From NCBI GenBank assembly GCA_945871915.1, contig CAMBXO010000009.1, positions 1 to 64,000 on the forward strand: a DNA stretch of 64,000 nucleotides, written 5' to 3'. Positions within the stretch are counted from its first letter, which is position 1; each line of letters starts with the position of its first letter. Below are positions 1 to 64,000 of the stretch, piece by piece. The notes under the pieces are model-generated. The model was not told where the DNA came from and searched no databases. It saw only the letters and a list, made by a program, of their open reading frames with translations. Position numbers and translations under genes: made by a program. This stretch comes from Singulisphaera sp. GP187. GTDB taxonomy: Bacteria > Planctomycetota > Phycisphaerae > Phycisphaerales > SM1A02.

Positions 1-1
1 T

Positions 2-631
2 GCAGGCTCTGTGAAAGACATCGGCGGAGCAGGTCAACTTACGGGTGCAATCGACTTCACGCAATTTTCCGTTGCCAACAGTAATTACATCAACAGTGGA
101 TTCAATGGTGGATGGCTTCCAACAGGTCTTGGTTCGGGTGCCTACAGCACTTCCGCTGCTGCACAGAACCCATTTGCACGCATCAGTTCGTACAACGCCA
201 CATGGGCACCAGGTGGTGCAAAGGCTGGCCTTGCCTATTCGGGAAGCACACTGAATCGAAGTGACATTGCAAGCAATGGTCTTCTGAGCAATGGTCGAAC
301 CACTGTGGGATCTGCACCAGGCAATAGTGTCAGTTGGGAGCAGACCTATTACGGTTCTGGAGCCTCACTCGACAACCACTTCATGCTTGCAAGACTTTCT
401 ATTTCCGTCGGTGACTTGCTGGCTGCCAATGCGGACGGCTTTGTCACGCTGCATATGCAGGGCAGCATGACGGGTCGAAACGGAACAGGTGACAACGCCG
501 GCACGGTGTTTACCGGTGCCAGCAATACCACGTACAAGGCCAACCAATACTTCACCTTCGCTGTGCCATCACCTGGAGCCGCTGCACTTATTGGCATCGC
601 CGGTCTTCTCGGCCGTCGGCGCAGCAACTGA
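2..631 (+). CDS. PEP-CTERM-like secreted protein, 5' truncated by window edge
   Basis: The reading frame is open from the first bases of the window, so the N-terminus and signal peptide lie outside. The visible 209 or so residues match the C-terminal two thirds of the next gene almost residue for residue (close to 90% by eye), so this is the first member of a tandem pair. The protein is rich in Gly, Ser, Asn and Thr and has no recognisable catalytic motif. It ends in a Phycisphaerae-style sorting tail: Pro-Ser-Pro-Gly-Ala-Ala-Ala-Leu, a short hydrophobic helix, then GRRRSN. Such tails are known to direct export and surface sorting by an exosortase-like system. The substrate role is unknown. 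It lies 48 bases upstream of its paralogue on the same strand. Confidence 0.85.
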   Translation, partial: AGSVKDIGGAGQLTGAIDFTQFSVANSNYINSGFNGGWLPTGLGSGAYSTSAAAQNPFARISSYNATWAPGGAKAGLAYSGSTLNRSDIASNGLLSNGRTTVGSAPGNSVSWEQTYYGSGASLDNHFMLARLSISVGDLLAANADGFVTLHMQGSMTGRNGTGDNAGTVFTGASNTTYKANQYFTFAVPSPGAAALIGIAGLLGRRRSN

Positions 632-679
632 TTCTCTTAACCCTTCCCTCACTTCCACCTCAACTTTAGGAGTCCTCTC

Positions 680-1717
680 ATGAATTCCCTTACTCGGCGT
701 ATGCCATTACTTATTTCCGCAACCGCAGCCGTAGCCCTTGCCAGCAGTGCGTTTGCAACAGTCAACGGCACCCTTGTCGCTGATGCCTACATTGTGAAGG
801 ATGGAGCCGGCGCCAACGCCGTGTTCTATTCCGTGATCGATTTGTATATCAAGGGCAATCACCTTGGTGATGTGGCCAACCCGCTCACTGGCCTAAGCAC
901 CTACGGCTTTGAGCTGGCAAGCAGCCTTTCCACCAAGGATGGCGGTGGAGCCGTGACCGGTGACAAATTCAAACAGGCCGGCAACAGCAGTTGGTCGCCC
1001 AGTTACACCGGTACCAATTCTGGCTCGTGGGACAGTTTCGTTTCCGCAGGTGCTCGCCAACAGAGTGCCACGGTGACCAATGTTGCAGGCACCGTGAAAG
1101 ACATCGGCGGAGCAGGTCAACTTACGGGTGCCACCGATTTCACCCAATTCTCTGTTGCCAATAGCAATTACATCAACAGCGGATTCAATGGTGGATGGCT
1201 ACCAACAGGTCTTGGTTCGGGTGCCTATAGCACTTCCGGTACAGCACAGAATCCATTTGCACGCATCAGTGCGTACAACGCCACATGGGCACCAGGTGGT
1301 GCAAAGGCTGGCCTTGCCTATTCGGGCAGCACGCTGAATCGAAGTGACATTGCAAGCAATGGCCTTCTGACCAATGGTCGAGTCATTGTTGGATCTGCAC
1401 CCAACAACAGTGTCAATTGGCAGCAGACTGTTGCAGGTTCTGGCGCCACCCTCGACAACCACTTCATGCTGGCAAGACTTTCGATTGCCGTCAGCGATTT
1501 GCTGGCTGCCAATGCAGACGGCTTTGTCACGCTGCATATGCAGGGAAACATGACCGGTCGAAACGGAACTGGTGACAACGCCGGCACGGTGTTTACCGGT
1601 GCCAGCAATACCACCTACAAGGCAAACCAATACTTCACCTTCGCTGTGCCATCACCTGGAACTGCCGCACTCATTGGGCTTGCGGGACTGATCACGGTAC
1701 GGCGACGCGTTGCATGA
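680..1717 (+). CDS. PEP-CTERM-like secreted protein, tandem paralogue
   Basis: This 345-residue protein begins with a clear signal peptide: MNSLTRRMPLL, a hydrophobic stretch, and a cleavage-like A-F-A around residue 26. The start at 680 is preceded by AGGAGTCCTCTC, a good ribosome binding site. The body is low-complexity Gly/Ser/Asn/Thr-rich with no enzymatic motif. The C-terminus carries PSPGTAALIGLAGL followed by the basic tail TVRRRVA, a PEP-CTERM-like sorting signal. It is the second copy of a tandem duplication. The two copies differ most around the residue pairs before the final basic cluster and in a short stretch near residue 240. It probably encodes a surface or extracellular matrix protein; its function is not known. 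Confidence 0.88.
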   Translation: MNSLTRRMPLLISATAAVALASSAFATVNGTLVADAYIVKDGAGANAVFYSVIDLYIKGNHLGDVANPLTGLSTYGFELASSLSTKDGGGAVTGDKFKQAGNSSWSPSYTGTNSGSWDSFVSAGARQQSATVTNVAGTVKDIGGAGQLTGATDFTQFSVANSNYINSGFNGGWLPTGLGSGAYSTSGTAQNPFARISAYNATWAPGGAKAGLAYSGSTLNRSDIASNGLLTNGRVIVGSAPNNSVNWQQTVAGSGATLDNHFMLARLSIAVSDLLAANADGFVTLHMQGNMTGRNGTGDNAGTVFTGASNTTYKANQYFTFAVPSPGTAALIGLAGLITVRRRVA

Positions 1718-1734
1718 CAACTTGACTACCGTGA

Positions 1735-1998
1735 ACTCGCGACTGAGGAGGGTCAGTTACGAGTCACAGACGATCCACCGTGCTGAGGGGCACGCGGATC
1801 AACGGGGAAACGATTCGACTGGACATCGAATCGGAAAAGGGCCTGATGGGTGTGCGGTCTTGGAAAAGGGACTCACCCATCTGGTTTGACGCGTTGGGAA
1901 GCGCGTTTGAATCAAGGGCCAATGAGCCGCCGAGGTTACGGCTCATACCAGCACACAAGGACGGGGCTCCTGAGGGGGAGCCTCGTCCTTGTCTTTTA
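1735..1998 (+). ncRNA. Candidate structured RNA: seven consecutive hairpins
   Basis: Hand folding of the + strand gives seven successive hairpins. H1 is 1735-1764 (ACTCG/CGAGT enclosing ACTGA/TCAGT). H2 is 1772-1800 (GATCC/GGATC plus CGTGC/GCACG). H3 is 1811-1833, a perfect 8 bp stem with loop CTGGACA. H4 is 1845-1881 (8 bp plus 6 bp stems, loop GGAAAA). H5 is 1889-1906 (loop TTGGGAAG). H6 is 1922-1946 (8 bp). H7 is 1955-1992, a terminator. Loops H1, H3, H4 and H5 and the linkers at 1804-1807 and 1833-1835 contain GGA. No convincing promoter was found, so it could be a 3' UTR product of the preceding gene. The in-frame ORF across it has no ribosome binding site or protein-like composition. 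Confidence 0.5.
1955..1998 (+). terminator. Intrinsic terminator
   Basis: A 16 bp stem (1955-1970 with 1977-1992, one G-T wobble) with loop TGAGGG is followed by CTTTTATT. It ends transcripts reading rightward out of the PEP-CTERM genes and the hairpin array. Confidence 0.88.
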
Positions 1999-2054
1999 TT
2001 GAACTTGTTTTTTTGTTGTCACCATCAATCCCCTGCCATCGCAGGGAAACAGAA

Positions 2055-3206
2055 CTACGACCAGTTGGTGAGCGACGGGCCCGTGTACTCAGCCAGCGGT
2101 CGAATGATCCGGTTGTTCTGATGCTGTTCCATAATGTGAGCACACCACCCGGTGATGCGTGAGGCCACAAAGATTGGCGTGTATTGAGGCACTGGAATGC
2201 CCATGACGAAGTACGTCATGCCACATGGAAAGTCCACATTGGGGTGAATGTTCTTGTCTTTCAGCATGATGGCTTGCACCTTGTCACCAAGATCAAACCA
2301 CTTGCGAGCTTCGGGGCCCATTCGATTGGCCAACTTCAATCCCCATCCTCGCAGAATTGGCGCGCGGTGATCACCGTTTTTATAAACGCGGTGACCAAAG
2401 CCCATCAACTTTCGCTTTTCAACAAATGCTCGCTGCATCCATGCATCAACGGACATGCGGTTGCCCGCACAATCCAGATCGATCTGCTTCAGCATTTCCA
2501 TGGCCATCTCATTGGCTCCGCCGTGCAGCGGCCCCTTGAGTGCACCAATACCGCCACAGACGGCGCTATGCATATCTGTCTCAGTGCTGGCAATGGTGCG
2601 GCAACTGAACGTGCTGGCGTTGAAATCGTGCTCGGCATAAAGCACCAAACTGACATCCATTACGCGGGCTTCTAGAGCATCAGGTTTTCGACCCGTAATC
2701 AGCCACAGCAAGTTGGCCGCGTGGTCGAGCGACGCATCCGGTTCGAGAACAGGCTTGCCTTCGCGGCCTCGCTGACACGCGCCGATCAAGGTCGGAATTT
2801 GTGCGAGTAACTGCTTGCTCTTGCGTAATTCTGCCTCCGGCGAGTTGTCCTCGCACAGAGGGTTGGCATGCGAAAGAAGACTGACCCCAGTCCGAAGCAC
2901 GCTCATGGGATGTGCATGGGGATTGTTTCTTGCAATGTTGGCAACCTCGTCTCGCACGCTTGCCGGAATTGGACGCATGGCTGCGACTTCCAATTTGAAA
3001 GCAGCGATTTCCGCGGTCGAAGGTTTATGCCCCACCAACAGTAGGAAGGCAACCTCTTCAAAACTTGCGTGCTCGGCAAGATCGGCGATCTCGTATCCAC
3101 GATAAATAAGTTGTGTCTGCGTGACAGCACAGATGGCGGTGTCGCCCACCGTTAGTCCGGCGAGTCCTCGAGTGTCTTGCGGCTTGGCGGTCGGTGCAGC
3201 GCTCAT
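2055..3206 (-). CDS. Citrate synthase / 2-methylcitrate synthase
   Basis: The 383-residue protein is a short, Gram-positive/PrpC-type citrate synthase. It condenses acetyl-CoA or propionyl-CoA with oxaloacetate in the cytoplasm. Visible family motifs include the substrate-binding His region GGANE, the signature FGHRVYKNGDHRA around residue 285, and an Asp-containing segment (NVDFPCG) near the C-terminus. The start is supported by AGGAG six bases upstream of the ATG. It diverges, with under 50 bases between, from a lipoprotein gene coupled to methylisocitrate lyase. That neighbourhood favours a role in the 2-methylcitrate cycle, but the sequence alone does not separate this from the TCA-cycle citrate synthase. 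No prpD homologue is in the window. Confidence 0.92.
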   Translation of the reverse strand: MSAAPTAKPQDTRGLAGLTVGDTAICAVTQTQLIYRGYEIADLAEHASFEEVAFLLLVGHKPSTAEIAAFKLEVAAMRPIPASVRDEVANIARNNPHAHPMSVLRTGVSLLSHANPLCEDNSPEAELRKSKQLLAQIPTLIGACQRGREGKPVLEPDASLDHAANLLWLITGRKPDALEARVMDVSLVLYAEHDFNASTFSCRTIASTETDMHSAVCGGIGALKGPLHGGANEMAMEMLKQIDLDCAGNRMSVDAWMQRAFVEKRKLMGFGHRVYKNGDHRAPILRGWGLKLANRMGPEARKWFDLGDKVQAIMLKDKNIHPNVDFPCGMTYFVMGIPVPQYTPIFVASRITGWCAHIMEQHQNNRIIRPLAEYTGPSLTNWS

Positions 3207-3254
3207 GTGTCTCCTAATGACAGAAATGGATTTGGGTCATGCTAGCATCGATTT

Positions 3255-3923
3255 ATGCGAATCGGCCCATGGATGCTGCATTGCGGCGGAGCGGCTCAAG
3301 TTCTTCTGCTGGCAGCATGTGGCACTATCAATCAGGGACCCACGACAGTAGCGCCTCGCCCAAGTCGTTCGGCGGACGAGGTGGCTTCATGCATGATGGG
3401 CAGTTACGCAACATCCCCGGCGGCTGCCAAGGATTCGGCAAATCACCCGAATGTGGTGCTGCATATTTCGCCCATGTGGGAGGAACGAATGGATGGTCGT
3501 TGGCTGTATATGGAACAGGCCATGGCCGATGCATCCACAAAACCATATTGGCAACGCATTTGTCGAGTGATGGATCAAGGCCAAGGAATTGAGTGCATGA
3601 TGTATGAGTTACCCGGCGACCCGATGCCATACGCAGGTGCGTGGCAGGATTCCAAACGCTTGAATCAACTGCTGCCAAGTCTGCTGAACCCGCAAGTTGG
3701 TTGCAGTGTGGTGCTCTCGCAAGCAAAACCTGGCGTGTGGACTGGATCGACCAGCGGCAGTGATTGCGATGAACCCAGCCACGGAGCCGCAACGATTAGC
3801 CGAACACTCACGCTGACACCCACACAATTAAGCATGACCGATCAAGGCTTTGATTCCGCCGGAAAGCAGGTATGGGGATCCGCGGATCGTCCACTCGTTT
3901 TCATCAAAGGCAAGAACAAGTGA
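3255..3923 (+). CDS. CpcT/CpeT-family lipoprotein
   Basis: This 222-residue protein has a lipoprotein signal ending in LLLAACG, so it is probably anchored at the cell surface or outer membrane. The body matches the CpcT/CpeT (DUF1001) family: a mid-protein WLYMEQAMAD-type segment, QRICRV, YAGAWQD, a G-C-S-V-V-L segment, and a C-terminal GFDSAGKQVWG-like motif. Family members in cyanobacteria attach bilins to phycobiliproteins; homologues in bacteria without phycobilisomes have no established function. No phycobilin gene is nearby, so chromophore attachment should not be assumed. Its stop overlaps the GTG start of prpB (GTGA), implying translational coupling. It diverges from the citrate synthase gene. 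Confidence 0.82.
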   Translation: MRIGPWMLHCGGAAQVLLLAACGTINQGPTTVAPRPSRSADEVASCMMGSYATSPAAAKDSANHPNVVLHISPMWEERMDGRWLYMEQAMADASTKPYWQRICRVMDQGQGIECMMYELPGDPMPYAGAWQDSKRLNQLLPSLLNPQVGCSVVLSQAKPGVWTGSTSGSDCDEPSHGAATISRTLTLTPTQLSMTDQGFDSAGKQVWGSADRPLVFIKGKNK

Positions 3924-4783
3924 GCGATCAACACCAGGGTCTTCGACTTCGTGAAGCGATGCAGCGAGGGGTCGTGCATGCTCCGGGTGCATTCAATGCT
4001 CTCGTTGCACGAGCTGTGAAGCAGGCTGGTTTTGAAGCGGTGTATGTCTCTGGAGGTGCAACCGCAAATGTGGCTGGCTTTCCAGACATCGGTCTGCTGA
4101 CTTTGACCGAAGTTTGCCGAACCATTCGTGAGATTTCTGATGCAAGCGGTCTGCCAGTGATCGCGGATGCCGATACAGGCTTTGGCGAAGTTGAAAGTTG
4201 TGCGCGAACGGTTGTTGCGTTTGAGAGAGCCGGCGCTGCCGCACTGCATCTAGAAGATCAAGTTTTTCCGAAACGATGTGGACATCTCGATGGCAAGGAC
4301 CTTGTGCCCACGGAGGACATGGTGGAGAAGGTGCGTGCCATGGTGAAGCATCGTTTGTCACCGCACTTTGTCATCATTGCACGAACGGATGCGCGACATG
4401 TGAGCGGGTTCGATGATGCGGTAAAGCGCGGGAATGCCTATCGAGCTGCTGGTGCGGATATGGTTTTTCCGGAGGGGCTGCAGAGCGAGAGTGAATTTGC
4501 GGATTTCGCCAAGGCGTGCCCGGGTCTGCTGCTTGGCAACATGACTGAGTTTGGAAAGACGCCCGACATTTCTGTAAGGCGATTTGGCGAATTGGGGTAC
4601 AGCATGGTGATCCATCCGCTTTCCATGATGCGGCTTGCCATGGGAAGTGTGGTCCAGGGTCTTGCTCGACTGAAGTCCGATGGTTCAGCGGCTTCAATGC
4701 TTGGCTCCATGCAGTCCCGTAGTGACCTGTATAAATTGCTTGACTACACCCCCGGAAAGGCTTGGAACTTCCCACGCGGGTAA
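3920..4783 (+). CDS. prpB: Methylisocitrate lyase (PrpB-type)
   Basis: The protein is about 287 residues, the usual PrpB length, if translation starts at the GTG at 3920, which overlaps the upstream stop as GTGA. An ATG at 3872 in the same frame would give a longer, unconserved N-terminus. It belongs to the isocitrate lyase/PEP mutase superfamily and cleaves 2-methylisocitrate to pyruvate and succinate. Signature features are the early PGAFNAL segment, the VSGGATAN loop, the Mg-binding DADTGFGE, and the catalytic KRCGH loop at roughly residue 115. Coupling to the CpcT-like lipoprotein and proximity to a citrate/methylcitrate synthase suggest propionate catabolism. Confidence 0.93.
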   Translation: MSDQHQGLRLREAMQRGVVHAPGAFNALVARAVKQAGFEAVYVSGGATANVAGFPDIGLLTLTEVCRTIREISDASGLPVIADADTGFGEVESCARTVVAFERAGAAALHLEDQVFPKRCGHLDGKDLVPTEDMVEKVRAMVKHRLSPHFVIIARTDARHVSGFDDAVKRGNAYRAAGADMVFPEGLQSESEFADFAKACPGLLLGNMTEFGKTPDISVRRFGELGYSMVIHPLSMMRLAMGSVVQGLARLKSDGSAASMLGSMQSRSDLYKLLDYTPGKAWNFPRG

Positions 4784-4924
4784 TGGTTGCCTGCCTGCGG
4801 AAGTGATTCCGGACCTTCGGTGGCTGTTTTTGGTGGTGTGAAGGCAGATTTGTAGACAAAAGTGGAAAACAATTGCCCGCATAAGCAACAGATCGGAATT
4901 CATATGCGAATATGTTGCGTCGAG

Positions 4925-5168
4925 GCAGTGAACGGGAACTCCTGCTTCGGAGCACTTCGCTTGATGAGGAGCATTTGTTAAGGTCGTCTGAGGTGAGGAA
5001 AAGGGACCTCTACTCAGAATGGAGATTGCGAGGGAAAGGGAACCTCTCACAAACTCCTTTGGCGAAAGCCAAATCAACCATAGCTCCGAGCAAACGAACG
5101 TGTAGGAAGGGATGAGGGAAAGGGAGGTCGGCCGCCATCCGGAACGGGTGCGGCCGATCGTCTTTTTA
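4925..5168 (+). ncRNA. Candidate purine-rich structured RNA or leader
   Basis: No gene fits the 485 bases between prpB and the next CDS. The + strand is strongly purine-biased and carries three copies of GAGGRAAAGGGA (4995-5006, 5030-5041, 5114-5125; the last two identical). Recognisable stems are CTCC/GGAG (4939-4952), GAGGT/ACCTC (4990-5010) presenting GAGGAAAAGGG in its loop, TTTGGC/GCCAAA with a GAAA tetraloop (5058-5073), and a 14 bp terminator with loop GGAAC (5126-5159). I count about 13 GGA trinucleotides here against roughly 4 expected. It resembles the 1735-1998 element in module content. It could be a free RNA or an attenuator-containing leader of the PQQ-propeller gene. RNase P, tmRNA and SRP RNA signatures were not found. 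Confidence 0.5.
5126..5167 (+). terminator. Intrinsic terminator upstream of PQQ-propeller gene
   Basis: A GC-rich stem (5126-5140 with 5146-5159, one bulged C) with loop GGAAC is followed by GTCTTTTT. It lies 100 bases before the GTG start at 5268, so it either ends a separate RNA or acts as a conditional attenuator. Confidence 0.85.
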
Positions 5169-5267
5169 GGGTTGAATGTTTCCGCCGCACGCCTCGTTGA
5201 GACGCCAAACCGTCCTGTCCACCCGCGATTCGGGTATCGTTCGTCCCTCTCAAGAAGGGTCCCGATT

Positions 5268-6647
5268 GTGATTCGATTCAAAACTTTGGCCATCATGTTG
5301 CTCGCTGGAATTGCTGCCACCACAGCGACCGGGCACACTCAGGACTCGGTTCCAACTGCACCGCCCGCCCAACGTTCACGCATTCTTGATGCAGCCATTG
5401 CACAAGGGCTTGGATTCAGTTCGCGATGGCAATCGAGGCTGCCCGTGCTGCAGGGAATGAGTCTGCAAGGTGTTCGGCTGGTTGCAAAGCCCGCGGGCAG
5501 TGCTGCTGGAAAAGACGAATTGTTTGCATGGGATTCAAGCGGAGTGATCCTGTGCATCGATTCCCAAACAGGCGAATTGGATTGGCAGTCAGCCGCGGTG
5601 GCTCGAACCCATGGATTTTTGGATGTGCAAGCCGCCAAACTTGAATCCGATCGATTTGTCGTGGCCTTTGGCGACGCGGCGTGCCTTGTACTCGACTCAA
5701 GAATTGGCTCCGAAGTTGGTCTTGGCCCCTATCGGCGGCTTCCATCAACGGCGGCCGCGTGCCAAGGCAACACCTTTATTTATGGAAGTCGTGCGGGCCA
5801 AGTGGTCTGGGCACAACTGCACGATGAACACATTCCCTCACAGACCAAGATTCCATCTCAGGAAGGGTCGAAAGGGACTTCCATCGCAGGCATCCACATT
5901 GTTCTGAGCGATATCCGGTCGCAGCAACTCGACGGCTCCATCAGTGTGCCCCCTTTGATTCACGGGAATTCTGTCATCGCCTGCAGCTCCAAAGGCGAGG
6001 TTGCGAGTTATGACTTTCGTGATGCGACGCGCTTGTGGAAGGTTCAATTGAATGCACCGATTTCTGCATCACCTGGAATCCAGGGAACGCTTCTCTTTGT
6101 CGGTTCCCATGATCAATATCTGCGGTGCATGGATGTGGTCACCGGAAAGACAAAGTGGAAATGGTTCAATGAGTCTCCTCTTACGCGAGCTCCACTGGCC
6201 GCTGATGACTTGGTGCTGATTCAGTCACCTGGCGCCGGAATGCTGGCGTTGGAGACTGCACCCAAGGTGGATGTGGTCGATCCAGTCACTGGAAAGAACA
6301 CACCCGGCACCGAACCAAACCGAGATGGTGCCATTCGATGGCGAAATGCGGCCGTGACCGGAGATGCCATTTTGCGCCATCAAGAAGGCGTGGTGGTGTG
6401 GGACGCCGACGCTCGAACTCTCTGGTTGCTTGATGAACAGAGTGGACTTATTCGGCGGACTGTCTCGCTTCCTGATGTGGTGATGGTGAAAGGCAGTGAA
6501 TTGTCCGGAGGCACACTCCTACTGTTGTCCAATGATGGAAGAATGCAATTGCTGTCAGCCCTTCTTCCGCTGAAGCCGATGACGGAGTCACCGCCACCGG
6601 CACCCAAAGCACCACCTGTGGAATCTTCGGACTCCGTAACGGAGTAA
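5268..6647 (+). CDS. Exported PQQ-type beta-propeller protein
   Basis: The 459-residue product starts best at GTG 5268: AAGAAGGG lies eight bases upstream and the first residues (IRFKTLAIMLLAGIAATTATG) form a signal peptide. Upstream in-frame codons overlap the terminator and are not protein-like. Several PQQ-like beta-propeller repeats are visible, for example DSQTGELDW, SYDFRDATRLWK, DVVTGKTKW and DEQSGLIRR, as in BamB-related proteins. The C-terminus is a Pro-rich tail (SPPPAPKAPP). No quinoprotein dehydrogenase catalytic residues were recognised, so a scaffold or binding role in the periplasm is more likely than an enzyme. It is followed eight bases later by purH on the same strand. Confidence 0.8.
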   Translation: MIRFKTLAIMLLAGIAATTATGHTQDSVPTAPPAQRSRILDAAIAQGLGFSSRWQSRLPVLQGMSLQGVRLVAKPAGSAAGKDELFAWDSSGVILCIDSQTGELDWQSAAVARTHGFLDVQAAKLESDRFVVAFGDAACLVLDSRIGSEVGLGPYRRLPSTAAACQGNTFIYGSRAGQVVWAQLHDEHIPSQTKIPSQEGSKGTSIAGIHIVLSDIRSQQLDGSISVPPLIHGNSVIACSSKGEVASYDFRDATRLWKVQLNAPISASPGIQGTLLFVGSHDQYLRCMDVVTGKTKWKWFNESPLTRAPLAADDLVLIQSPGAGMLALETAPKVDVVDPVTGKNTPGTEPNRDGAIRWRNAAVTGDAILRHQEGVVVWDADARTLWLLDEQSGLIRRTVSLPDVVMVKGSELSGGTLLLLSNDGRMQLLSALLPLKPMTESPPPAPKAPPVESSDSVTE

Positions 6648-6654
6648 ATGCGTC

Positions 6655-8259
6655 ATGGACGCCCCCGCTGCCAATCACCAACGGCGAGCGCTTCTTTCAG
6701 TCAGTGATAAGCGAGATGTGGTGGCCTTTGCTCGCGCACTGGCAAGTCTGCAATTTGAATTGATCTCAACCGGTGGAACCGCCAAGGCTCTTGCCGATGC
6801 GGGGCTACGCGTGCGTTCGATCGATCAGTTGACGGGATTTCCCGAAATGCTGGATGGGCGGGTGAAGACGCTTCACCCAAAGGTGCATGGAGGCTTGCTT
6901 GGTCGTCGCGATGTTGCCAGCCATGTGTCCGCCATGACGGCTCATGCGATTGAACCGATTGATTTGCTGTGTGTGAATCTTTACCCATTTGCCGCAACGA
7001 TTTCAAAATCCGAAGCAACCTTTGAGGAATGCATCGAGCAGATTGACATTGGTGGACCGGCCATGATCCGAAGTGCCGCAAAGAATCACCCATTCGTGAC
7101 CGTGGTCACCGATCCGTCACAATACGACCGGGTCATTGAGGCACTGAGGCGCGGAGATGGAACCGTTGACATGGCATTTCGTCGTCAGCTTGCCGCCGAA
7201 GCCTTTGCCCACACCGCTCGATATGACGGAACGATTGCTGGATGGATGCAGGGAACCGGCGAACTCTTTCCCGAAACGCTGGATCTTCGCTTTTCTAGGG
7301 TGAACAGTCTTCGCTATGGAGAAAATCCGCATCAGCGAGCAGCGCTGTACCGAGACTCCACCTCGTGCGATCCCGGTGTCGTGGATGCCCACATGATTGA
7401 GGGCAAGCCGCTCTCATACAACAACATTCTGGATGCGGGTGCGGCACTTGAACTCGCGACCGATCTTCGAGCCGTTGGTGGAAACGGTTGTGCCGCATGT
7501 GTGATCAAGCACACCAATCCCTGCGGCGCGGCAATTGGTCGAGACCTTGCCGAAGCATTTGATCGGGCCTACGAAGGTGATCCATTGGCTGCGTACGGTG
7601 GAATTGTTGCCATAGCGGGATGCGTGAGTGCTGCGCTGGCCCAACGCATGGCTACCTCTGATCGCTTTCTGGAAGTCGTGGTGGCCGACTCGTTTGAAGA
7701 TGAGGCCATTCTCGTACTTGCGCAGCGGTGGAAGAATGTGCGGCTGATGGCCACTGGGTCTCGGGCGAACAAGTCAGCGCTCACTGCCTCTCGTTTGTTG
7801 CGAAGTGTTCCGGGTGGCCTGCTGGTGCAGGAAGCGGATCAATCTCCAGTGGATGGAGGAACTTTTACACATGTTGCTGGTCCACCACCTACGGATGCCA
7901 TGCGCTACGACGCGGCGTTTCTGACTGTGGTGAGCAAACACCTCAAAAGCAATGCGGTCTGCATTGGCGGCGGCGGATCACTTTGGGGCGCGGGTGTTGG
8001 TCAGATGGATCGAGTCGCGGCATGCAGACACGCCGTGGAGAAAGCGAAGGCTCGCCTTGATTCATCAGGAAAGATCGCAGCAGTTGCCGCAAGCGACGCG
8101 TTTTTCCCGTTCGATGATGGACCACGAGTTTTGATTGACGCTGGTGTGCAATGCGTAGTGCATCCGGGCGGAAGCAAACGAGACAGCGACACGGAAGCCC
8201 TGTGCCAAGATCGCAAGATCACCCTGCTGGTGAGTGGCGTGCGACACTTTCGGCACTAG
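6655..8259 (+). CDS. purH: Bifunctional AICAR formyltransferase / IMP cyclohydrolase
   Basis: The 534-residue protein has the normal PurH length and catalyses the last two steps of IMP synthesis in the cytoplasm. The N-terminal MGS-like cyclohydrolase domain shows LLSVSDK, LISTGGTAK and GRVKTLHPKVHGG. The C-terminal transformylase domain shows RYGENPHQ, SYNN and the catalytic Lys-His in IKHTNPCG. GGAG lies nine bases before the ATG. It may be cotranscribed with the preceding propeller gene, with a gap of only seven bases, although the two functions are unrelated. The 3' end converges on mltA. Confidence 0.97.
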   Translation: MDAPAANHQRRALLSVSDKRDVVAFARALASLQFELISTGGTAKALADAGLRVRSIDQLTGFPEMLDGRVKTLHPKVHGGLLGRRDVASHVSAMTAHAIEPIDLLCVNLYPFAATISKSEATFEECIEQIDIGGPAMIRSAAKNHPFVTVVTDPSQYDRVIEALRRGDGTVDMAFRRQLAAEAFAHTARYDGTIAGWMQGTGELFPETLDLRFSRVNSLRYGENPHQRAALYRDSTSCDPGVVDAHMIEGKPLSYNNILDAGAALELATDLRAVGGNGCAACVIKHTNPCGAAIGRDLAEAFDRAYEGDPLAAYGGIVAIAGCVSAALAQRMATSDRFLEVVVADSFEDEAILVLAQRWKNVRLMATGSRANKSALTASRLLRSVPGGLLVQEADQSPVDGGTFTHVAGPPPTDAMRYDAAFLTVVSKHLKSNAVCIGGGGSLWGAGVGQMDRVAACRHAVEKAKARLDSSGKIAAVAASDAFFPFDDGPRVLIDAGVQCVVHPGGSKRDSDTEALCQDRKITLLVSGVRHFRH

Positions 8260-8283
8260 GTCGCAACCACTCTCGCGCACACA

Positions 8284-9654
8284 TCACTTGTTCATGTCAT
8301 TGGGATCGGGCTTAGGCGCCAATCCCTTTTGCGGCTTGGCTGGTGCCTTGGCAGGCGCGGCGGCCTTCGAACCTTTTTTCGTTGGCAACGGATATTGACT
8401 TGCAAATTCTGGCTTGAGGAAAAGGTAATACATGGTGCCTTCGGCAAGTTGACCGCCGGCAAGAATTTCTGCCGCAGGACCAACACCCATATAAATGTCC
8501 GCGCGGCCCGGAGCCTGAATGGCACCGCCCGTGTCCTGATCCAGCATGAACTTCATGAACCGTTGCTTTGTTCCACCAAAGTCAATGGCCTGCGTGTCCA
8601 CCAGCACCACGCCACCCTGCGGATACACCTTCTTGTCTGTTGCAAGCGTTTCTTTTTCGGTCACCTTGAAACCAAGTGAGCCACTTGGCCAGTTGTCGCC
8701 TTCATAGGTGGTAAAGAACACATAACTCTCATTCTTCCAAATGAGTTCCTGAATCTTGGCGGGGTCTTTTTGATACAGCGTGACAATGGCGCTCAGTGAA
8801 AGTTTGTCTTTGGGAATCAGGCCCGCCTCCACACACGCTCTGCCCAAGCCGTAATACGGGCGATCGGTCTTACCTGCATAACCAACGAATTGCGTTTGGC
8901 CATTGGGCAGAATGATCTTGGCGCTGCCGTTCACTTGTGCGATATACACATCCAGCGGTGACTGCAGCCAGATGAGTTCAGTGCCCTTGAACGCATGCGT
9001 CTCCTCAAGTTCTTTGCGTGCGGGCCATGGCTGCAAGGAACCATCTTTGGCGGTGCGCCCCTTGGGTTCACCGTTGCTTGGATCGGTCACCAGATCTGCG
9101 GGCCGCTTGTAAAGCGGGCACTTGAATTCACTCGTCTGCTTCAGGCTGCCTTTGAACTCCGGGCTGTAGTAACCGGTGAACAGCACCGTGCCCTCGCCGT
9201 TCCAGCCGACCGTTTGCCAGACATCGAATTGCTGCTTGATGGCTGCAACAAATGATGCTTCGTCGGCACTCTCCTTGATCACCTGATGGAACGCCACCAC
9301 ACTTGCGGCGGCCTGCTCCCATGTGCATACCTGCATGAATGGGAACTTGGTCTTGCTTGACTGTTTACTAAACCAATCGATGCTTCGCTCAGCAGCCGTG
9401 TTGAGGAACGGATCACGCACACGCCACGGTGCACCAAGATCGGGCCACTCATCTGGATTCAATTTGCGAAGGGCGCATTCGCCTGGTCCAAGTTGCCGCG
9501 TGTAGTCAGGTGCGGGCGCGGCGATCTCTTCCGTTTTGCAGCCTGCGAGAAGGCTGAGAATGGCGAGCGAACCTAGAAACGCGAGGCCCCAACGGGGCGT
9601 GTGGCAGCATCCTTGCATGGGTGGCAAATTACACATGTTTCGCAAACCGGGCAT
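8284..9654 (-). CDS. mltA: MltA-family membrane-bound lytic murein transglycosylase
   Basis: The protein is about 456 residues from the first ATG; internal ATGs at residues 7 and 13 are also possible starts and none has a good ribosome binding site. A hydrophobic segment ends in the lipobox LLAGC, so this is an outer-membrane lipoprotein. MltA features include FTGYYSPEFKGS, CPLYKRPADL, FVGYAGKTDRPY, and a C-terminal 3D domain with DQDTGGAIQ and ADIYMG, whose Asp residues form the catalytic site in the family. It cleaves peptidoglycan with formation of 1,6-anhydromuropeptides. A Lys/Ala/Pro-rich tail follows the catalytic domain. It is convergent with purH and divergent from tatA, with 21 bases between. 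Confidence 0.93.
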   Translation of the reverse strand: MPGLRNMCNLPPMQGCCHTPRWGLAFLGSLAILSLLAGCKTEEIAAPAPDYTRQLGPGECALRKLNPDEWPDLGAPWRVRDPFLNTAAERSIDWFSKQSSKTKFPFMQVCTWEQAAASVVAFHQVIKESADEASFVAAIKQQFDVWQTVGWNGEGTVLFTGYYSPEFKGSLKQTSEFKCPLYKRPADLVTDPSNGEPKGRTAKDGSLQPWPARKELEETHAFKGTELIWLQSPLDVYIAQVNGSAKIILPNGQTQFVGYAGKTDRPYYGLGRACVEAGLIPKDKLSLSAIVTLYQKDPAKIQELIWKNESYVFFTTYEGDNWPSGSLGFKVTEKETLATDKKVYPQGGVVLVDTQAIDFGGTKQRFMKFMLDQDTGGAIQAPGRADIYMGVGPAAEILAGGQLAEGTMYYLFLKPEFASQYPLPTKKGSKAAAPAKAPAKPQKGLAPKPDPNDMNK

Positions 9655-9675
9655 CGGTTCGGCTAAGATGTCCCC

Positions 9676-9966
9676 ATGGTCGACACCTCCCTACTTGGAT
9701 TCAATCTCCTCGCCCTTGGCCTGCCATCAGGCTGGGAGTGGCTCATTCTGGTGTTTCTGGCCCTGCTTATTTTTGGTCGACGGCTGCCAGAAGTTGCTCG
9801 CAGCGTGGGTCGAAGCGTGACGGAGTTCAAGAAGGGCCTGAGTGAAGTGAGTTCGGCGGCCACTAAAGAGACTCCGGATTCGGCGGAGTCTCCGGCCAAG
9901 TTGCCAAACAGTGATGGGCACGCGGTTGCGCGTGGTCAGAGTCAGGACGCCGGAAAAGTTTCCTGA
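9676..9966 (+). CDS. tatA: Sec-independent translocase protein TatA/TatE
   Basis: This 96-residue protein has the TatA layout: a short N-terminal segment, one transmembrane helix (EWLILVFLALLIFG), the hinge FGRRLPEVAR, and an amphipathic helix (VGRSVTEFKKGLSE) followed by a polar, probably unstructured tail. TatA forms the pore component for export of folded proteins with twin-arginine signals. TatB and TatC are not adjacent. It diverges from mltA. A weak terminator-like hairpin lies about 85 bases after the stop. Confidence 0.92.
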   Translation: MVDTSLLGFNLLALGLPSGWEWLILVFLALLIFGRRLPEVARSVGRSVTEFKKGLSEVSSAATKETPDSAESPAKLPNSDGHAVARGQSQDAGKVS

Positions 9967-10052
9967 AGAGCGAAATTTCACCGACCGGGGTTCGCGACGT
10001 CGCAATGACGAGCCATGGGCCGATCGTAAAAAGGCCATTTTTCGACTACGGA

Positions 10053-10075
10053 ACACAGACTTCTGTGTGTTTATT
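10053..10075 (+). terminator. Possible weak terminator after tatA
   Basis: A 6 bp stem ACACAG/CTGTGT (10053-10058 with 10063-10068), loop ACTT, is followed by GTTTATT. The stem is short, so function is uncertain. Confidence 0.4.
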
Positions 10076-10110
10076 GATCAGATGTCTAGTTTCTAAGAAC
10101 TCTTAAAATT

Positions 10111-10551
10111 GTGTATGGCGCCGGCTCGCTCTCGGGATCGCTAACCGGTGCGTCAATCAATGCCACGCTCAATGAAAGCGTGGATGATGGGACCTTTGCT
10201 GACGATTTGACTATTTATGTCGCGGGAACTCCGTTAGCCCTGGGTGGCGCGCTGCAATGCGGTGGCTACAGTCCCCTTCAGGCTTCCCAGCGTTACTGGT
10301 GGGCAAATGGTGGCTCGCATGTGCCTGGCACGACAGTTGTCGACACAGTGACTTTCGATTCCGCAGTCGATTTGAGTTGGGGCGACTTGAGCGTCTGGAT
10401 CGGCAATGGATACGGATACAGTGGAACGTCAGGAGTGTTTACGGGATCGATCACACTGCATGGCGTGAATGCGGTTCCGGCGCCCGGCGCGTTGGCGATG
10501 CTGGCCGTGGCTTGCGCAGCCGGCCGCAGGCGGCGAGTTGAAACGGCTTGA
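10111..10551 (+). pseudogene. PEP-CTERM-like protein remnant lacking signal peptide
   Basis: The frame opens only at 10090, after a TAG, and the first usable start is a GTG at 10111 with no ribosome binding site and no signal peptide. The remaining 146 residues look like the C-terminal part of a secreted protein, including a beta-rich segment (DDLTIYVAGTPLAL, TFDSAVDLSWGDLSVWIG) and a sorting tail NAVPAPGALAMLAVACAAGRRRR. An exported protein without a signal peptide cannot work, so this is probably a 5'-deleted copy. A strong terminator follows the stop. A frameshift upstream is less likely, because the 145 bases back to tatA hold no signal-peptide-like frame. Confidence 0.65.
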
Positions 10552-10604
10552 TGAGCATCGAGAACTAAGGCTCAATCAAGGAAGACAAGTGCAATCAAAA
10601 TCAA

Positions 10605-10635
10605 AGAGTGACGCCTCCGGGCGTCCTCTTTTTTT
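10605..10635 (+). terminator. Intrinsic terminator
   Basis: AGAG-T-GACGCC pairs with GGCGTC-CTCT around loop TCCG and runs into seven T residues. It ends rightward transcripts from the PEP-CTERM remnant and abuts the stop codon of the leftward sulfotransferase gene. Confidence 0.9.
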
Positions 10636-11344
10636 ATGCAATGTGGGATGCGGCAAGGTCGGTCCACCGATCGTCGAAGATCCATTCGTAATGCTTCCAC
10701 CGCCCAATGGAGTCTCGGTTGATCGGCCGCCGCACCTGCTCATGGCTTAGGGTGAGCACCGTTCTCTGATTGGCTTCTGGTGCCAAAGTCGCAGGGTCGA
10801 AGGAAATTCCTAAGAGTTGCGAACATCGTTCCATAACTTCATGCGGATGCTCAACCAGATGCTCGTACTTCACAGTGAGGCTTGGCATACCGAAGGAGGC
10901 GACCGCTGCAGGTAGAAGACGGCGATGAGTACTTACATCACGGTAGATCGAATCGAGTGATCCGGTCCATCCAAATGTCGTTGGATGAAAATTGCCAAGG
11001 AGCATTGAAATCGCCATGTCTCTTGAGTCTCGAAAGATGGAAATCAGGGCGGCACCGGGCACTGTGATGGAAAGGAGTGGAAGCCATTGCCACGAATCAA
11101 GTGACTTATCGAGGCTCCATATCGCGTTGCTTCCGCGAAGGAACTCGGCTTCCGTGAGATAGGAACTCTGCCACGCTTGCAGAAGCGATTGCGGAGTGGA
11201 AAGTGAATTCTCAGGCCAGTGTCCAGATGCGATTGCCGCATCGCTTAGAAGCCGAACGCCTTCCCACTCGCCGATGCCAGTAACGGCGGGATGACAATCC
11301 AGCATCTGCTCAAGCAGAGTCGTTCCACTGCGAGGAAGTCCCAC
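10634..11344 (-). CDS. Sulfotransferase domain, 3' half of a stop-split gene
   Basis: From the GTG at 11344 this encodes 236 residues of a PAPS-dependent sulfotransferase. The 5'-phosphosulfate loop is GLPRSGTTLLEQ and the 3'-phosphate motif is RDSRDMAISML. The frame stays open further upstream to 11674 and reads continuously as protein (IAGFEAVKAL, HRYREAFETAL, QRLIASPQW, GTAFIV), right up to a TAG at 11675-11677. That upstream stretch contains no ATG, GTG or TTG, and is the family's normal linker between TPR and sulfotransferase domains. The GTG at 11344 lies inside the PAPS-binding strand and would give a defective enzyme. Read with the next entry, this is one gene interrupted by a single amber codon. 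Confidence 0.8.
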   Translation of the reverse strand: MGLPRSGTTLLEQMLDCHPAVTGIGEWEGVRLLSDAAIASGHWPENSLSTPQSLLQAWQSSYLTEAEFLRGSNAIWSLDKSLDSWQWLPLLSITVPGAALISIFRDSRDMAISMLLGNFHPTTFGWTGSLDSIYRDVSTHRRLLPAAVASFGMPSLTVKYEHLVEHPHEVMERCSQLLGISFDPATLAPEANQRTVLTLSHEQVRRPINRDSIGRWKHYEWIFDDRWTDLAASHIA

Positions 11345-11674
11345 AATGAAAGCGGTTCCCGTGACAGGATTGGCCCGCGGCCGCTCTTTCCATTGTGGCG
11401 AAGCGATCAGCCGCTGAGTGTGTTCGATCCGCTGCTCGATGGACCGAACATCAAATCGGGTGCCGGTGAGTCGATGCGTTTCAAGGGCGGTTTCGAATGC
11501 CTCGCGGTAACGATGCTCACGATCAAGCGCCTTGACGGCTTCAAACCCGGCAATGCGCCGGACATGGGGTGCGATCGGACGGCGGCGGATTTCCAGAAGT
11601 TGCGTAAGAGATTCCTCTGGCGATCGGTGAACGGCATGGCGTGCGACGCAGAGTTGCCCGCGCGGATCCTCAAG

Positions 11675-12151
11675 CTATGGGCCACCGCTTGCAATCAGTC
11701 GATCGAGCTCATCACTTTGGCGGCTTCGAGCCAAGACCTCTGCAAGCACGATTGTGGCTTCAATCTGCAAGGATCCGCCAGCCGCGACAAGGGATTGAAG
11801 TTCCGTGATCGCTGCGGAAGTGTGGCCGAGACGGTGTTCAATGGCCGCGTTGAGAAGACGACTCGGCGGATGGTTTGGAAGCAACCGAAGGGCATAGGAA
11901 ATATCACTCCGTGCCATCTGGAGGTGGCCTAGAGCAAACGCTGCGCGAGCCGAGGCGAGCCACCAGAGCCCGTTTCGCGGAAAGGTCGTCTTGAGCCGCG
12001 TGGTTTGCACAATCACCGCGTGGTACTGGTGCTTTGCAAGTAACGAGTCAAGCAATGCCGCCTTAGACTCGGAAGCCATGAGGCTGACGAGTTTAGTCCG
12101 GCGTGCGGATGGAACACGCGGAGGCTTGGCGGCGGGCGCGGAGACCCGCAA
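11675..12151 (-). CDS. TPR domain, 5' half of a stop-split TPR-sulfotransferase gene
   Basis: The 158 residues comprise a polar N-terminus and TPR-like helices, such as LWWLASARAAFALGHLQMARSD and ALRLLPNHPPSRLLNAAIEHRLGH, ending at a TAG. The same frame continues past the TAG into a complete sulfotransferase domain, so the two parts were one TPR-sulfotransferase protein of about 500 residues. Proteins with this architecture are common in planctomycetes and proteobacteria. The first start is a TTG at 12151; an ATG at 12079 (MASES) is an alternative, and neither has a clear ribosome binding site. A tRNA gene diverges upstream. The open frame and unbroken family similarity on both sides point to recent inactivation, readthrough or a sequence error. 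Confidence 0.75.
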   Translation of the reverse strand: MRVSAPAAKPPRVPSARRTKLVSLMASESKAALLDSLLAKHQYHAVIVQTTRLKTTFPRNGLWWLASARAAFALGHLQMARSDISYALRLLPNHPPSRLLNAAIEHRLGHTSAAITELQSLVAAGGSLQIEATIVLAEVLARSRQSDELDRLIASGGP

Positions 12152-12195
12152 GTCTGCACACCGAATCTGGTTGAAAATTGAAATGCGGCGACTGC

Positions 12196-12201
12196 TATGA
12201 T
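12196..12201 (+). promoter_or_regulatory. -10 box for tRNA-Val
   Basis: TATGAT lies 10 bases before the mature tRNA 5' end. A TTGAAA-like -35 element lies 18-19 bases upstream. Confidence 0.5.
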
Positions 12202-12211
12202 CCCCGCTCTC

Positions 12212-12285
12212 GGGCGATTAGCTCAGTTGGCTAGAGCACACGCATCACACGCGTGGGGTCGAAGGTTCGAATCCTTTATCGCCCA
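12212..12285 (+). tRNA. tRNA-Val (anticodon CAC)
   Basis: The full cloverleaf is visible: acceptor stem GGGCGAT/ATCGCCC, D-arm with GCTCAGTTGGCTAGAGC, anticodon stem CACGC/GCGTG around loop ATCACAC giving anticodon CAC (codon GUG), and a T-arm with GGTTCGAATCC. The discriminator base is A and CCA is not encoded. No integrase or att-like duplication was noticed near its 3' end. Confidence 0.95.
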
Positions 12286-12572
12286 TTGACACACTTGGCA
12301 TGCGATTGCAGAGCGTTGCATGCCGTTGCACAATTTGCTTTGATTTGGGGTCGGTCCTGCCACGAGCAATCTGAGAAACTTCGCGAATCGCTTCCGCTGA
12401 TGTCGGCCGACAGGCCCCCTACCGCCCCTTGCCTTGTCAATTCAAGTCAAGGACGGCCAACCGTTGCAGCCGCTGGCGACCCATCTCCAAACTTGAAAAT
12501 AAAGCACACTAGGCGGCAGCGTTTCTGTTTCAAAAACGGTCATTTACGCCCAAATTATTGGTTTTAGTGGAA

Positions 12573-12833
12573 GGAAGCCTGTTTTGTGGTACTGCCAGCC
12601 TACGGAAGCAGCAGTGCCTTCGCAGGTTCGCCTGTGATCGGCTTCCAAATCAAAACAAGGCAAAAGGAGAGTGCACTTTTTGTGCATTTGGTGCCGCTTC
12701 TTTTCGGTCCGCGTGTATGCACGCTGCCCAAAAAAGAAGCAACCAGTTGAGATTGCTCGCGTGAGTGATTTCGATCGCAACGGTGGCAGGCGTTTCTGCC
12801 AAATGGAGTGACCACTGGGAGTGGTCCTTTTTA
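12573..12833 (+). ncRNA. Candidate structured leader RNA before PEP-CTERM gene
   Basis: The 570 bases between the tRNA and the next CDS hold no convincing gene. From 12573 the + strand folds by hand into a three-way junction: an outer stem GGAAGCC/GGCTTCC (12573-12579 with 12640-12646), arm one GGTACTGC/GCAGTGCC (12588-12618), and arm two CAGG/CCTG with a TTCG loop (12623-12634). Further hairpins are at 12672-12686, 12711-12724 and 12785-12800, and a terminator is at 12810-12833. The start codon of the PEP-CTERM gene follows 27 bases after the terminator. That order fits a regulated attenuator or riboswitch-like leader, or a separate RNA. I recognise no known riboswitch consensus. Confidence 0.45.
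12810..12833 (+). terminator. Intrinsic terminator just before a start codon
   Basis: GACCACT/AGTGGTC with loop GGG is followed by CTTTTT. It is placed 27 bases before the ATG at 12860, so full-length mRNA must either start after it or read through it. Confidence 0.85.
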
Positions 12834-12859
12834 AGTCTCACGACTGAAGGAATTTTTCG

Positions 12860-13708
12860 ATGCGACACACAATCCTTTCAACCACTGCAATCGCCTTGGC
12901 CGCTTGCATGGGAATGTCTGCCACGGCAGGAGTTCGACATGTGAATGCTCTTGGCGCGGGCACGGGCTGGTATGCGGATGATGTTCGAACCTCCGCCGGC
13001 GTTTACCTGAATGGCACGAACTCGTCGTACCAGCCTTATTTCCAAGGTGCATTAGCGTCCAGCACCGCTGACGATGCGCTCATTGCGCAGCAGCTTTACT
13101 TCACCGACACCGGCACCGCCAGCGGTGGTGGCTCAGGAGTGATGGTGATGGATGGAACCACTGGAAACGCCGGCAAGACCAGTGTTCGCTATTACGGCGC
13201 TGGCGCTGGGATCGGAACGCTGAATAGTTCATTCAGCAGCAGCTTCCGCTGGTACTCCGATCCATACTCCACCTCGCGCACGGTGGCGCTCAACTTCCTA
13301 GTCCTCGGGAACAACGGGTTGAAATACAGCATGAGCTGGCTCGGAACAGGCACTCAAATCAATGCATGGAACACCTTTAGCGTGAATGCGGACACAGCCG
13401 TTGTCAATGACAATGGTTGGCGCCTGTATAGCAATGGCGCGCCGGGCAGCGCGGCAGGTGCGGCCAAGAGTTTGAACGGTTGGTTCGCTGACGCCACTTA
13501 CGGAAGCATCCTGAGTGGCGCGACCGTGGTAGGCCAAGGCTTCAATATTGGGTCGTATCAGCGCTACTGCCGTGTTGGCATCGATTGGCTTGAGAGCAGT
13601 CTGATCAATAACGGTGACCGCGTTGAGTTCGGGATCGTCCCCGCACCAGGCGCGGCGGCGTTGATTGGACTGGCTGGACTGGCTGGTAGCCGTCGTCGAC
13701 GCAACTAA
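12860..13708 (+). CDS. PEP-CTERM-like secreted protein
   Basis: This 282-residue protein starts at an ATG preceded by GAAGGA at a spacing of nine bases. It has a signal peptide (MRHTILSTTAIALAACMGMSATAG), a body rich in Gly, Ser, Asn, Tyr and Trp without catalytic motifs, and the sorting tail VPAPGAAALIGLAGLAG followed by SRRRRN. It shares the tail and general composition with the proteins at the start of the window but is not closely related over its body. It is probably a surface protein sorted by an exosortase-like system. A strong terminator follows about 95 bases downstream. Confidence 0.88.
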   Translation: MRHTILSTTAIALAACMGMSATAGVRHVNALGAGTGWYADDVRTSAGVYLNGTNSSYQPYFQGALASSTADDALIAQQLYFTDTGTASGGGSGVMVMDGTTGNAGKTSVRYYGAGAGIGTLNSSFSSSFRWYSDPYSTSRTVALNFLVLGNNGLKYSMSWLGTGTQINAWNTFSVNADTAVVNDNGWRLYSNGAPGSAAGAAKSLNGWFADATYGSILSGATVVGQGFNIGSYQRYCRVGIDWLESSLINNGDRVEFGIVPAPGAAALIGLAGLAGSRRRRN

Positions 13709-13802
13709 TTGGCGCGTTCACGACTGCATATGGTCACTTCACTTCGTTTCACACTTGCAATCACTGCGGTGTAAACGAACGCATCGAAGAAAGCTCCCAA
13801 AG

Positions 13803-13838
13803 CCCCTGAGTTGAAAGACTCAGGGGTTTATTATTTTG
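13803..13838 (+). terminator. Intrinsic terminator
   Basis: A perfect 8 bp stem CCCCTGAG/CTCAGGGG with loop TTGAAAGA is followed by TTTATTATTTT. It ends the PEP-CTERM transcript. Confidence 0.92.
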
Positions 13839-13926
13839 GAGTCAATGTTGTGTTCACGGAATGCGTGGGTGCGGAGGCGTGGCGAGGTTCCAGCACAAGA
13901 AGTGTCGCGACCGGCCCCGAAACAAA

Positions 13927-14538
13927 TCACATATCAAGGTGCGCACGCACCGCATCCACGGTGGGTTGTAAATCTTTCAAGCGGCCGTTCGATAATCCGT
14001 AGATCCAGCCGTGCACCTTGACGCCGCGACTGCTCGCCTCCTGAAACGAAGGCGACTCGCGGACATGCGTGACCTGAACCGCAACATTCAATTCGCATAG
14101 CCGCCGATTTCGTTCCGCGTCATTCGGAAGGCTCTCGAGTTCATCACGATAAAATTTGGCAATGTCGCGCACATGTCGAATCCAGTGATCCACCATGCGG
14201 CCGGCACTGGGTTCCAACGCTGCCTGCACGCCACCACAACCGTAATGCCCGCACACAATGACATGCTCCACTTTGAGCACTCGCAAAGCAAAATCAAGAA
14301 CCGCAAGGCAATTCACATCGCTGTGAATCACTAAATTGGCCACATTGCGATGGACAAACACTTCGCCGGGCATCAATCCAGTGATTTCATTGGCGGGCAC
14401 GCGACTGTCCGAACAACCGATCCACAGATACTTCGGCCGCTGCTGTGCCTCAAGGGCGTGGAAAAAACCGGGGCGTTCCCGTTCCATTTTCTTAGCCCAC
14501 GCATCATTATTGTTGAGAAGGTGTTGCAATTCCGACAT
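13927..14538 (-). CDS. can: Beta-class carbonic anhydrase
   Basis: This 203-residue cytoplasmic enzyme interconverts CO2 and bicarbonate. Zinc ligands and the catalytic dyad are visible in GCSDSRVP (Cys, Asp-Arg) and CGHYGCGG (His, Cys). Other family segments are PGEVFVHRNVANLV and LSNGRLKDL near the C-terminus. The length and order match E. coli Can. It lies upstream, on the same strand, of no close partner: sdhB ends 60 bases beyond its start and points toward it. Confidence 0.95.
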   Translation of the reverse strand: MSELQHLLNNNDAWAKKMERERPGFFHALEAQQRPKYLWIGCSDSRVPANEITGLMPGEVFVHRNVANLVIHSDVNCLAVLDFALRVLKVEHVIVCGHYGCGGVQAALEPSAGRMVDHWIRHVRDIAKFYRDELESLPNDAERNRRLCELNVAVQVTHVRESPSFQEASSRGVKVHGWIYGLSNGRLKDLQPTVDAVRAHLDM

Positions 14539-14601
14539 GCGATTCGTCCTCGATCCGTTGGGATCAAGTCTACTCCGTTCACATCAGGTCAGCTCGACCA
14601 C

Positions 14602-15405
14602 TCACACCTTCTTGGATTTGAACATTCGAAACAGCCGCGTGACTGGATCGTAAAACTCGTCGACCACACGCTCCTTCATCGGAATGATTGCGTTGTCGGT
14701 AATGCCAATGTGCTCGGGACAGACCTTGGTGCAGCACTTGGTGATGTTGCAGTAGCCAATACCGTCTTTGTTCTTAAGATCACTGACGCGATCCTCAATA
14801 TCCAGCGGATGCATTTCCAGTGCCGCGGTGTACATCAAGAATCGCGGACCAATGAACTCGTCGTGTTTGTGATGGTCACGCAACACATGGCAGACATCCT
14901 GGCAGAGAAAGCACTCGATGCACTTTCGGAATTCCTGAACGCGGTCCACATCTTCCTGCATCATCGTCCACGAGCCATCCGCATGATCGGGCTTGCGAGG
15001 CTTGAAGGGTTTGATGTTCTTCTTGACGCGGTAATTCCAACTCACATCGGCAACCAGATCACGAACCAGCGGAAATGTTTGCATGGGTTCAAGCGTCACG
15101 GTCTCGCCGGGCGGCAAGGTTTCCATGCGCGTCATGCACATGAGACACGGCTTGCCATTGATCTCCGCGGAACACGAACCGCACTTCCCTGCTTTGCAAT
15201 TCCACCTCACGGCCAAGTCAGGTGCCTGTTCTGCTTGAATGCGATGAACGCAATCCAGCACCACCATGCCCTCTGAAACCGCCACGGAATAGTTTTGGAA
15301 AGCGCCGCCCGACGCATTGCCTCGCCAAATTCGAAACTGAACCGTGTGTGTGGCGTCGGTGGCCTCACTGGGTGCATTCACGATTGGAGATGGCTGCTGG
15401 CTCAT
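14602..15405 (-). CDS. sdhB: Succinate dehydrogenase iron-sulfur subunit
   Basis: The 267-residue SdhB carries three cluster motifs in order: the 2Fe-2S ligands in CKAGKCGSC plus a later Cys near residue 105, the 4Fe-4S motif CIECFLCQDVC, and the 3Fe-4S region CNITKCCTKVCP. It passes electrons from the flavin of SdhA to the membrane quinone site. It is the last gene of sdhC-sdhA-sdhB, 10 bases after sdhA. The N-terminal 25 residues are a polar extension. Confidence 0.96.
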   Translation of the reverse strand: MSQQPSPIVNAPSEATDATHTVQFRIWRGNASGGAFQNYSVAVSEGMVVLDCVHRIQAEQAPDLAVRWNCKAGKCGSCSAEINGKPCLMCMTRMETLPPGETVTLEPMQTFPLVRDLVADVSWNYRVKKNIKPFKPRKPDHADGSWTMMQEDVDRVQEFRKCIECFLCQDVCHVLRDHHKHDEFIGPRFLMYTAALEMHPLDIEDRVSDLKNKDGIGYCNITKCCTKVCPEHIGITDNAIIPMKERVVDEFYDPVTRLFRMFKSKKV

Positions 15406-15415
15406 GGGTGGGCTG

Positions 15416-17236
15416 TCATTTCATTCGGTCGATGATGGCTTGCAAGTGAGCAGGCATGGGAACAATGGGTCGGCGAACAACTTGCATGGATCCATCTGCA
15501 GATTTTTTTGTCAGCAAATTGAATGTTCCGCACTCGGCGCTCTTCTGCGGAAAGTCCTCTCGAAACTGCGCTCCACGACTTTCCTTGCGCTCCATCGCGC
15601 ACCGCGTAATGGACTCGGAAACCGTGAGCATGCAGTGAAGATCGATGGCCGTGTGCCAGCCGGGGTTGTACTCACGGTGACCGGTGATGCCAACCTTGTG
15701 GTAACGCCTCTTGAACTCACTGATCTTGGTCAGTGCAAGTTCCATTTCGTTGTGCGTGCGCACAATGCCCACAAGATCCTGCATGGCATTCTGCAAATCT
15801 GACTGGATTGCAAAAGGGTTTTCTCCGTTGGGCCGATCAAATGCCTTCTCAATCTCAGCAGTCGTTGCATTCACCTCGGCGGCGTCAACTTCAACTGCCT
15901 TGTTGGCCTTGGCAAACTTCGCCGCATGCTCCCCTGCCAACTTTCCAAAGACGATGAGGTCAGAAAGTGAATTGCCGCCAAGGCGATTGGCGCCGTGAAG
16001 ACCTGCGGTCACTTCGCCTGCTGCAAACAGGCCGGGCACACATGACTGCTGAGTGGTTCCATCCACCGCCACGCCACCCATGACATAGTGCGTGGTTGGG
16101 CCAACTTCCATACGCTCCTGCGTAATGTCAACACCCGCAAGTTGCTTGAACTGGTGATACATGCTGGGCAATTTGCGTTTGATGTGACCGCTTGCATCTG
16201 GAATCTTTTCTTTGATCCATGCGATGTCGAGATACACGCCACCATGCGGCGAGCCTCGCCCCGCTTTAATCTCTCGATTGATGCAGCGAGCCACATGATC
16301 TCGCGTGAGCAGTTCTGGCGGTCGATTGGCTTCCTTGTCGCCGCAGACATAACGCCAGCCTTCTTCTTCGCTTGTGGCAACCTGATTCCGGTACGCCTCA
16401 GGCACTTCGTCAAACATAAATCGCTTGCCCTCGCTATTGCGAAGCACGCCGCCTTCGCCGCGCACTCCTTCCGTGACCAGAATTCCACGAACACTTGGCG
16501 GCCACACCATGCCGGTTGGATGAAACTGCACAAACTCCATGTCCATCAACTCAGCGCCGGCGTGATACGCCAGCGAGTGGCCGTCGCCTGTTCCTTCCCA
16601 ACTGTTGCTGGTAATTCGGAACGCCTTTCCAATGCCGCCCGTTGCAAGAATGACGGCCTTCGCCTTCCACACATGCATGCGGCCTCGCTCGCGGTCGTAC
16701 CCGATCACGCCCGAAATGCGCCCAGAAGTTTTGAGCAGCGACACAACGGTCATCTCCATGAAGACTTCCATTCCCTGATGGATGCCGTGATCCTGAAGCG
16801 TGCGAATGAGTTCCAGGCCCGTGCGATCACCCACATGCGCCAGCCGCGGATAACGATGCCCGCCGAAATTCCTCTGCAGGATTTTGCCGTCCTTTGTGCG
16901 ATCAAACACCGCTCCCCAACCCTCGAGTTCTCGAACCCGCTGCGGAGATTCTTTGGCGTGATGTTCCGCCATGATCGGATTGTTCAGATATTGCCCACCT
17001 CGCATGGTGTCGGCAAAGTGCACTTCCCAGTTGTCGCGATCATCCACATGACCCATGGCTGCCGCCATGCCACCTTCGGCCATGACGGTATGCGCCTTAC
17101 CAAGCAGCGACTTGCAGATCACGCCGACCGTCACGCCCGCACCGCTGGCCTCGATGGCCGCACGCAACCCGGCGCCGCCGGCCCCAACCACAATCACATC
17201 ATGCTCATGCACGATAAAGCGATCGGGAAAACTCAC
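15416..17236 (-). CDS. sdhA: Succinate dehydrogenase flavoprotein subunit
   Basis: The best start is a GTG at 17236 that overlaps the sdhC stop as GTGA, with CTGGAG a few bases upstream. A longer frame to 17320 would overlap sdhC extensively. The product is about 606 residues. It begins with the FAD-binding VIVVGAGGAGLRAAIEASG, contains the AHTVMAEGGMAA segment carrying the flavin-linked His, the substrate region QFHPTGMV, and GANRLGGNSLSD. It oxidises succinate to fumarate at the cytoplasmic face of the membrane complex. Confidence 0.96.
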   Translation of the reverse strand: MSFPDRFIVHEHDVIVVGAGGAGLRAAIEASGAGVTVGVICKSLLGKAHTVMAEGGMAAAMGHVDDRDNWEVHFADTMRGGQYLNNPIMAEHHAKESPQRVRELEGWGAVFDRTKDGKILQRNFGGHRYPRLAHVGDRTGLELIRTLQDHGIHQGMEVFMEMTVVSLLKTSGRISGVIGYDRERGRMHVWKAKAVILATGGIGKAFRITSNSWEGTGDGHSLAYHAGAELMDMEFVQFHPTGMVWPPSVRGILVTEGVRGEGGVLRNSEGKRFMFDEVPEAYRNQVATSEEEGWRYVCGDKEANRPPELLTRDHVARCINREIKAGRGSPHGGVYLDIAWIKEKIPDASGHIKRKLPSMYHQFKQLAGVDITQERMEVGPTTHYVMGGVAVDGTTQQSCVPGLFAAGEVTAGLHGANRLGGNSLSDLIVFGKLAGEHAAKFAKANKAVEVDAAEVNATTAEIEKAFDRPNGENPFAIQSDLQNAMQDLVGIVRTHNEMELALTKISEFKRRYHKVGITGHREYNPGWHTAIDLHCMLTVSESITRCAMERKESRGAQFREDFPQKSAECGTFNLLTKKSADGSMQVVRRPIVPMPAHLQAIIDRMK

Positions 17237-18081
17237 AGGATTCTCCAGTCGGTCCATGTGCCGTTGGCGCAGAGTCGCACATAAATATCCGTAAACGCCA
17301 CGCCAATGAGGCTGATCCACGCGAAGAGCATGTGCCGCTCATTCAGCCAGGTGACTCGCTTGTAACGACCGAGCCGACCCTTGCTGCAGGAAAGGCAATC
17401 GTGTTTGCCGCCCACCAAGTGCCGCATGCAATGGCAACCAAAGGTGTAAAGCCCAAGAAAGAAAGGATTCAGCACCAGCACAATCGTGCCCACGCTAAGG
17501 CCGAAGCCAAGTTGACCGTCGGCTTTGTAATGGGTGAAACTCACCACCGCGTCCCACGACAGCAGGCCAATGAACAGAATCGCGACATACAGAAAGTAGC
17601 GATGAATGTTTTGGAAGATCAGTGGGAACTTCTGCTCGCCCCGATATCGCTCGCCCCGAAAGGCTGGCTCGCCCACAGCGCAACTTGCCGGATCACCCCA
17701 GAATGCTTTGTAGTACGCGCCGCGGTAGTAGTAACACGTGAACCGAAATCCAGCGGGGAACGGAAGAATGAGGAGTGCCGGCGAAAATGGAAGCAGTGCC
17801 GGCCACCATGCTGGAAGTTCACCCAACCACGCATGCCCGGAGTGCATTCCGCGAGGGTCCCACAACACGGGTGAGTAAAACGGTGAGAGCAATCGTTGCA
17901 CGCCGGGTTGCTCAAGGCCACCGATAAAAAAGTTGGTGCCCTCGAACGCGGCCCACGTTGAATACACAATGAATCCGCCAAGCCCTGCAAGGACAAGCAG
18001 CGGAACAAGCCACCACAAATCTTTGCGTTGAGTCTGAAGAAAGCCTCGTGCTTGAGGCAGTGAAATGGGCGTCTGCATCAT
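17233..18081 (-). CDS. sdhC: Succinate dehydrogenase membrane anchor, five-helix type
   Basis: The 282-residue protein has about five transmembrane helices (near residues 22-45, 90-115, 160-185, 195-220 and 250-272). It matches the longer cytochrome b anchor found in two-heme, SdhC-only complexes rather than the small SdhC/SdhD pair. Candidate heme ligands are the His in NIHRYFLY and the two in GCHCMRH. A Cys-rich cytoplasmic loop, HDCLSCSKGRLGRYKR, follows helix four. It anchors SdhAB and handles quinone. No sdhD is present, consistent with a single-subunit anchor. It diverges from tyrA. Confidence 0.85.
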   Translation of the reverse strand: MMQTPISLPQARGFLQTQRKDLWWLVPLLVLAGLGGFIVYSTWAAFEGTNFFIGGLEQPGVQRLLSPFYSPVLWDPRGMHSGHAWLGELPAWWPALLPFSPALLILPFPAGFRFTCYYYRGAYYKAFWGDPASCAVGEPAFRGERYRGEQKFPLIFQNIHRYFLYVAILFIGLLSWDAVVSFTHYKADGQLGFGLSVGTIVLVLNPFFLGLYTFGCHCMRHLVGGKHDCLSCSKGRLGRYKRVTWLNERHMLFAWISLIGVAFTDIYVRLCANGTWTDWRIL

Positions 18082-18235
18082 CGAAAATGCTCGTGTTTCT
18101 GTCAGCGGCGACCCCGCGGTTGCCGTGGGGAGACCACTGACTATAAGTCGCTTGTGCGGAGCAGTCCACCCTAGAAATGCCGATCAAATTTCAGAAATTT
18201 GGATTTCAGACCGAAGCGAGGCGGACGCGTGTGCG

Positions 18236-19369
18236 ATGGACCAAGCAAGCCCTTACGATTCCCGCACTCTCTTCAAAGCTCGCATGGCTGATCCAACACT
18301 AGACAAGGTTCGAGAACGCATCCGGCAGATCGACCGAGAACTGGTCGAGCGCGCTGCGGAGCGATTGAAGCTGGTCACGCAAGTTGGCGAAATCAAGCGG
18401 CGGAACAATTTGCCCACCGTGGATTATGCGCAGGAGCGAGCCGTGCTGGAGCGAGCAAGAAATACGGCCAAAGAACTTGGGCTTGAACCCTCTATTGCAG
18501 AAGACATGGTTGCCCGACTCATTCGCGCGTCGGTGAGTGCGCAAGATCAGGACAGCATTCGATTTTCGGCGGCAGGTGCCGGCAAGACCGCTGTGGTCGC
18601 AGGTGGCCACGGTCGCATGGGTCGTTGGATGCGTCGATTTCTCAGCGCGGAGGGATTTCTGGTTGGTTCGCTTGACCCGCTTGGTTCCGACGAAGAAAAC
18701 ACGTGGGCACTCGCCGCATTTCCAACAGCGGACATAATCCTTTGCTGTGCTTCACCGGCGGCCACAGCGGAGTTGTATCGAAAGTGGACGGCAGCACCGC
18801 CCTCTGGTGTGGTGGTGGACATTGCCAGCATCAAGACGCCGATTATTGACGCAATTCGAAACCTTCAAAAGGCCGGCACACGCGTGGCGTCCATTCACCC
18901 CATGTTTGGCCCGAATATTTCACTCCTGCGAGACGCCGATGTGGTGATCTGCGATACCGGCGATGCGGAGGCAGCGCAGGCCGTCGAAAAATTGTTTCAG
19001 CCAACCACCGCCAACATTGTGCGGCTGCCGCTGGATGAGCACGACCGCCTGATGGCGGACCTGCTGAGTTTGGCGCATGCAACGGCAATTGCCTTTGCGC
19101 TGGCGTTACCGCAAACGGAACACCCGGTGCGAAGTACCACCTTCCTTGCACTCGAACGGCTTGCTTCCGCGGTGGTGCGCGAAAGCCCTGATGTGTATTA
19201 CGAAATCCAATCCAGAAATCCGCATTCGGCGGCTGCTGTCGAAAGACTTCGCGCGGCGCTCGATCGATTGGTCACGGCGATTGGTAGCGGCGATTCCACG
19301 GCATTTGCCAAATTGATGCAGGACGGGCAGACACGCACGCAACCGACGCCACGGCTTAATGACCGTTGA
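18236..19369 (+). CDS. tyrA: Bifunctional chorismate mutase / prephenate dehydrogenase (T-protein)
   Basis: With the ATG at 18236 (GAGGCGGA upstream) the product is 377 residues, the size of the enterobacterial T-protein. Residues 17-105 are an AroQ-type chorismate mutase (LDKVRERIRQIDREL, AERLKLVTQVGEIKRR, RLIRASV). Then comes a Rossmann-fold prephenate dehydrogenase with AGGHGRMGRWMRRF and the catalytic-region HPMFGPN. It converts chorismate via prephenate to 4-hydroxyphenylpyruvate for tyrosine. This domain order is best known from Gammaproteobacteria. The last 14 bases overlap the 3' end of the convergent gspF-like gene. An ATG at 18284 is an alternative start. Confidence 0.9.
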   Translation: MDQASPYDSRTLFKARMADPTLDKVRERIRQIDRELVERAAERLKLVTQVGEIKRRNNLPTVDYAQERAVLERARNTAKELGLEPSIAEDMVARLIRASVSAQDQDSIRFSAAGAGKTAVVAGGHGRMGRWMRRFLSAEGFLVGSLDPLGSDEENTWALAAFPTADIILCCASPAATAELYRKWTAAPPSGVVVDIASIKTPIIDAIRNLQKAGTRVASIHPMFGPNISLLRDADVVICDTGDAEAAQAVEKLFQPTTANIVRLPLDEHDRLMADLLSLAHATAIAFALALPQTEHPVRSTTFLALERLASAVVRESPDVYYEIQSRNPHSAAAVERLRAALDRLVTAIGSGDSTAFAKLMQDGQTRTQPTPRLNDR

Positions 19370-20630
19370 GCATTCTTGACATATTGAAGATCGGCATCAG
19401 CATCGCACTGGCGATTCCGCCAACGATCACGCCCATGCCAACAATGAGGATCGGCTCCACCATGCTGGTGGCACTCTTCAACGACACCTCAAGATCTTCG
19501 TCGGCCACGACTGCGGCACTCTCCAGCACTTCAGGTAGGCGACCAGATTTTTCGCCTGCAGCAATGATGGCCACCACATTGCGTGGAATGAATGCGAATT
19601 CGCGAAAGGTTGGCGCCAGTTCGTCACCGTGACTGACTCGTTCTTCCAGCAGATTCCACATAGCGTCGTAGCACACATTGCTGGTGACATCTTTCAGGAT
19701 GCGCACGACGTCAAGCAACGGAACACCGGCGCTTAACAGCGTTGCCATGGTGCTTGAAAACCGTGCGACATACAGATTGCGAAACATGGGGCCAAGAATC
19801 GGCCACGTCAGCTTGCCCTTGTCAAGCACACGTCGACCGGTGGTGCTGCGCACCCAATACCACGCCGCCCATCCAAGACAAGCCGTACCTGGAATCCAGA
19901 ACATCCACTTGGTGCGAATGAAATCCGACAGCCCCAAGAGAAATACCGTAGGCATCGGAAGCCGATCACCCTGCATGGCAAACAACGGCGCAAAGCGGGG
20001 CATGACCGTGGTCATGATCACGCCCACGGCAAGAATGGCCACCGCCAGCATGATGGCTGGATACGTCATGGCCCCCTTCACTTGCTTGCTGGTCTTGCGC
20101 TGCTTTGCCAGATCCTTGGCCACTCGCGTCATCATTTCATCCAACATGCCGCTGGCCTCGGCAGCCCGCATCAGACTGACAATGAGCGGCGGAAAGATGA
20201 GCGGCCATCGTGCAAGAGCCGATGAAACATCAACGCCTTCGCACACATCGTTTCGAATTTCTCGTGCAAGTGCGGCCACTTCGGGGCGCGGGGCTTGATC
20301 CGCAAAGGTCTCAAGAGCCTCTTTCAATGGAACGCCGGTTCGAAGCATGATGGCCATCTGCGAACAAAACGAAATGGTGTCATCACGCCGAAAGGCTCGT
20401 TGTAAACGGCGACGACGCAGATCAACATCCACTTCTTCGCCCACGGTTGCTTCAACACTTCCAAGTTCCACTTCAAGAATGGCCAGCCCCTGACGGCGAA
20501 GTTCTCGCACCGCTTCGGAGTGACTGGTTGCCTGCACCACGCCGCGAGACATCTCACCACTAGGCTTGCGGGCCTTGTAGTTCCATTTCCGATCGCTGTC
20601 AGCAGCAGGCTCAATGACGGCAGGCATCAT
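19356..20630 (-). CDS. Type IV pilus/type II secretion inner-membrane platform protein (PilC/GspF)
   Basis: The product is about 424 residues from the ATG at 20630, which has AGAGGAA upstream and overlaps the ATPase gene by 20 bases. Two GspF/PilC repeats are visible, each with a helical bundle followed by hydrophobic segments: one around FCSQMAIMLRTGVPLKEALETF and one around FSSTMATLLSAGVPLLDVV. Three transmembrane regions are evident (AIMLAVAILAVGVI, a W-rich segment near residue 240, and the C-terminal ILIVGMGVIVGGIASAM). It is the rotor/platform for pilin assembly, driven by the adjacent ATPase. Its 3' end overlaps tyrA by 14 bases in convergent orientation. Confidence 0.92.
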   Translation of the reverse strand: MMPAVIEPAADSDRKWNYKARKPSGEMSRGVVQATSHSEAVRELRRQGLAILEVELGSVEATVGEEVDVDLRRRRLQRAFRRDDTISFCSQMAIMLRTGVPLKEALETFADQAPRPEVAALAREIRNDVCEGVDVSSALARWPLIFPPLIVSLMRAAEASGMLDEMMTRVAKDLAKQRKTSKQVKGAMTYPAIMLAVAILAVGVIMTTVMPRFAPLFAMQGDRLPMPTVFLLGLSDFIRTKWMFWIPGTACLGWAAWYWVRSTTGRRVLDKGKLTWPILGPMFRNLYVARFSSTMATLLSAGVPLLDVVRILKDVTSNVCYDAMWNLLEERVSHGDELAPTFREFAFIPRNVVAIIAAGEKSGRLPEVLESAAVVADEDLEVSLKSATSMVEPILIVGMGVIVGGIASAMLMPIFNMSRMLNGH

Positions 20631-22374
20631 GCACTTCCTCTGGCGTGGTAAGTCCAGCAAGCACTTTCTGCATTCCATCATCCCACAACGACTCGAATCC
20701 CTGCTCACGCAACAGGGCGCGAATCAATGCTGGGTCGCATGTACCGCAGAGCAAGTCGTTCATCTTCTGATCGGGCACCATTAATTCGTACAGTCCGAGT
20801 CGTCCCTTCAAGCCCGTCTCGCGACATTTGCGACAGCCCTTGCCACGCATGGGCGTTCCGGTCTGGTAGCCGTACAACCCCATGGAAGTCTTCTGAGCTT
20901 CATCGAGTTCGACGGGCGCGGAACAGTGTGAACACACCCGTCGCACCAGTCGCTGGGCAAGCACACCGCGAAGACTTGCTGCGATAAGAAAGTTTTCCAC
21001 ACCAAGATTGCCAAGGCGTGTGATGGCACTCGGTGCGTCATTTGTGTGCAGCGTGCTAAGCACCACGTGGCCGGTCAACGCGGCTTGAACGGCAATTTGT
21101 GCCGTTTCACTATCTCGCACCTCGCCCACCATGATCACATCCGGATCCTGCCGAAGCAGTGATCGCAGAGCGGAAGCAAAAGTGAATCCCGCCTTGGGAT
21201 TGATCTGTGCCTGATGCACACCTTCGACATTGGACTCCACGGGATCTTCAACCGTGCTCACATTGATGGTGGCGCGATCAAAGCTATTCAAGACGCTGTA
21301 AAGCGTGGTGCTCTTACCAGATCCTGTTGGACCAGTTACCAGAATGATGCCGTACGGCTGGTCGATGACTTTCTGAAACCGCTCCAGCATGGCCGGCTGA
21401 AAGCCGAGTTGCTCCAGACCCAGACGGCCACCACTGCCATCCACCACGCGCATAACAATCTTCTCGCCGAACTTTCCCGGAAGTGTGCTCACACGCAAAT
21501 CAATCGGCCGGCCACCAACGCGAACACTGATTTCGCCGTCCTGCGGCATTCGGCGTTCGCTGATGTCCATGTGCGCCATGATCTTGATGCGACTGGAAAT
21601 CGCTGCATTCATTCGCCACGGTGGCGACATGCGATGTCCAAGCACGCCGTCAATGCGAAATCGCACACGCATGTTGCCATCGTCAGGCTCAATGTGAATG
21701 TCGCTGGCACCCTCTTCAACCGCTGAGCAAATGATGAAATTCACTAACTTCACCACCGGGCCCATGTCGTCGTTCTCACTGCTGCCAACCATCTCCTCAA
21801 TTTGCTTCTCTTGCAGTGTGAAACCGCTGCCCTGCCCGCCATCAATCATCTCGGCGACGATTTCCTCAGCCTTTTCCTGCACGGCTCCGTCCAGGCCCCC
21901 ATCGGACAGCATGGCATCCAGAGCCTCCGCCGGACTGGCAACAAATCGAACACGCATGCTGGATTCGCGTTGAGCCAGTTCCAGCACATGATCGTTCTGC
22001 GGATCGGCGGTTGCCACAACCAGCACATCATTCTCGCGTCGCAGGGGAATGATGCGATGCTCCCGACGCATGGATTCGGGAAGCATCTTCATGATCGCAG
22101 GATCTGCCTCATCGCTGGGACGCTCCACATATGGAATGTTCAGGCTGCGTGCAACGGCTTGAAGCAAAACCGTGGGGCTGACCAATTCCATTTGCAGAAG
22201 CACTTCGCCGAGCAACAAACGCTCGCCTGATGCGGCTTGTCGCCGCAACGCCTCTCGCAATTGCGTAAGGCTCAGTACGCCGTCTTCGATCAGCACTTGG
22301 CCGACACGGGGCAGCGTTCGCACTTCAGTGGTGGTCAACTTTGACGCATTCCCTGTGTTGGTTCGATCGATCAT
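20611..22374 (-). CDS. Type IV pilus/type II secretion assembly ATPase (PilB/GspE)
   Basis: The 587-residue hexameric ATPase has an N-terminal MshEN-like domain (residues 20-165) and a central GspE domain. Motifs are Walker A GPTGSGKST, the Asp box VEDPVE, Walker B-like DPDVIMVGEVRD, and the His box TGHVVLSTLHTNDA. A C-terminal zinc site has two Cys pairs (CSHC and CRKC). It powers pseudopilus or pilus extension at the cytoplasmic face. Its start overlaps the end of the PilP-like gene by four bases and its end overlaps the GspF-like gene, placing it in the middle of a tightly coupled six-gene operon. Confidence 0.95.
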   Translation of the reverse strand: MIDRTNTGNASKLTTTEVRTLPRVGQVLIEDGVLSLTQLREALRRQAASGERLLLGEVLLQMELVSPTVLLQAVARSLNIPYVERPSDEADPAIMKMLPESMRREHRIIPLRRENDVLVVATADPQNDHVLELAQRESSMRVRFVASPAEALDAMLSDGGLDGAVQEKAEEIVAEMIDGGQGSGFTLQEKQIEEMVGSSENDDMGPVVKLVNFIICSAVEEGASDIHIEPDDGNMRVRFRIDGVLGHRMSPPWRMNAAISSRIKIMAHMDISERRMPQDGEISVRVGGRPIDLRVSTLPGKFGEKIVMRVVDGSGGRLGLEQLGFQPAMLERFQKVIDQPYGIILVTGPTGSGKSTTLYSVLNSFDRATINVSTVEDPVESNVEGVHQAQINPKAGFTFASALRSLLRQDPDVIMVGEVRDSETAQIAVQAALTGHVVLSTLHTNDAPSAITRLGNLGVENFLIAASLRGVLAQRLVRRVCSHCSAPVELDEAQKTSMGLYGYQTGTPMRGKGCRKCRETGLKGRLGLYELMVPDQKMNDLLCGTCDPALIRALLREQGFESLWDDGMQKVLAGLTTPEEVHDACRH

Positions 22375-22985
22375 CGGAATCCTCCCGAGGTCGGGGCTTT
22401 GGGTTGTACCAAGGCTCCAAACCCGACGGTGATCTCACGACCGCCAAACTCCACAGTCACCGATCGATCAGCGATCGCACGGACACTTGCAAACGAACCG
22501 TCCGGCAAAGAAATGGCATCACCGACTCGCACGGTCTGATCGCCAAAGACGGCCAATTCTCCGCGGACAACTGCCTTCAACACGATGCCGGGAAGCAATC
22601 CGGGGCCTTTGGTTTCGACCACGACTGGCACGCTCAACAACGATTTCGCTGGCTCGGCCTCGGGAACATCCCATGCCTTGAATGGATCGCGAGCAGGTGA
22701 TCGCTCAAAGGTCATCACCGTCTCACGCGAACGAATCGCCGCTTCTGTTGCGGCGACCGGAGTCTTAGCTGCCGCCTTGGCTGGCGTTGCTACGGGTGCA
22801 GTACGCGTTGCCTTTTTCTTGGCGCTCGCTGGTGCATTGGCCGACGCGCTGCGAGGTGCAAAGGCGTACTTGATACCAAGACCGCCAACGGCAACCGTCA
22901 TGACGACGAGCAGCGTTGCAAATTGCTTGGGCTGCACACCAAGGCGCTCGCAGAGTGATTGCCACCGACCTGAAGTTGCAGCCAT
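22371..22985 (-). CDS. PilP/GspC-like pilus alignment protein
   Basis: This 204-residue protein has one N-terminal transmembrane helix (FATLLVVMTVAVGGLGI), an Ala/Lys/Pro-rich linker, and a C-terminal beta-rich domain resembling the PilP/GspC homology region (LKAVVRGELAVFGDQTVRVGD, SVTVEFGGREI). Assignment rests on position directly after PilM, PilN and PilO and on this architecture. Primary sequence is weakly conserved. In the family it links the inner-membrane platform to the secretin. It overlaps pilO by one base (TAATG) and the ATPase gene by four. Confidence 0.7.
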   Translation of the reverse strand: MAATSGRWQSLCERLGVQPKQFATLLVVMTVAVGGLGIKYAFAPRSASANAPASAKKKATRTAPVATPAKAAAKTPVAATEAAIRSRETVMTFERSPARDPFKAWDVPEAEPAKSLLSVPVVVETKGPGLLPGIVLKAVVRGELAVFGDQTVRVGDAISLPDGSFASVRAIADRSVTVEFGGREITVGFGALVQPKAPTSGGFR

Positions 22986-23617
22986 TACCGACCTGCCTTT
23001 CTCGGCGCGCTCTCGGCACCATCGGTACGGCCATCCTGTGCTCGCTCGCTAAAGAATTCATCAAAGGTGAAGGTGGCCTCAATCTCAGGAACATCAGCCT
23101 GGCCCTTGGGATTGCATGCCATGTCGATCGCTCGAACAGTGACCACTGCGGGCAACCTCTCGGCATCGCTGACTGCATTGAACAGTGAGTCGAAACTTCC
23201 AACCATCTGCACATCCACTGTTCGACGCATGGCCTTTCCACCCGGAAGTCCTGGCACACTTACTGGCATCAACTTGCCCGACTTCGCCATGTGCGATTGA
23301 ATTCCCTTGGTGTCTGCGGCTCGAGCAAGGCACGCCAGCAGAACGCCCTGATCCGGTGCGGCTGGCAGTTTGCGGCCACGCTGCGCTAACTCGCGACGCA
23401 ATCGCTCAACATCTTGGGTCAGCACCCGCAAGTCCTTGTTCCGTGTTGCGCATTCATCGGCGACTGCTCGCAGTGTGTTTGCTTCGCGGGTCGATTCAAC
23501 CGCTCGGTTGTAATTAGGAATAATGAAGAGGCCCAGCAACAGCACTGCGACCAGCAATGGAAAGGCTGTGGCCAACAGGTCAGTAACGCCAAGCTTGCCG
23601 AGGTTGGAGTGCTTCAT
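22985..23617 (-). CDS. PilO-like pilus assembly protein
   Basis: The 210-residue protein has the bitopic PilO layout: a short cytoplasmic N-terminus, one transmembrane helix (AFPLLVAVLLLGLFIIP), a coiled coil (roughly residues 40-85, rich in Glu/Arg/Leu) and a ferredoxin-like periplasmic domain (TVDVQMVGSFDSLFNAVSDAERL). PilO pairs with PilN in the alignment subcomplex. It overlaps pilN by four bases (ATGA), implying translational coupling. The C-terminus is a polar tail rich in Asp, Gly and Arg. Confidence 0.78.
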   Translation of the reverse strand: MKHSNLGKLGVTDLLATAFPLLVAVLLLGLFIIPNYNRAVESTREANTLRAVADECATRNKDLRVLTQDVERLRRELAQRGRKLPAAPDQGVLLACLARAADTKGIQSHMAKSGKLMPVSVPGLPGGKAMRRTVDVQMVGSFDSLFNAVSDAERLPAVVTVRAIDMACNPKGQADVPEIEATFTFDEFFSERAQDGRTDGAESAPRKAGR

Positions 23618-24225
23618 GAACCACCTCCAAGTGCCACCCGCATGGCATTGTTCGTACGCACTTTGGCTTCCATCGGAACCTGGAACGACACCGTAAATTC
23701 TTCAACCCGCTTGTCCATGAATGAACTGGCTTTGCTTTCAGAGACGGTCACACTTTGGAAGGCCGATGCTCCGGCAAGGGCTCGCTCAAACTCGGCCAAG
23801 TCGCTGTTTGTTGCGGCAAATCCCTTGATGACCACAAGGATTTGGCGAGGCGATTCCTCGGTCTCCAGGCGAATGCCTGAAAGCGTGACATGTTCCGGAA
23901 TGAGATGCGTCAAAGTTGCCACAACATTCGAAGCCGATACAGGTGGAATCAACCCGTCGGACACACGGAGCGCACGTTCAAGTTCGGCCTGTTCCTGCGC
24001 CATGCGATCCATAAGTTCATCAACACCTGGGGTGTTGGCAACGCGAGTGGCTCCATCGGCACGATCCCTCTCGGCAATGCGTGCACTGTTCCAACTGTGG
24101 GCACTCACTCCAACACTGAACACCAAGAGAAGAATTCCCAGCAGTGCAATGCGCCGCTTGGATCGCTGAACATGCACAACCCGACGCAAGTCGTCAGGCA
24201 TGAAATCCATCATGGGAAGACTCAT
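23614..24225 (-). CDS. PilN-like pilus assembly protein
   Basis: This 203-residue protein starts with a cytoplasmic segment (MMDFMPDDLRR), which in PilN binds the groove of PilM. One transmembrane helix follows (IALLGILLLVFSVGVSA), then a coiled coil and a periplasmic alpha/beta domain (HLIPEHVTLSGIRLETEE, FAATNSDLAEFERALAGAS). The LTHLIPEHVTLSGI pattern is typical of PilN. It is coupled by four-base overlaps to the genes on both sides. Confidence 0.8.
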   Translation of the reverse strand: MSLPMMDFMPDDLRRVVHVQRSKRRIALLGILLLVFSVGVSAHSWNSARIAERDRADGATRVANTPGVDELMDRMAQEQAELERALRVSDGLIPPVSASNVVATLTHLIPEHVTLSGIRLETEESPRQILVVIKGFAATNSDLAEFERALAGASAFQSVTVSESKASSFMDKRVEEFTVSFQVPMEAKVRTNNAMRVALGGGS

Positions 24226-25229
24226 GCTGCCCTCCGATCGCCAATCGAATGTGCATCACGGCTTAGGGCACCCAAGGCCGAGGCCCACACATCACCCGCA
24301 ATTTCCTGTGTTCCTTTGAGCCATTGCGAGCTTCCTGCGGATTCAACAGAAACACCGCACACTCCCTTGAGCGTTTCAAGCAAGTCGCGGTCATCCGCGG
24401 GCATGCCGGAGACAATCATTCGATTGGGCCACGAGGATTCGCCGCAACTCTGTCGCAGGCCTCGAAGCGTTTCCTCTGCAAGGCTGCTCCATCTCCACGA
24501 GCCCTCTGGGCCAACAGGATCAAGTGGAATGGTGTCTGCATGGCAAGGCTGTTGCGGATTCGCTGGTTCGATCTTGGTCGTCCACACACCTCGAAGCGAT
24601 TTCGCAGAGGCCAGGGCACCGTCACGCATCACCAGAAGAACAGCCTGCTGTCCTTCCATGTGGAGCAACGCCACGATGCCTTCGTGCGTTCCCGACTTCC
24701 AGTGTTCCACTCCACGCAATGCAGCGCACGCTGAGTGCTCAACACTGCAAGGCGACAGACCAGCGTGAATAGCCGCCCGCGTGGCATGCTTGATGACAGA
24801 AGTTGGAATCGAAAACAGAAGCAGGTCGCGTGTGTCCGTTCCCTGTTCACCAAGACTGGTGTGCCGAATCATGACTTGTGATGGATCCACGCCAAACCGA
24901 TCGATGGCTTCAAATCGGGCGCTGGCCGAGAGTTCCCGATCGCTCAATGCCGGAAGGCGAGAGGCCTCCATATTGAATTCCTTGGATGCAATCGTGACTC
25001 GGCAGAAGCATCCGTGCAGGCCGGCCGCCCGAACTTGTTCGCGGAATCGCTGCAAAGCCTTGTCCCCCATGGGCCGATCGGATTCCATGGCAGGCAGTTG
25101 AAATGCTGCCCGACGAATCCACGAGCCTGTGCTGTCCTGTTCGATGGCCACGCACCGAATGGCATCCACGCCAAAGTCAATGGCAACCGTTGTGGCGTGC
25201 TTGGAAAGGATGTTTTTAAAGCCCTTCAT
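24222..25229 (-). CDS. PilM-like actin-fold pilus assembly protein
   Basis: This 335-residue protein has the actin-like ATPase fold of PilM: phosphate-1 motif VAIDFGVDAIRCVAIE at residues 15-30 and later subdomains with SARFEAIDRFGVDP and a conserved SCSVEHSACA-type segment. PilM sits on the cytoplasmic face and binds the PilN tail. The gene opens the leftward assembly operon, about 140 bases after the pilin gene, from which it is separated by a strong terminator. Conservation in the C-terminal half is weak. Confidence 0.82.
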   Translation of the reverse strand: MKGFKNILSKHATTVAIDFGVDAIRCVAIEQDSTGSWIRRAAFQLPAMESDRPMGDKALQRFREQVRAAGLHGCFCRVTIASKEFNMEASRLPALSDRELSASARFEAIDRFGVDPSQVMIRHTSLGEQGTDTRDLLLFSIPTSVIKHATRAAIHAGLSPCSVEHSACAALRGVEHWKSGTHEGIVALLHMEGQQAVLLVMRDGALASAKSLRGVWTTKIEPANPQQPCHADTIPLDPVGPEGSWRWSSLAEETLRGLRQSCGESSWPNRMIVSGMPADDRDLLETLKGVCGVSVESAGSSQWLKGTQEIAGDVWASALGALSRDAHSIGDRRAA

Positions 25230-25277
25230 TTCCTATGTCCTCGATCGTCTGAATTCCACCGTGCCTTCACTCGACCC

Positions 25278-25316
25278 CAAACAAAACTGAGGGACTCCGT
25301 TTCGGGAGTCCCTCAG
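25278..25316 (-). terminator. Intrinsic terminator after the pilin gene
   Basis: A perfect 12 bp stem (25287-25298 with 25305-25316) runs leftward into TTTTGTTTGGGG. It separates abundant pilin mRNA from the pilM operon, which must have its own promoter or depend on partial readthrough. Confidence 0.9.
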
Positions 25317-25369
25317 ATCTTTGATTCATGCAACCCGGCTCGTATGAGCCGTTTGCCCGCTGACGATGG

Positions 25370-25777
25370 TCAGGGGGCTGGCGTGAACTTGGTTGTCGTG
25401 GAGCTCCACAACCAACCCTTTGTGCTATCGACTTGATTGGCCAAGTCCTCAGCGCTGCAATAATTTGCAGTGACCAAGGCGCCAAGGTCGCCAGCTGAGT
25501 ACTCCTGGCCGTCGGCCAAAGTAATCGTGGCTCCACCTGGCTGGAACTGATTCAAGCGAGTCACCATGGTGGTGATCTGCGAGGCTCGTGCCACAGCTGC
25601 ATTGTTGTTTGCATCGGTCAAGGCACTTGTCACACCTGGAATGACCAGCGCGGCCAAGACTCCAAGAATGACAACGACGATCAGGATTTCAATCAGAGTG
25701 AATCCCTTGCGTCCGCCCCGCTTCGTCCCATAGGTACTGCTGTTTTCGTTCTTAGAGTTGGTGTTCGTATTCGTCAT
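25370..25777 (-). CDS. Major type IV pilin / GspG-like pseudopilin
   Basis: The 135-residue prepilin has a polar 25-residue leader ending in RKG, then the class III cleavage site and N-methylated helix FTLIEILIVVVILGVLAALVIPG, with Glu at mature position five. The globular part is short and Ala/Thr/Gly-rich, with a single Cys, so no disulfide loop is expected. Length and the ILGVLAALVIP pattern suggest a GspG/PilA-type major subunit. It is monocistronic between its terminator and the divergent minor pilin operon. Confidence 0.88.
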   Translation of the reverse strand: MTNTNTNSKNENSSTYGTKRGGRKGFTLIEILIVVVILGVLAALVIPGVTSALTDANNNAAVARASQITTMVTRLNQFQPGGATITLADGQEYSAGDLGALVTANYCSAEDLANQVDSTKGWLWSSTTTKFTPAP

Positions 25778-25958
25778 AACTGTTTCCTTTCAAAGAAAAG
25801 TTCGTTCTCTCCCAGTAACTCCAGTCCCAACCATCCAATTTTTCAGGGCGGATGGCAAGCCCCTTCTTCAAACATTTTTTCAAGAATCTCCGCCCATTCC
25901 GTCCAGACCCAATTGCCCGGCCCGCAGGGGTATCGGATAGTGGAAGGCGGTCCTTTAC

Positions 25959-26438
25959 ATGCAAGCACACATTTCCAACCCATTTCCCGCGGCCCCCCGC
26001 GGCTTCACGCTCATCGAGGCCCTTGTGGCGATTGTGGTCGTGGCCATGGTCGCCAGTGCCGCTGCTTTGGGTGTGGGGCTTGCTTCGGCAGCCCAGAACG
26101 ATGCCCAGTTGGTCCAAATGGCCACACAAGCCGCGGAGCAGCAGGTTGGGTTTCTGTTGGAGAAACCATATGAGAGCATGGATGATTTCGATGGCACCGA
26201 AGACATTGGGCAGATGTTGGCACCACCAGATGGCGGTGGTGTGACTCGAAGCCGAGTATTAGATGGAGCGTGGTCGAAGCTTGGTCGGCAAACCACTTTG
26301 ACCGACGAACCCCTGACCTTTGCACAGTACAACTCAGTGCAGGTTCAGGGAACGCGAATTGATGTGCAAGTCTTCGGACCCGACGGAACCATTTATGCGC
26401 AGATCCGCCGTCATCGAACCAACGAGGACGCCGAGTAA
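25959..26438 (+). CDS. Minor pilin, PilV/GspI-like
   Basis: The 159-residue prepilin has the leader MQAHISNPFPAAPRG and methylation helix FTLIEALVAIVVVAMVASAA. The LxEALVAxxV pattern and size resemble GspI/PilV minor pilins, which form the tip initiation complex. It opens the rightward operon, diverging from the major pilin across 180 bases that must hold both promoters. Its stop overlaps the next start as TAATG. Confidence 0.82.
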   Translation: MQAHISNPFPAAPRGFTLIEALVAIVVVAMVASAAALGVGLASAAQNDAQLVQMATQAAEQQVGFLLEKPYESMDDFDGTEDIGQMLAPPDGGGVTRSRVLDGAWSKLGRQTTLTDEPLTFAQYNSVQVQGTRIDVQVFGPDGTIYAQIRRHRTNEDAE

Positions 26439-27052
26439 TGCGCCGCAACGGTTTCACACTTATTGAAGTGGCGATCGCCTCTGTGGTGACCTCTATGGTG
26501 GCTGCCGCGGTAATTGGCACCATTCAGGCTGTTACGGACAGCACCCTGGCACTGGATTCGGCGGCTCAATCCATGGCACGATTAGCGCGCGCGGATGGGC
26601 GGGTGGCGGATCACGCCAATCGTGCGCGGCTTGCGCTGATGCAAAATGCACAGGAAGTCCTTTTGTGGCTTCCAACGGAGCCGTTCGCCAACACCGCGAA
26701 CAATACCAGCGACTACGACACGATTCACGGAAACGAACTCGCGTGGTATGTCATGGATCCATCAGCCGGAACCCTCACGCTTCAATGCGTGGAGAATCGA
26801 AACGATCGAACCACCTACGGCCTGTCGACCAACTGGGCCGGGCTTCGCTCAACACTCCAAGCACAGTCCGCCTTGACAACCACTTCAATTCTGGAGGGGC
26901 TGGCATCGGGTGGATTCCGTGTAGAGGACAGCGATGCGTGCAGTGTGCGCCGCTTTTCCTTCGATGGAATTCTCAATGACGAACAGGGCGGACTGCATGT
27001 GCAGCTTGGTGGACGCATGCCCAACGGCCAGAGGCACCCCGACTGCCCATGA
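26438..27052 (+). CDS. Minor pilin, PilW/GspJ-like
   Basis: The 204-residue prepilin has a very short leader (MRRNG) and the helix FTLIEVAIASVVTSMVAAAVIG. The globular domain is larger than that of GspI types, which fits PilW/GspJ. Two Cys residues (in LQCVEN and DACSVR) may pair. It is translationally coupled on both sides, by TAATG upstream and ATGA downstream. Confidence 0.8.
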   Translation: MRRNGFTLIEVAIASVVTSMVAAAVIGTIQAVTDSTLALDSAAQSMARLARADGRVADHANRARLALMQNAQEVLLWLPTEPFANTANNTSDYDTIHGNELAWYVMDPSAGTLTLQCVENRNDRTTYGLSTNWAGLRSTLQAQSALTTTSILEGLASGGFRVEDSDACSVRRFSFDGILNDEQGGLHVQLGGRMPNGQRHPDCP

Positions 27053-28692
27053 ACCGCACCACGCACAATAATTCTCTTCCACATGGTCGCCGCCGAGGTG
27101 CCGCGATGTTGCTTGCGGTCTTTGCCATGTTGGTGGTTGGCACTGCAACACTGGCCTTTACTGCAAGCAGGCACACAGGATTTCTTGCAAGCCGCAATGC
27201 GGTGAATTCGATTCGGGTGCGTGAACTGGCAGATAGCGGGCTGGATGTGGCCAAGGCCCTCTTGCGAAGCGATGAGACCGGATGGCGGCTGATGCATGCC
27301 AATGGAAAACTTCTGAACAACTACGCACTCGATGGCGGCACCGTAACGGTGTCCTTGATCGATATTGCCAAGCGTGAGGCTGGCGCGTCGGCGGCAGCGA
27401 GCGTGCCTGACTCCGCTACAACGGAAGTTGAAATTTCCGTGACTGCAACGCTGGACACCGCCACGTGGACAAGCCTGTCGCACATGAGCATTCCGCAGGT
27501 TGTCAAAGGCCAATACGCAATCTTTGCCAACAAATTGCTGTGGCTGTATGGAACCAACAATGAAATTGGCCGGTGGGACAACGCCCCCAAATCCGCCGAA
27601 AACCGTCGCGTGAACATTGGAACACAAGCAGACTTCGCTTTTGCAAATTTCAGCGGCGTGTGGATTGACAGTGATGTGCAATTGGAATCCGAGGTCTATC
27701 CGGTGGACCCCTCCGACGCTCGAACGCTTAAGAGCACATGGGTCTACTACCCCTACAACGGTGGAACGAATCTCTGGAGCAGTTCGTTTCCGATCAATGG
27801 CCCAGGCCGCGACAAGGTCGCCGCGGTTCGCATGAGCCCTGATGAATCCATTCGAATGGTTCAGGCGCCGCAACCCACACCGACTGTTCCTGCTCCCCCT
27901 GGCATTACCGGTGGCAACACGATTTCAAGTGGAACGCGAACGATGACTCCATTCCGTGTTGGGACACCCAGTGGCTCCACCAACACCAATCTCACCACTG
28001 ACAATTGCACTCTGCTGCTTACCCCCGGCACCTACGAGGTGTATGGAAGTTGGCGAGCCAACAATGCAACGATCCGAATTCAGGGGCCGGTGAAGATTGT
28101 GGTTTCACCAAAGTGGTCGATCTTCAATTGGTTTCCGAGCGGTATTGAATGGACCAACACTACGGTTGAACTGACCACCGACGCCGATTTGGAAATCAAC
28201 AACGGATATCGCCTGACCATGAATGGATGCTGGATGGGCAGTTATTACCAATGCGTCACTGAGCCGGATCCAATCAAGGCTGTTGGCGACCCGCATATGA
28301 AACTCTGGAGAGGTGCTGCCTTTCAGGAAACGGCGTGCGACACCTCTGCTCCTACCGAACCCCGCTATCTGGAACCCTGGCGTGTCCGCATCTATCCAAT
28401 CCGGAGTGCCCTGAGCGCGCTCTTTATTTGGAATCTGACGAACACGAGTGTGATCGGAAGCATTTTCCTTCCGAACAACACTGTCCGCTTCAACGGCCGT
28501 TCCGAAATGTACGGCCGCATCGCAGCCGACAGCGTGTTTATCGATGGCACAAGCCGCTTTCGCTACGACCATGCCCTTGACGACATTACTGGTTTGACCG
28601 AAGGCCGCGCCCCCAATCGAGGTGGCGACCCAGACGAAATGTTTCCGATTCGACAATTGACATGGGGTGCCGACAAAGGAACCGGCCCATGA
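27049..28692 (+). CDS. PilX-like large minor pilin-associated protein
   Basis: This 547-residue protein starts with a basic leader and hydrophobic helix (RRRGAAMLLAVFAMLVVG) typical of the PilX N-terminal family, which lack the FTLIE glutamate motif. The large downstream domain is beta-rich, with a late segment (SAFIW-type strands, GSIFLPNNTVRFNG) resembling right-handed repeat or adhesin domains. GspK-like function at the pilus tip is plausible from its position among minor pilins but not shown. It is coupled by ATGA overlaps to the genes on either side. Four Cys residues cluster around residues 390-425. Confidence 0.7.
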   Translation: MNRTTHNNSLPHGRRRGAAMLLAVFAMLVVGTATLAFTASRHTGFLASRNAVNSIRVRELADSGLDVAKALLRSDETGWRLMHANGKLLNNYALDGGTVTVSLIDIAKREAGASAAASVPDSATTEVEISVTATLDTATWTSLSHMSIPQVVKGQYAIFANKLLWLYGTNNEIGRWDNAPKSAENRRVNIGTQADFAFANFSGVWIDSDVQLESEVYPVDPSDARTLKSTWVYYPYNGGTNLWSSSFPINGPGRDKVAAVRMSPDESIRMVQAPQPTPTVPAPPGITGGNTISSGTRTMTPFRVGTPSGSTNTNLTTDNCTLLLTPGTYEVYGSWRANNATIRIQGPVKIVVSPKWSIFNWFPSGIEWTNTTVELTTDADLEINNGYRLTMNGCWMGSYYQCVTEPDPIKAVGDPHMKLWRGAAFQETACDTSAPTEPRYLEPWRVRIYPIRSALSALFIWNLTNTSVIGSIFLPNNTVRFNGRSEMYGRIAADSVFIDGTSRFRYDHALDDITGLTEGRAPNRGGDPDEMFPIRQLTWGADKGTGP

Positions 28693-29189
28693 AGTATCGA
28701 CCCGGCTACACACTCATTGAGATCTTGATCGTTGTGGTGATCATTTCCACTCTTGCTGCGCTAGGCATGGACCTTCTGCGTCCGCGAGATGAGGAACGGA
28801 TTGCTGGTGCGGTGCGCATGTTTGCACAAGATGTGGAGTGGGCCAGAAGTGCCACCCTAAGCATGCCCCACGATCCAGCGAGCATTCGCTTGCTGGAAGA
28901 CGAAACAGGTTGGATGGTGGCGCGAAATTCGGCCCCCACAATCGCGATGACTGCAAGCGATGGAACAACGATGTACCGCGTATTAGGAGAGGGCATGTCT
29001 GCGTCTGCCAATGGCGTTCGGCTGGTGTCTTCTGACACCGATGAACGGCAGATTGAGTTTGAGCCATTTGGAGGCGTTCGAACGTCTCCGGCATCCATAG
29101 AAATGTTTTTACCGGACTCTGATCGGAAATGTCTGATAACATTTAATGAATCCAATGGCTCAATTCAAGTTACCTGGCCGAATCCATAA
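28689..29189 (+). CDS. Minor pilin, GspH/FimT-like
   Basis: The 166-residue prepilin begins MKYRPG, then YTLIEILIVVVIISTLAALG, with Tyr in place of Phe at mature position one, a tolerated substitution. The domain after it (RMFAQDVEWARSATLSMP) matches the GspH/FimT family. It starts inside the stop of the PilX-like gene (ATGA). The frame extends upstream to 28662, but the ATG at 28689 gives the proper short leader. Confidence 0.85.
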   Translation: MKYRPGYTLIEILIVVVIISTLAALGMDLLRPRDEERIAGAVRMFAQDVEWARSATLSMPHDPASIRLLEDETGWMVARNSAPTIAMTASDGTTMYRVLGEGMSASANGVRLVSSDTDERQIEFEPFGGVRTSPASIEMFLPDSDRKCLITFNESNGSIQVTWPNP

Positions 29190-29235
29190 ACCTGCCACGC
29201 AGGTCGATGCCAAATTCTGCCGAAACAATGCGGCG

Positions 29236-31293
29236 ATGACTTTTCGTTTTCCACAACTTTCTCGGGTCGTGGTGCTGATGGCATGTGCAGCACTCGGCGT
29301 GACCGCTTCGGTGGTGGTGGCACAGGATTCTGCGCCTTCGCAAAGCAATCCGGCGCCAACTCCCGAGGCATCGAAATCAGCTGAATCCACTCCCCCTGCC
29401 GCCGTGACTCCAACGAGCCCTGCACCAGCCGCTCAGCCACCAGTTGCTGAACCGCCGGCTGCGAAGCCGCCGGTCGTTGAACCGACAACAGCCCAAGCAC
29501 CGGTTGCCAATCCGCCGGCCGCTGAGACGCCAGTTGTTGAAGCACCCGCTGCAACACCGCCACCTGAAGTAACCGCCCATGTTGAGGTGTCCGACCACGG
29601 CACCGTAACGCTGGCCGCACAAGGTATTGAAATCACCAAACTGCTTGAGTTGCTCAGCATCAAGAATCGCATGAACATTGTGGCCAGTGAAAAAGTCAAG
29701 GCGCTCGTGAGCGTGAGTCTGTATGACGTTCCTGTTGATCAGGCACTTGATGCCCTGCTCACAGTCAATGGATTTGTGTGGGAGCGGCAGGGACCATTCA
29801 TCATGGTTTACACCCGCGCCGAGAAACAGGCGATGGACTTGGCCAACATGAAGCGGGATGCGCATGTCTTTGCATTGCAGTTTCTTTCCCCCGATGATGC
29901 ATTGACCTTGGTCAAGCCATTGCTGAGCGAAGGTGGCACCGCTGTTTCCCTTGGAAAAGTGAAGGATGGCTTTGAGCCAACGCTCGCCGACGGCGGCGGC
30001 GACAACTACGCCTTTGCAACGCGCGTGCTGGTGAATGATTACCCAGGAGTGATTGAAAAGGCCACCAAAGTGCTGAAAGAGGCGGACATTCAGCCGCAGC
30101 AAGTGCGCGTGGAGGCCACCATTTTGGTGACCGATGTTGCAGAGGACGATGCGTTCGGTCTGGACATTTCCGCTGTAGGCAACATTGATTTCGCGACCGT
30201 GACCGGTGGACCGATGAATGCGTTCAATGATTTGCAGTCTGGTGCGATCACGCCAGGGAATGCAACGGCGAACGCGGCGTCGCTGTACCCAACCGGCGGG
30301 ACCGTGGACCCAACATTGAAACTTGGCGTTATCTCAAACGATGTCGCCATCTTCCTGCAAATGCTTGATCAGGTCACCAACACAACGGTGCTTGCACGCC
30401 CTTCCGTCACTGTTCTGAACCGTCAGAAGGCTCAGGTGAACATTGGAGAAAAACTGGGTTACCTCTCTACCACTCAGACTCAGACCAGCACCACGCAGGA
30501 AGTGCAATACATCGACACCGGTATCAAACTCACCTTCCGGGCCTTCATTAGTCCGGATGGCATGGTGCGTATGGAACTCGCTCCGTCGATTACTGCGGCC
30601 AAGTATGAATCCGTGACCTTTGAAGGCAAAGTGTCACAGATTCCCAATCAGAGCAATCAGGATCTGCGAACCAATGTCCGCGTGAAAAGCGGCCAAACCA
30701 TTGTGCTTGGCGGCCTCTTCCGGGAAGTCACAGACAACACCAATCGGCAGATTCCGGTTCTTGGCGACCTTGTACCCGGCGCGTTCAGCGGACAGGCTGA
30801 CAAGACAATTCGCCAGGAAGTGCTCTTTCTTGTGACACCCACCATCGTGGAGGATCCTAAGAATTCTCTGGACGGCGATCAGGCCCTCAAGGTGATCGAT
30901 GCAGTTCAGGCTGGCGCTCGCGCTGGCCTACTGCCCTTCTCGCATGCACAGATTGGCGGCAACTACCAGATGCAAGCGATGGACGCGTGGCGAGAAGGTG
31001 ATCGCAAGAAGGCCGGCTTGTTTGTTGATCAGGCTCTTCGCGTTTCACCGGTGTCACCAAGCATGATCCAATTGCGAGAAGACATCCGAGCCGACAACGC
31101 TGCTCCGTGGAAGAGCAAATTGGACTCGCTGGATCTCTTGCCCGACTACATCCGCAAGCATGGAACGGTGCTGGGATTCCCGCCGGGTGTTCCGAAAGAT
31201 CCGCCGGGCGCCACATCAACTGGTGAGGCTTCGCAAGGAACGATCACGACTGAACCTTCTTCAACTGATTCGACAACGGAGATGCTTCCATGA
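29236..31293 (+). CDS. Secretin (GspD/PilQ family)
   Basis: From the ATG at 29236 the product is 685 residues with a signal peptide (VVVLMACAALGVTASVVVAQ). A Pro/Ala/Val-rich repeated linker follows, with several PPAAxPPVVE-like units (about residues 35-125), then an STN-like and N-domain region (IEITKLLELLSIKNRMNIV) and the C-terminal secretin domain with ARPSVTVLN, TGIKLTFRAFI, GQTIVLGGLF and LFLVTPTIVED. It forms the outer-membrane gate for the pilus or secreted pseudopilus. The longer frame from 29146 would overlap the minor pilin and lacks a leader. A short TPR-like C-terminal extension follows the secretin domain. Confidence 0.92.
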   Translation: MTFRFPQLSRVVVLMACAALGVTASVVVAQDSAPSQSNPAPTPEASKSAESTPPAAVTPTSPAPAAQPPVAEPPAAKPPVVEPTTAQAPVANPPAAETPVVEAPAATPPPEVTAHVEVSDHGTVTLAAQGIEITKLLELLSIKNRMNIVASEKVKALVSVSLYDVPVDQALDALLTVNGFVWERQGPFIMVYTRAEKQAMDLANMKRDAHVFALQFLSPDDALTLVKPLLSEGGTAVSLGKVKDGFEPTLADGGGDNYAFATRVLVNDYPGVIEKATKVLKEADIQPQQVRVEATILVTDVAEDDAFGLDISAVGNIDFATVTGGPMNAFNDLQSGAITPGNATANAASLYPTGGTVDPTLKLGVISNDVAIFLQMLDQVTNTTVLARPSVTVLNRQKAQVNIGEKLGYLSTTQTQTSTTQEVQYIDTGIKLTFRAFISPDGMVRMELAPSITAAKYESVTFEGKVSQIPNQSNQDLRTNVRVKSGQTIVLGGLFREVTDNTNRQIPVLGDLVPGAFSGQADKTIRQEVLFLVTPTIVEDPKNSLDGDQALKVIDAVQAGARAGLLPFSHAQIGGNYQMQAMDAWREGDRKKAGLFVDQALRVSPVSPSMIQLREDIRADNAAPWKSKLDSLDLLPDYIRKHGTVLGFPPGVPKDPPGATSTGEASQGTITTEPSSTDSTTEMLP

Positions 31294-32411
31294 CCAGACT
31301 TCTTCTTGTCTCAGCCTGCATTCTCGCCTTGACAGCCTGTGGCACACCGCACTCGCAACAGGTTCGCACGGAAGCCCATGACCGGTATGACCGCGCCAAT
31401 GCACAGGTGGTGTACGACCAGTCGCTTCAGAGCTTTCATGCCGGCCAGTTTGAGTTGGCCTTGAACCACATCGACAAGGCCATTTCCCGCTTTCCAAAAG
31501 ATGGGTCGTATGAGTTACTCAAGGGGCGAATCCTGCTGGAAATGAAGCGTGTTGACCTAGCGAGAGAGTCGTTTGTCAAAGCCGCAACACTCTCGCCAAC
31601 TTTGGCTGACCCCCACTACTTCTTGGGAATCGTATTGCAGCGATGGAATGAACTGGACAAGGCCGCTGATGAATACGCCAAGGCGTTTGAATTGGCTCCC
31701 TCACAGTTGCAATATGTCGCCGCGGAATGCGAGACGCTGATTGCGGCGAATCGATTGGACGACGCGGAGGCCAGACTCAATGCGGTAAACCACACCTTTG
31801 AGTTCAGCCCGGTGCTTGACCGCATCCGTGCCGACCTTGCAGAGCACCGTGGGAACTTGCCGCAGCGTGAAAAGTGGCTATTGGCCGCGCGCATGCGAAC
31901 TGATCCGGACAAGAGCCAGCAGCTCATGGAAGAAATCGCCGCCGTGCAGTTTGAGCAAGGCGATTGGACTGGCTGCCTCGCTGCACTTGAGGACGAGGGT
32001 CTGAAGTCCGTCGCCAATCGTTCTGACTTGGTTCGCCTTCGAGCTCGCTGTCTGTTAATGCTGGACCGACCCCGTGAGGCTCGCGACTTGATGGTGGCGT
32101 TGCGTACCGAGACGGATGCCGAGGGGCGTAATGCCATGATCTTGGGGCTTGCGGCCATGCGTTTGGGAGACACCGCACGAATGATCGATGCGGGAAAGAC
32201 GCTCACACAGACTCGCCCAGCCAGTTCGGATGGCTGGCTCATGCTTGGAATTGCGGCGATGCAAAAGGGAGATCGAGCCGAAGCGGCGCGACTCCTTGGA
32301 GAAGCCGCAACCAGAGATCCATCGCGTGAACTACCACGCAAATTGCTGGCGGCTGTCGCCACCATGCCTGGAACACAGGCGGTTCTTGGGGCAGCCCAAA
32401 CGGCCCCATGA
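31290..32411 (+). CDS. TPR lipoprotein, PilF/PilW pilotin-like
   Basis: This 373-residue protein has a lipoprotein signal ending in LALTACG and a chain of TPR units across most of its length, for example FELALNHIDKAISRFPKDG, ARESFVKAATLSPTLADPHY and AADEYAKAFELAPSQLQ. TPR lipoproteins in this position act as pilotins for the secretin in type IV pilus systems; that role here is inferred from context. It starts within the secretin stop (ATGA). A terminator follows the stop, so it is the last gene of the rightward operon. Confidence 0.82.
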   Translation: MTRLLLVSACILALTACGTPHSQQVRTEAHDRYDRANAQVVYDQSLQSFHAGQFELALNHIDKAISRFPKDGSYELLKGRILLEMKRVDLARESFVKAATLSPTLADPHYFLGIVLQRWNELDKAADEYAKAFELAPSQLQYVAAECETLIAANRLDDAEARLNAVNHTFEFSPVLDRIRADLAEHRGNLPQREKWLLAARMRTDPDKSQQLMEEIAAVQFEQGDWTGCLAALEDEGLKSVANRSDLVRLRARCLLMLDRPREARDLMVALRTETDAEGRNAMILGLAAMRLGDTARMIDAGKTLTQTRPASSDGWLMLGIAAMQKGDRAEAARLLGEAATRDPSRELPRKLLAAVATMPGTQAVLGAAQTAP

Positions 32412-32455
32412 TGTAATTCCTCGCAGCATTTTTTGCCATAAGAATGGCTGTTTTT

Positions 32456-32488
32456 CGATCGGGAACCCAGTTTCTTGATCGTTTTTTT
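32456..32488 (+). terminator. Intrinsic terminator of the minor pilin/secretin operon
   Basis: A 10 bp stem CGATCGGGAA/TTCTTGATCG with two wobbles and loop CCCAGT is followed directly by seven T residues. Confidence 0.88.
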
Positions 32489-32649
32489 GGGAATTCATGC
32501 TGCAAGGATGAAATTCTTTCCCAAAACAGAGGCTCTTAGACCGATATCAACCTCTGAACGCAGTGGGCTTCGTGGCTCACAAGTTCCGCCACTCGGCGGA
32601 GCCGAGGTTACTAAAAATAGCGGGCCGAGCCCGCAACGGAGATCAGCGA
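32485..32649 (+). promoter_or_regulatory. Hairpin-rich leader before small membrane protein
   Basis: The 239-base gap holds the terminator above and then four hairpins: 32485-32526 (TTTTGGGAA/TTCCCAAAA, inner TTCAT/ATGAA, loop GCTGCAAGG), 32527-32556 (CAGAGG/CCTCTG), 32586-32599 (CCGCC/GGCGG), and 32620-32634 (GCGGGC/GCCCGC), the last just four bases before the ribosome binding site GGAG. This could modulate translation of the 77-residue protein. No known riboswitch consensus was recognised. Confidence 0.4.
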
Positions 32650-32883
32650 ATGGAAAGCTTCAAGGTCGTAAAAGGTTGGATTCGCGAGTTCGTGGACGTG
32701 GCCATCTTGTTTGTGGCAGTTGGCGTCATGGTGCAGATTTTGTTCGGAAACAATGTGCCCTTCTTCAACAGCGTGACCGCCAACTTGATGGCCTTCATCA
32801 CGCAGCTTGGCAGCAATGGCCTAGTGGGCCTGATTGCCCTGTTCGTGATTGTGTGGGTGTTTCAGAAAGATCGCGCACACTGA
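32650..32883 (+). CDS. Small two-helix membrane protein, unknown function
   Basis: The ATG at 32650 has GGAG eight bases upstream; the frame runs further up but only through the structured leader. The 77-residue product has two transmembrane helices, roughly residues 12-32 (VDVAILFVAVGVMVQILFG) and 53-70 (GLVGLIALFVIVWVF), joined by a short Asn-rich loop, with a basic C-terminus. I recognise no family. A strong terminator follows within 30 bases, so the gene is monocistronic. Its compactness and elaborate leader suggest a regulated small membrane protein, but nothing shows what it does. Confidence 0.75.
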   Translation: MESFKVVKGWIREFVDVAILFVAVGVMVQILFGNNVPFFNSVTANLMAFITQLGSNGLVGLIALFVIVWVFQKDRAH

Positions 32884-32910
32884 TCCGCTGAGAAAATGAA
32901 TTTCTACGAT

Positions 32911-32946
32911 CAAGGCCTCCCCATTCTGGGAGGCCTTGTCGTTTTT
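32911..32946 (+). terminator. Intrinsic terminator
   Basis: A perfect 11 bp stem CAAGGCCTCCC/GGGAGGCCTTG with loop CATTCT runs into TCGTTTTT. It closes the small membrane protein gene and excludes a start at 32896 for the next CDS. Confidence 0.93.
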
Positions 32947-32973
32947 AGCCTTATCCTGATTCCCGCCCACCGC

Positions 32974-33654
32974 ATGCCCCTTCAGCCGACCTGGATCTTT
33001 GACTTTGATAGCACGCTTGTCCGTGTCGAGGCACTGGACGAACTGGCGGATATCGCCTTGGCTGGCGTGCCCGACCGACAAGTCCAACTTGAACGCATTC
33101 GCCAGGTAACCCGGCTTGGCATGGAGGGGGCTATGTCAATTGAGCAAAGTCTGCAGTCACGGCTCGCCCTGCTGTCCCTACGGCCTGAAATGATTCCAGC
33201 ATTGATTGAGCGATTGGTCGCCAATTTCACTCCCAGTTTTTGGAGGCTGCGGGACCGCCTTGCCATGATGCGAGACCAAATATGGGTGGTGAGTGGCGGC
33301 TGCCATGAATGGATCGAGCCCACGGTTTCGCGGCTGGGGCTAAGAACGGATCAAGTGATTGCGAACCGACTTCGGCGGCGAAGCGACGGCACTTTGGAAC
33401 TGGATCCCCACTCACCATGTGCAGTTGACCACGGAAAGGCGACCGCAATCATGGCTCGAAACCTTGCGAAACCCCGAATCATGGTGGGAGACGGCATGAC
33501 CGACTGGCAAGTGCGTGAGTTGAATGCATGCGAAACTTTTGTTTGCTTCACGGAGGTGGTGCATCGGGAGTCCGTAGCCACCAAAGCCGATGCTGTGGCA
33601 GCCAGCCTGGAAGAAGTGCTTGCCATCGACATTCAATCAACACCAGAATCGTGA
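32974..33654 (+). CDS. HAD-family phosphatase, phosphoserine phosphatase-like
   Basis: The product is 226 residues from ATG 32974; the upstream in-frame ATG sits inside the preceding terminator. HAD motif I is FDFDSTLV (nucleophile first Asp), motif II is VVSGGCHEW, and motifs III/IV are represented by DHGKATAI and MVGDGMTDWQV. The cap region and overall layout match SerB-like enzymes that dephosphorylate small phosphoesters such as phosphoserine. The exact substrate is not determinable. It is followed one base later by tag and probably cotranscribed. Confidence 0.85.
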   Translation: MPLQPTWIFDFDSTLVRVEALDELADIALAGVPDRQVQLERIRQVTRLGMEGAMSIEQSLQSRLALLSLRPEMIPALIERLVANFTPSFWRLRDRLAMMRDQIWVVSGGCHEWIEPTVSRLGLRTDQVIANRLRRRSDGTLELDPHSPCAVDHGKATAIMARNLAKPRIMVGDGMTDWQVRELNACETFVCFTEVVHRESVATKADAVAASLEEVLAIDIQSTPES

Positions 33655-33655
33655 A

Positions 33656-34270
33656 ATGAAACGATTGCCAACTCCACTTTCGCGATGCTATTGGTGCGGA
33701 ACCGACCCGCTGTATGTGGACTACCACGACACGGAGTGGGGAGTTCCGGTGCGGGATGATCGAGAACTGTTTTCCAAACTGGTTCTTGATGGATTTCAAG
33801 CGGGACTTTCGTGGATCACCATTCTTCGAAGGCGCTCTGGCATCTTGGCTGCCTTTGATGGACTCGATCCAGAGCGCGTGGCACGATATGGAATCACCGA
33901 CACCCGCCGCTTGTTGAAGGACGAGCGAATCATTCGCAGTCGTGCAAAGGTGAAGTCGGCGATCCAGAACGCACAAGCATGGTGCAATCTGATGGATCGC
34001 GGCGATCGACACGCCTTTCGCGACATGGTGTGGTCCCCCACCGAGCATCGCGTTTTGGTGAAACGCATTCGGTACCGCTCCAAAATCCCGGCGGAAACAC
34101 GGCAGAGCCAGGCCCTCTCACAACGCCTAAAAAGCGAGGGATTCTCCTTCTGCGGCCCGGTGATTTGTCATGCCTTCATGCAAGCGGTGGGCTGTGTCAA
34201 CGAACACCTAGTGAGTTGCTTTCGACACAGCCAAGTCACGGCCATCGCTCAGCGTAAGGGTCTGGCCTAA
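33656..34270 (+). CDS. tag: DNA-3-methyladenine glycosylase I
   Basis: The 204-residue protein matches Tag over its full length: RCYWCG and YHDTEWGVP at the N-terminus, QAGLSWITIL, and the zinc-site region HAFMQAVGCVNEH near the C-terminus. The four zinc ligands expected from E. coli Tag (Cys, His, His, Cys) are all present. The residue corresponding to the base-recognising Glu38 appears as Asp (LDGFQAG). It excises 3-methyladenine from alkylated DNA. It begins one base after the HAD phosphatase stop (TGAAATG). Confidence 0.93.
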   Translation: MKRLPTPLSRCYWCGTDPLYVDYHDTEWGVPVRDDRELFSKLVLDGFQAGLSWITILRRRSGILAAFDGLDPERVARYGITDTRRLLKDERIIRSRAKVKSAIQNAQAWCNLMDRGDRHAFRDMVWSPTEHRVLVKRIRYRSKIPAETRQSQALSQRLKSEGFSFCGPVICHAFMQAVGCVNEHLVSCFRHSQVTAIAQRKGLA

Positions 34271-34271
34271 A

Positions 34272-35570
34272 TCACTCGTCCGAAGTTTCTTCGGCAGATG
34301 AGTGCAACGCATCGCCAGGTCCTTCAACCAGTCGCGTGAGCCTTCTCAACTCGGGTATTCGCCACGCGATCACGGCCGTGACGATCAGCGTTCCAACGCC
34401 CCCGCCCACCACACTGACCACAGGCCCCAGCCATGCGGCAACGACTCCGCTTTCGAACCCGCCAAGTTCATTACTGCATTCAATAAAAATTCCGTTCACG
34501 GCTGTGACGCGTCCACGCAAGTGATCCGGCGTGCGAGCCTGCACAAGAACATGGCGAATGACCACGCTTACATTGTCAACCGCGCCACCAATTGCAAGTG
34601 CCACAACGCTAAGCCAGAGCCACTCGCTGAATCCAAACACAATCATGCTGATTCCAAATCCAACCACGCTCCACAGCAATGCCGGCCCTGCATGGCGGAA
34701 TTCCCCTCGAACGGCCAGCACACCCGCCATAAGCAAGGCCCCCGCATAGGGTGCTGCCTTGAGCACTCCAAGTCCGAAAGCATCTGTGCCAAGAATGGTG
34801 GTGGCATACAGCGGCAGAAGAGCGGTGGCTCCGCCAAAGAGAACTGCAAGAAGGTCCAGTGAAATCGCACCCAGAATCGCCCGTTCCCGCACAATGTGCG
34901 TGAGCCCGGCAAACATTCCACCGGGCGAGAGTCCGGTTGGCAGCAATCGACTTTCGCGAGGACGCAAACGCAACGCCATGACTGCAAAGAGAAGGCATCC
35001 CACGGACGCTGCCACATACACCACCCATGCAAGGTCGGTGAGGGCCATGACGGCTCCCGCTAAGACCGGCCCGACAATGGCACTTGTTTGAAAGATCGCG
35101 CTGTTCCATGTGACGGCATTCTGAAATCGCCGTGGTGCGACGAGTGAGGGAAGCAGACTCTGTCGCGTGGGCATGTTGAAGGCCCGAACGCATCCACTGA
35201 GAACAAGAATGGCATAGGTGATCCACAGTGGAGCGTGTACGACATTGGCGATGGCAAGCAAGCCGCCGACCACCGCAAACCCGGCTTGTGAAAATGCAAG
35301 GATTTTCTTTCGACTCACTCGATCGGCCAGTTGTCCTGCGGGGAGTGCCAGAAATACGACCGGCAGCGCTCGAGCGAGGCCCACCAATCCAAGGCTCAAC
35401 GCGCTGTGCGATCGCTGCCAAACATCCCACAGCACGGCGGTGTTGAGCATTTGAAGGCCAAAGCCCGCCGCGAGCATTCCAACGGCAAACAGTCGATAGT
35501 TGCGCTCATGCCATGCCGCATGCCACGGGACGGCCCGCGGCGTTGCCTGGCCATGCGATTCAGACGGCAC
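34272..35570 (-). CDS. Major facilitator superfamily exporter, EntS-like
   Basis: The 432-residue protein has about 12 hydrophobic helices and matches the MFS_3 (enterobactin exporter-like) group: NYRLFAVGMLAAGFGLQM at the start, the loop LADRVSRKK, and PTRQSLLPSLV, a segment typical of this group. It is an inner-membrane secondary transporter, and the substrate cannot be told. Convergent with tag (one base between). It lies 15 bases downstream of the nucleotide-sugar dehydrogenase on the same strand. Confidence 0.88.
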   Translation of the reverse strand: MPSESHGQATPRAVPWHAAWHERNYRLFAVGMLAAGFGLQMLNTAVLWDVWQRSHSALSLGLVGLARALPVVFLALPAGQLADRVSRKKILAFSQAGFAVVGGLLAIANVVHAPLWITYAILVLSGCVRAFNMPTRQSLLPSLVAPRRFQNAVTWNSAIFQTSAIVGPVLAGAVMALTDLAWVVYVAASVGCLLFAVMALRLRPRESRLLPTGLSPGGMFAGLTHIVRERAILGAISLDLLAVLFGGATALLPLYATTILGTDAFGLGVLKAAPYAGALLMAGVLAVRGEFRHAGPALLWSVVGFGISMIVFGFSEWLWLSVVALAIGGAVDNVSVVIRHVLVQARTPDHLRGRVTAVNGIFIECSNELGGFESGVVAAWLGPVVSVVGGGVGTLIVTAVIAWRIPELRRLTRLVEGPGDALHSSAEETSDE

Positions 35571-35585
35571 CCAATGCTCGCTTAC

Positions 35586-36953
35586 TCACGCCAATTTCAG
35601 GCGATTGCCCAGCTCTCCGTGAAACTTGCGAAGTGCGTCGCGGGTATCCACGATCAACTTGGAGTGCTTGGCAATCACATTCCAGTCAAACGCGGCATGA
35701 GCCGTTGACACCAGCACCAAGTCATATTGCTTCAATGACTCTGGTGTCACTGGCACAGACTTCATGTGCAGATCAAATGCGCGGCCTGCCTTGGTCTGCG
35801 CACAATGTGGATCGCTGTAGTCCACTTTGGCGCCACGATCGAGCAGCAGATAAATCAACTCAAAGCTGGGGCTTTCGCGCACATCATCAATGTCCGCCTT
35901 ATAGGCCAAGCCAAGAATGAGAATTTTGCTGTCCTTCACTGGCTTCCCGTGATTGTTCAAGTGTTCGGCGACACGATCCACAACATAGTGCGGCATGCTG
36001 GTGTTGATCTCACCAGCGAGTTCGATGAATCGCGTTCCACGGCCGTGCTCCTTGGCCTTCCATGTGAGATAGAACGGATCGATCGGAATGCAGTGGCCGC
36101 CGAGACCGGGGCCTGGAAAGAATGGCATGTAGCCAAATGGTTTTGTGGCGGCGGCTCGAACAACTTCCCACACATCGATCTTGAGCGGCTCCAGAATTGC
36201 TTTGAGTTCGTTGACCAGCGCGATGTTCACGGCGCGGAATGTGTTTTCCAGAATCTTGGCCGCTTCAGCAACTTCGGCCGTTGAGACCGGCACCACTTCG
36301 GAAATACCTTTGCGATACACCGCTGCCGCCAATTCCGTACTGGCATCATCAAGACCACCGACCAATTTAGGAATGGTGCGAGTATTGTGGGACTTGCGGC
36401 CCGGATCTTCACGCTCTGGACTGAAGGCTCCAAAGACATCGCGACCCAATTTCAGGTTCATTCCCTTCTCGCCAGCCGCCTTAAAGACTGCCGGCATCAT
36501 GTCATCTCGAGTTGTGCCGGGGTACGTGGTGCTTTCAAGAATGACCAGTTGACCACTTCGCAGAGTCTTTCCGATGGCATCAGCCGTTGCCAAGATGTAA
36601 CTGATGTCCGGTTCTTGGTGTCGACCGAGCGGCGTGGGAACTGCAACGATGATGACATCGCATTCGCCAAGTCGGCCGAAGTCGGTGGTGGCCTCGAATC
36701 GCTTGCTATCTCGCAGCGACGTGATCATGTCGTCGCCTAAATGCTGAAGGTAATTCCGACCCTCTTTGATGGCCTTGGGCTTTGCTGGATCAATGTCAAA
36801 CCCAATCACAGGCAATCCGCCGTTATGCAGCGCATGAGCCAATGGAAGTCCGACATACCCAAGACCGATGACACCGACTCGGGCGTGGCCTTGTTGAATT
36901 CGGGCGAGAAGATCTGCGTGAACGCTGGTTGGTGCTGATGCGGCTTGGGTCAT
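35586..36953 (-). CDS. UDP-N-acetylhexosamine dehydrogenase (WecC/WbpA-type)
   Basis: From the ATG at 36953 the product is 455 residues. It shows VGVIGLGYVGLPLA (NAD-binding), VPTPLG, ESTTYPGTT, the catalytic Lys region ENTFRAVNIALVNEL, FFPGPGLGGHCIPIDP with the catalytic Cys, and LGLAYKADIDDVRESP. It belongs to the UDP-glucose/GDP-mannose dehydrogenase family. The LGGHCIPIDPFYLTWKA signature favours UDP-GlcNAc or UDP-ManNAc 6-dehydrogenase, which makes uronic acid precursors for surface polysaccharide. No other glycan genes are adjacent. Confidence 0.92.
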   Translation of the reverse strand: MTQAASAPTSVHADLLARIQQGHARVGVIGLGYVGLPLAHALHNGGLPVIGFDIDPAKPKAIKEGRNYLQHLGDDMITSLRDSKRFEATTDFGRLGECDVIIVAVPTPLGRHQEPDISYILATADAIGKTLRSGQLVILESTTYPGTTRDDMMPAVFKAAGEKGMNLKLGRDVFGAFSPEREDPGRKSHNTRTIPKLVGGLDDASTELAAAVYRKGISEVVPVSTAEVAEAAKILENTFRAVNIALVNELKAILEPLKIDVWEVVRAAATKPFGYMPFFPGPGLGGHCIPIDPFYLTWKAKEHGRGTRFIELAGEINTSMPHYVVDRVAEHLNNHGKPVKDSKILILGLAYKADIDDVRESPSFELIYLLLDRGAKVDYSDPHCAQTKAGRAFDLHMKSVPVTPESLKQYDLVLVSTAHAAFDWNVIAKHSKLIVDTRDALRKFHGELGNRLKLA

Positions 36954-37040
36954 TGGGTGTGGGGCCTTGCGAAACTTGAAAGTGTGAGGAGTCGCGAAAG
37001 ATAACCACCCGGAACTGGCAACATACAAACGGGTGTGGTC

Positions 37041-37074
37041 TAAAAACAACCGCCACCGTCACATGGACGGTGGC
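37041..37074 (-). terminator. Intrinsic terminator downstream of thyX
   Basis: A perfect 9 bp stem (37052-37060 with 37066-37074), loop ACATG, runs leftward into GTTGTTTTTAG. It is 220 bases beyond the thyX stop and precedes the nucleotide-sugar dehydrogenase gene. The remaining gap 36954-37295 holds no gene. Confidence 0.85.
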
Positions 37075-37244
37075 AGCCCTTGTCCATCCAAATTGTCTAT
37101 CGTGCCTACAAACCCCAGACACATGAAATGATCGCCATCCCGGTGGCGACAAGGCAAGTAGACACCACAAACACGGGTGCGCCAAATAACAAATTCATTG
37201 ATTTTTGCTGATGTGTAAGAATTCTTGCAAACGAATCTGATAAG

Positions 37245-37280
37245 TCCTGTATGTCCAATAATAATAGGTTGGATACAGGA
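37245..37280 (-). other. AT-loop hairpin in the thyX 3' region
   Basis: TCCTGTA/TACAGGA plus TCCAA/TTGGA form a 12 bp stem (two-base bulge) closing a TAATAATAGG loop, ending 15 bases before the thyX stop on the - strand side. There is no T-run, so it may protect the mRNA 3' end rather than terminate. Confidence 0.5.
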
Positions 37281-37295
37281 AATTCGCCGCAAATC

Positions 37296-38216
37296 CTAGA
37301 GACCAAGCCGAGCCTTCTTGGCTTCAAATTCTGCTGTCTCACGCTTGTTCTGCGTGGCCAGCGGCTGGCCCGATCGAATGGCGTCGATTTCCAGTCTCGT
37401 GAGCTGCATCGCTTGAAGGTCATAGTCCATGAACGCTTCGCAAGTCACCGGCGCCAACGGGTGAATGAGCCGATACATGGCCTTTGCAAAATCCTGAATC
37501 TCTTGCTGAGCATGTGAATCCATTCGCAGCGAGAGAAAGCGAAGCGTGTTGTGTAAATCGCACTTCCAATACCACTCGGTGTACACGCTCACTGGTAAGG
37601 CGGCGCGAGCCAACTCGCGAGCAACGCCCCGCTCCGTGAGTGATAGGTAGGAGCGATAGTTGGACTCGGCACCCTCCAACAGTTGCAGGAATTCCTGCGC
37701 TGTACCGGCATCAATCGGTTCATCACCGCCCTGTCGATTGACGGAACTCTGCTTGCGAACGCTCTCAACCGTCGGTCGATAGAAACGATCCGGCACAATG
37801 GAATACCGCGCGCTGTACTCGTTCACATTGGCGGTTCGATGTCGAATCCACTGCCGTGCCACAAACATGGGCATGGCCACATGAAACTTGAGCTCCACCA
37901 TTTCAAATGGAGTGGTGTGACGATGCCGAAGCAAATATCGCACCAGTGCACGATCCTCGGAAACCTGCTTGGTGCCCGCTCCGTAACTCACTCGCGCCGC
38001 CTGCACGATCGCTGCATCCGCCGTCTGACCTGGCATCACCAAGCGTGGCATGACATCACACAGCGCAATAAAACCATGCTGATGCACCGGCAATTGCCAC
38101 CGAGCATCCCCCCTCATCAAGTCAACAAGTTCGCTGTCGGGCTTGATCCGCTCAATGGGAAGTTCGGAGTGCGAATGGGGCGCATCAACCTGATTGGAAA
38201 CAGTCGGATCGGGCAT
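37296..38216 (-). CDS. thyX: FAD-dependent thymidylate synthase
   Basis: The product is about 306 residues from ATG 38216; the longer frame to 38432 overlaps the upstream gene. The ThyX signature RHRxxxxNExSxRY is present as RHRTANVNEYSARY, followed by FYRP. Further family segments are ARVSYGAGTK, TTPFEMVELKFHV and a C-terminal HPLAPVTCEAFMDY. It methylates dUMP using methylenetetrahydrofolate and reduced FAD in the cytoplasm. It lies seven bases after a small membrane protein gene in a leftward gene run. Confidence 0.95.
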   Translation of the reverse strand: MPDPTVSNQVDAPHSHSELPIERIKPDSELVDLMRGDARWQLPVHQHGFIALCDVMPRLVMPGQTADAAIVQAARVSYGAGTKQVSEDRALVRYLLRHRHTTPFEMVELKFHVAMPMFVARQWIRHRTANVNEYSARYSIVPDRFYRPTVESVRKQSSVNRQGGDEPIDAGTAQEFLQLLEGAESNYRSYLSLTERGVARELARAALPVSVYTEWYWKCDLHNTLRFLSLRMDSHAQQEIQDFAKAMYRLIHPLAPVTCEAFMDYDLQAMQLTRLEIDAIRSGQPLATQNKRETAEFEAKKARLGL

Positions 38217-38223
38217 GGCTTTA

Positions 38224-38640
38224 TTATGGCGTGGAAGGTGTCGTCGGCGAAGGAGCGTTTGACGCATTCCTGGCGACTTCCCGCAAAGAGGTCTTTCGAA
38301 GCGATGCATTGACTCGGTCGAGCGTGCCGAGGCCAGAGGGACGCCCGTTGGCTTCAAGAACGGGTGCCAGATCACCCGTCGGTGGCCAGCGAATCTGCAG
38401 CACCGAGAGCGCCCGTTCAAGACTTGGGTCATGTTCGGCCCTTAGCGCGTCAGGTGCGGTTGGATAAACGCCCTGATGGACCGCCGCATAGTTCTGCAGC
38501 GATTTGGCCACCAGTTCAATCTGCACATCGGTTTGGCGAGCAAGATCGCGAACATCTTTGGTGATGAACCACCCGGCAATAAATGACACCGCTCCGACGA
38601 TCACCACAAAGAACACGATGGAACGACCTGAAACCTGCAT
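38224..38640 (-). CDS. Small single-pass membrane protein, unknown function
   Basis: The 138-residue product has one N-terminal transmembrane helix (IVFFVVIVGAVSFIAGWFI). A mostly helical, presumably periplasmic region follows, resembling a pseudopilin-like body (VAKSLQNYAAVHQGVYPTAPDAL), then a Ser/Pro/Thr tail. The segment LQNYAAVHQGVYPTA is like that of GspG-type proteins, but there is no prepilin cleavage site. It starts within the ABC ATPase stop (TAATG), so the two are coupled. I cannot name a family. Confidence 0.7.
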   Translation of the reverse strand: MQVSGRSIVFFVVIVGAVSFIAGWFITKDVRDLARQTDVQIELVAKSLQNYAAVHQGVYPTAPDALRAEHDPSLERALSVLQIRWPPTGDLAPVLEANGRPSGLGTLDRVNASLRKTSLREVARNASNAPSPTTPSTP

Positions 38641-39476
38641 TACATCTTCACGCCTTCAAGCCGTACGCGATCTCGCGGACGGCGTGGATCGGCCTCAGGC
38701 ACCGCCGCAAGAAGCCGTTGGGTATACGGATGTTGCGGTTTCTCAATGATCGCCTGTCGCGTTCCCTCTTCAACTATTTTTCCGTCATACATCACTGCCA
38801 CGCGATCGCAAATGTGATGAATGACCGCCATGTCATGGCTGATGAACAAGTAACTCAGGCCAAATTCGACCTGTAAATCCTTGAGCAAATTAAGAATCTG
38901 GCTTTGAATGCTGACATCAAGTGCGCTGGTTGGTTCATCGCAGACAATCAGCGACGGATTGAGCGCAAGTGCCCGGGCGATGCCGATGCGTTGCCGTTGG
39001 CCACCGCTGAACTCGTGGGGATAACGATCAGCGGCCGCGGCCCAAAGCCCGCACCGCTCGAGAAGTTTTTCAACCATGTCGCGCAAACGATCACCCTCGG
39101 CGATCCCATGCACTTCTAATGGCTCTCCCACAATGCGGCCAACTCGCATGCGTGGGTTGAGGCTGCCACCTGGATCCTGAAAAATAATTTGCATTCGGCG
39201 ACGCAACTGCCGCAATTCCGCACTGCCCATTTTCAAGACATCGCGGCCTTCAAAGAGAATCTTTCCACCGGTTGGTTCCACCAGTCGAAGCAGCGTTCTG
39301 CCAACGGTTGTCTTTCCGCAGCCGGATTCTCCAACAAGTCCCAGTGTTTCACCCTTGTTCAGCGTGAAGGAAACGCCGTCGACCGCCTTCACATGCCCCA
39401 CCGTTCTCTGCAAGACACCCCGCCTGACGGGAAACCATGTGCAAAGATCTCGAATTTCTAAGAGTGGCGGGTGCAT
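38640..39476 (-). CDS. Oligopeptide/dipeptide ABC transporter ATP-binding protein (OppF/DppF-type)
   Basis: The 278-residue ATPase shows Walker [10 protein letters not shown], the Q-loop [12 protein letters not shown], signature [15 protein letters not shown], Walker [13 protein letters not shown] and the switch His ISHDMAV. The C-terminal oligo_HPY segment [16 protein letters not shown] is diagnostic for peptide/nickel importers. The partner permeases, binding protein and OppD ATPase are absent here, so it works with components encoded elsewhere or is a stand-alone remnant of such an operon. Confidence 0.93.
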
Positions 39477-39496
39477 GGCTGCATCCTATTCGATGA

Positions 39497-41002
39497 TCAC
39501 TCCTGCATCGTCTGCAGCATGCGTAGTGGCATGGTTGCATTCACAACCGTCCCATCCGGGCGCACAAGAGTCATCGGTGCGTCAATGGCCTTTCCATTCA
39601 TGGGAAGACGCCGAAGAATGCGTGTGTAAAAATCATCCAGGTTGTTCACCTGTGCACCAAAGGTTTCCACGATCACGGAACCCACCGGAATCTTTTCTGC
39701 CGCCGGCGATCGCTCAAGCACTTGTTGAACGAGCACACCACGATGAAAAGGAATTCCCATCGCCGTGGCCGCGGCCTGCGTGGAGGTTGCCAGTTTCAGC
39801 AGACCGAGGGCCCGAATGGCCTGTGGAATGCTGCGAGCATTGGTCTCTGGATCGAGCCGCCCCATCGTGACCTGCAACAGGACCGGGCTGCCACCACCGG
39901 GCTGATTGGGCTGCGGCCGCCACACTTCGGCGGCAACCACTTCACCGGGCCGATGGCCGGCGACCAGCGTGGACATTTGCGCAGAACTTGCAACACGCTG
40001 CCCACCGAGTTGCACCAGCACATCTGCGACTTGCATCCCAGCGTTGGCGGCCGGACTGTCGGGCGTCACAACGGATAGCAAGACGCCTTCGCCTTGATAA
40101 TTCTCCAGAACATGCTGAATCAGCGGATTGGGTTCCATCATGCGGCGCCGCGAGCGATCAAGATCAATGCCTACAACACCAAGAAATCCCATTTCAACTT
40201 CGCCGCGTGCAATGAGTTGGTCCACCACATTGTCAATCATGGAAATCGGAATGGCTAAACCAATTCCCGCAAACTGCCCTTGTCCAATGGCGTTGCCTTT
40301 GCCGGTTGCAATGGCCGTGGTCATGCCTACAACCGAACCCCGCGTATCCGTCAGGGGACCACCGGAATTACCGGGATTCACCGCTGCATCGGTCTGAATG
40401 AAATTCTCGTAATCAATTTCCTGCAAGCCAGCTGTGCGACCGATGCCGGAAACAATTCCGCTGGACATGCTGAAACGAAAGTCAAAGGGACTTCCAAACG
40501 CAAAGACCAGTTCGCCTTGCTGCGGATCCTGCAGAGCCCGCCGCGCAGCAACCAGACCGGACGCACTGGTCTGCAGCACGGCAATGTCTGTCTTGAGATC
40601 CAATCCAATCAATTTCGCTTCTCGCCGCTCGCCATCATTCAACTGAACTTCCACTCGATTGGAACCATCCACCACATGCGCGTTGGTGACAATGTGCCCG
40701 TGCTCGTCGTACACCCAGCCGCTGCCAGAACTGAAGACCGGCCGATTATTGCGAGACCCTCGCATGGATCCAACGGTGCTCACATGCACGACACTGGGTT
40801 CAACCAGCGTTGCGATGTCTCGCATGCTTTGCGAAAGTCCATCAAGAATCGTGCCCTTTTGAAGTCGAAGATCCGCGGAGGCCATTTCGATGGCGGTGCT
40901 TTCTCGCGTCAGTTGACGAACCGCCGCAGGTGCCGCCAGCAGAAGTGCACCTGCCGCCGCCAACGTGACCAAGGCCGGGCCGAGGTGCTCAAGCTTTCGC
41001 AT
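39497..41002 (-). CDS. HtrA/DegP-like trypsin-type serine protease with PDZ domains
   Basis: The likely start is ATG 41002 (GGAG nine bases upstream), overlapping the panB 3' end by 14 bases, for a product of about 501 residues. It has an N-terminal membrane helix ([19 protein letters not shown]), then a trypsin domain with the triad His in VTNAHVVDG, Asp in LKTDIAVL and Ser in PGNSGGPL. Two PDZ-like regions follow, around [19 protein letters not shown] and [17 protein letters not shown]. It is probably a periplasmic quality-control protease anchored to the inner membrane. Confidence 0.92.
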
Positions 41003-41867
41003 GCGTCTGCGCTCCATCCTGCAGCAGTAGGCGCAGTCTCTCGGCTTCGGAATCACGCATGTTGAACGTGTTGTCGATGTGACCCTGGTGCACTCGATCC
41101 CGCCACGCTTGGGCCGTTTGCTGCAACGATGCACCAAGCGACGCCATCGGCTTCGCAAATCCGGGTTGCCACGAGGAAAGACCGAGTAAATCGTGAAGCA
41201 CAATCACCTGACCATGGCACGCCGGGCCCGCACCACATCCGATCACGGGAATGGTGGCCCGTTCAACAATGCGGCTTGTCACTTCACCCGGACACGCTTC
41301 CACCAGCAACATGCACGCGCCGGCAGCTTCGAGAGCCGCGGCATCGTGTAACAGGCTGACCGCCTGCTCAGCCGTTCGACCGACCGAGAAGCATCCGCCA
41401 TGTACTTTGGTTTGCTGTGGACGACTGCCCACATGTGCCACCACTGGAATACCCGCCCGAACCATGCGGCCCACAAGCGGTGCCCATGTGCGATCCACTT
41501 CCACCTTCACACAATCGGCCATGCCCTCGGTGAGAAACCTCGCGGCATTTCGCAAGGCGTCATCTTCGTTTGCTTGGTAACTCATAAATGGCATGTCGGC
41601 CATCACCAGCCGCGTGGGCGCGCCGCGTTTGACGGCCCGGGTAATTGACACCATGAAATCAAGAGGAGCGTGAATGGTGCTTGGAAGACCAAGAATCATT
41701 TCGGCGGCGGTGTCGCCAACCAACAGAACTTCGATGCCCGCTCGTTCCAGCCATGTGGCGGTTGTGGCGTCGTAACAGGTCAGGCACGCGAAGCGTTTGC
41801 CGGCGCGAACAGCGCCGACCAACGATCGAAGCGAAACTGTTTCCGGGGTTGCTGAAGTGACACTCAT
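40989..41867 (-). CDS. panB: 3-methyl-2-oxobutanoate hydroxymethyltransferase
   Basis: The 292-residue product (ATG 41867; a TTG six bases upstream is also in frame) matches PanB: FACLTCYDATTATWLERAGIEVLLVGDT, metal-binding Asp residues, the VMADMPFMSY segment, KVEVD, and PVVAHVGSRPQ. It transfers a hydroxymethyl group from methylenetetrahydrofolate to ketoisovalerate, the first step to pantothenate and CoA. CoaD, a later CoA enzyme, is two genes upstream on the same strand, which supports a CoA-related grouping. The 3' end overlaps the htrA start. Confidence 0.95.
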   Translation of the reverse strand: MSVTSATPETVSLRSLVGAVRAGKRFACLTCYDATTATWLERAGIEVLLVGDTAAEMILGLPSTIHAPLDFMVSITRAVKRGAPTRLVMADMPFMSYQANEDDALRNAARFLTEGMADCVKVEVDRTWAPLVGRMVRAGIPVVAHVGSRPQQTKVHGGCFSVGRTAEQAVSLLHDAAALEAAGACMLLVEACPGEVTSRIVERATIPVIGCGAGPACHGQVIVLHDLLGLSSWQPGFAKPMASLGASLQQTAQAWRDRVHQGHIDNTFNMRDSEAERLRLLLQDGAQTHAKA

Positions 41868-41910
41868 GCCCAAAGTCTATCCGAGCGATCCGATTTCACC
41901 CTATTCATGT

Positions 41911-42594
41911 TCAGAATCGACGAATCGGATTCGCAAAGAGATTGTCTCGCCCCGGCACAATCAGGTCCGCGATTTCAATCACCTCTGCAAGACTTGCGAG
42001 CCCCTGCTGAATGTCAAAGCATGGTGCAATCATCATTCCTTTTTCAAGATGCTCTGCCGTGGCGATTGCATCACCAGTGATCAACAGCGTGTTGCTGGTG
42101 GACGGCACCAGCAGGCCACTGTTGCCGGGTGTCACACCTGGCAGTGGAAAGAGGTCTACACCTTCCTCAAGACGATCGGGCGCGTCTTGGCAATTTCGCA
42201 ACATCGCAAGTTCCTCGGAAACCATCCGCTCCACTTCCACATCGGCATGGTGCTGTGCCTGTTGCAAGCGTTGCTTCAACTGTTCTGCAACACCCTCTCG
42301 TTCGGTTGCCGCCAACAGCACTTCGGCATCAGGAAACGCCGCCAGACCGCGCCGTCGCATCGGATGAAAGCTGGTCAGAAACACATGGGTGATGTCCTTG
42401 GGTGACTTGCCACTTCGCTCCGCCAGCCGAGGAATCAACACCTGCGCCGGCAAAGACGGGTCGACCACGATGCAGGACTTGCCGGCTTCAAGCAGCGTGG
42501 TGGTTGCGTGAGCGGGCCGCACCTCGCTCTTTTCTCCCCAGACCGGGTGAGCGGCAATCGCACCGATGGAAATCACTCGAATCCGAACAGCCAT
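41911..42594 (-). CDS. Metallo-beta-lactamase-fold protein with degenerate metal site
   Basis: This 227-residue protein has the MBL order: early beta strands with TTLLEAGKSCIVVDPSL, a THVFLTSFHP segment at the position of the HxHxDH motif, later GVTPGNSG and LLITGDAIAT, and a C-terminal IVPGRDN. The motif reads S-F-H-P-M-R-R, so only one of the usual three His/Asp ligands remains, while the later Asp of GDA is kept. Hydrolase activity is therefore doubtful. It sits between coaD (three bases upstream) and panB. Confidence 0.8.
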   Translation of the reverse strand: MAVRIRVISIGAIAAHPVWGEKSEVRPAHATTTLLEAGKSCIVVDPSLPAQVLIPRLAERSGKSPKDITHVFLTSFHPMRRRGLAAFPDAEVLLAATEREGVAEQLKQRLQQAQHHADVEVERMVSEELAMLRNCQDAPDRLEEGVDLFPLPGVTPGNSGLLVPSTSNTLLITGDAIATAEHLEKGMMIAPCFDIQQGLASLAEVIEIADLIVPGRDNLFANPIRRF

Positions 42595-42597
42595 GAT

Positions 42598-43152
42598 TTA
42601 GTCCACAGGCGTTTCGACCGCCATCATTCCTAGTGGATTGGCTGGATCGTTTCGCTTGGCTGCCAACGCGGCGATGACTTCTGGTGGGACCAATGTTCCC
42701 AGCCGACTCAAATCGCCGCCGAATGCAGCAATCTGCTTGATGAGGCTGCTGGAGACATACGCAAAGTTTTCGCCCGTCACAATAAACACGGTCTCCACGC
42801 CGGCCACCTGGCGATTGGTGATGGCGAGTTGGCATTCATTGGCAAGATCGGTGACATTGCGGATACCTCGAATGATGGCCGAGGCATTCACTTTGCGTGC
42901 AAAGTCGATCGTCAATCCGTGGTAGGCCTCCACTCGAACCCGCGCACCGGCAGGATTGCGCTTAACCAGTTGTTGCACTAGCCCCTCGGCATGCGCCTTC
43001 CGCTCATCAATCGTAAAGAGAGGCGGCTTGTTGGGGTTGTGCCCGATGGCCAGGATCACCTCGTCGAAAATGGATCGACTTCGCTCAAGCACATCAAGGT
43101 GCCCCAGCGTGATCGGGTCAAAACTGCCTGTGTAGATGGCAAGGTGAGGCAT
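42598..43152 (-). CDS. coaD: Phosphopantetheine adenylyltransferase
   Basis: The 184-residue protein matches CoaD: YTGSFDPITLGHLDVLERS with the TxGH nucleotidyltransferase motif, AIGHNPNKPPLFTIDER, VNASAIIRGIRNVTD, and YVSSSLIKQIAAFGGD. It joins phosphopantetheine to AMP in the penultimate step of CoA synthesis. It is somewhat longer than the usual 160 residues because of a C-terminal tail. Three bases separate it from the MBL-fold gene. Confidence 0.96.
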   Translation of the reverse strand: MPHLAIYTGSFDPITLGHLDVLERSRSIFDEVILAIGHNPNKPPLFTIDERKAHAEGLVQQLVKRNPAGARVRVEAYHGLTIDFARKVNASAIIRGIRNVTDLANECQLAITNRQVAGVETVFIVTGENFAYVSSSLIKQIAAFGGDLSRLGTLVPPEVIAALAAKRNDPANPLGMMAVETPVD

Positions 43153-43283
43153 GGTGGAGTGCAGGAGTTATGGCACCTGCGGATTGGAGAAGGTAGCGGA
43201 TTTTTGAAGTTGTTCGTTGCCGGAAACCGTGCAGAAGGCATCTTGATCTTGTTCGCGGCCGACACCGCGACACCCTGCAGAAG

Positions 43284-43315
43284 CCCCGCTTCAATGGTGC
43301 CTCCTTGAAGCGGGG
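43284..43315. terminator. Strong hairpin downstream of fabZ-ACP-fabZ genes
   Basis: A perfect 11 bp stem CCCCGCTTCAA/TTGAAGCGGGG with a 10-base loop lies about 20 bases past the leftward fabZ stop. The T-rich side (CATTCATTTTT) is on the + strand, so leftward termination is not certain. Confidence 0.5.
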
Positions 43316-43333
43316 CATTCATTTTTGCACCGC

Positions 43334-43846
43334 TTAACCCTTGGAAGCTGCCGTCATGGCTTTGTCCAATCCAACGCCTCGCAGCAGCGTTCGGAAATTC
43401 TCGCCAAAGACAAAATTCTCCTCTGGGAAGATATTGCCGCTTCGATTCTGATCGATATGACTGAAGACGATTTCCGAAGTACCGATCGTCTCCCATTGGC
43501 CAATAGTGTGATCGAGCCGCTCAATCGTTCCGGTGGTGCTGGCACCCGCCTCATCGAGCCGTTCAATCAATGCGGTGTAACGAATGCACTGCCCGGGAAC
43601 CACATCGCTATGCAGAGTGAAACTTCCAATCTTCGCCAGAATGACTTTTTCACGGAAGTCGCGGCAACTGCCAACAAGAATCCCCGCCGTCTGTGCCATG
43701 CCCTCCACCATCAGGCTCGCGGGCATGATCGGCTGATCCGGAAAGTGATCGTGGAGATATTCCTCGGCGAGACTGACATTTTTCACAGCCACCATGCGGC
43801 GACCGGGCTCGTAGGACAAGACTGAATCAATCCACATCCAACGCAT
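43334..43846 (-). CDS. 3-hydroxyacyl-ACP dehydratase-like hotdog protein (FabZ/FabA-type), copy 1
   Basis: The product is about 170 residues from ATG 43846 (AAGG eight bases upstream); the frame extends to 43897 but would overlap the ACP gene. The FabZ active-site pattern is present: HDHFPDQPIMPASLMVEGMAQ with the catalytic His and Glu. It would dehydrate beta-hydroxyacyl-ACP. The C-terminal third (NRSGNIFPEENFVFGENFR) is longer than in housekeeping FabZ. It is the last gene of the fabZ2-acp-fabZ1 unit. Confidence 0.85.
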   Translation of the reverse strand: MRWMWIDSVLSYEPGRRMVAVKNVSLAEEYLHDHFPDQPIMPASLMVEGMAQTAGILVGSCRDFREKVILAKIGSFTLHSDVVPGQCIRYTALIERLDEAGASTTGTIERLDHTIGQWETIGTSEIVFSHIDQNRSGNIFPEENFVFGENFRTLLRGVGLDKAMTAASKG

Positions 43847-43874
43847 CAGTAGACCTTGATCTGGCAGACGATGT

Positions 43875-44276
43875 TCACTTGGCAAGCCTGCGTTCAAGGA
43901 AGTCGCACAGGCTCTTGACCGTGAACACTTCGCTCAACTTCTTCACCGTTCGATCTCCCTCGAAATTGGAGAAATCAATATGCGGCAATTTCTGTTTCAG
44001 CAATGCCATGCCCGTGTCCGTCAACTTTCCGTTGACCACCATCGTGGCATCCTGCAGCAGATTTTCCGGAAATAACTCCCCCTGCTCAATCTTGAATGGC
44101 TTGTCTGGAGTCGAGAATTTCTTTTCCATTCGAAATTGAATGTCAAGAAAATCGATGCTCTCGGCACCAAGGTCACCCGTCAGCGTCGCCTGCGGCTTTG
44201 CCTCTTCGGCATCTACGCCAAGAGCTTCCTCAAGAACTTCGATCACGCCCTCCTCGATCTGCTGACGATTGAATGC
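43875..44276 (-). CDS. Acyl carrier protein, extended
   Basis: The best start is TTG 44276, with ATAGGAG seven bases upstream; the frame to 44315 adds unconserved residues. The 133-residue protein has the ACP helix pattern (EEGVIEVLEEALGVDAEEAKPQATL) and the phosphopantetheine Ser in DLGAESIDFLDIQFRMEKKF. It is about 50 residues longer than AcpP, with an insert and a C-terminal FTVKSLCDFLERRLAK that restores the last ACP helix. This size suggests a specialised ACP, not the housekeeping one. It lies between two dehydratase-like genes, its likely partners. Confidence 0.88.
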   Translation of the reverse strand, partial: AFNRQQIEEGVIEVLEEALGVDAEEAKPQATLTGDLGAESIDFLDIQFRMEKKFSTPDKPFKIEQGELFPENLLQDATMVVNGKLTDTGMALLKQKLPHIDFSNFEGDRTVKKLSEVFTVKSLCDFLERRLAK

Positions 44277-44332
44277 CAAGTGGTGTCTCCTATTTTCCTG
44301 TTGCGTTCTCTGCAATCAAGTCGATGCCCGAA

Positions 44333-44746
44333 TCACGTTGTGGTCGCTGCCGCAACCGAAATTCGAGCTGGCCGCATTGTAAAGCGTCCTGCCACGGCTG
44401 TCTCGCTGGTTCCATCCTGCCGCACAACACTTGCGGTGCCTTTCATGCTGAAGGAACCATCACCATTCGATTTTTCAAGATTCACTTCCACCTTCAGCGA
44501 CTCGCCTGGCCGCACAAAGCTGCCGTAACGCAACACCTTGACTTGACCCAGCACAAGGTTGGGGGCGCGATCCTTCAGCAATTCGCGGGCAGCCTGCGTA
44601 AGCGCTTCCAGCATGAAAACTCCGGGTAAAACGGGAAACCCCGGAAAGTGATCGGCCAGATATTCCTCGGCTGCCGTGACATTTTTGACGGCCGTCAGTG
44701 ATGAGTCGGTGCGGTGAAGAACCTGATCGATCAAGATGAATTTCAT
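44333..44746 (-). CDS. 3-hydroxyacyl-ACP dehydratase-like hotdog protein (FabZ-type), copy 2
   Basis: The product is 137 residues from ATG 44746 (GGAG upstream). The FabZ signature ADHFPGFPVLPGVFMLEALTQAA contains the catalytic His and Glu. Its beginning (LIDQVLHRTDSSLTAVKNVTAAEEYL) parallels copy 1 (IDSVLSYEPGRRMVAVKNVSLAEEYL), so the two are paralogues of common origin. It heads the dehydratase-ACP-dehydratase unit. The ketosynthase and ketoreductase are not in the window. Confidence 0.88.
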   Translation of the reverse strand: MKFILIDQVLHRTDSSLTAVKNVTAAEEYLADHFPGFPVLPGVFMLEALTQAARELLKDRAPNLVLGQVKVLRYGSFVRPGESLKVEVNLEKSNGDGSFSMKGTASVVRQDGTSETAVAGRFTMRPARISVAAATTT

Positions 44747-44881
44747 GGGGTCTCCATTCTGCGTCGCTTCTGCATTGCTCCATCGGCTGTCCAGCGAGAA
44801 CGCCATGGCAACCGCAGAGCGATAAGAAGAATCTACCGCAGTCAGTCCCTCCCCGTCATACACGCGGATGACAAGCCGGCC

Positions 44882-47494
44882 TCAATTCTTGTATTCACCT
44901 TCAAATTCATCAGGCACAGGTTCATCAGCGTCCTCTTGGACATAACGCACTTGATCCACAGGCACTTCGCCTCCGTCGCCCGCCTGAACCATGGTCTGCA
45001 TTCGTTTCCAGTCATCAAGCGAAATCAGAACTTCGCGTGCAACGCTTCCATTGTGTTCGCTCAGAATGCCCGCCTGCCCCATTTGATCCACCAAGCGACT
45101 GGCGCGACCGTATCCAACAGCCAGACGCCGCTGCAGCAGACTCACACTTCCGCGTCCACTTTCAATCATGATCCCCACCGCTTTTTCAAAGAGAGGATCA
45201 CGATCGCTTCCATCGGTCAAGGATGCGCCGCTGTCGGCCTCGGCACCGGAGACCGCCTTGGTTCCTCGAATCGCCACCAATTGCCGCTCGAAACTGGGTT
45301 CGGCAACATCCTTCAGGAAGCGAGCCACCTTGCGAGTTTCGGCTTCGGTCACCAGCGTTCCCTGCGCGCGACGAAGTTCACTGTTGGATGGCGTGAGCAC
45401 CAGCATGTCACCCTGTCCCAGCAGCAACTCGGCGCCCTTTTGATCCAACACGATTCGACTGTCCATTCCGCTGGCCACTTTGAAACTGCAACGACATGGC
45501 ATGTTGCTCTTGATCAGGCCCGTCACCACATTCGCCTGCGGTCGCTGTGTAGCCAACACAAGGTGAATGCCGACTGCTCGAGCCTTCTGTGCAATTCGCA
45601 CAATGGATTGCTCCACTTCCTTGTAACTCATGATGAGGTCGGCCAATTCGTCAATGACAAAGACGAGGTACGGAAGTTTTTTCGGAATGCGTGCACGCTC
45701 CAGATCGGTGGCCGGTTGCAAACGCGCCACCAGTTCCTCTTCACCCAGCGCGTTGTAGGCAGCAATGTTTTGCACGCCCGCCTTGTTGAGGTGCTCGTAG
45801 CGCTCCTCCATCTTGTCTACTGCCCATTCCAGAATGCCTGCGGCCTTGGCCATCTCGGTGACCACTGGGCACATAAGGTGGGGAATATTGCTGAATTGGC
45901 TCATTTCCACCATCTTGGGATCGACCAGACACAACTTGAGTTCATCTGGTCGTTTGGTGTAGAGCCAGCCCATGATGATGGTGTTCATGCAAACGCTTTT
46001 GCCGCTGCCGGTTGTGCCGCTAATCAGCATGTGCGGCATCTTGGCCAAATCAAGCACCATAGGTTCGCCTGACGAATCCTTGCCAAGGAACATGGGCAGT
46101 GTCATGCCCTGCGCCTGACCGCCACTCATGAGTTCCTTCAATCGCACTTTTTCTTTTTGCTGATTCGGAACTTCGATTCCGACCGCGGTGCGACCCACCA
46201 TATTGGGAAGGATGCGAATGTTCGGGGCCTGCAGACTGCGAGCAATATCGCTGGCGATAGTTTGTAAACGAGCGACGCGCGTACCGGGAGCAAGTTCTAC
46301 GGAATACAGCGTGACCACTGGTCCGCTTTCGATGCCCGTCACTTCGCCATCAATTGAAAATGTATGAAGGGTCTGCTCGAGTGTCTGCGCCTGTTCGCGC
46401 ACGAACGCCTCAACCTGTTCCGACCAACTTCCCTCAGGGTCTTCAAGCATGTCCAGACTTGGAAATTGATAGCCGTCGTAGTTCACTTCGCGCGGAATGT
46501 CTTCGTCGCGAGCAACAGTCACTTGCGCGTTGGCCATGCGAAGCGGCAACTTGGCAATCTTGGCTTTCAACTCCTCCTCAGTCAGTTGCGGCTTAGCGGC
46601 CATGGCTTCGTCGGCCGCCTTGGCCTCAGCCTCTTCGGCGGCTTCGTCGAGCAGTTCCTCTTCTTCCAGATCGTCGGAAACCGGCACATTTCGGCGGATT
46701 CTTGCTTCAAGCAAGTCTCTGGCATCGGCGTCCGACAACTCATCCCACGGAATTTCTTCGGGAGAGCGATCCAATTCTGCTGTGGCGGTCGACGACGACT
46801 TCGCCGTGGATGGCATGGCGGTCACACATGCAGGCCGCGGCAGAAAGAGTTGCGGCCGAACGCGCAGCATGGCGATGAGAGACTTCCAGTCATAGTTTCG
46901 AATCGGTTGGGTGGCTCGCCACACTTTGAGCAGGTGGCGCGGAAGTGCAAACACCACTTCATCCATGCAAATGATCGAGCCGAGCGTGAGTGAAATCAGC
47001 AACACCAAACTGGTGAGGGCCGGGCTAAAGCGAAGCGTGAGTTCGTTGGAGATCCACTGCGGAACCAATCCGGCTTCGGCGCCTGGCAGAATTCCCCAGT
47101 CTTGGAACCATGTTGCGTGCAACGAACTCAACCCAAGCATCATCACCGCTGCTCCAAACAAACGAACAAGCGGATGCGAAATCGTTCGACCGCTGGCCGT
47201 TGTCGCCAGCGCGATGGCTGCGGCAATCATGGGGAGCCAAATTCCGATACCGACTCCGAGATAGGTCCAGTACGCAACACCCGAACCCAAGAGACCCATC
47301 ACATTTGATGGTGGATTGTTGTGCACCGCCACGGCATGACTTGGCCAATCCGCTCGACTGAAAGTTGCCAGCGCAAGAAAGAGAAAAACCCATAGCCCCG
47401 CCAGCGCCACCCACGCCGCTCGACGAGCAACTGAGGCGGGCGGGAAATCCCCTGCAGCGGGGCGTGAAACAGCCTTTGACGCATGTCGTGCCAT
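44882..47494 (-). CDS. ftsK: DNA translocase FtsK/SpoIIIE
   Basis: The product is about 870 residues from ATG 47494 (an in-frame GTG at 47560 is an alternative; neither has a clear ribosome binding site). The N-terminus has four transmembrane helices. A Glu/Ala-rich acidic linker follows (residues 230-320), then the motor domain with MLISGTTGSGKSVCMN (Walker A) and the RecA-like LKLCLVDPKMVEMSQF and LVFVIDELADLIM. A C-terminal gamma winged helix (GSVSLLQRRLAVGYGRASRLVDQM) reads KOPS-like DNA. It pumps chromosome ends through the division septum. Confidence 0.95.
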   Translation of the reverse strand: MARHASKAVSRPAAGDFPPASVARRAAWVALAGLWVFLFLALATFSRADWPSHAVAVHNNPPSNVMGLLGSGVAYWTYLGVGIGIWLPMIAAAIALATTASGRTISHPLVRLFGAAVMMLGLSSLHATWFQDWGILPGAEAGLVPQWISNELTLRFSPALTSLVLLISLTLGSIICMDEVVFALPRHLLKVWRATQPIRNYDWKSLIAMLRVRPQLFLPRPACVTAMPSTAKSSSTATAELDRSPEEIPWDELSDADARDLLEARIRRNVPVSDDLEEEELLDEAAEEAEAKAADEAMAAKPQLTEEELKAKIAKLPLRMANAQVTVARDEDIPREVNYDGYQFPSLDMLEDPEGSWSEQVEAFVREQAQTLEQTLHTFSIDGEVTGIESGPVVTLYSVELAPGTRVARLQTIASDIARSLQAPNIRILPNMVGRTAVGIEVPNQQKEKVRLKELMSGGQAQGMTLPMFLGKDSSGEPMVLDLAKMPHMLISGTTGSGKSVCMNTIIMGWLYTKRPDELKLCLVDPKMVEMSQFSNIPHLMCPVVTEMAKAAGILEWAVDKMEERYEHLNKAGVQNIAAYNALGEEELVARLQPATDLERARIPKKLPYLVFVIDELADLIMSYKEVEQSIVRIAQKARAVGIHLVLATQRPQANVVTGLIKSNMPCRCSFKVASGMDSRIVLDQKGAELLLGQGDMLVLTPSNSELRRAQGTLVTEAETRKVARFLKDVAEPSFERQLVAIRGTKAVSGAEADSGASLTDGSDRDPLFEKAVGIMIESGRGSVSLLQRRLAVGYGRASRLVDQMGQAGILSEHNGSVAREVLISLDDWKRMQTMVQAGDGGEVPVDQVRYVQEDADEPVPDEFEGEYKN

Positions 47495-47570
47495 AGGTGG
47501 ATTGATCGGCGGATTGGCTGTTTTGCGGTCAAAAATGGCATAGCGGGTCACGCCCCCCACAGCCGGTCGG

Positions 47571-50500
47571 TCAGTTGGGCACTAGGACTGGCTTGGGCAG
47601 GTTCACTTCCGCCAACTTCCGGCGAATCTGCAACATGTGCACATCTGGATCCACCTGACACTTCACAGGGAGAAATTGGCACGCGATCCTGAATGGCTTG
47701 CGTTCACCTGCTCCGACGACCACAAGCCCTCGTGCTTGAGGCGCTCGCGGTTGAGCCGTTGGTGGCTCCACGGTTGTAGTGGACGGATCAGTTATTGAAG
47801 TGGATGAATCGTTGGTTGAGGCAGGCGGCTCCGGCACCACCTTTTTCGGCTCGACCGCAGGTGTTGGCTTGTCGCCGATGGCAGCAACTTCCACTTCCAC
47901 GGTTCCGGTGCCAACATTCTCAAGCGTGCCTTCCACGATCCATGTGTCGGGGTCGGTCTGTGTCACTTTGGTTTCCCAGATTTTGAATTCCGGCAACACC
48001 ACACTTTGAAACCACTGTGATGCAAAGGTGTCAAAGCCGACCGCATCGGAGGCGTGGCGACGCATCACCTGCAGGAAATCCTGCAGAAGTGGAAAGTCTG
48101 GCCCATCTTTGAAGGTAGCGATGAAATCCCGAAGGCCGGCAAGCATGTGTTGGCGACCCATGTGTTCCATCAGCATCCAGAACACCCAGCCACCCTTTTC
48201 ATATGTGGCCGACGCATCACCCGGCCGTGTTCCAGAAAGCCGAACGAGTGGCCGCTCGCTATCGGCATTTCGCCGATTGGAATAGTCATCCTCCCATTGC
48301 CGCAACATTTTCTGCCGCTGATCGTCGCCACGTTTTTCAAGTGTGAGCAGCGCCGCACTGTAATTGGCCAATCCCTCGCTTAGAACATTGCCACCGGGAC
48401 CCTTGCCCGGCATCAGCATGTTGCCCCACCATTGATGAGCGGCCTCGTGAGCGGTGACAAAGAAAACCAAATCCACATCGTCCTCACCACCGGGTCGCGT
48501 AAGAAATCCGATCGACTCACTGAAGGTGATGTTGCCAGGGAACCCCTGTGCGTAACCGGCAAGACCTGGAAATTCGGTCAGACGAAGATCGCGGCGCGGA
48601 TACTGTGCAAACCACTTTCCGAAATATTCTCGCGACGCGTCAAGAGCCTCCACCATGGCCTTCACATTCCACGGGTGGCGAGGGCTGTGAAAAATACTCA
48701 CAGCAGTTCCATCTGCTCGCTCAAGCGGGCCGCCCGCAATGTTGAAGAATCGAACCGGATGATCACTGGTCCAGAGAATGGACTTGCGGCCATCCTTCAC
48801 CACCGGCTCTCCCGGAATACCAACACAATTCAGCGTCCAATCTTCGGGGCCTGTCACGGTCACAGCCACATCAAAACCCCACGCACTTCCGAATGCCGGA
48901 TCGGTGACTTCCTTCCATTCATCTGGAAGTGGCTCGGTTGGATCCGTGGCGTTTCGCTCATCCACGCCGATACCTTCTTGATATCCAATCGAGGGCATAA
49001 AACTGGGAGAGAAACTCGTGAGCACCACACCCGACGGAAGAATAAATTCAGATGTTCCGCCACCGTTTCGAGTCCAGCCGTCGGGAAAGACGCCGTCAAA
49101 CGAGAAACCAATAGTGACGGTGTCATCCTTTCCGAGGGGTTTTTCCGGTGTAAACACCCAGAGACCGGCTCGATCTTCCACCTTGGGTGGCGGGACATCG
49201 GAAATTCCTTTTTTGACAGCCTCGATCTTTGTTCCGTTGAGTGTCCATGCAAGATTTTGATAGTGCGCACCCTGTGTCAACGGAATTTGCTGCAGCGGCT
49301 TATTGTGCGGATTGCGAATCACATAGGTGCCCTCTACCTTCAGACTTCGGGAGTAGGGGTCAATGTCCACATGGCCTATCACGCGAGCGAGTGCCGGAAG
49401 CGGCGAGTCACGAAAGGTTGCATCGTTGCGTTTCCAATAGTCGCGACCCATCCGCTCGACTCTTGCACCCTGAAATCCGTTGCGGGCTTTGATCCAGTTC
49501 ATACCGCCAAGCACAAGAACGATGGCAAGCAAGGGACTGAGGCGCAACAGCGCGAGAAAGATCGGCTTGGGTCTGATGCGATCCACCACGCGCTGCCAAT
49601 CCATCTGTCGCCGTGGATGAACGGCCAGCGCCGCAACAAGAAACAGTGCGGCAAGTGAAAGCACAAAGAGTCTGTTGAGCACAAGCGATGGTCGCAGAAA
49701 TTCCAAACGATCCAGATCGCTCCACACCAAGGCGCTCCAGAGATGCCAGTTGCCGACCCAGGTGAGATACCCACGCACCTGCAGCCAACCAGTCAAAATC
49801 AAAAGACCAAGACCGATGCCGTAGGTGGCGTATCGATTTCGTACGACCCCATGAATAAGGGCGATCAGCGAACACCACACGATCAAGGTGGGCGTGAGCA
49901 ACAACGCCCACATTTGCACAAACCGCATGAATTCAAAAGGTGGCCAAATTCCCGAGCGAACCACCTGAACAATGAGAACGATGGTGCAACCCAGAACGGT
50001 GGCCGCCATCAGGACCAATGCCAACCCGGCATTGGCAAGAATTTTTCCAATCAGCAGGCTGGGCGTACTGACGGCACTTGCGCGGAGCAGGCCTGAGAAC
50101 CCAAGCCGCTCTTCTCGCACCATGCTCTCCACGGTGTAGAACAGCGTGAGAAAAATCAGCAGAAGTGTGAGCGTGTTAAAGCTGCTCGCGGCCAGTGAAC
50201 CCGTGGTTGACAATCGCTCCGTTCCCAGCCACGCCGTGGTCACAAGGCTGGTGCCGACGACTTGAAGAATGATCAGCGGTGCAAACAGCCAGACACCTGG
50301 GCTTCTCAGGAGCATGCGCAATTCATTTTGAAGCACGATCCACAAACCAACAAAATGACCGATCGGCTGTGTGGACATGTGCATGGCGTGCAGGCGAATG
50401 CGCGGAGTTGACGGCATGGCTGGAGGGACACTGACCATGGACTCCGAAAGTTTTTTTGCGGCGGCCGGTGTCAGTCGCCGTTCGTGTGCCGATCGATTGC

Positions 50501-51341
50501 GAGCAAACAGAATGCGAGCGGTCAGCCAGACAGCCGCCACGCCAAGCACACACCACACCACGCGACTCACGGCGAATGCTGCGTCGATGGACAGCGGCTG
50601 CGTGTTGTAAAAGTCGACGCCGCGATCCGCCTTGAGATAGGTCTCACTCAACCATCGCTGCCCCGCGGGATCTGCAAGCATGAGGAGTCGATTGGCCCAC
50701 CACGGCAGCCATTCCGGGCTCCAACCCCACAGAAATAGCGAGCCGCCAAGAAGAACAGCCAGTGGAAGCAGGAACACCAAGATGGGCGCGCGAGACCACG
50801 CGCCAAGCAGCATGCTGCCACCCGCAATCGAAAGAAGAATCGGCAAGCCAAAGAGCAGCGCGGGCCACACATAATTCCATAAGGCAAATGGGCCGCGATC
50901 CCGTTCCGGGTTTTCCAAAGGCCAGAGTTCAAAGAAACCGACCTGCAGCGTGACCCAGAAACCGATCAGCACAACAAGTGGAATCATGGCGCCAAGAAAG
51001 CGACCAGCGACAAATTCCAGCGGTGTTAGGCGCGTTCCAAGAAGTACGCGATCGATCTTGCGATCCACATCCTGCAGCAGCGGAAGTCCAACGGCAATCG
51101 CTGCGAAAAACGGCAGGAGCACGCTTAGCACCGCCGTGTCAAGAAACGCTGCATTGAATTGTGAGTTCAGCCACGCTCGCTGGCCCCCCGCGGTGACGTC
51201 GCCTGCCTGCACACGCACGCCGCCAATCACAAATACAAAGGCAAAGAGAATGAGGAACAGCACCAACATGATCCACAGCGGGCGCCGCCACGCCGTCCGA
51301 AGATCCACCATTGCAATGCCAAAAACTCGGCCTAGGTTCAC
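47571..51341 (-). CDS. ABC-2 permease fused to an M1-family metallopeptidase
   Basis: This 1256-residue protein starts at a GTG overlapping the upstream ATPase stop (GTGA). The first 600 residues contain about 12 hydrophobic helices in two ABC-2-like sets. A periplasmic region follows, with a gluzincin domain carrying HEAAHQWWGN and, 18 residues on, the third zinc ligand in LSEGLANY. That pattern defines M1 aminopeptidase-like enzymes. The last 100 residues are a Pro/Thr/Ser-rich segment and a small beta domain. The fusion would couple export, or an ABC mechanochemical step, to peptide hydrolysis. Substrates are unknown. Confidence 0.85.
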   Translation of the reverse strand: MNLGRVFGIAMVDLRTAWRRPLWIMLVLFLILFAFVFVIGGVRVQAGDVTAGGQRAWLNSQFNAAFLDTAVLSVLLPFFAAIAVGLPLLQDVDRKIDRVLLGTRLTPLEFVAGRFLGAMIPLVVLIGFWVTLQVGFFELWPLENPERDRGPFALWNYVWPALLFGLPILLSIAGGSMLLGAWSRAPILVFLLPLAVLLGGSLFLWGWSPEWLPWWANRLLMLADPAGQRWLSETYLKADRGVDFYNTQPLSIDAAFAVSRVVWCVLGVAAVWLTARILFARNRSAHERRLTPAAAKKLSESMVSVPPAMPSTPRIRLHAMHMSTQPIGHFVGLWIVLQNELRMLLRSPGVWLFAPLIILQVVGTSLVTTAWLGTERLSTTGSLAASSFNTLTLLLIFLTLFYTVESMVREERLGFSGLLRASAVSTPSLLIGKILANAGLALVLMAATVLGCTIVLIVQVVRSGIWPPFEFMRFVQMWALLLTPTLIVWCSLIALIHGVVRNRYATYGIGLGLLILTGWLQVRGYLTWVGNWHLWSALVWSDLDRLEFLRPSLVLNRLFVLSLAALFLVAALAVHPRRQMDWQRVVDRIRPKPIFLALLRLSPLLAIVLVLGGMNWIKARNGFQGARVERMGRDYWKRNDATFRDSPLPALARVIGHVDIDPYSRSLKVEGTYVIRNPHNKPLQQIPLTQGAHYQNLAWTLNGTKIEAVKKGISDVPPPKVEDRAGLWVFTPEKPLGKDDTVTIGFSFDGVFPDGWTRNGGGTSEFILPSGVVLTSFSPSFMPSIGYQEGIGVDERNATDPTEPLPDEWKEVTDPAFGSAWGFDVAVTVTGPEDWTLNCVGIPGEPVVKDGRKSILWTSDHPVRFFNIAGGPLERADGTAVSIFHSPRHPWNVKAMVEALDASREYFGKWFAQYPRRDLRLTEFPGLAGYAQGFPGNITFSESIGFLTRPGGEDDVDLVFFVTAHEAAHQWWGNMLMPGKGPGGNVLSEGLANYSAALLTLEKRGDDQRQKMLRQWEDDYSNRRNADSERPLVRLSGTRPGDASATYEKGGWVFWMLMEHMGRQHMLAGLRDFIATFKDGPDFPLLQDFLQVMRRHASDAVGFDTFASQWFQSVVLPEFKIWETKVTQTDPDTWIVEGTLENVGTGTVEVEVAAIGDKPTPAVEPKKVVPEPPASTNDSSTSITDPSTTTVEPPTAQPRAPQARGLVVVGAGERKPFRIACQFLPVKCQVDPDVHMLQIRRKLAEVNLPKPVLVPN

Positions 51342-52237
51342 GCGGCTGCTCCCACCACAGGCATGGGTGCGCGAATAATGTCGAGGTAGGCGTCTTCAAG
51401 CGTTGCCGAAACGCTGCGAAATCCAGCGGGTGGCGAGGCGGCTGGCGCCATGCTGATGCGAACCCGATTCGTCACGCCCTCCACGAGAATAGCGCTGAGC
51501 ATGCGATGAGATTCGGCAAAGCCTGACAACTCTTCGTCAGGTACGAATCCTTCAAAGACGCGGCCGTCCATCCCTGCACGCGCGCTCGTTGGCGTGGTGT
51601 CGGCCAGAACGGTTCCATTTCGAATAATGGCCATGCGAGGACACAGCGTTGCAACATCCTCCACGATGTGCGTGCTTAGAAGCACAATGCGATCCTTGCC
51701 GAGTTCGGCAAGCAGTCGATAGAAGCGATGTCGCTCCTCTGGATCAAGACCGGCGGTGGGTTCGTCCACGATGATCATGCGCGGCGAACCTGCAACGGCT
51801 TGTGCAAGGCCGAGCCTCTGCCGCATACCACCGGAGTATCCACCCACTTTGCGGTTGGCGGCGTGGGCAAGATTCACTCGCTCAAGCAAGTCCTCTGCCA
51901 ACTTGCGAGTTCCATGTGGGCCCTGCACGCCTTTGAGTTTCAGCATCAATTCCAGCATTTTTCGACCGGTGAGTTCGGGATAGAAACCGAATTCCTGCGG
52001 CAAGTACCCCAGTGTGCGGCGCACGGCGGCGGGGTTGGCCACGATGTCCACGCCATCAAGCGAAATCGAACCTGCAGTGGGTTGAAGAAGTCCGGCAACG
52101 ATGCTCATGAGTGTGCTTTTTCCGGCGCCGTTTGGGCCAAGCAAACCAAGCAGGCCGTTGGAGACCTCTAAGTTCACACTCTTGAGTGCCGTGACTGGGC
52201 CGGGATAAATTTTTAGAAGGTCGCAAATGGAAAGCAT
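51338..52237 (-). CDS. ABC transporter ATP-binding protein, partner of permease-peptidase
   Basis: The 299-residue product starts at ATG 52237 with AGGAG six bases upstream. It has Walker A GPNGAGKST, Q-loop LPQEFG, signature YSGGMRQRLGLAQAV, Walker B MIIVDEPTAGLDP and switch His LSTHIVEDV, typical of ABC-2 exporters. A 70-residue C-terminal extension ends in ATLEDAYLDII, common in this class. It overlaps the fusion permease gene by four bases and surely forms one complex with it. Confidence 0.93.
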   Translation of the reverse strand: MLSICDLLKIYPGPVTALKSVNLEVSNGLLGLLGPNGAGKSTLMSIVAGLLQPTAGSISLDGVDIVANPAAVRRTLGYLPQEFGFYPELTGRKMLELMLKLKGVQGPHGTRKLAEDLLERVNLAHAANRKVGGYSGGMRQRLGLAQAVAGSPRMIIVDEPTAGLDPEERHRFYRLLAELGKDRIVLLSTHIVEDVATLCPRMAIIRNGTVLADTTPTSARAGMDGRVFEGFVPDEELSGFAESHRMLSAILVEGVTNRVRISMAPAASPPAGFRSVSATLEDAYLDIIRAPMPVVGAAA

Positions 52238-52358
52238 GTGTCTCCTTGGCGTGTGGTGCGGATGCGCGGATGTTTGATGATAAGTGAATGGATCTGGGCA
52301 GGCGAGATTGACATTCCAATGCAATCGACCGTCCACATTGCGTGGTGAGGTCGAGCGA

Positions 52359-53246
52359 TCACCCGGCTCGCATGACTTCAGCTCGCAATGGAATGCTGTG
52401 CATGCTGCCGTGCCGAGTGACACAAATTGCGGCGGCACGCGACGCTAGTTTGAGAGCGTCCACCGAACCAATTCCGGAAGCAATGGCTGCAAGGAAATAG
52501 CCTGCAAACGTGTCGCCCGCCGCAGTGGAGTCGATCGCACTCACTTGCACGGTTGGGATAAATTCTTTCTCGCCGCGGTGGCTCCACCATGCGCCCCGCG
52601 GCCCCAGCGTGAGAATGATTGCAGGCCCCGGATATCGCAGGTGCAAAGCATCCAGTTGCGAATGCTCGTCATCGTGACCCGTCAGCGTGCGAGCCTCTCC
52701 GGAATTCAACATGATGATGGTGGCAAGTTCCATTGGCCACTGCGCAACATCGGGATGCACAGGAGATGGATTCACCACCAGCGGTGCGCCTCGTTGCGAC
52801 ATGGCACGAATTACATAGCCGCCATCATTCACCATGCCATCCAGATATCCAATGTGCCCGCCACTGAATGTGCTGATCGCATCATCCATCGCCTTCAGGG
52901 TGACATGTCTGTCCGCTCCAGGGACCGTGATTCCAAATTCGCTCTGATCGGCGGCAAGATGAATCACCACTTCTGCGGTGGCCAATTCCGGCAACACGGC
53001 GACATGCGACACATCCACACCCGCGCTGCGAAGTTCAAGCATGGCCCGCTCGCCGTCGCCGCCAACTGCCGAAACAAGTGCTACGGATGCACCGGCTCGC
53101 GCGGCCGCCACCGCCACATTGGCCCCCTTACCACCAACACTGTGCGTGACCGCCGTGGCCATCACGCCCTCGCCGGCAGCCGGAAGGCGGGGCAAGTGCA
53201 AGGTCCGGTCATACGAAATCGAGCCAAAGACGACGATTCCCTTCAT
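52359..53246 (-). CDS. Ribokinase-like PfkB-family sugar kinase
   Basis: The 295-residue protein (ATG 53246; the frame extends four codons further) has PfkB features: FGSISYDRTLHLPRLPAAGE, the GGKGANVAVAAARAGA substrate-binding motif, GGDGERAM, LTLGPRGAWW, and STAAGDTFAGYF with the catalytic Asp and anion hole. These match ribokinase more than fructokinase, but the sugar cannot be fixed. It diverges from a cytosine deaminase gene, so nucleoside or ribose salvage is a plausible shared theme. Confidence 0.88.
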   Translation of the reverse strand: MKGIVVFGSISYDRTLHLPRLPAAGEGVMATAVTHSVGGKGANVAVAAARAGASVALVSAVGGDGERAMLELRSAGVDVSHVAVLPELATAEVVIHLAADQSEFGITVPGADRHVTLKAMDDAISTFSGGHIGYLDGMVNDGGYVIRAMSQRGAPLVVNPSPVHPDVAQWPMELATIIMLNSGEARTLTGHDDEHSQLDALHLRYPGPAIILTLGPRGAWWSHRGEKEFIPTVQVSAIDSTAAGDTFAGYFLAAIASGIGSVDALKLASRAAAICVTRHGSMHSIPLRAEVMRAG

Positions 53247-53392
53247 AGGAAAGGACAAATCTACCGCGTGACTTCGGGGTTGAGCTTGCGGCGGATCAAT
53301 TCATGCAGTACTGCCGGCAGAAAAACTGCGACATTGTGCCGCTGGTAATGCACTTTTGCCTTTCATTGGCCCCGCTGTCCGATGATGGGGTC

Positions 53393-53863
53393 ATGAACAA
53401 GCCACTTCCACCGCTCAGTGAATCGCAACTCAAGGCAGGGTTAGACGCCGCCATTGCACAGGCTGAGAAGGGCTGGCGCGAGGGCGGCATACCGATCGGT
53501 AGTTCGTTGCTCGATGAAAATGGCGTGATCGTGGCTGTTGGTCACAATCGGCGTGTGCAACATGGCGACCCAACCGCTCATGCCGAAGTGGATTGCATTC
53601 GAAATGCGGGGCGCCGACGTGACTGGAATCGATGCACACTTATCAGCACACTTTCACCTTGTCCCATGTGCACAGGTACGGCGGTTCTTTTCAAGATTCC
53701 TCGCGTGATCATTGGTGAGAACAAAACGTTCCTTGGTGGCGAGGATTGGATGAAAGAAAAAGGAATGGAGGTTCGTGTGTTGCAGGATGCGAGATGCATT
53801 GCGCTGATGCAGCGCATGCAGAAGGAGAAGCCGGATTTGTGGGCTGAAGATATTGGGGAGTAG
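53393..53863 (+). CDS. Yeast-type cytosine deaminase / nucleoside deaminase
   Basis: The 156-residue product from ATG 53393 has the CDA-fold zinc motifs THAEVDC (His and catalytic Glu) and SPCPMC (two Cys). Beyond these, GGIPIGSSLLD, TLISTLSPCPMCTG, the IPRVIIGEN segment and the C-terminal WAEDIGE follow the fungal Fcy1 pattern closely, including its total length of about 158. It would convert cytosine to uracil, though related enzymes act on other bases. The upstream frame to 53303 has no ribosome binding site. Convergent with atpA. Confidence 0.85.
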   Translation: MNKPLPPLSESQLKAGLDAAIAQAEKGWREGGIPIGSSLLDENGVIVAVGHNRRVQHGDPTAHAEVDCIRNAGRRRDWNRCTLISTLSPCPMCTGTAVLFKIPRVIIGENKTFLGGEDWMKEKGMEVRVLQDARCIALMQRMQKEKPDLWAEDIGE

Positions 53864-53902
53864 TTACCGCCACTCGTTACCGCCCTCGCCTACGTCACTC
53901 GC

Positions 53903-55453
53903 TCAACTCGCGCGGAACGCGGCCTTGAATGCTTTCAAAGCCGCAACGAACGAATCTTCGATGCCCTTGAAACTCTTCTTATCAGCCAACTGATCGCGGA
54001 GCGCCTTGTTCGGACCACGGAAATTCTCCAGCATCTCTCGCTCGAACTTTGGAACCGCTGGAACTGGAACATCATCCAACAGTCCCTTGCTGCCCGCGAA
54101 AATACTGATGCACTGATCAATCACATCAAACGGCATGTACTGACCTTGCTTGAGCAATTCCACCATGCGTGCCCCACGATCAAGTTGCCGCTGACTTGCA
54201 GGGTCCAACTCGGTTCCCAATTGAGCAAACGCTTCAAGCTCTCGGAAGCTCGCCAAGTCCAGTCGCAAGGTTCCTGCCACTTCCTTCATGGCCTTGATCT
54301 GTGCACTTCCACCTACGCGGCTCACTGAAATACCAACGTTGATGGCCGGACGAACGCCCGCGCTAAACAACTCGGGCTGCAAATAAATCTGTCCGTCTGT
54401 AATGCTGATGACATTCGTTGGGATGTACGCAGACACGTCACCCTCTTGCGTCTCAATGATCGGCAAGGCTGTGAGCGACCCGCCACCATTCTCGTTACTG
54501 AGTTTGGTTGCACGCTCAAGCAAACGGCTGTGCAAGTAAAACACGTCGCCCGGATACGCCTCGCGCCCTGGCGGACGGCGAAGCAGTAGCGACAACTCGC
54601 GATACGCAACCGCTTGTTTGGAAAGGTCGTCATAAACGCACAGAACATGCTTGGGCGTTTTCCCTTGCTTGCCTTGCCACATGAACCACTCACCCATGGC
54701 GCAACCTGAATAGGGAGCGATGTACTGCATCGGCGCGCTCGTACCGGCGCCAGCCGAAACCACAATGGTGTACTCCATCGCGCCGTGCTTCTTCAGCGTG
54801 TCCACCACTGAAGCAACGGTCGATTCTTTTTGACCCACGGCGACATAAATGCACACCACCGCGTCCGCCGTTCCCCAATATTTTTTCTGATTGATGATCG
54901 CGTCAATGCACACAGCAGTCTTGCCGGTCTTGCGATCGCCAATGACGAGCTCTCGCTGACCACGACCCACGGGAATCATGCTGTCCACCGCCTTGATGCC
55001 AAACTGCAGCGGCTCCTTCACCGGCTGCCGCTCCTTAATGCCAGGCGCCACGATGTCCACCTTCATACTTGCACTGGCCTTAATCGTTGGTCCACCATCA
55101 ATGGCATTCCCAAGCGGATCCACCACGCGGCCAAGCATCTCTGGACCGGCAGGGACTTCAAGCAGACGGCCGGTGCTGCGAACGGTGTCACCCTCACGCA
55201 CGCGATTGCCTTCACCGAAGAGCACTGCACCAACCATGTCGGTCTCAAGATTCATCACTTGACCCGTGATCACGCCCCCTTCCGCGTCGAATTCCAGCAA
55301 CTCGCCGCTCATGGCCTTGCTCAGGCCGTAGACGCGCGCAATGCCGTCACCGACCTCGACCACTTGGCCGACTTCCGAGACTTCCAGCTTCTGGCTGAAC
55401 TGCTCGATTTCTTTTTTGATGACTGATGTGATTTCGTCGGTCTTAATCTTCAT
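53903..55453 (-). CDS. atpA: ATP synthase F1 subunit alpha
   Basis: The 516-residue protein has the alpha P-loop [27 protein letters not shown] in the N-terminal barrel, and the C-terminal ATP synthase motif [19 protein letters not shown]-like segment with the conserved Arg. The length is standard. It is the last gene of this ATP synthase cluster. Gamma, beta and epsilon genes, which normally follow, are not here; the next gene downstream is the convergent deaminase. Confidence 0.97.
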
Positions 55454-55489
55454 AATTGCACCTTGTTGGGGTAGTTTGAAAGTTTGTGT

Positions 55490-56104
55490 TCAGCGGCCCG
55501 CGCCGCCATCCATGAATCGTTCGGGGTTGGTCGCGAGATCGCTTCGAGCGGAGTCCAGCATTGCCGAGTGCATTCGTCGAAGCCGTGTTGCCACGCTTCC
55601 ATCCACAAGTTGATCGCCAATGCGAAGCTTGATTCCACCGATCATGCTCGGCTCAGCGTAACTGTGCAGCACGGCTTCTTTGCCGAATGTGCTCTTCACT
55701 CGATCTTTCACGGTCGCGGCAACTTCATCGGGAAGCGCACCACCAGCCACGGTGAACACATCCACTTCGATTTTTCCAAATCGATCTTGCAGCATCTGGT
55801 CGTAGGCATCGCCAATCTCAAGCACATGCTCCAGGCGTCCCTTACGACAGAGAACCATAATAAATCGAGACAGCAAATCAGAAGCCCACCCTTGCAAAAT
55901 CCGCTGCAGACTGGCTTCGCGATCAACTCTCTTGAGCATTGGGCTTGCAAGAAACTCGCGAAACTTTGCATCCGCGCGAGCCGCCTCGCAGAGTGCATCG
56001 AGTTCTTCACCCACCTGCGCAGGAGCATCCGACCCTTGGCTGAGCGCTAACTCAAACAGGCTTGCGGCATACACCTTGGCAACGCTGTCAACGTGTGTGG
56101 GCAT
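55490..56104 (-). CDS. atpH: ATP synthase F1 subunit delta
   Basis: The 204-residue protein has the OSCP/delta pattern: an N-terminal helical domain (AKVYAASLFELALSQG), FREFLASPMLKRVDREASL, ILQGWASDLLSRFIMVLCRKGRLEHV, and a C-terminal segment PSMIGGIKLRIGDQLVDGSV diagnostic of the family. It forms part of the peripheral stalk. It lies between atpF and atpA with short gaps. Confidence 0.93.
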   Translation of the reverse strand: MPTHVDSVAKVYAASLFELALSQGSDAPAQVGEELDALCEAARADAKFREFLASPMLKRVDREASLQRILQGWASDLLSRFIMVLCRKGRLEHVLEIGDAYDQMLQDRFGKIEVDVFTVAGGALPDEVAATVKDRVKSTFGKEAVLHSYAEPSMIGGIKLRIGDQLVDGSVATRLRRMHSAMLDSARSDLATNPERFMDGGAGR

Positions 56105-56118
56105 GGTCGACTCGCGAC

Positions 56119-56646
56119 TCAGCGACTGCTGAGTTCACTTAGGCTTTCTTCAACGAGACGCTTCTGGTCAACCGGCTGAATCTCACGCTTCAGAATCTTG
56201 CCAGCGATCGCCGTGGCCAGACCTGCCGCAACAGCATGAATCTCACTCAGTGCCGTTCGCTTGGCTCCTTCGAGTTCCTGCGTCGCTCGCAATTTGATGG
56301 CTTCCAATTCCTTCGCGGCAGCCGCACGCAACTCCCCAGCCTGGCGTTCGGCCTCATCGCGCGCTGCACGAATGGTTCGATCCGCTTCGGCGCGGGCCTC
56401 GTCGAGACGCTTCTCGAATTCACTTTGTGCAGCTTTGGCCTTGGCCTGTGCGGCTTCGGCAGCACGAATCTCGCCGAGAATTTTTTCATCACGCGCGTCC
56501 AAAGCCTTGGTGATCTTTGGCCAGACAACAAACGCAAAGGTGAGAAAGGCAACAAGAAACACCGCAACCGTGCTGAAAGCCGGTAAAAGCTTGAAACTAA
56601 GCGGGCTGTCAGCAACAGCTTCATTTGCCAGAAGAAGAATGGTCAT
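56119..56646 (-). CDS. atpF: ATP synthase F0 subunit b
   Basis: The 175-residue protein has one N-terminal transmembrane helix (STVAVFLVAFLTFAFVVWPKI) followed by a long Ala/Glu/Arg-rich coiled coil, the layout of the peripheral-stalk b subunit. Conserved family segments are LDARDEKILGEI and the late AGKILKREI. Only one b-type gene is seen, so a homodimer is expected. Confidence 0.94.
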   Translation of the reverse strand: MTILLLANEAVADSPLSFKLLPAFSTVAVFLVAFLTFAFVVWPKITKALDARDEKILGEIRAAEAAQAKAKAAQSEFEKRLDEARAEADRTIRAARDEAERQAGELRAAAAKELEAIKLRATQELEGAKRTALSEIHAVAAGLATAIAGKILKREIQPVDQKRLVEESLSELSSR

Positions 56647-56760
56647 GCGAACCTCTCAGGACAGGAACAGTGTGTCTGCAGCGCACGATTCGCTGCAGTG
56701 TGGAAGTGGGTTGAGTCGGCGCGGAAATCTCCGCGCCGACCCCAAACCCGATTGATCAAC

Positions 56761-57087
56761 TCACGCCTTCACGAAACCAATGAGCAATCCGACGACGACG
56801 GCAAAGAGCGCCACACCTTCGACGAGTGCTGCAGTCAAGATCATCTGAATAAAGATCTTGCCGGCCATTTCTGGCTGGCGAGCGATGCTCTCAAGCGCGC
56901 TGCCACCGATTCGGCCGATACCGATACCGGCTCCGACGGCCGCCAGACCTGCGGCGATACCACCACCGATACCAAGACCTGGATTCACGCCAGCCGCTGC
57001 AGCCGCGGCATCTGCTGCCATGGCCGGGGAGGTCGCAAATGCGGTCGCAAAGAGTGCTGCCATACCAAGGGTCACGATGTTCTTCAT
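56761..57087 (-). CDS. atpE: ATP synthase F0 subunit c with N-terminal leader
   Basis: The start is ATG 57087 (GGAGACC nearby); upstream frame to 57270 overlaps atpB. The 108-residue product has a cleavable-looking leader (MKNIVTLGMAALFATAFATSPAMAADA), then a hairpin of two helices: a Gly-rich first helix (GGGIAAGLAAVGAGIGIG) and a second helix with the ion-binding Glu in LTAALVEGVALFAVV, joined by the ARQPE loop. Residues next to the Glu (E-G) favour protons over sodium. Leader-bearing c subunits occur in some lineages. Confidence 0.93.
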   Translation of the reverse strand: MKNIVTLGMAALFATAFATSPAMAADAAAAAAGVNPGLGIGGGIAAGLAAVGAGIGIGRIGGSALESIARQPEMAGKIFIQMILTAALVEGVALFAVVVGLLIGFVKA

Positions 57088-57211
57088 TACAAGGTCTCCA
57101 GAATCCAGTGTCAGACGCGGTGGAACGCATCGGGGTTTCGATTCAAGCCTTCGTTCCACATGCGAAGGCAGCTGTCCGACAGGGTTCACGCGAACCCGAA
57201 GTTCAATCCGG

Positions 57212-58153
57212 TTAGTGAGCGACCGCGGGAGTCGCTCCCTCATGTTCGTGCGATTCGCCTTCTTCCGCATGGTGACTCATCAAACTGATGAACACGGCGC
57301 TGAGGAACATGAAGACAAAGGCCTGCAAGAAGGCGACGAACAATTCCATAAAGGTGATGAGGACGGCAAAGATGCCCGAGAGCAGCGTGACGCCCGCCGT
57401 AATTCCAAGATTGTTGGTGCCCGACCACGCCATGCCGCCGAACATCAGAAGTGTTGCGAGCAACGTGTGACCACCAAACATGTTGGCGAAGAGGCGAATG
57501 CACAAAGCGGACGGCTTGATAAACAGCCCGAGCACTTCGACCATAAAGATGATCGGAACAACAAGAAGCAGAGCCTTGGGACCGGCGATCAATTCGTGGC
57601 CACCGCACAAGTGTTCGAGCCATCCCTTGAGCCCGAGTTCGCGGAAGCCGTGCACTTGAATCACCATAAACACACAGAACGCCAGCACCGCATTCACCGC
57701 AATGTTGGCAGTTGCGGTTCCGCCCACGATGGCAAGTTGCGCGTCCTCGATCCATGTTCCGGTGATCAATTGCAAGTCCTGCATCGGAACCATGCCGATC
57801 AGATTCAGCGTGAGAATGAGAAAGAAAAGCGTGAGCAAGAATGGCGTGAACTTGTGCGCGTCCTTTTTGCCCATGACTGGCGTCAACATTTCGTCTCGCA
57901 GATAGAGAGCGATGACTTCGATCAATTGAGCTATTCGGCCGCGCGACAAGAATCGGCGGTGCCCAAGCGATTCGGGGCCAGTTGCAATGTTTCGGCTCGC
58001 ATAAAGCCCAATGGCCACGAACACAATCAGGCCCACAAAGAGTGTGACCACTTGGAGCGTGAGGCCGTTGAATGGCATCTGGCCACCAATGCGAACGGGC
58101 GCATCAAGGACGTGACTGACTGGATTGTTGCCTGACGCGAGAAGGAAGTGCAT
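57212..58153 (-). CDS. atpB: ATP synthase F0 subunit a
   Basis: The 313-residue membrane protein has the essential Arg in ALCIRLFANMFGGH and family segments DEMLTPVMGKKDAHKFTPFLLTLFFLIL and FIKPSALCIRLFANM. About six hydrophobic helices are present. The C-terminal tail is His/Glu-rich (HHAEEGESHEHEG), an unusual extension. It forms the proton channel against the c-ring. It starts about 40 bases after the small AtpI-like gene. Confidence 0.95.
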   Translation of the reverse strand: MHFLLASGNNPVSHVLDAPVRIGGQMPFNGLTLQVVTLFVGLIVFVAIGLYASRNIATGPESLGHRRFLSRGRIAQLIEVIALYLRDEMLTPVMGKKDAHKFTPFLLTLFFLILTLNLIGMVPMQDLQLITGTWIEDAQLAIVGGTATANIAVNAVLAFCVFMVIQVHGFRELGLKGWLEHLCGGHELIAGPKALLLVVPIIFMVEVLGLFIKPSALCIRLFANMFGGHTLLATLLMFGGMAWSGTNNLGITAGVTLLSGIFAVLITFMELFVAFLQAFVFMFLSAVFISLMSHHAEEGESHEHEGATPAVAH

Positions 58154-58192
58154 GGTGGCGAATGGGGTGCGACTGAAAGCGAGCGGCGGAAC

Positions 58193-58639
58193 TTAAGGCC
58201 TTTGTGCGTCCAGCGTGAACGCGGTTTGACGAGACACGGACCTGGCGACGATGACGGCTTCCGTCAGAAGCCCAACCACCGCCCACACCACCCCTCCAAT
58301 CAGCACACTCATGGCTGGAAGATGGGAGGAGAAGTATATCGAAATGAGCACAATGGGTGCCCCAATCAGTCGCACAACCGTGCCTGCAAGCCACCACAGC
58401 ATCCACGTACTGGCGGGCCGTAGTTTCCAAGGCTGCATGGCGAAAAAAATCATGGCCCAAAGGGCGGCAATCGAACACGCCGCGACTGCGAATCCGATGC
58501 CGCTTTCTGTTGGGAGGTTTAATCGATCCAGCGGCAGAAATGGTGTAACTATTGGGGCCACAAGCATTAACACAAGCATGATGGACATGCCACTGACCGG
58601 AAGGAAGATGACCGTTTCGTTTCGATGCGGATTAGCCAC
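58193..58639 (-). CDS. AtpI-like small four-helix membrane protein
   Basis: The 148-residue protein has four transmembrane helices (near residues 13-35, 48-68, 78-100 and 105-128) and no motif I can assign firmly. Its position between atpZ and atpB, overlapping atpZ by eight bases, matches the AtpI-like proteins that assist F0 assembly in many operons. Function is inferred from position only. Confidence 0.7.
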   Translation of the reverse strand: MANPHRNETVIFLPVSGMSIMLVLMLVAPIVTPFLPLDRLNLPTESGIGFAVAACSIAALWAMIFFAMQPWKLRPASTWMLWWLAGTVVRLIGAPIVLISIYFSSHLPAMSVLIGGVVWAVVGLLTEAVIVARSVSRQTAFTLDAQRP

Positions 58640-58991
58640 TTTTTGAACCCTTGTCAGAATGGTTCTTGGCAGGCCCCTCTAGCTCTCGATTGAGCCGAAG
58701 TGCACTTCGAAGGAAGGTGCCAAGGCCAACAAGCACCCCTGCAACAGCTCCACCAATGATGCCCCAATGGCCGAGGCTTGGAAAGAAGTAGTCGGCGCCC
58801 CATCCCAATGCCACGCCCGCAACAACTTGGCTTGAAACTTCCCAGCCGATCGCTGCCATGCGCCATCCGATACGAGTTTCGCGACGGTCTCGATCTCGTC
58901 GAGCAGCAGCTGAGAGTTTTTCCGAGGCTTTGAATGGTCTCGGTGACTCCTGTTCTGGCTCTGCCCAGGGATCGTGATCGGCTGGTGGCAT
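58632..58991 (-). CDS. atpZ: AtpZ-like F0F1-associated membrane protein
   Basis: The 119-residue protein has a polar N-terminus and two transmembrane helices that match the AtpZ/AtpI family: SSQVVAGVALGWGADYFF and HWGIIGGAVAGVLVGLGTFLR, with the Gly-rich W-G-x-D-x-x-F-P-S-L pattern. It heads the ATP synthase cluster and may help c-ring assembly or Mg/Ca handling, as proposed for the family. It diverges from nuoI. Confidence 0.85.
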   Translation of the reverse strand: MPPADHDPWAEPEQESPRPFKASEKLSAAARRDRDRRETRIGWRMAAIGWEVSSQVVAGVALGWGADYFFPSLGHWGIIGGAVAGVLVGLGTFLRSALRLNRELEGPAKNHSDKGSKSG

Positions 58992-59037
58992 GGATCTGAT
59001 GGAAGCCTACACTTCCAGCCCGCTCACCGAACCCATC

Positions 59038-59595
59038 ATGGCAATACCTGATGACCAAATCGTGGATGTGACTCTGAGCAAACTCAGCCGCAGTGAGGAT
59101 CTTTTTATTCCATCGGTGTTCAAGGGGCTTGGAACAACGCTTCGCCATGCGTTTGAGAATTTCGGTCGCAATGGAAGTAATAAGAAGAACATTTGGGTGG
59201 TGCAGTACCCCGAGCAAAAGCGGGATGATCGGCCTGTGGAAGAGGGTGGGCAGTTTCGCCCATATTTCCGCGGCGTGCATCGACTCAATAAAGATGAAGA
59301 TGGTCGCGTGCGTTGCGTGGCGTGTTTCATGTGTGCCACGGCATGCCCGGCGAATTGCATTCACATTGTTGCGGATGCGAGCCCATGGGAAGATCGCGAG
59401 AAATATCCCAAGCAATTCGACATTGACGAGTTGCGTTGCATCTATTGCGGCATGTGCGAAGAAGCGTGCCCCTGCGATGCCATCGAACTCACGCCGCACT
59501 ACGAAGTGACGGGGTTGTCTCGCAGCGAATTGATTTTCGATAAATCAAAGTTGCTGCAGGTCTATGACGAGACGGTCGGCGAGAAGCCGATGTGA
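59038..59595 (+). CDS. nuoI: NADH-quinone oxidoreductase subunit I, isolated gene
   Basis: The product is 185 residues from ATG 59038, or 201 from ATG 58990, which would touch the divergent atpZ start. Two 4Fe-4S motifs are present, CVACFMCATACPANC and CIYCGMCEEACPCD, with VVQYPEQ and RPYFRGVHRL upstream, all standard for NuoI. It carries electrons in the hydrophilic arm of complex I. No other nuo gene is in the window, so it is separated from the rest of complex I. The frame ends 17 bases before the convergent AsmA-like gene. Confidence 0.92.
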   Translation: MAIPDDQIVDVTLSKLSRSEDLFIPSVFKGLGTTLRHAFENFGRNGSNKKNIWVVQYPEQKRDDRPVEEGGQFRPYFRGVHRLNKDEDGRVRCVACFMCATACPANCIHIVADASPWEDREKYPKQFDIDELRCIYCGMCEEACPCDAIELTPHYEVTGLSRSELIFDKSKLLQVYDETVGEKPM

Positions 59596-59611
59596 CGAGG
59601 GACGCGGGGCC

Positions 59612-62600
59612 CTACTTCTTCTTCCCGAACAAATCGTCGAGCGCCCCGCCGATTCCGCGTTGAATGGCTTCGACGGCATTGCCGCCCATTCCCTTTGGCA
59701 ACTCAAACTCGGGACTGACCGCCACCTTGAGAGGCGTGCCGTCTAGGGGTCCAGTGAAATCCACTTTCACCTGCACCGCATTTTGAATCACATCATTGCT
59801 CTTGCCGAGCACTTTGTTCAACTTGCCAAGCACAGCACCCATTCCTGGAATTCCAGCAAGTGTGTTGGTAATGCTGCTCGCTGGGTATCGAATCGAAATG
59901 GGCTCAGCCATCGGCGGCATATGCGCAAGGTTGATGCGTGCATCGCTCATAAGCGTTTGTTGCCACGCGTTCTTTCCAAGCCTTCCAACTTGCACCTTAA
60001 AGTCCTTGTACGTCAAAATGCCTCGCGCGATCACGGAGTGCAAAGGCGACACCAACCCTGGAATTGTTTTGTCTTTCGAGGCCGACGCAATATCGAGGAG
60101 CCCGACGAATTGTCCGCTCTTTTCCATTTCGACATCACCCACATCAATACTGAAACTTGCATCGAGTTCGGCCATGTCCACGGGAATAGCAATCCGCGCG
60201 GCGGCAATCGCTGCTTGAATCGGCCGGCCATTGGTTGTACGTAAATCAGCCAAGAATGGGTTGATCGGCCGGAGAATGCGCGCGCGAAAACGATCGTCTG
60301 GACTCAGGGACGCCGTGATCGGCGCGTCGGGCGACACACTGAGCACCCCATTGGAAAGTCGAGCCTTTGGAACCTGAACCGAAATAGTCGGGCTTGAAAA
60401 TGATCCCTTAAAGAAATCACCGGCGGCCAGACCTGACTTTCCAGAAATATTCACGGTGAACACAGGGCCAAGCATGTCCACGAGATATCCATCCATCCCG
60501 GTTGCTCGGTCTACAAGAGCCGTCGGAAAATCCTTCATCGCGACTGTGGCCTTGACCGTTCCGGCACCAAGCGAAAAGTTTCCCATCTTGTCCAGAAGAC
60601 TGCTTGTCTCAAGCGATACATTCAATGGAGACGGTGGCATTCCCTCCGCCGCCAACGAGCCCGTGAGTGATGCCGTTGTTGCTTCGCCCGCCTTGGAACT
60701 CACCGACATCTCATTGGCTCCAAATGAAAGCGCTGGTGCACCGGCCGGACGCAACTTCCAAGGCTCCACTCTGGCAGTCATGACAAGGTTGGACCCTGCC
60801 GCAAGTGGCTTGAGAGTTCCATGTTCGTCTGCCACCAAAGTGCACGTCTTCACATTCGCTGAAAACTTTAACGCATCACAACTCTCGATCGACACGCCCA
60901 ATTTCGGATGATTCAGCAATGCCTGCACCACCGATGCGGGCAATTGGGCTTGCACCTCGCCCTGCGAGATGGTCAATGCACCACTGGCCGCTCTGGTCCC
61001 TTTCACTTGAACCGCAATCGGATCGAGCGAAGCATTCATGCCAAATGAAATTCCACCAGCGTTTCCGTTTGCATTAATTGCAACCGACCGATTCACACCC
61101 TTTCCAACCCACTCAGGAAGTTCTTGGCGATTGCCAACCGCCACCAGAATCCGATGCATGTCAACATCACTCGCTCGCATGGATGCCTTCCATCCATCAT
61201 CTGCCGGTTCAAATGCGGCAGAAATCGTTGCGAGCGTCGCGGATGCGTCTTGCACCAAACCGGTGACCGATGCTTGTGTGCCCGCGCCAAATGACAATGG
61301 CCCTTGAAGCGAAACCTTTCCGTTGCGAAAGTTGATCGCAGTTGGAATCCCGGGAATCGCCCCGCACTGTGCCCCACCAAGCGAAACCTGAATCGATGCA
61401 GCTTCCTGAATTGCGATCGGAATTTTCGCCTGTGCAGACATGGCCTCAAGACGAATCGGCCCAACACCCGGCGCATGAATCGCGGTCGCACTTGCCACAG
61501 AGATCGTTCCGTCAAAGAGCGTCGGGCCATCTGGATCAAACGCTCCATTCACCTGCACATCTTTCGCCCCCACAGCACCCACGACACCTGGCGCAGACGC
61601 AAGATTGACCACAGGAACTTTCAGCACAACAGGAAACCCGTCAAACGCCGTGCCTTGAAGCAAACTGTTTCGCGCCACCCTCACAGGGCCCGCACGGACT
61701 TTGAATTGAATTGGGCTCGCCGCAGCGATGCGCTTCTTCGCAATGAACTCCACCGCCGCAGGTTGCAAAGTGAATTCGCTCGAAATCTCATCCACACTCA
61801 CGGCGTCATTGGTCCATGATGACTTCAACTCAACGACTCCCGGCACCATGTGCACGCGAGCCTGTGCGGTTCCCTGTTCAAACCCGCCGGAGAGACTTGC
61901 TTGAACAGTTGTGGCTCCCGGAAGCAATGCAGCAATCCACTCTTTCGCCGCGGCAGGAAGCAGCGGAAGCATGGCAGGATCAAGCGGACCCGCTGCGACC
62001 GTAGCTTGAATCTTTGCGTGACGCCCATCAAGACTGGCCCCTAGAGAATCCACTGCCGCATCAACAGCAATCGGCGATTGCTGCAGCGTGCTGTTCAATG
62101 AGAGTTCAAGGTGCCCACCAAGCGGAACGGCCTTCGCACGCATGGTGCTCTCCCCAACCACTACCGGCAGTTCCGCAAGTGCAAACACCTGAAACGGCTG
62201 CACGGTGAGCGATCCATCAAATGAAATCGCAGACATGTCCACCGTTCCACCCTCACCGATTGCAGGCGACTGAAACGAGTTCACGGTTGCAGACACGTGC
62301 AGCGGTTCGCGAACACTGGTGCCGAATTCCTCCAGCAGTGCCGGGTCCAACGCGATCTGAAGCGACATGTCGCGCCCCTTCATGGCGCCTGTCTTCGTAT
62401 CCAATTCCGCAATGGCAGTAAGTTGAATTTGTTTCGATTGCACACTCAAATTGACCACGGATCCCTCGCCAGTTTGCAGTGCGAGCGAAACCGTTGGACC
62501 GCAATCGCGCGAAAGGCGTAGACCCGTTCCTGCAGCAAACCGCTGCATCGCCTCGGTAGGAAACCCTTCCACACTGATTGAGCCAATCCATGTGCGGGGG

Positions 62601-63538
62601 TCGATAGCCCAATCGAAAAGTGATTGACCTGATTGGGGTCGAGCCGCAAGCATTTGTAATTTGAATTGCGTCACCGCCTGATCTAGCGAGATCATCGCAT
62701 TGGATGACACATCGATTGGTTTTTCTTTGGTCGCCTGCACCGACAACGACGCAGTTTGCACATGTGCATTCACGCCTGGGATTGGCAACAACCAACCCGA
62801 GACGCTTGCATTCATCGTGCCCGTGACACCCGCAAGGTCGAGGTCCCCTGACATGGTCAGAAAATTGTCCAGCGTGCCGTTCACTTTAAAATCGCCGCTC
62901 TGATCGCCAAGTTGTGTTCGCGCCGCAAGACTGATTTCAAGCGGCCGCCCCCGCCCAAGACTGGCCGAACCCTTCAGATCACGCAGCGCAAAGGCTGTGC
63001 CGCTTGCATTCGTAAGCGTGGCATCAAACGAACCGATCTCAATTCGAACCGGAAACGGCAGATCGATGCCGCTGCCACTGCTGGCATGTGAAGGAGCAGC
63101 CGGGGCACGGCTTGGCGACGGAAATTCCTTCTTCGTCGCACTGTTCGCGGCCAACACACTGGAAAGACTTGTGGTTCCATCAGCCAAAATCTGGGCATTC
63201 ACCGATCCCGAAACTTTTACTTTCACTTCATTCACGCTGCCAAGCAGTAGATCCACGAGTGCGTTCGAGCACACGGCATCCACTTGAATGTTGGTCTGTT
63301 TCCCAGAGTCAGAAATCGAAAGCCCCTGCACACGCTGCTCTCCCAACCAACTCAATGAAACCGCTTGGAGTTGAACGGAACCGTTCACCGCTCGACCGAT
63401 CTGTTCCTGCACAATGCTTCGACCCATGTCAGAGGAGAGCAGCCACGGTCCAAGTGCAACGAGTGTCACCACCATCGCTGCGACCACGGATCCAGCGAAT
63501 AGTGCAATCCGAAGACGCGATCTCTTTTTGGTCTCCAT
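59612..63538 (-). CDS. Large AsmA-family outer-membrane biogenesis-like protein
   Basis: This roughly 1308-residue protein has one N-terminal membrane helix (LRIALFAGSVVAAMVVTLVALGPW). It is followed by the AsmA-like start pattern SIVQEQIGRAVNGSVQLQAVSLSWLGEQRVQGLSI and a very long beta-rich periplasmic body with repeated short strands, Ser/Ala/Thr-rich. It ends EAIQRGIGGALDDLFGKKK, an AsmA-family tail. Family members bridge the periplasm and move phospholipids; that function here is inferred. Start: ATG 63538 with GGA nine bases before; a TTG at 63547 is also in frame. It overlaps no gene but begins five bases after the nadA stop. Confidence 0.82.
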   Translation of the reverse strand: METKKRSRLRIALFAGSVVAAMVVTLVALGPWLLSSDMGRSIVQEQIGRAVNGSVQLQAVSLSWLGEQRVQGLSISDSGKQTNIQVDAVCSNALVDLLLGSVNEVKVKVSGSVNAQILADGTTSLSSVLAANSATKKEFPSPSRAPAAPSHASSGSGIDLPFPVRIEIGSFDATLTNASGTAFALRDLKGSASLGRGRPLEISLAARTQLGDQSGDFKVNGTLDNFLTMSGDLDLAGVTGTMNASVSGWLLPIPGVNAHVQTASLSVQATKEKPIDVSSNAMISLDQAVTQFKLQMLAARPQSGQSLFDWAIDPRTWIGSISVEGFPTEAMQRFAAGTGLRLSRDCGPTVSLALQTGEGSVVNLSVQSKQIQLTAIAELDTKTGAMKGRDMSLQIALDPALLEEFGTSVREPLHVSATVNSFQSPAIGEGGTVDMSAISFDGSLTVQPFQVFALAELPVVVGESTMRAKAVPLGGHLELSLNSTLQQSPIAVDAAVDSLGASLDGRHAKIQATVAAGPLDPAMLPLLPAAAKEWIAALLPGATTVQASLSGGFEQGTAQARVHMVPGVVELKSSWTNDAVSVDEISSEFTLQPAAVEFIAKKRIAAASPIQFKVRAGPVRVARNSLLQGTAFDGFPVVLKVPVVNLASAPGVVGAVGAKDVQVNGAFDPDGPTLFDGTISVASATAIHAPGVGPIRLEAMSAQAKIPIAIQEAASIQVSLGGAQCGAIPGIPTAINFRNGKVSLQGPLSFGAGTQASVTGLVQDASATLATISAAFEPADDGWKASMRASDVDMHRILVAVGNRQELPEWVGKGVNRSVAINANGNAGGISFGMNASLDPIAVQVKGTRAASGALTISQGEVQAQLPASVVQALLNHPKLGVSIESCDALKFSANVKTCTLVADEHGTLKPLAAGSNLVMTARVEPWKLRPAGAPALSFGANEMSVSSKAGEATTASLTGSLAAEGMPPSPLNVSLETSSLLDKMGNFSLGAGTVKATVAMKDFPTALVDRATGMDGYLVDMLGPVFTVNISGKSGLAAGDFFKGSFSSPTISVQVPKARLSNGVLSVSPDAPITASLSPDDRFRARILRPINPFLADLRTTNGRPIQAAIAAARIAIPVDMAELDASFSIDVGDVEMEKSGQFVGLLDIASASKDKTIPGLVSPLHSVIARGILTYKDFKVQVGRLGKNAWQQTLMSDARINLAHMPPMAEPISIRYPASSITNTLAGIPGMGAVLGKLNKVLGKSNDVIQNAVQVKVDFTGPLDGTPLKVAVSPEFELPKGMGGNAVEAIQRGIGGALDDLFGKKK

Positions 63539-63543
63539 CGTGT

Positions 63544-64000
63544 TCAATCCACCATGGCAGCAGCGGGTGCTGGCGGCCGAAGCGAAAGCATGCGATCCAA
63601 GGCAAGGCGAGCCAAGCGAGAGGCCTCCGCGTTCACCTGAATTCGATTGACGACGCGGCCCTCTGCAAGATTGTCAAGCACCCAGAGCAGGTGCTGCTGA
63701 TTGATCCGCACCATCGTGGTGCACATGCATTGACAATCGCTCAGCATGCGAGCGAACACGCCGCGGTCGAGCGAACTGCGGCAGAGCCGTTCGACAAGAT
63801 GCGTCTCGGTTCCAATCGACCAATGGCTGCCCTCGGGTGCTTTGTGCAGCCTTTCGATAATGAATTCCGTGCTGCCGACCTCGTCGGCAAGTTCCACCAC
63901 TTCCTGCGTGCATTCCGGATGAACAATCACCGTTGTCTCCGCATGATGGTGCCGTGCTTGCGCAACATGTTCAGGCCGAAAGAGCTTGTGCACACTGCAA
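63544..64000 (-). CDS. nadA: Quinolinate synthase A, 5' truncated by window edge
   Basis: The frame is open to the window end. The visible 151 residues begin with C-S-V-H-K-L-F-R-P, matching NadA's cluster-ligand Cys and the following conserved segment. It continues with TVIVHPECTQEVVELADEVGSTEFII and TETHLVERL, then a Cys-x-Cys (CQCMC) segment that carries another cluster ligand. It condenses iminoaspartate and dihydroxyacetone phosphate to quinolinate for NAD synthesis. It precedes the AsmA-like gene on the same strand. Confidence 0.94.
   Translation of the reverse strand, partial: CSVHKLFRPEHVAQARHHHAETTVIVHPECTQEVVELADEVGSTEFIIERLHKAPEGSHWSIGTETHLVERLCRSSLDRGVFARMLSDCQCMCTTMVRINQQHLLWVLDNLAEGRVVNRIQVNAEASRLARLALDRMLSLRPPAPAAAMVD

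Follow-up and report, generated by a model that had tools for sequence, protein, structure and literature searches.

The closest described systems are the RNAs CsrB/CsrC and RsmX/Y/Z, which consist of several hairpins, carry GGA in loops and linkers, end in a terminator and lower free CsrA. The TwoAYGGAY RNA motif, from bacteria, is likewise a small RNA whose defining trait is GGA in its loops. We know of no Csr-sponge RNA pair outside Proteobacteria, so that one in Planctomycetota would be the first, and to our knowledge little RNA regulation has been described in Planctomycetota. A search of the literature on CsrA/CsrB with Planctomycetes yielded no report of a Csr sponge RNA pair. Excerpts of PMC7652899 give ANGGAN as the hexaloop of RsmE targets and CAGGA(U/A/C)G as the CsrB repeat; there and in excerpts of PMC4682653, FliW is the usual alternative to sponge RNAs. 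The latter excerpts also describe FliW and BarA-UvrY, the two-component system driving the Csr sRNAs, as strongly anti-correlated, and count Planctomycetes among the groups that may use FliW. The flagellin leader of Campylobacter, a FliW-bearing organism, is a dual-function RNA with GGA hexaloops that titrates CsrA, and in some Campylobacter species without flagella csrA and fliW are both missing (both from excerpts of PMC4894983).

The window, a stretch of 64,000 nucleotides at the start of contig CAMBXO010000009.1, carries an RNA (RNA1) that resembles CsrB/CsrC and RsmX/Y/Z in its several hairpins, in the GGA of its loops and linkers and in its terminator; its genome also has csrA, and there is a further RNA (RNA2) with similar loops. 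Unlike the CsrB/RsmZ families of Rfam (CsrB, RsmY, PrrB_RsmZ), RNA1 is not enriched in GGA and has no above-threshold match. It also differs from the Csr/Rsm RNAs in the presence of fliW, in UGAGGG loops that hold no GGA and in its host, one of the Planctomycetota and not of the Gammaproteobacteria; CsrA binding is putative here. In contrast to the Campylobacter flagellin leader, the RNA1 locus is noncoding and no flagellin gene was found. TwoAYGGAY was not among the Rfam scan matches for RNA1, and the likeness to it is by description only. The parts of the locus are listed below; R2 models the hairpin that bears the UGAGGG hexaloop; it was made from nine hairpins of three RNA1s and searched against eight genomes.

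680-1717, plus strand: upstream gene with a PEP-CTERM-like tail (open reading frame; tail by eye)
1731-1767, plus strand: H1, hexaloop GGAGGG at 1747-1752 (fold; R2 match at 1735-1764, 19.6 bits)
1772-1800, plus strand: H2, hexaloop UGAGGG at 1784-1789 (fold; R2 24.6 bits, an R2 training sequence)
1811-1833, plus strand: H3, GGA-bearing loop CUGGACA (fold)
1840-1920, plus strand: three-way domain, closing stem 1840-1844/1916-1920, enclosing H4 and H5 (fold)
1845-1881, plus strand: H4 ("loop C"), loop region CUUGGAAAAGGGA, which has two GGA and one ANGGA (fold)
1882-1914, plus strand: H5, GGA-bearing loop UUGGGAA (fold)
1922-1946, plus strand: H6, loop CCGAGGUUA (fold, alignment)
1948-1954, plus strand: linker CCAGCAC (alignment)
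1955-1999, plus strand: intrinsic terminator (H7), 17-pair stem, hexaloop UGAGGG at 1971-1976, U-rich tail (helix covaries)
2055-3206, minus strand: gene of the citrate synthase / 2-methylcitrate synthase family, convergent, the syntenic anchor (Pfam PF00285)

Positions 1731-1992 of the plus strand were predicted to fold into seven apical hairpins with the intrinsic terminator at the 3' end. The minimum free energy was −133.3 kcal/mol, compared with −98.0 ± 5.0 kcal/mol for dinucleotide shuffles (z −7.0), none of 200 being as stable. An earlier note on this DNA had described seven stems filling about 260 bases from 1735 onwards; stems and size are borne out, and H1 actually starts at 1731. It was also right about the intrinsic terminator, since the last hairpin (1955-1992) has 17 pairs, is followed by the U-rich CUUUUAUU and was scored as a terminator. 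Four apical loops, those of H1, H3, H4 and H5, contain GGA, as the note had stated, and its figure of about ten GGA corresponds to ten counted in 1718-2001. The hexaloop UGAGGG is common to H2 and H7, while that of H1 is GGAGGG. The minus strand of the region is likewise strongly folded (z −8.9), which is expected because the inverted repeats are near-perfect; the U-tract of the terminator is confined to the plus strand. RNA1 measures approximately 260-290 bases in the window genome (G000) and is longer in some relatives. Its 5' end was placed by us, at the upstream stop codon or at the first conserved hairpin. By blastn it is single copy in its own genome, in which short low-scoring matches of the window RNA1 also occur.

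The PEP-CTERM gene that the earlier note placed upstream stands as far as its tail motif, recognized by eye; the gene (680-1717) matched no Pfam and no NCBIfam family. Within positions 1-1717, the PEP-CTERM-like gene is present as two tandem copies, 89% alike where compared. More copies lie elsewhere in the genome, one of them, on contig C20, being 93% alike.

RNA1 is a real, conserved structured RNA that is not listed in Rfam. Its full set was gathered via citrate-synthase synteny, and orthologues convergent with citrate synthase were present in all 13 of the 16 genus genomes with a readable locus (G000, G001, G002, G004 to G009, G011 and G013 to G015). Each of these loci holds a multi-hairpin RNA ending in a terminator that faces citrate synthase; the locus in G002 is without its upstream flank. 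The unreadable genomes are G003 and G012, where citrate synthase is cut by the contig end, and G010, which gave no hit. Whole-locus blastn with the window RNA1 gave a good match in G006 only, and the copy from G008 gave weak matches at seven further genus loci. A covariance model of the RNA1 3' domain (R1) was built from ten genomes, excluding G000, G006 and G008. It recovered the three left-out RNA1s, with 47.6 bits in G006, 37.7 bits in G008 and 42.3 bits (E 6.3e-10) over the 3' domain in the window, which is outside its training set. In the relatives, the homologue of the three-way domain (1840-1920) is their conserved second domain.

Covariation of the stems among relatives, which had been named beforehand as the way to check them, was strong. 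Compensatory changes, with both sides changed, were found in 33 of the 49 base pairs of the 3' domain across the 13 genomes. The 13-row alignment, which was fitted to the structure, scored 0.427 versus 0.197 ± 0.013 when shuffled (0 of 500 shuffles reached it); 97.4% of its cells pair, and slid versions scored at most 0.138. An unfitted ten-row alignment agrees (0.170 versus 0.119 ± 0.007; 0 of 500). A conserved reading frame would have spoken against an RNA, and no ORF of at least 20 codons is common to all 13 RNA1s. Nine of the ten group-2 genomes (not G014) have an ATG frame of 29 codons within the 3' domain, which was rejected as a gene; it is absent from G000, G006 and G008, and its middle is out of frame in G002. 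Neither the window RNA1 nor the loci of 12 relatives had an Rfam match above threshold, and the Rfam Csr/Rsm families were absent from the matches at E up to 10 for the window and up to 5 for the relatives' loci. The orthologues, the covariation and the Rfam result all agree with the suggestion of an undescribed structured RNA. The 5' domain differs in its number of hairpins: ahead of the core stand one UGAGGG hairpin in G000, two in G006 and four in G008. The locus in G014 (L046, contig C4) has approximately 240 more bases between stop codon and terminator than those in G001, G007 and G011, mostly as an extra 5' domain. The H6 loop in the other 12 genomes contains CGGAGGGCA.

At the sensitivity used, RNA1 appears to be restricted to one genus, whose members look like lake-dwelling planctomycetes. 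Searched at E ≤ 0.1, R1 matched 15 of 181 family genomes, namely 12 of the genus and three others; this family-wide search missed the window's own copy, which a local R1 search finds. The matches outside the genus (G047, G032 and G212; E 2.4e-4 to 0.03) were rejected on inspection. At the five places in G047, only a terminator-like hairpin and U tail match by eye, and the places in G032 and G212 lie inside frames open over 248 and 689 codons. A second place in G014, inside a frame of 540 codons, was also rejected. The exact 25-base H6 pattern matched 11 records among 84,980 species genomes, all of them already in the set. Recurrent 20-base hits to 1886-1905 in genus genomes were set aside, their flanks being mutually alike and unlike the window. 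The five places in G047 (contig C1; L168, L171, L173, L174 and L175) share a near-identical terminator hairpin, GGGGTCGGGAGTCTTT...AAAGACTCCCGACCCC with a T-run.

Besides RNA1 and a coding-looking place in G006 (E 0.0011), the best R2 hits were in an intergenic multi-hairpin RNA, RNA2, in G008 and G012 (E 0.0017). In the window genome R2 found RNA1 only, plus one hit at E 8.5. RNA2 is unlinked to RNA1 and adjoins an M16-peptidase gene; it was present in 14 of the 15 genus genomes read. In G014 the M16 gene is present with no such RNA beside it; G010, which gave no M16 hit, was left unread. The loci are:

G000:C2:178263-178340 (L233), minus strand: RNA2 of the window genome, CA-GGAGGG-UG hairpins, twice
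L230-L232, L234-L242 and L244: RNA2 at the other loci; 13 of the 14 loci have CACACA, 14-16 bases and CGTAT, a promoter-like element

The hairpin core CA-GGAGGG-UG occurs in 15 hairpins in the 14 genomes, two of them in the window genome, and is invariant across the 14 in a free alignment. The stems covary, scoring 0.651 versus 0.259 ± 0.047 over seven distinct hairpins (0 of 500 shuffles). The start of RNA2 was set at CGTAT, or at a typed stand-in where CGTAT is missing. A model of RNA2 (R3) found, at E 0.05, the RNA2 locus alone in each of the 14 genomes. Against Rfam PrrB_RsmZ, the RNA2 of G008 had a sub-threshold score of 21.1 bits (gathering 44; E 0.29).

By total count, GGA is not enriched in RNA1. 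The window RNA1 has 10 GGA versus about 10.1-10.2 ± 2.0-2.1 in dinucleotide shuffles, and the total is at chance in all 13 RNA1s (highest in G006, 13 versus 10.7 ± 2.3), whereas the E. coli controls were enriched in the same test (csrB 22 versus 15.0 ± 2.6, csrC 14 versus 8.8 ± 2.1). The sum of unpaired GGA, a test that csrB and csrC pass as well, was significant in none of the 13 (5 to 50 of 60 shuffles as high). GGA is carried by four apical loops in the window RNA1, compared with a mean of 1.2 and a maximum of 3 in 100 folded shuffles. Six of the 13 RNA1s have four such loops and seven have one or two, against shuffle averages of 0.8-1.2. The total GGA of RNA2 was not significant (50 to 146 of 300 shuffles as high). 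Its unpaired GGA was above the shuffled mean in all 14 genomes, a level reached by 0-4 of 60 shuffles in 13 of them and by 13 of 60 in G006.

Loop C keeps ANGGA in all 13 RNA1s. The forms AGGGA, AAGGA, AUGGA and ACGGA are all present, so that N takes each of the four bases, the pattern to be expected of a reader that recognizes A and GGA and ignores N. Since the ten group-2 rows come from close relatives, these 13 cases amount to far fewer than 13 independent events. By count, ANGGA was enriched in the RNA1 of G008 (7 versus 2.0; p printed as 0.000 from 1000 shuffles) and of G006 (6 versus 2.05; p 0.011), and it was at chance in the other 11 RNA1s and in all 14 RNA2s. This shuffle test is weak, since csrB itself gave p 0.145. 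A k-mer test that assumed no motif took in seven of the 13 RNA1s and one of the 14 RNA2s. The most enriched unpaired 4-mer was GAGG (20.2 versus 2.4 ± 1.1), in all eight RNAs, with AGGG next. Unpaired GGA was mildly up (21.5 versus 15.0 ± 2.5), and AGGA was not enriched.

Most probably RNA1 serves as a decoy for some RNA-binding regulator; CsrA is the best single candidate, followed by a reader of NGAGGG loops. Our leading reading, which we hold tentatively, is that RNA1 is a trans-acting regulatory RNA that most likely titrates CsrA. RNA1 would be transcribed on its own and act in trans as a structured small RNA and protein decoy. Its GGA-type loops and linkers would be offered to one or both copies of CsrA and so might lower free CsrA, in the manner of CsrB/C and RsmX/Y/Z. 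RNA2, beside the M16-peptidase gene, may act together with RNA1. The RNA2 core CA-GGAGGG-UG is close to the CsrB repeat as given in the excerpts of PMC7652899, which argues for CsrA; the single GGAGGG in each RNA1 counts on this side too. The top rank of GAGG and the missing enrichment of AGGA argue against CsrA, and so does the presence of CsrA throughout the order when RNA1 was found in one genus only. The sponge proposed in the earlier note thus receives a mixed answer. Four GGA apical loops in six genomes, the ANGGA of loop C in all 13 and the CAGGAGG loops of RNA2 speak for it; the one or two GGA loops in seven genomes, a chance-level GGA total where csrB and csrC are enriched, the subclade's amplified UGAGGG hexaloop without GGA and the fliW next to csrA speak against it. 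Because GGA enrichment and an Rfam match are both missing, we did not file RNA1 as a member of the CsrB/RsmZ family. This lowers the case for membership, not the possibility that RNA1 works like CsrB/RsmZ.

Whether the genome holds a csrA had been left to a genome check, which found two copies (G000:C6 and G000:C7). CsrA-family genes were present in 100 of the 101 genomes searched. Residues that contact RNA in CsrA are present: L4, replaced by I4 in the second copy, together with R6 and the segment SVHRKE or DVHRRE. Of the contact residues, L4 and R44 are named in the excerpts of PMC7652899. One csrA of the window genome lies directly behind fliW, and FliW was found in 56 of the 61 genomes searched, including 14 of the 16 of the genus. 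This position of fliW weighs against a CsrA decoy, given the anti-correlation of FliW with the Csr-sRNA two-component system in the excerpts of PMC4682653. The Pfam Flagellin_N model, which detects flagellins near fliW in the relatives G023 and G082, found none in the 16 genus genomes. As judged from these gene inventories, the known flagellin-FliW-CsrA switch seems to be without its flagellin here, with csrA and fliW kept. That fliW-csrA is kept while no flagellin can be detected looks unusual and would allow for a different titrant. RNA1 and RNA2 might form a two-RNA Csr sponge in a FliW-bearing phylum, having replaced or supplemented the flagellin-FliW input to CsrA once flagellin was lost; we consider this fuller scenario unlikely. 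A link of the genus to CL500-3/Nemodlikiaceae is a guess. A flagellar apparatus is reported for Nemodlikiaceae in excerpts of PMC6461901, which does not fit the finding of no flagellin in any of the 16 genus genomes.

The fliW-csrA pair on G000:C6 (L176:4812-5559) adjoins a gene for a membrane-protein-like product of approximately 690 amino acids, and by eye such a gene is beside fliW in some other genus loci too (L179-L181). The second CsrA-family protein (G000:C7:15284-15448, L177) is shorter and has a four-residue insertion relative to the profile. Second CsrA-family matches, at approximately 52-57 bits, occur in many genomes of the order.

The decoy may instead serve another reader of NGAGGG loops, be it a different RNA-binding protein, the anti-Shine-Dalgarno sequence that ends 16S rRNA, or a small RNA rich in C; we regard this as rather doubtful. 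GAGG and GGAGG pair with the CCUC and CCUCC of the anti-Shine-Dalgarno sequence, and GAGG led the unpaired 4-mers in eight of eight RNAs. GGAGGG is found once in each of the 13 RNA1s and in all 14 RNA2s, and R2, though trained on RNA1 hairpins alone, finds RNA2 in G008 and G012. In the subclade of G000, G006 and G008, all nine TGAGGG lie at hairpin tips, on compensating stems: the 12 stem positions of these hairpins all vary, with compensatory changes, the loop being fixed by the way the hairpins were picked. The hexaloops contain no GGA and stand four in a row in G008. These arrays are limited to the window's subclade, and the eight-RNA test leans on its three array-bearing RNAs; ten of the 13 RNA1s have a single GAGGG, at chance by count. 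Shine-Dalgarno-like purine loops are common in structured RNA, which also counts against this reading, and we know of no reader of an NGAGGG loop. Should the loop be read by something other than CsrA, RNA1 and RNA2 would point to a new RNA-binding regulator. RNA1 offers a clear test of whether CsrA is RNA-controlled in lineages thought to rely on FliW. It is a well-bounded, covarying RNA family in Planctomycetota.

RNA1 could also be the structured 3' UTR of the PEP-CTERM-like gene, stabilizing the mRNA, stopping read-through and possibly releasing a 3'-derived sRNA, a reading that we find improbable. A PEP-CTERM-like tail is seen by eye upstream in 12 of 13 genomes, the upstream end being cut off in G002. 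In the window genome and in G004, G006, G008, G009, G013 and G015, RNA1 lies tens of bases past the gene with no terminator visible by eye between them. No promoter-like site was called in the window, in line with the earlier note, the scan giving no sigma-70-like site within 1400-2200. Against the 3' UTR, a terminator-like hairpin parts the gene from RNA1 in five of the 13 genomes (G001, G005, G007, G011 and G014), and it was called in all three that were scanned (G001, G005 and G014). The same five genomes have an extra 5' domain in RNA1 and, by eye, a conserved element of TTGCAT/TTGACT, 16 bases and TAnTNN before it. The sigma-70 scan did not call this element in G001, G005 and G014, which weighs for the 3' UTR and against the CsrA decoy. 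By eye, the upstream proteins differ between species while RNA1 is kept. The RNA2 of G008, with loop sequences as in RNA1, follows no gene on its strand: the M16-peptidase gene converges on it and a radical-SAM-like gene (by eye) diverges from it. The CACACA-CGTAT element precedes 13 of the 14 RNA2 loci. Judged by such sequence elements, RNA1 as its own transcript is supported in some species.

It is quite unlikely that RNA1 is an ordinary base-pairing sRNA acting on mRNAs via the unpaired CAGCAC linker or the GGAGGG loop. CAGCAC occurs once per RNA1, invariant and at the same place before the terminator in all 13, and the enriched unpaired 5-mers include AGCAC; a variable number of 5' hairpins fits a series of binding sites better than it fits a single seed. 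If there were no functional RNA here, and terminator-like repeats had clustered by chance or an inverted-repeat element had moved in, the strong folding on both strands would be accounted for, but this is hardly credible for a sequence that is single copy by blastn, sits at the same locus in 13 of 13 genomes and shows compensatory changes.

Several minor observations concern RNA2. Outside the genus, R3 gave 11 matches, spread over 10 genomes (best E 3.2e-4); seven of the 11 were inspected, and none of these was counted. G182 and G185 have putative matches, a terminator-like hairpin with the loop CCGGAGGG in the former and a hairpin with the loop GGAGGTGTC in the latter. Upstream of RNA2, nine loci (L234-L238, L240-L242 and L244) share by eye a conserved block GGGGAGAT...ATCTACAC...GAGTG or GAATG. 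After it comes a hairpin resembling a terminator, around GCGTCC-CGGTGG-GCGC and with a T-run. The block may represent a third small RNA, or else a neighbouring transcript may end here.
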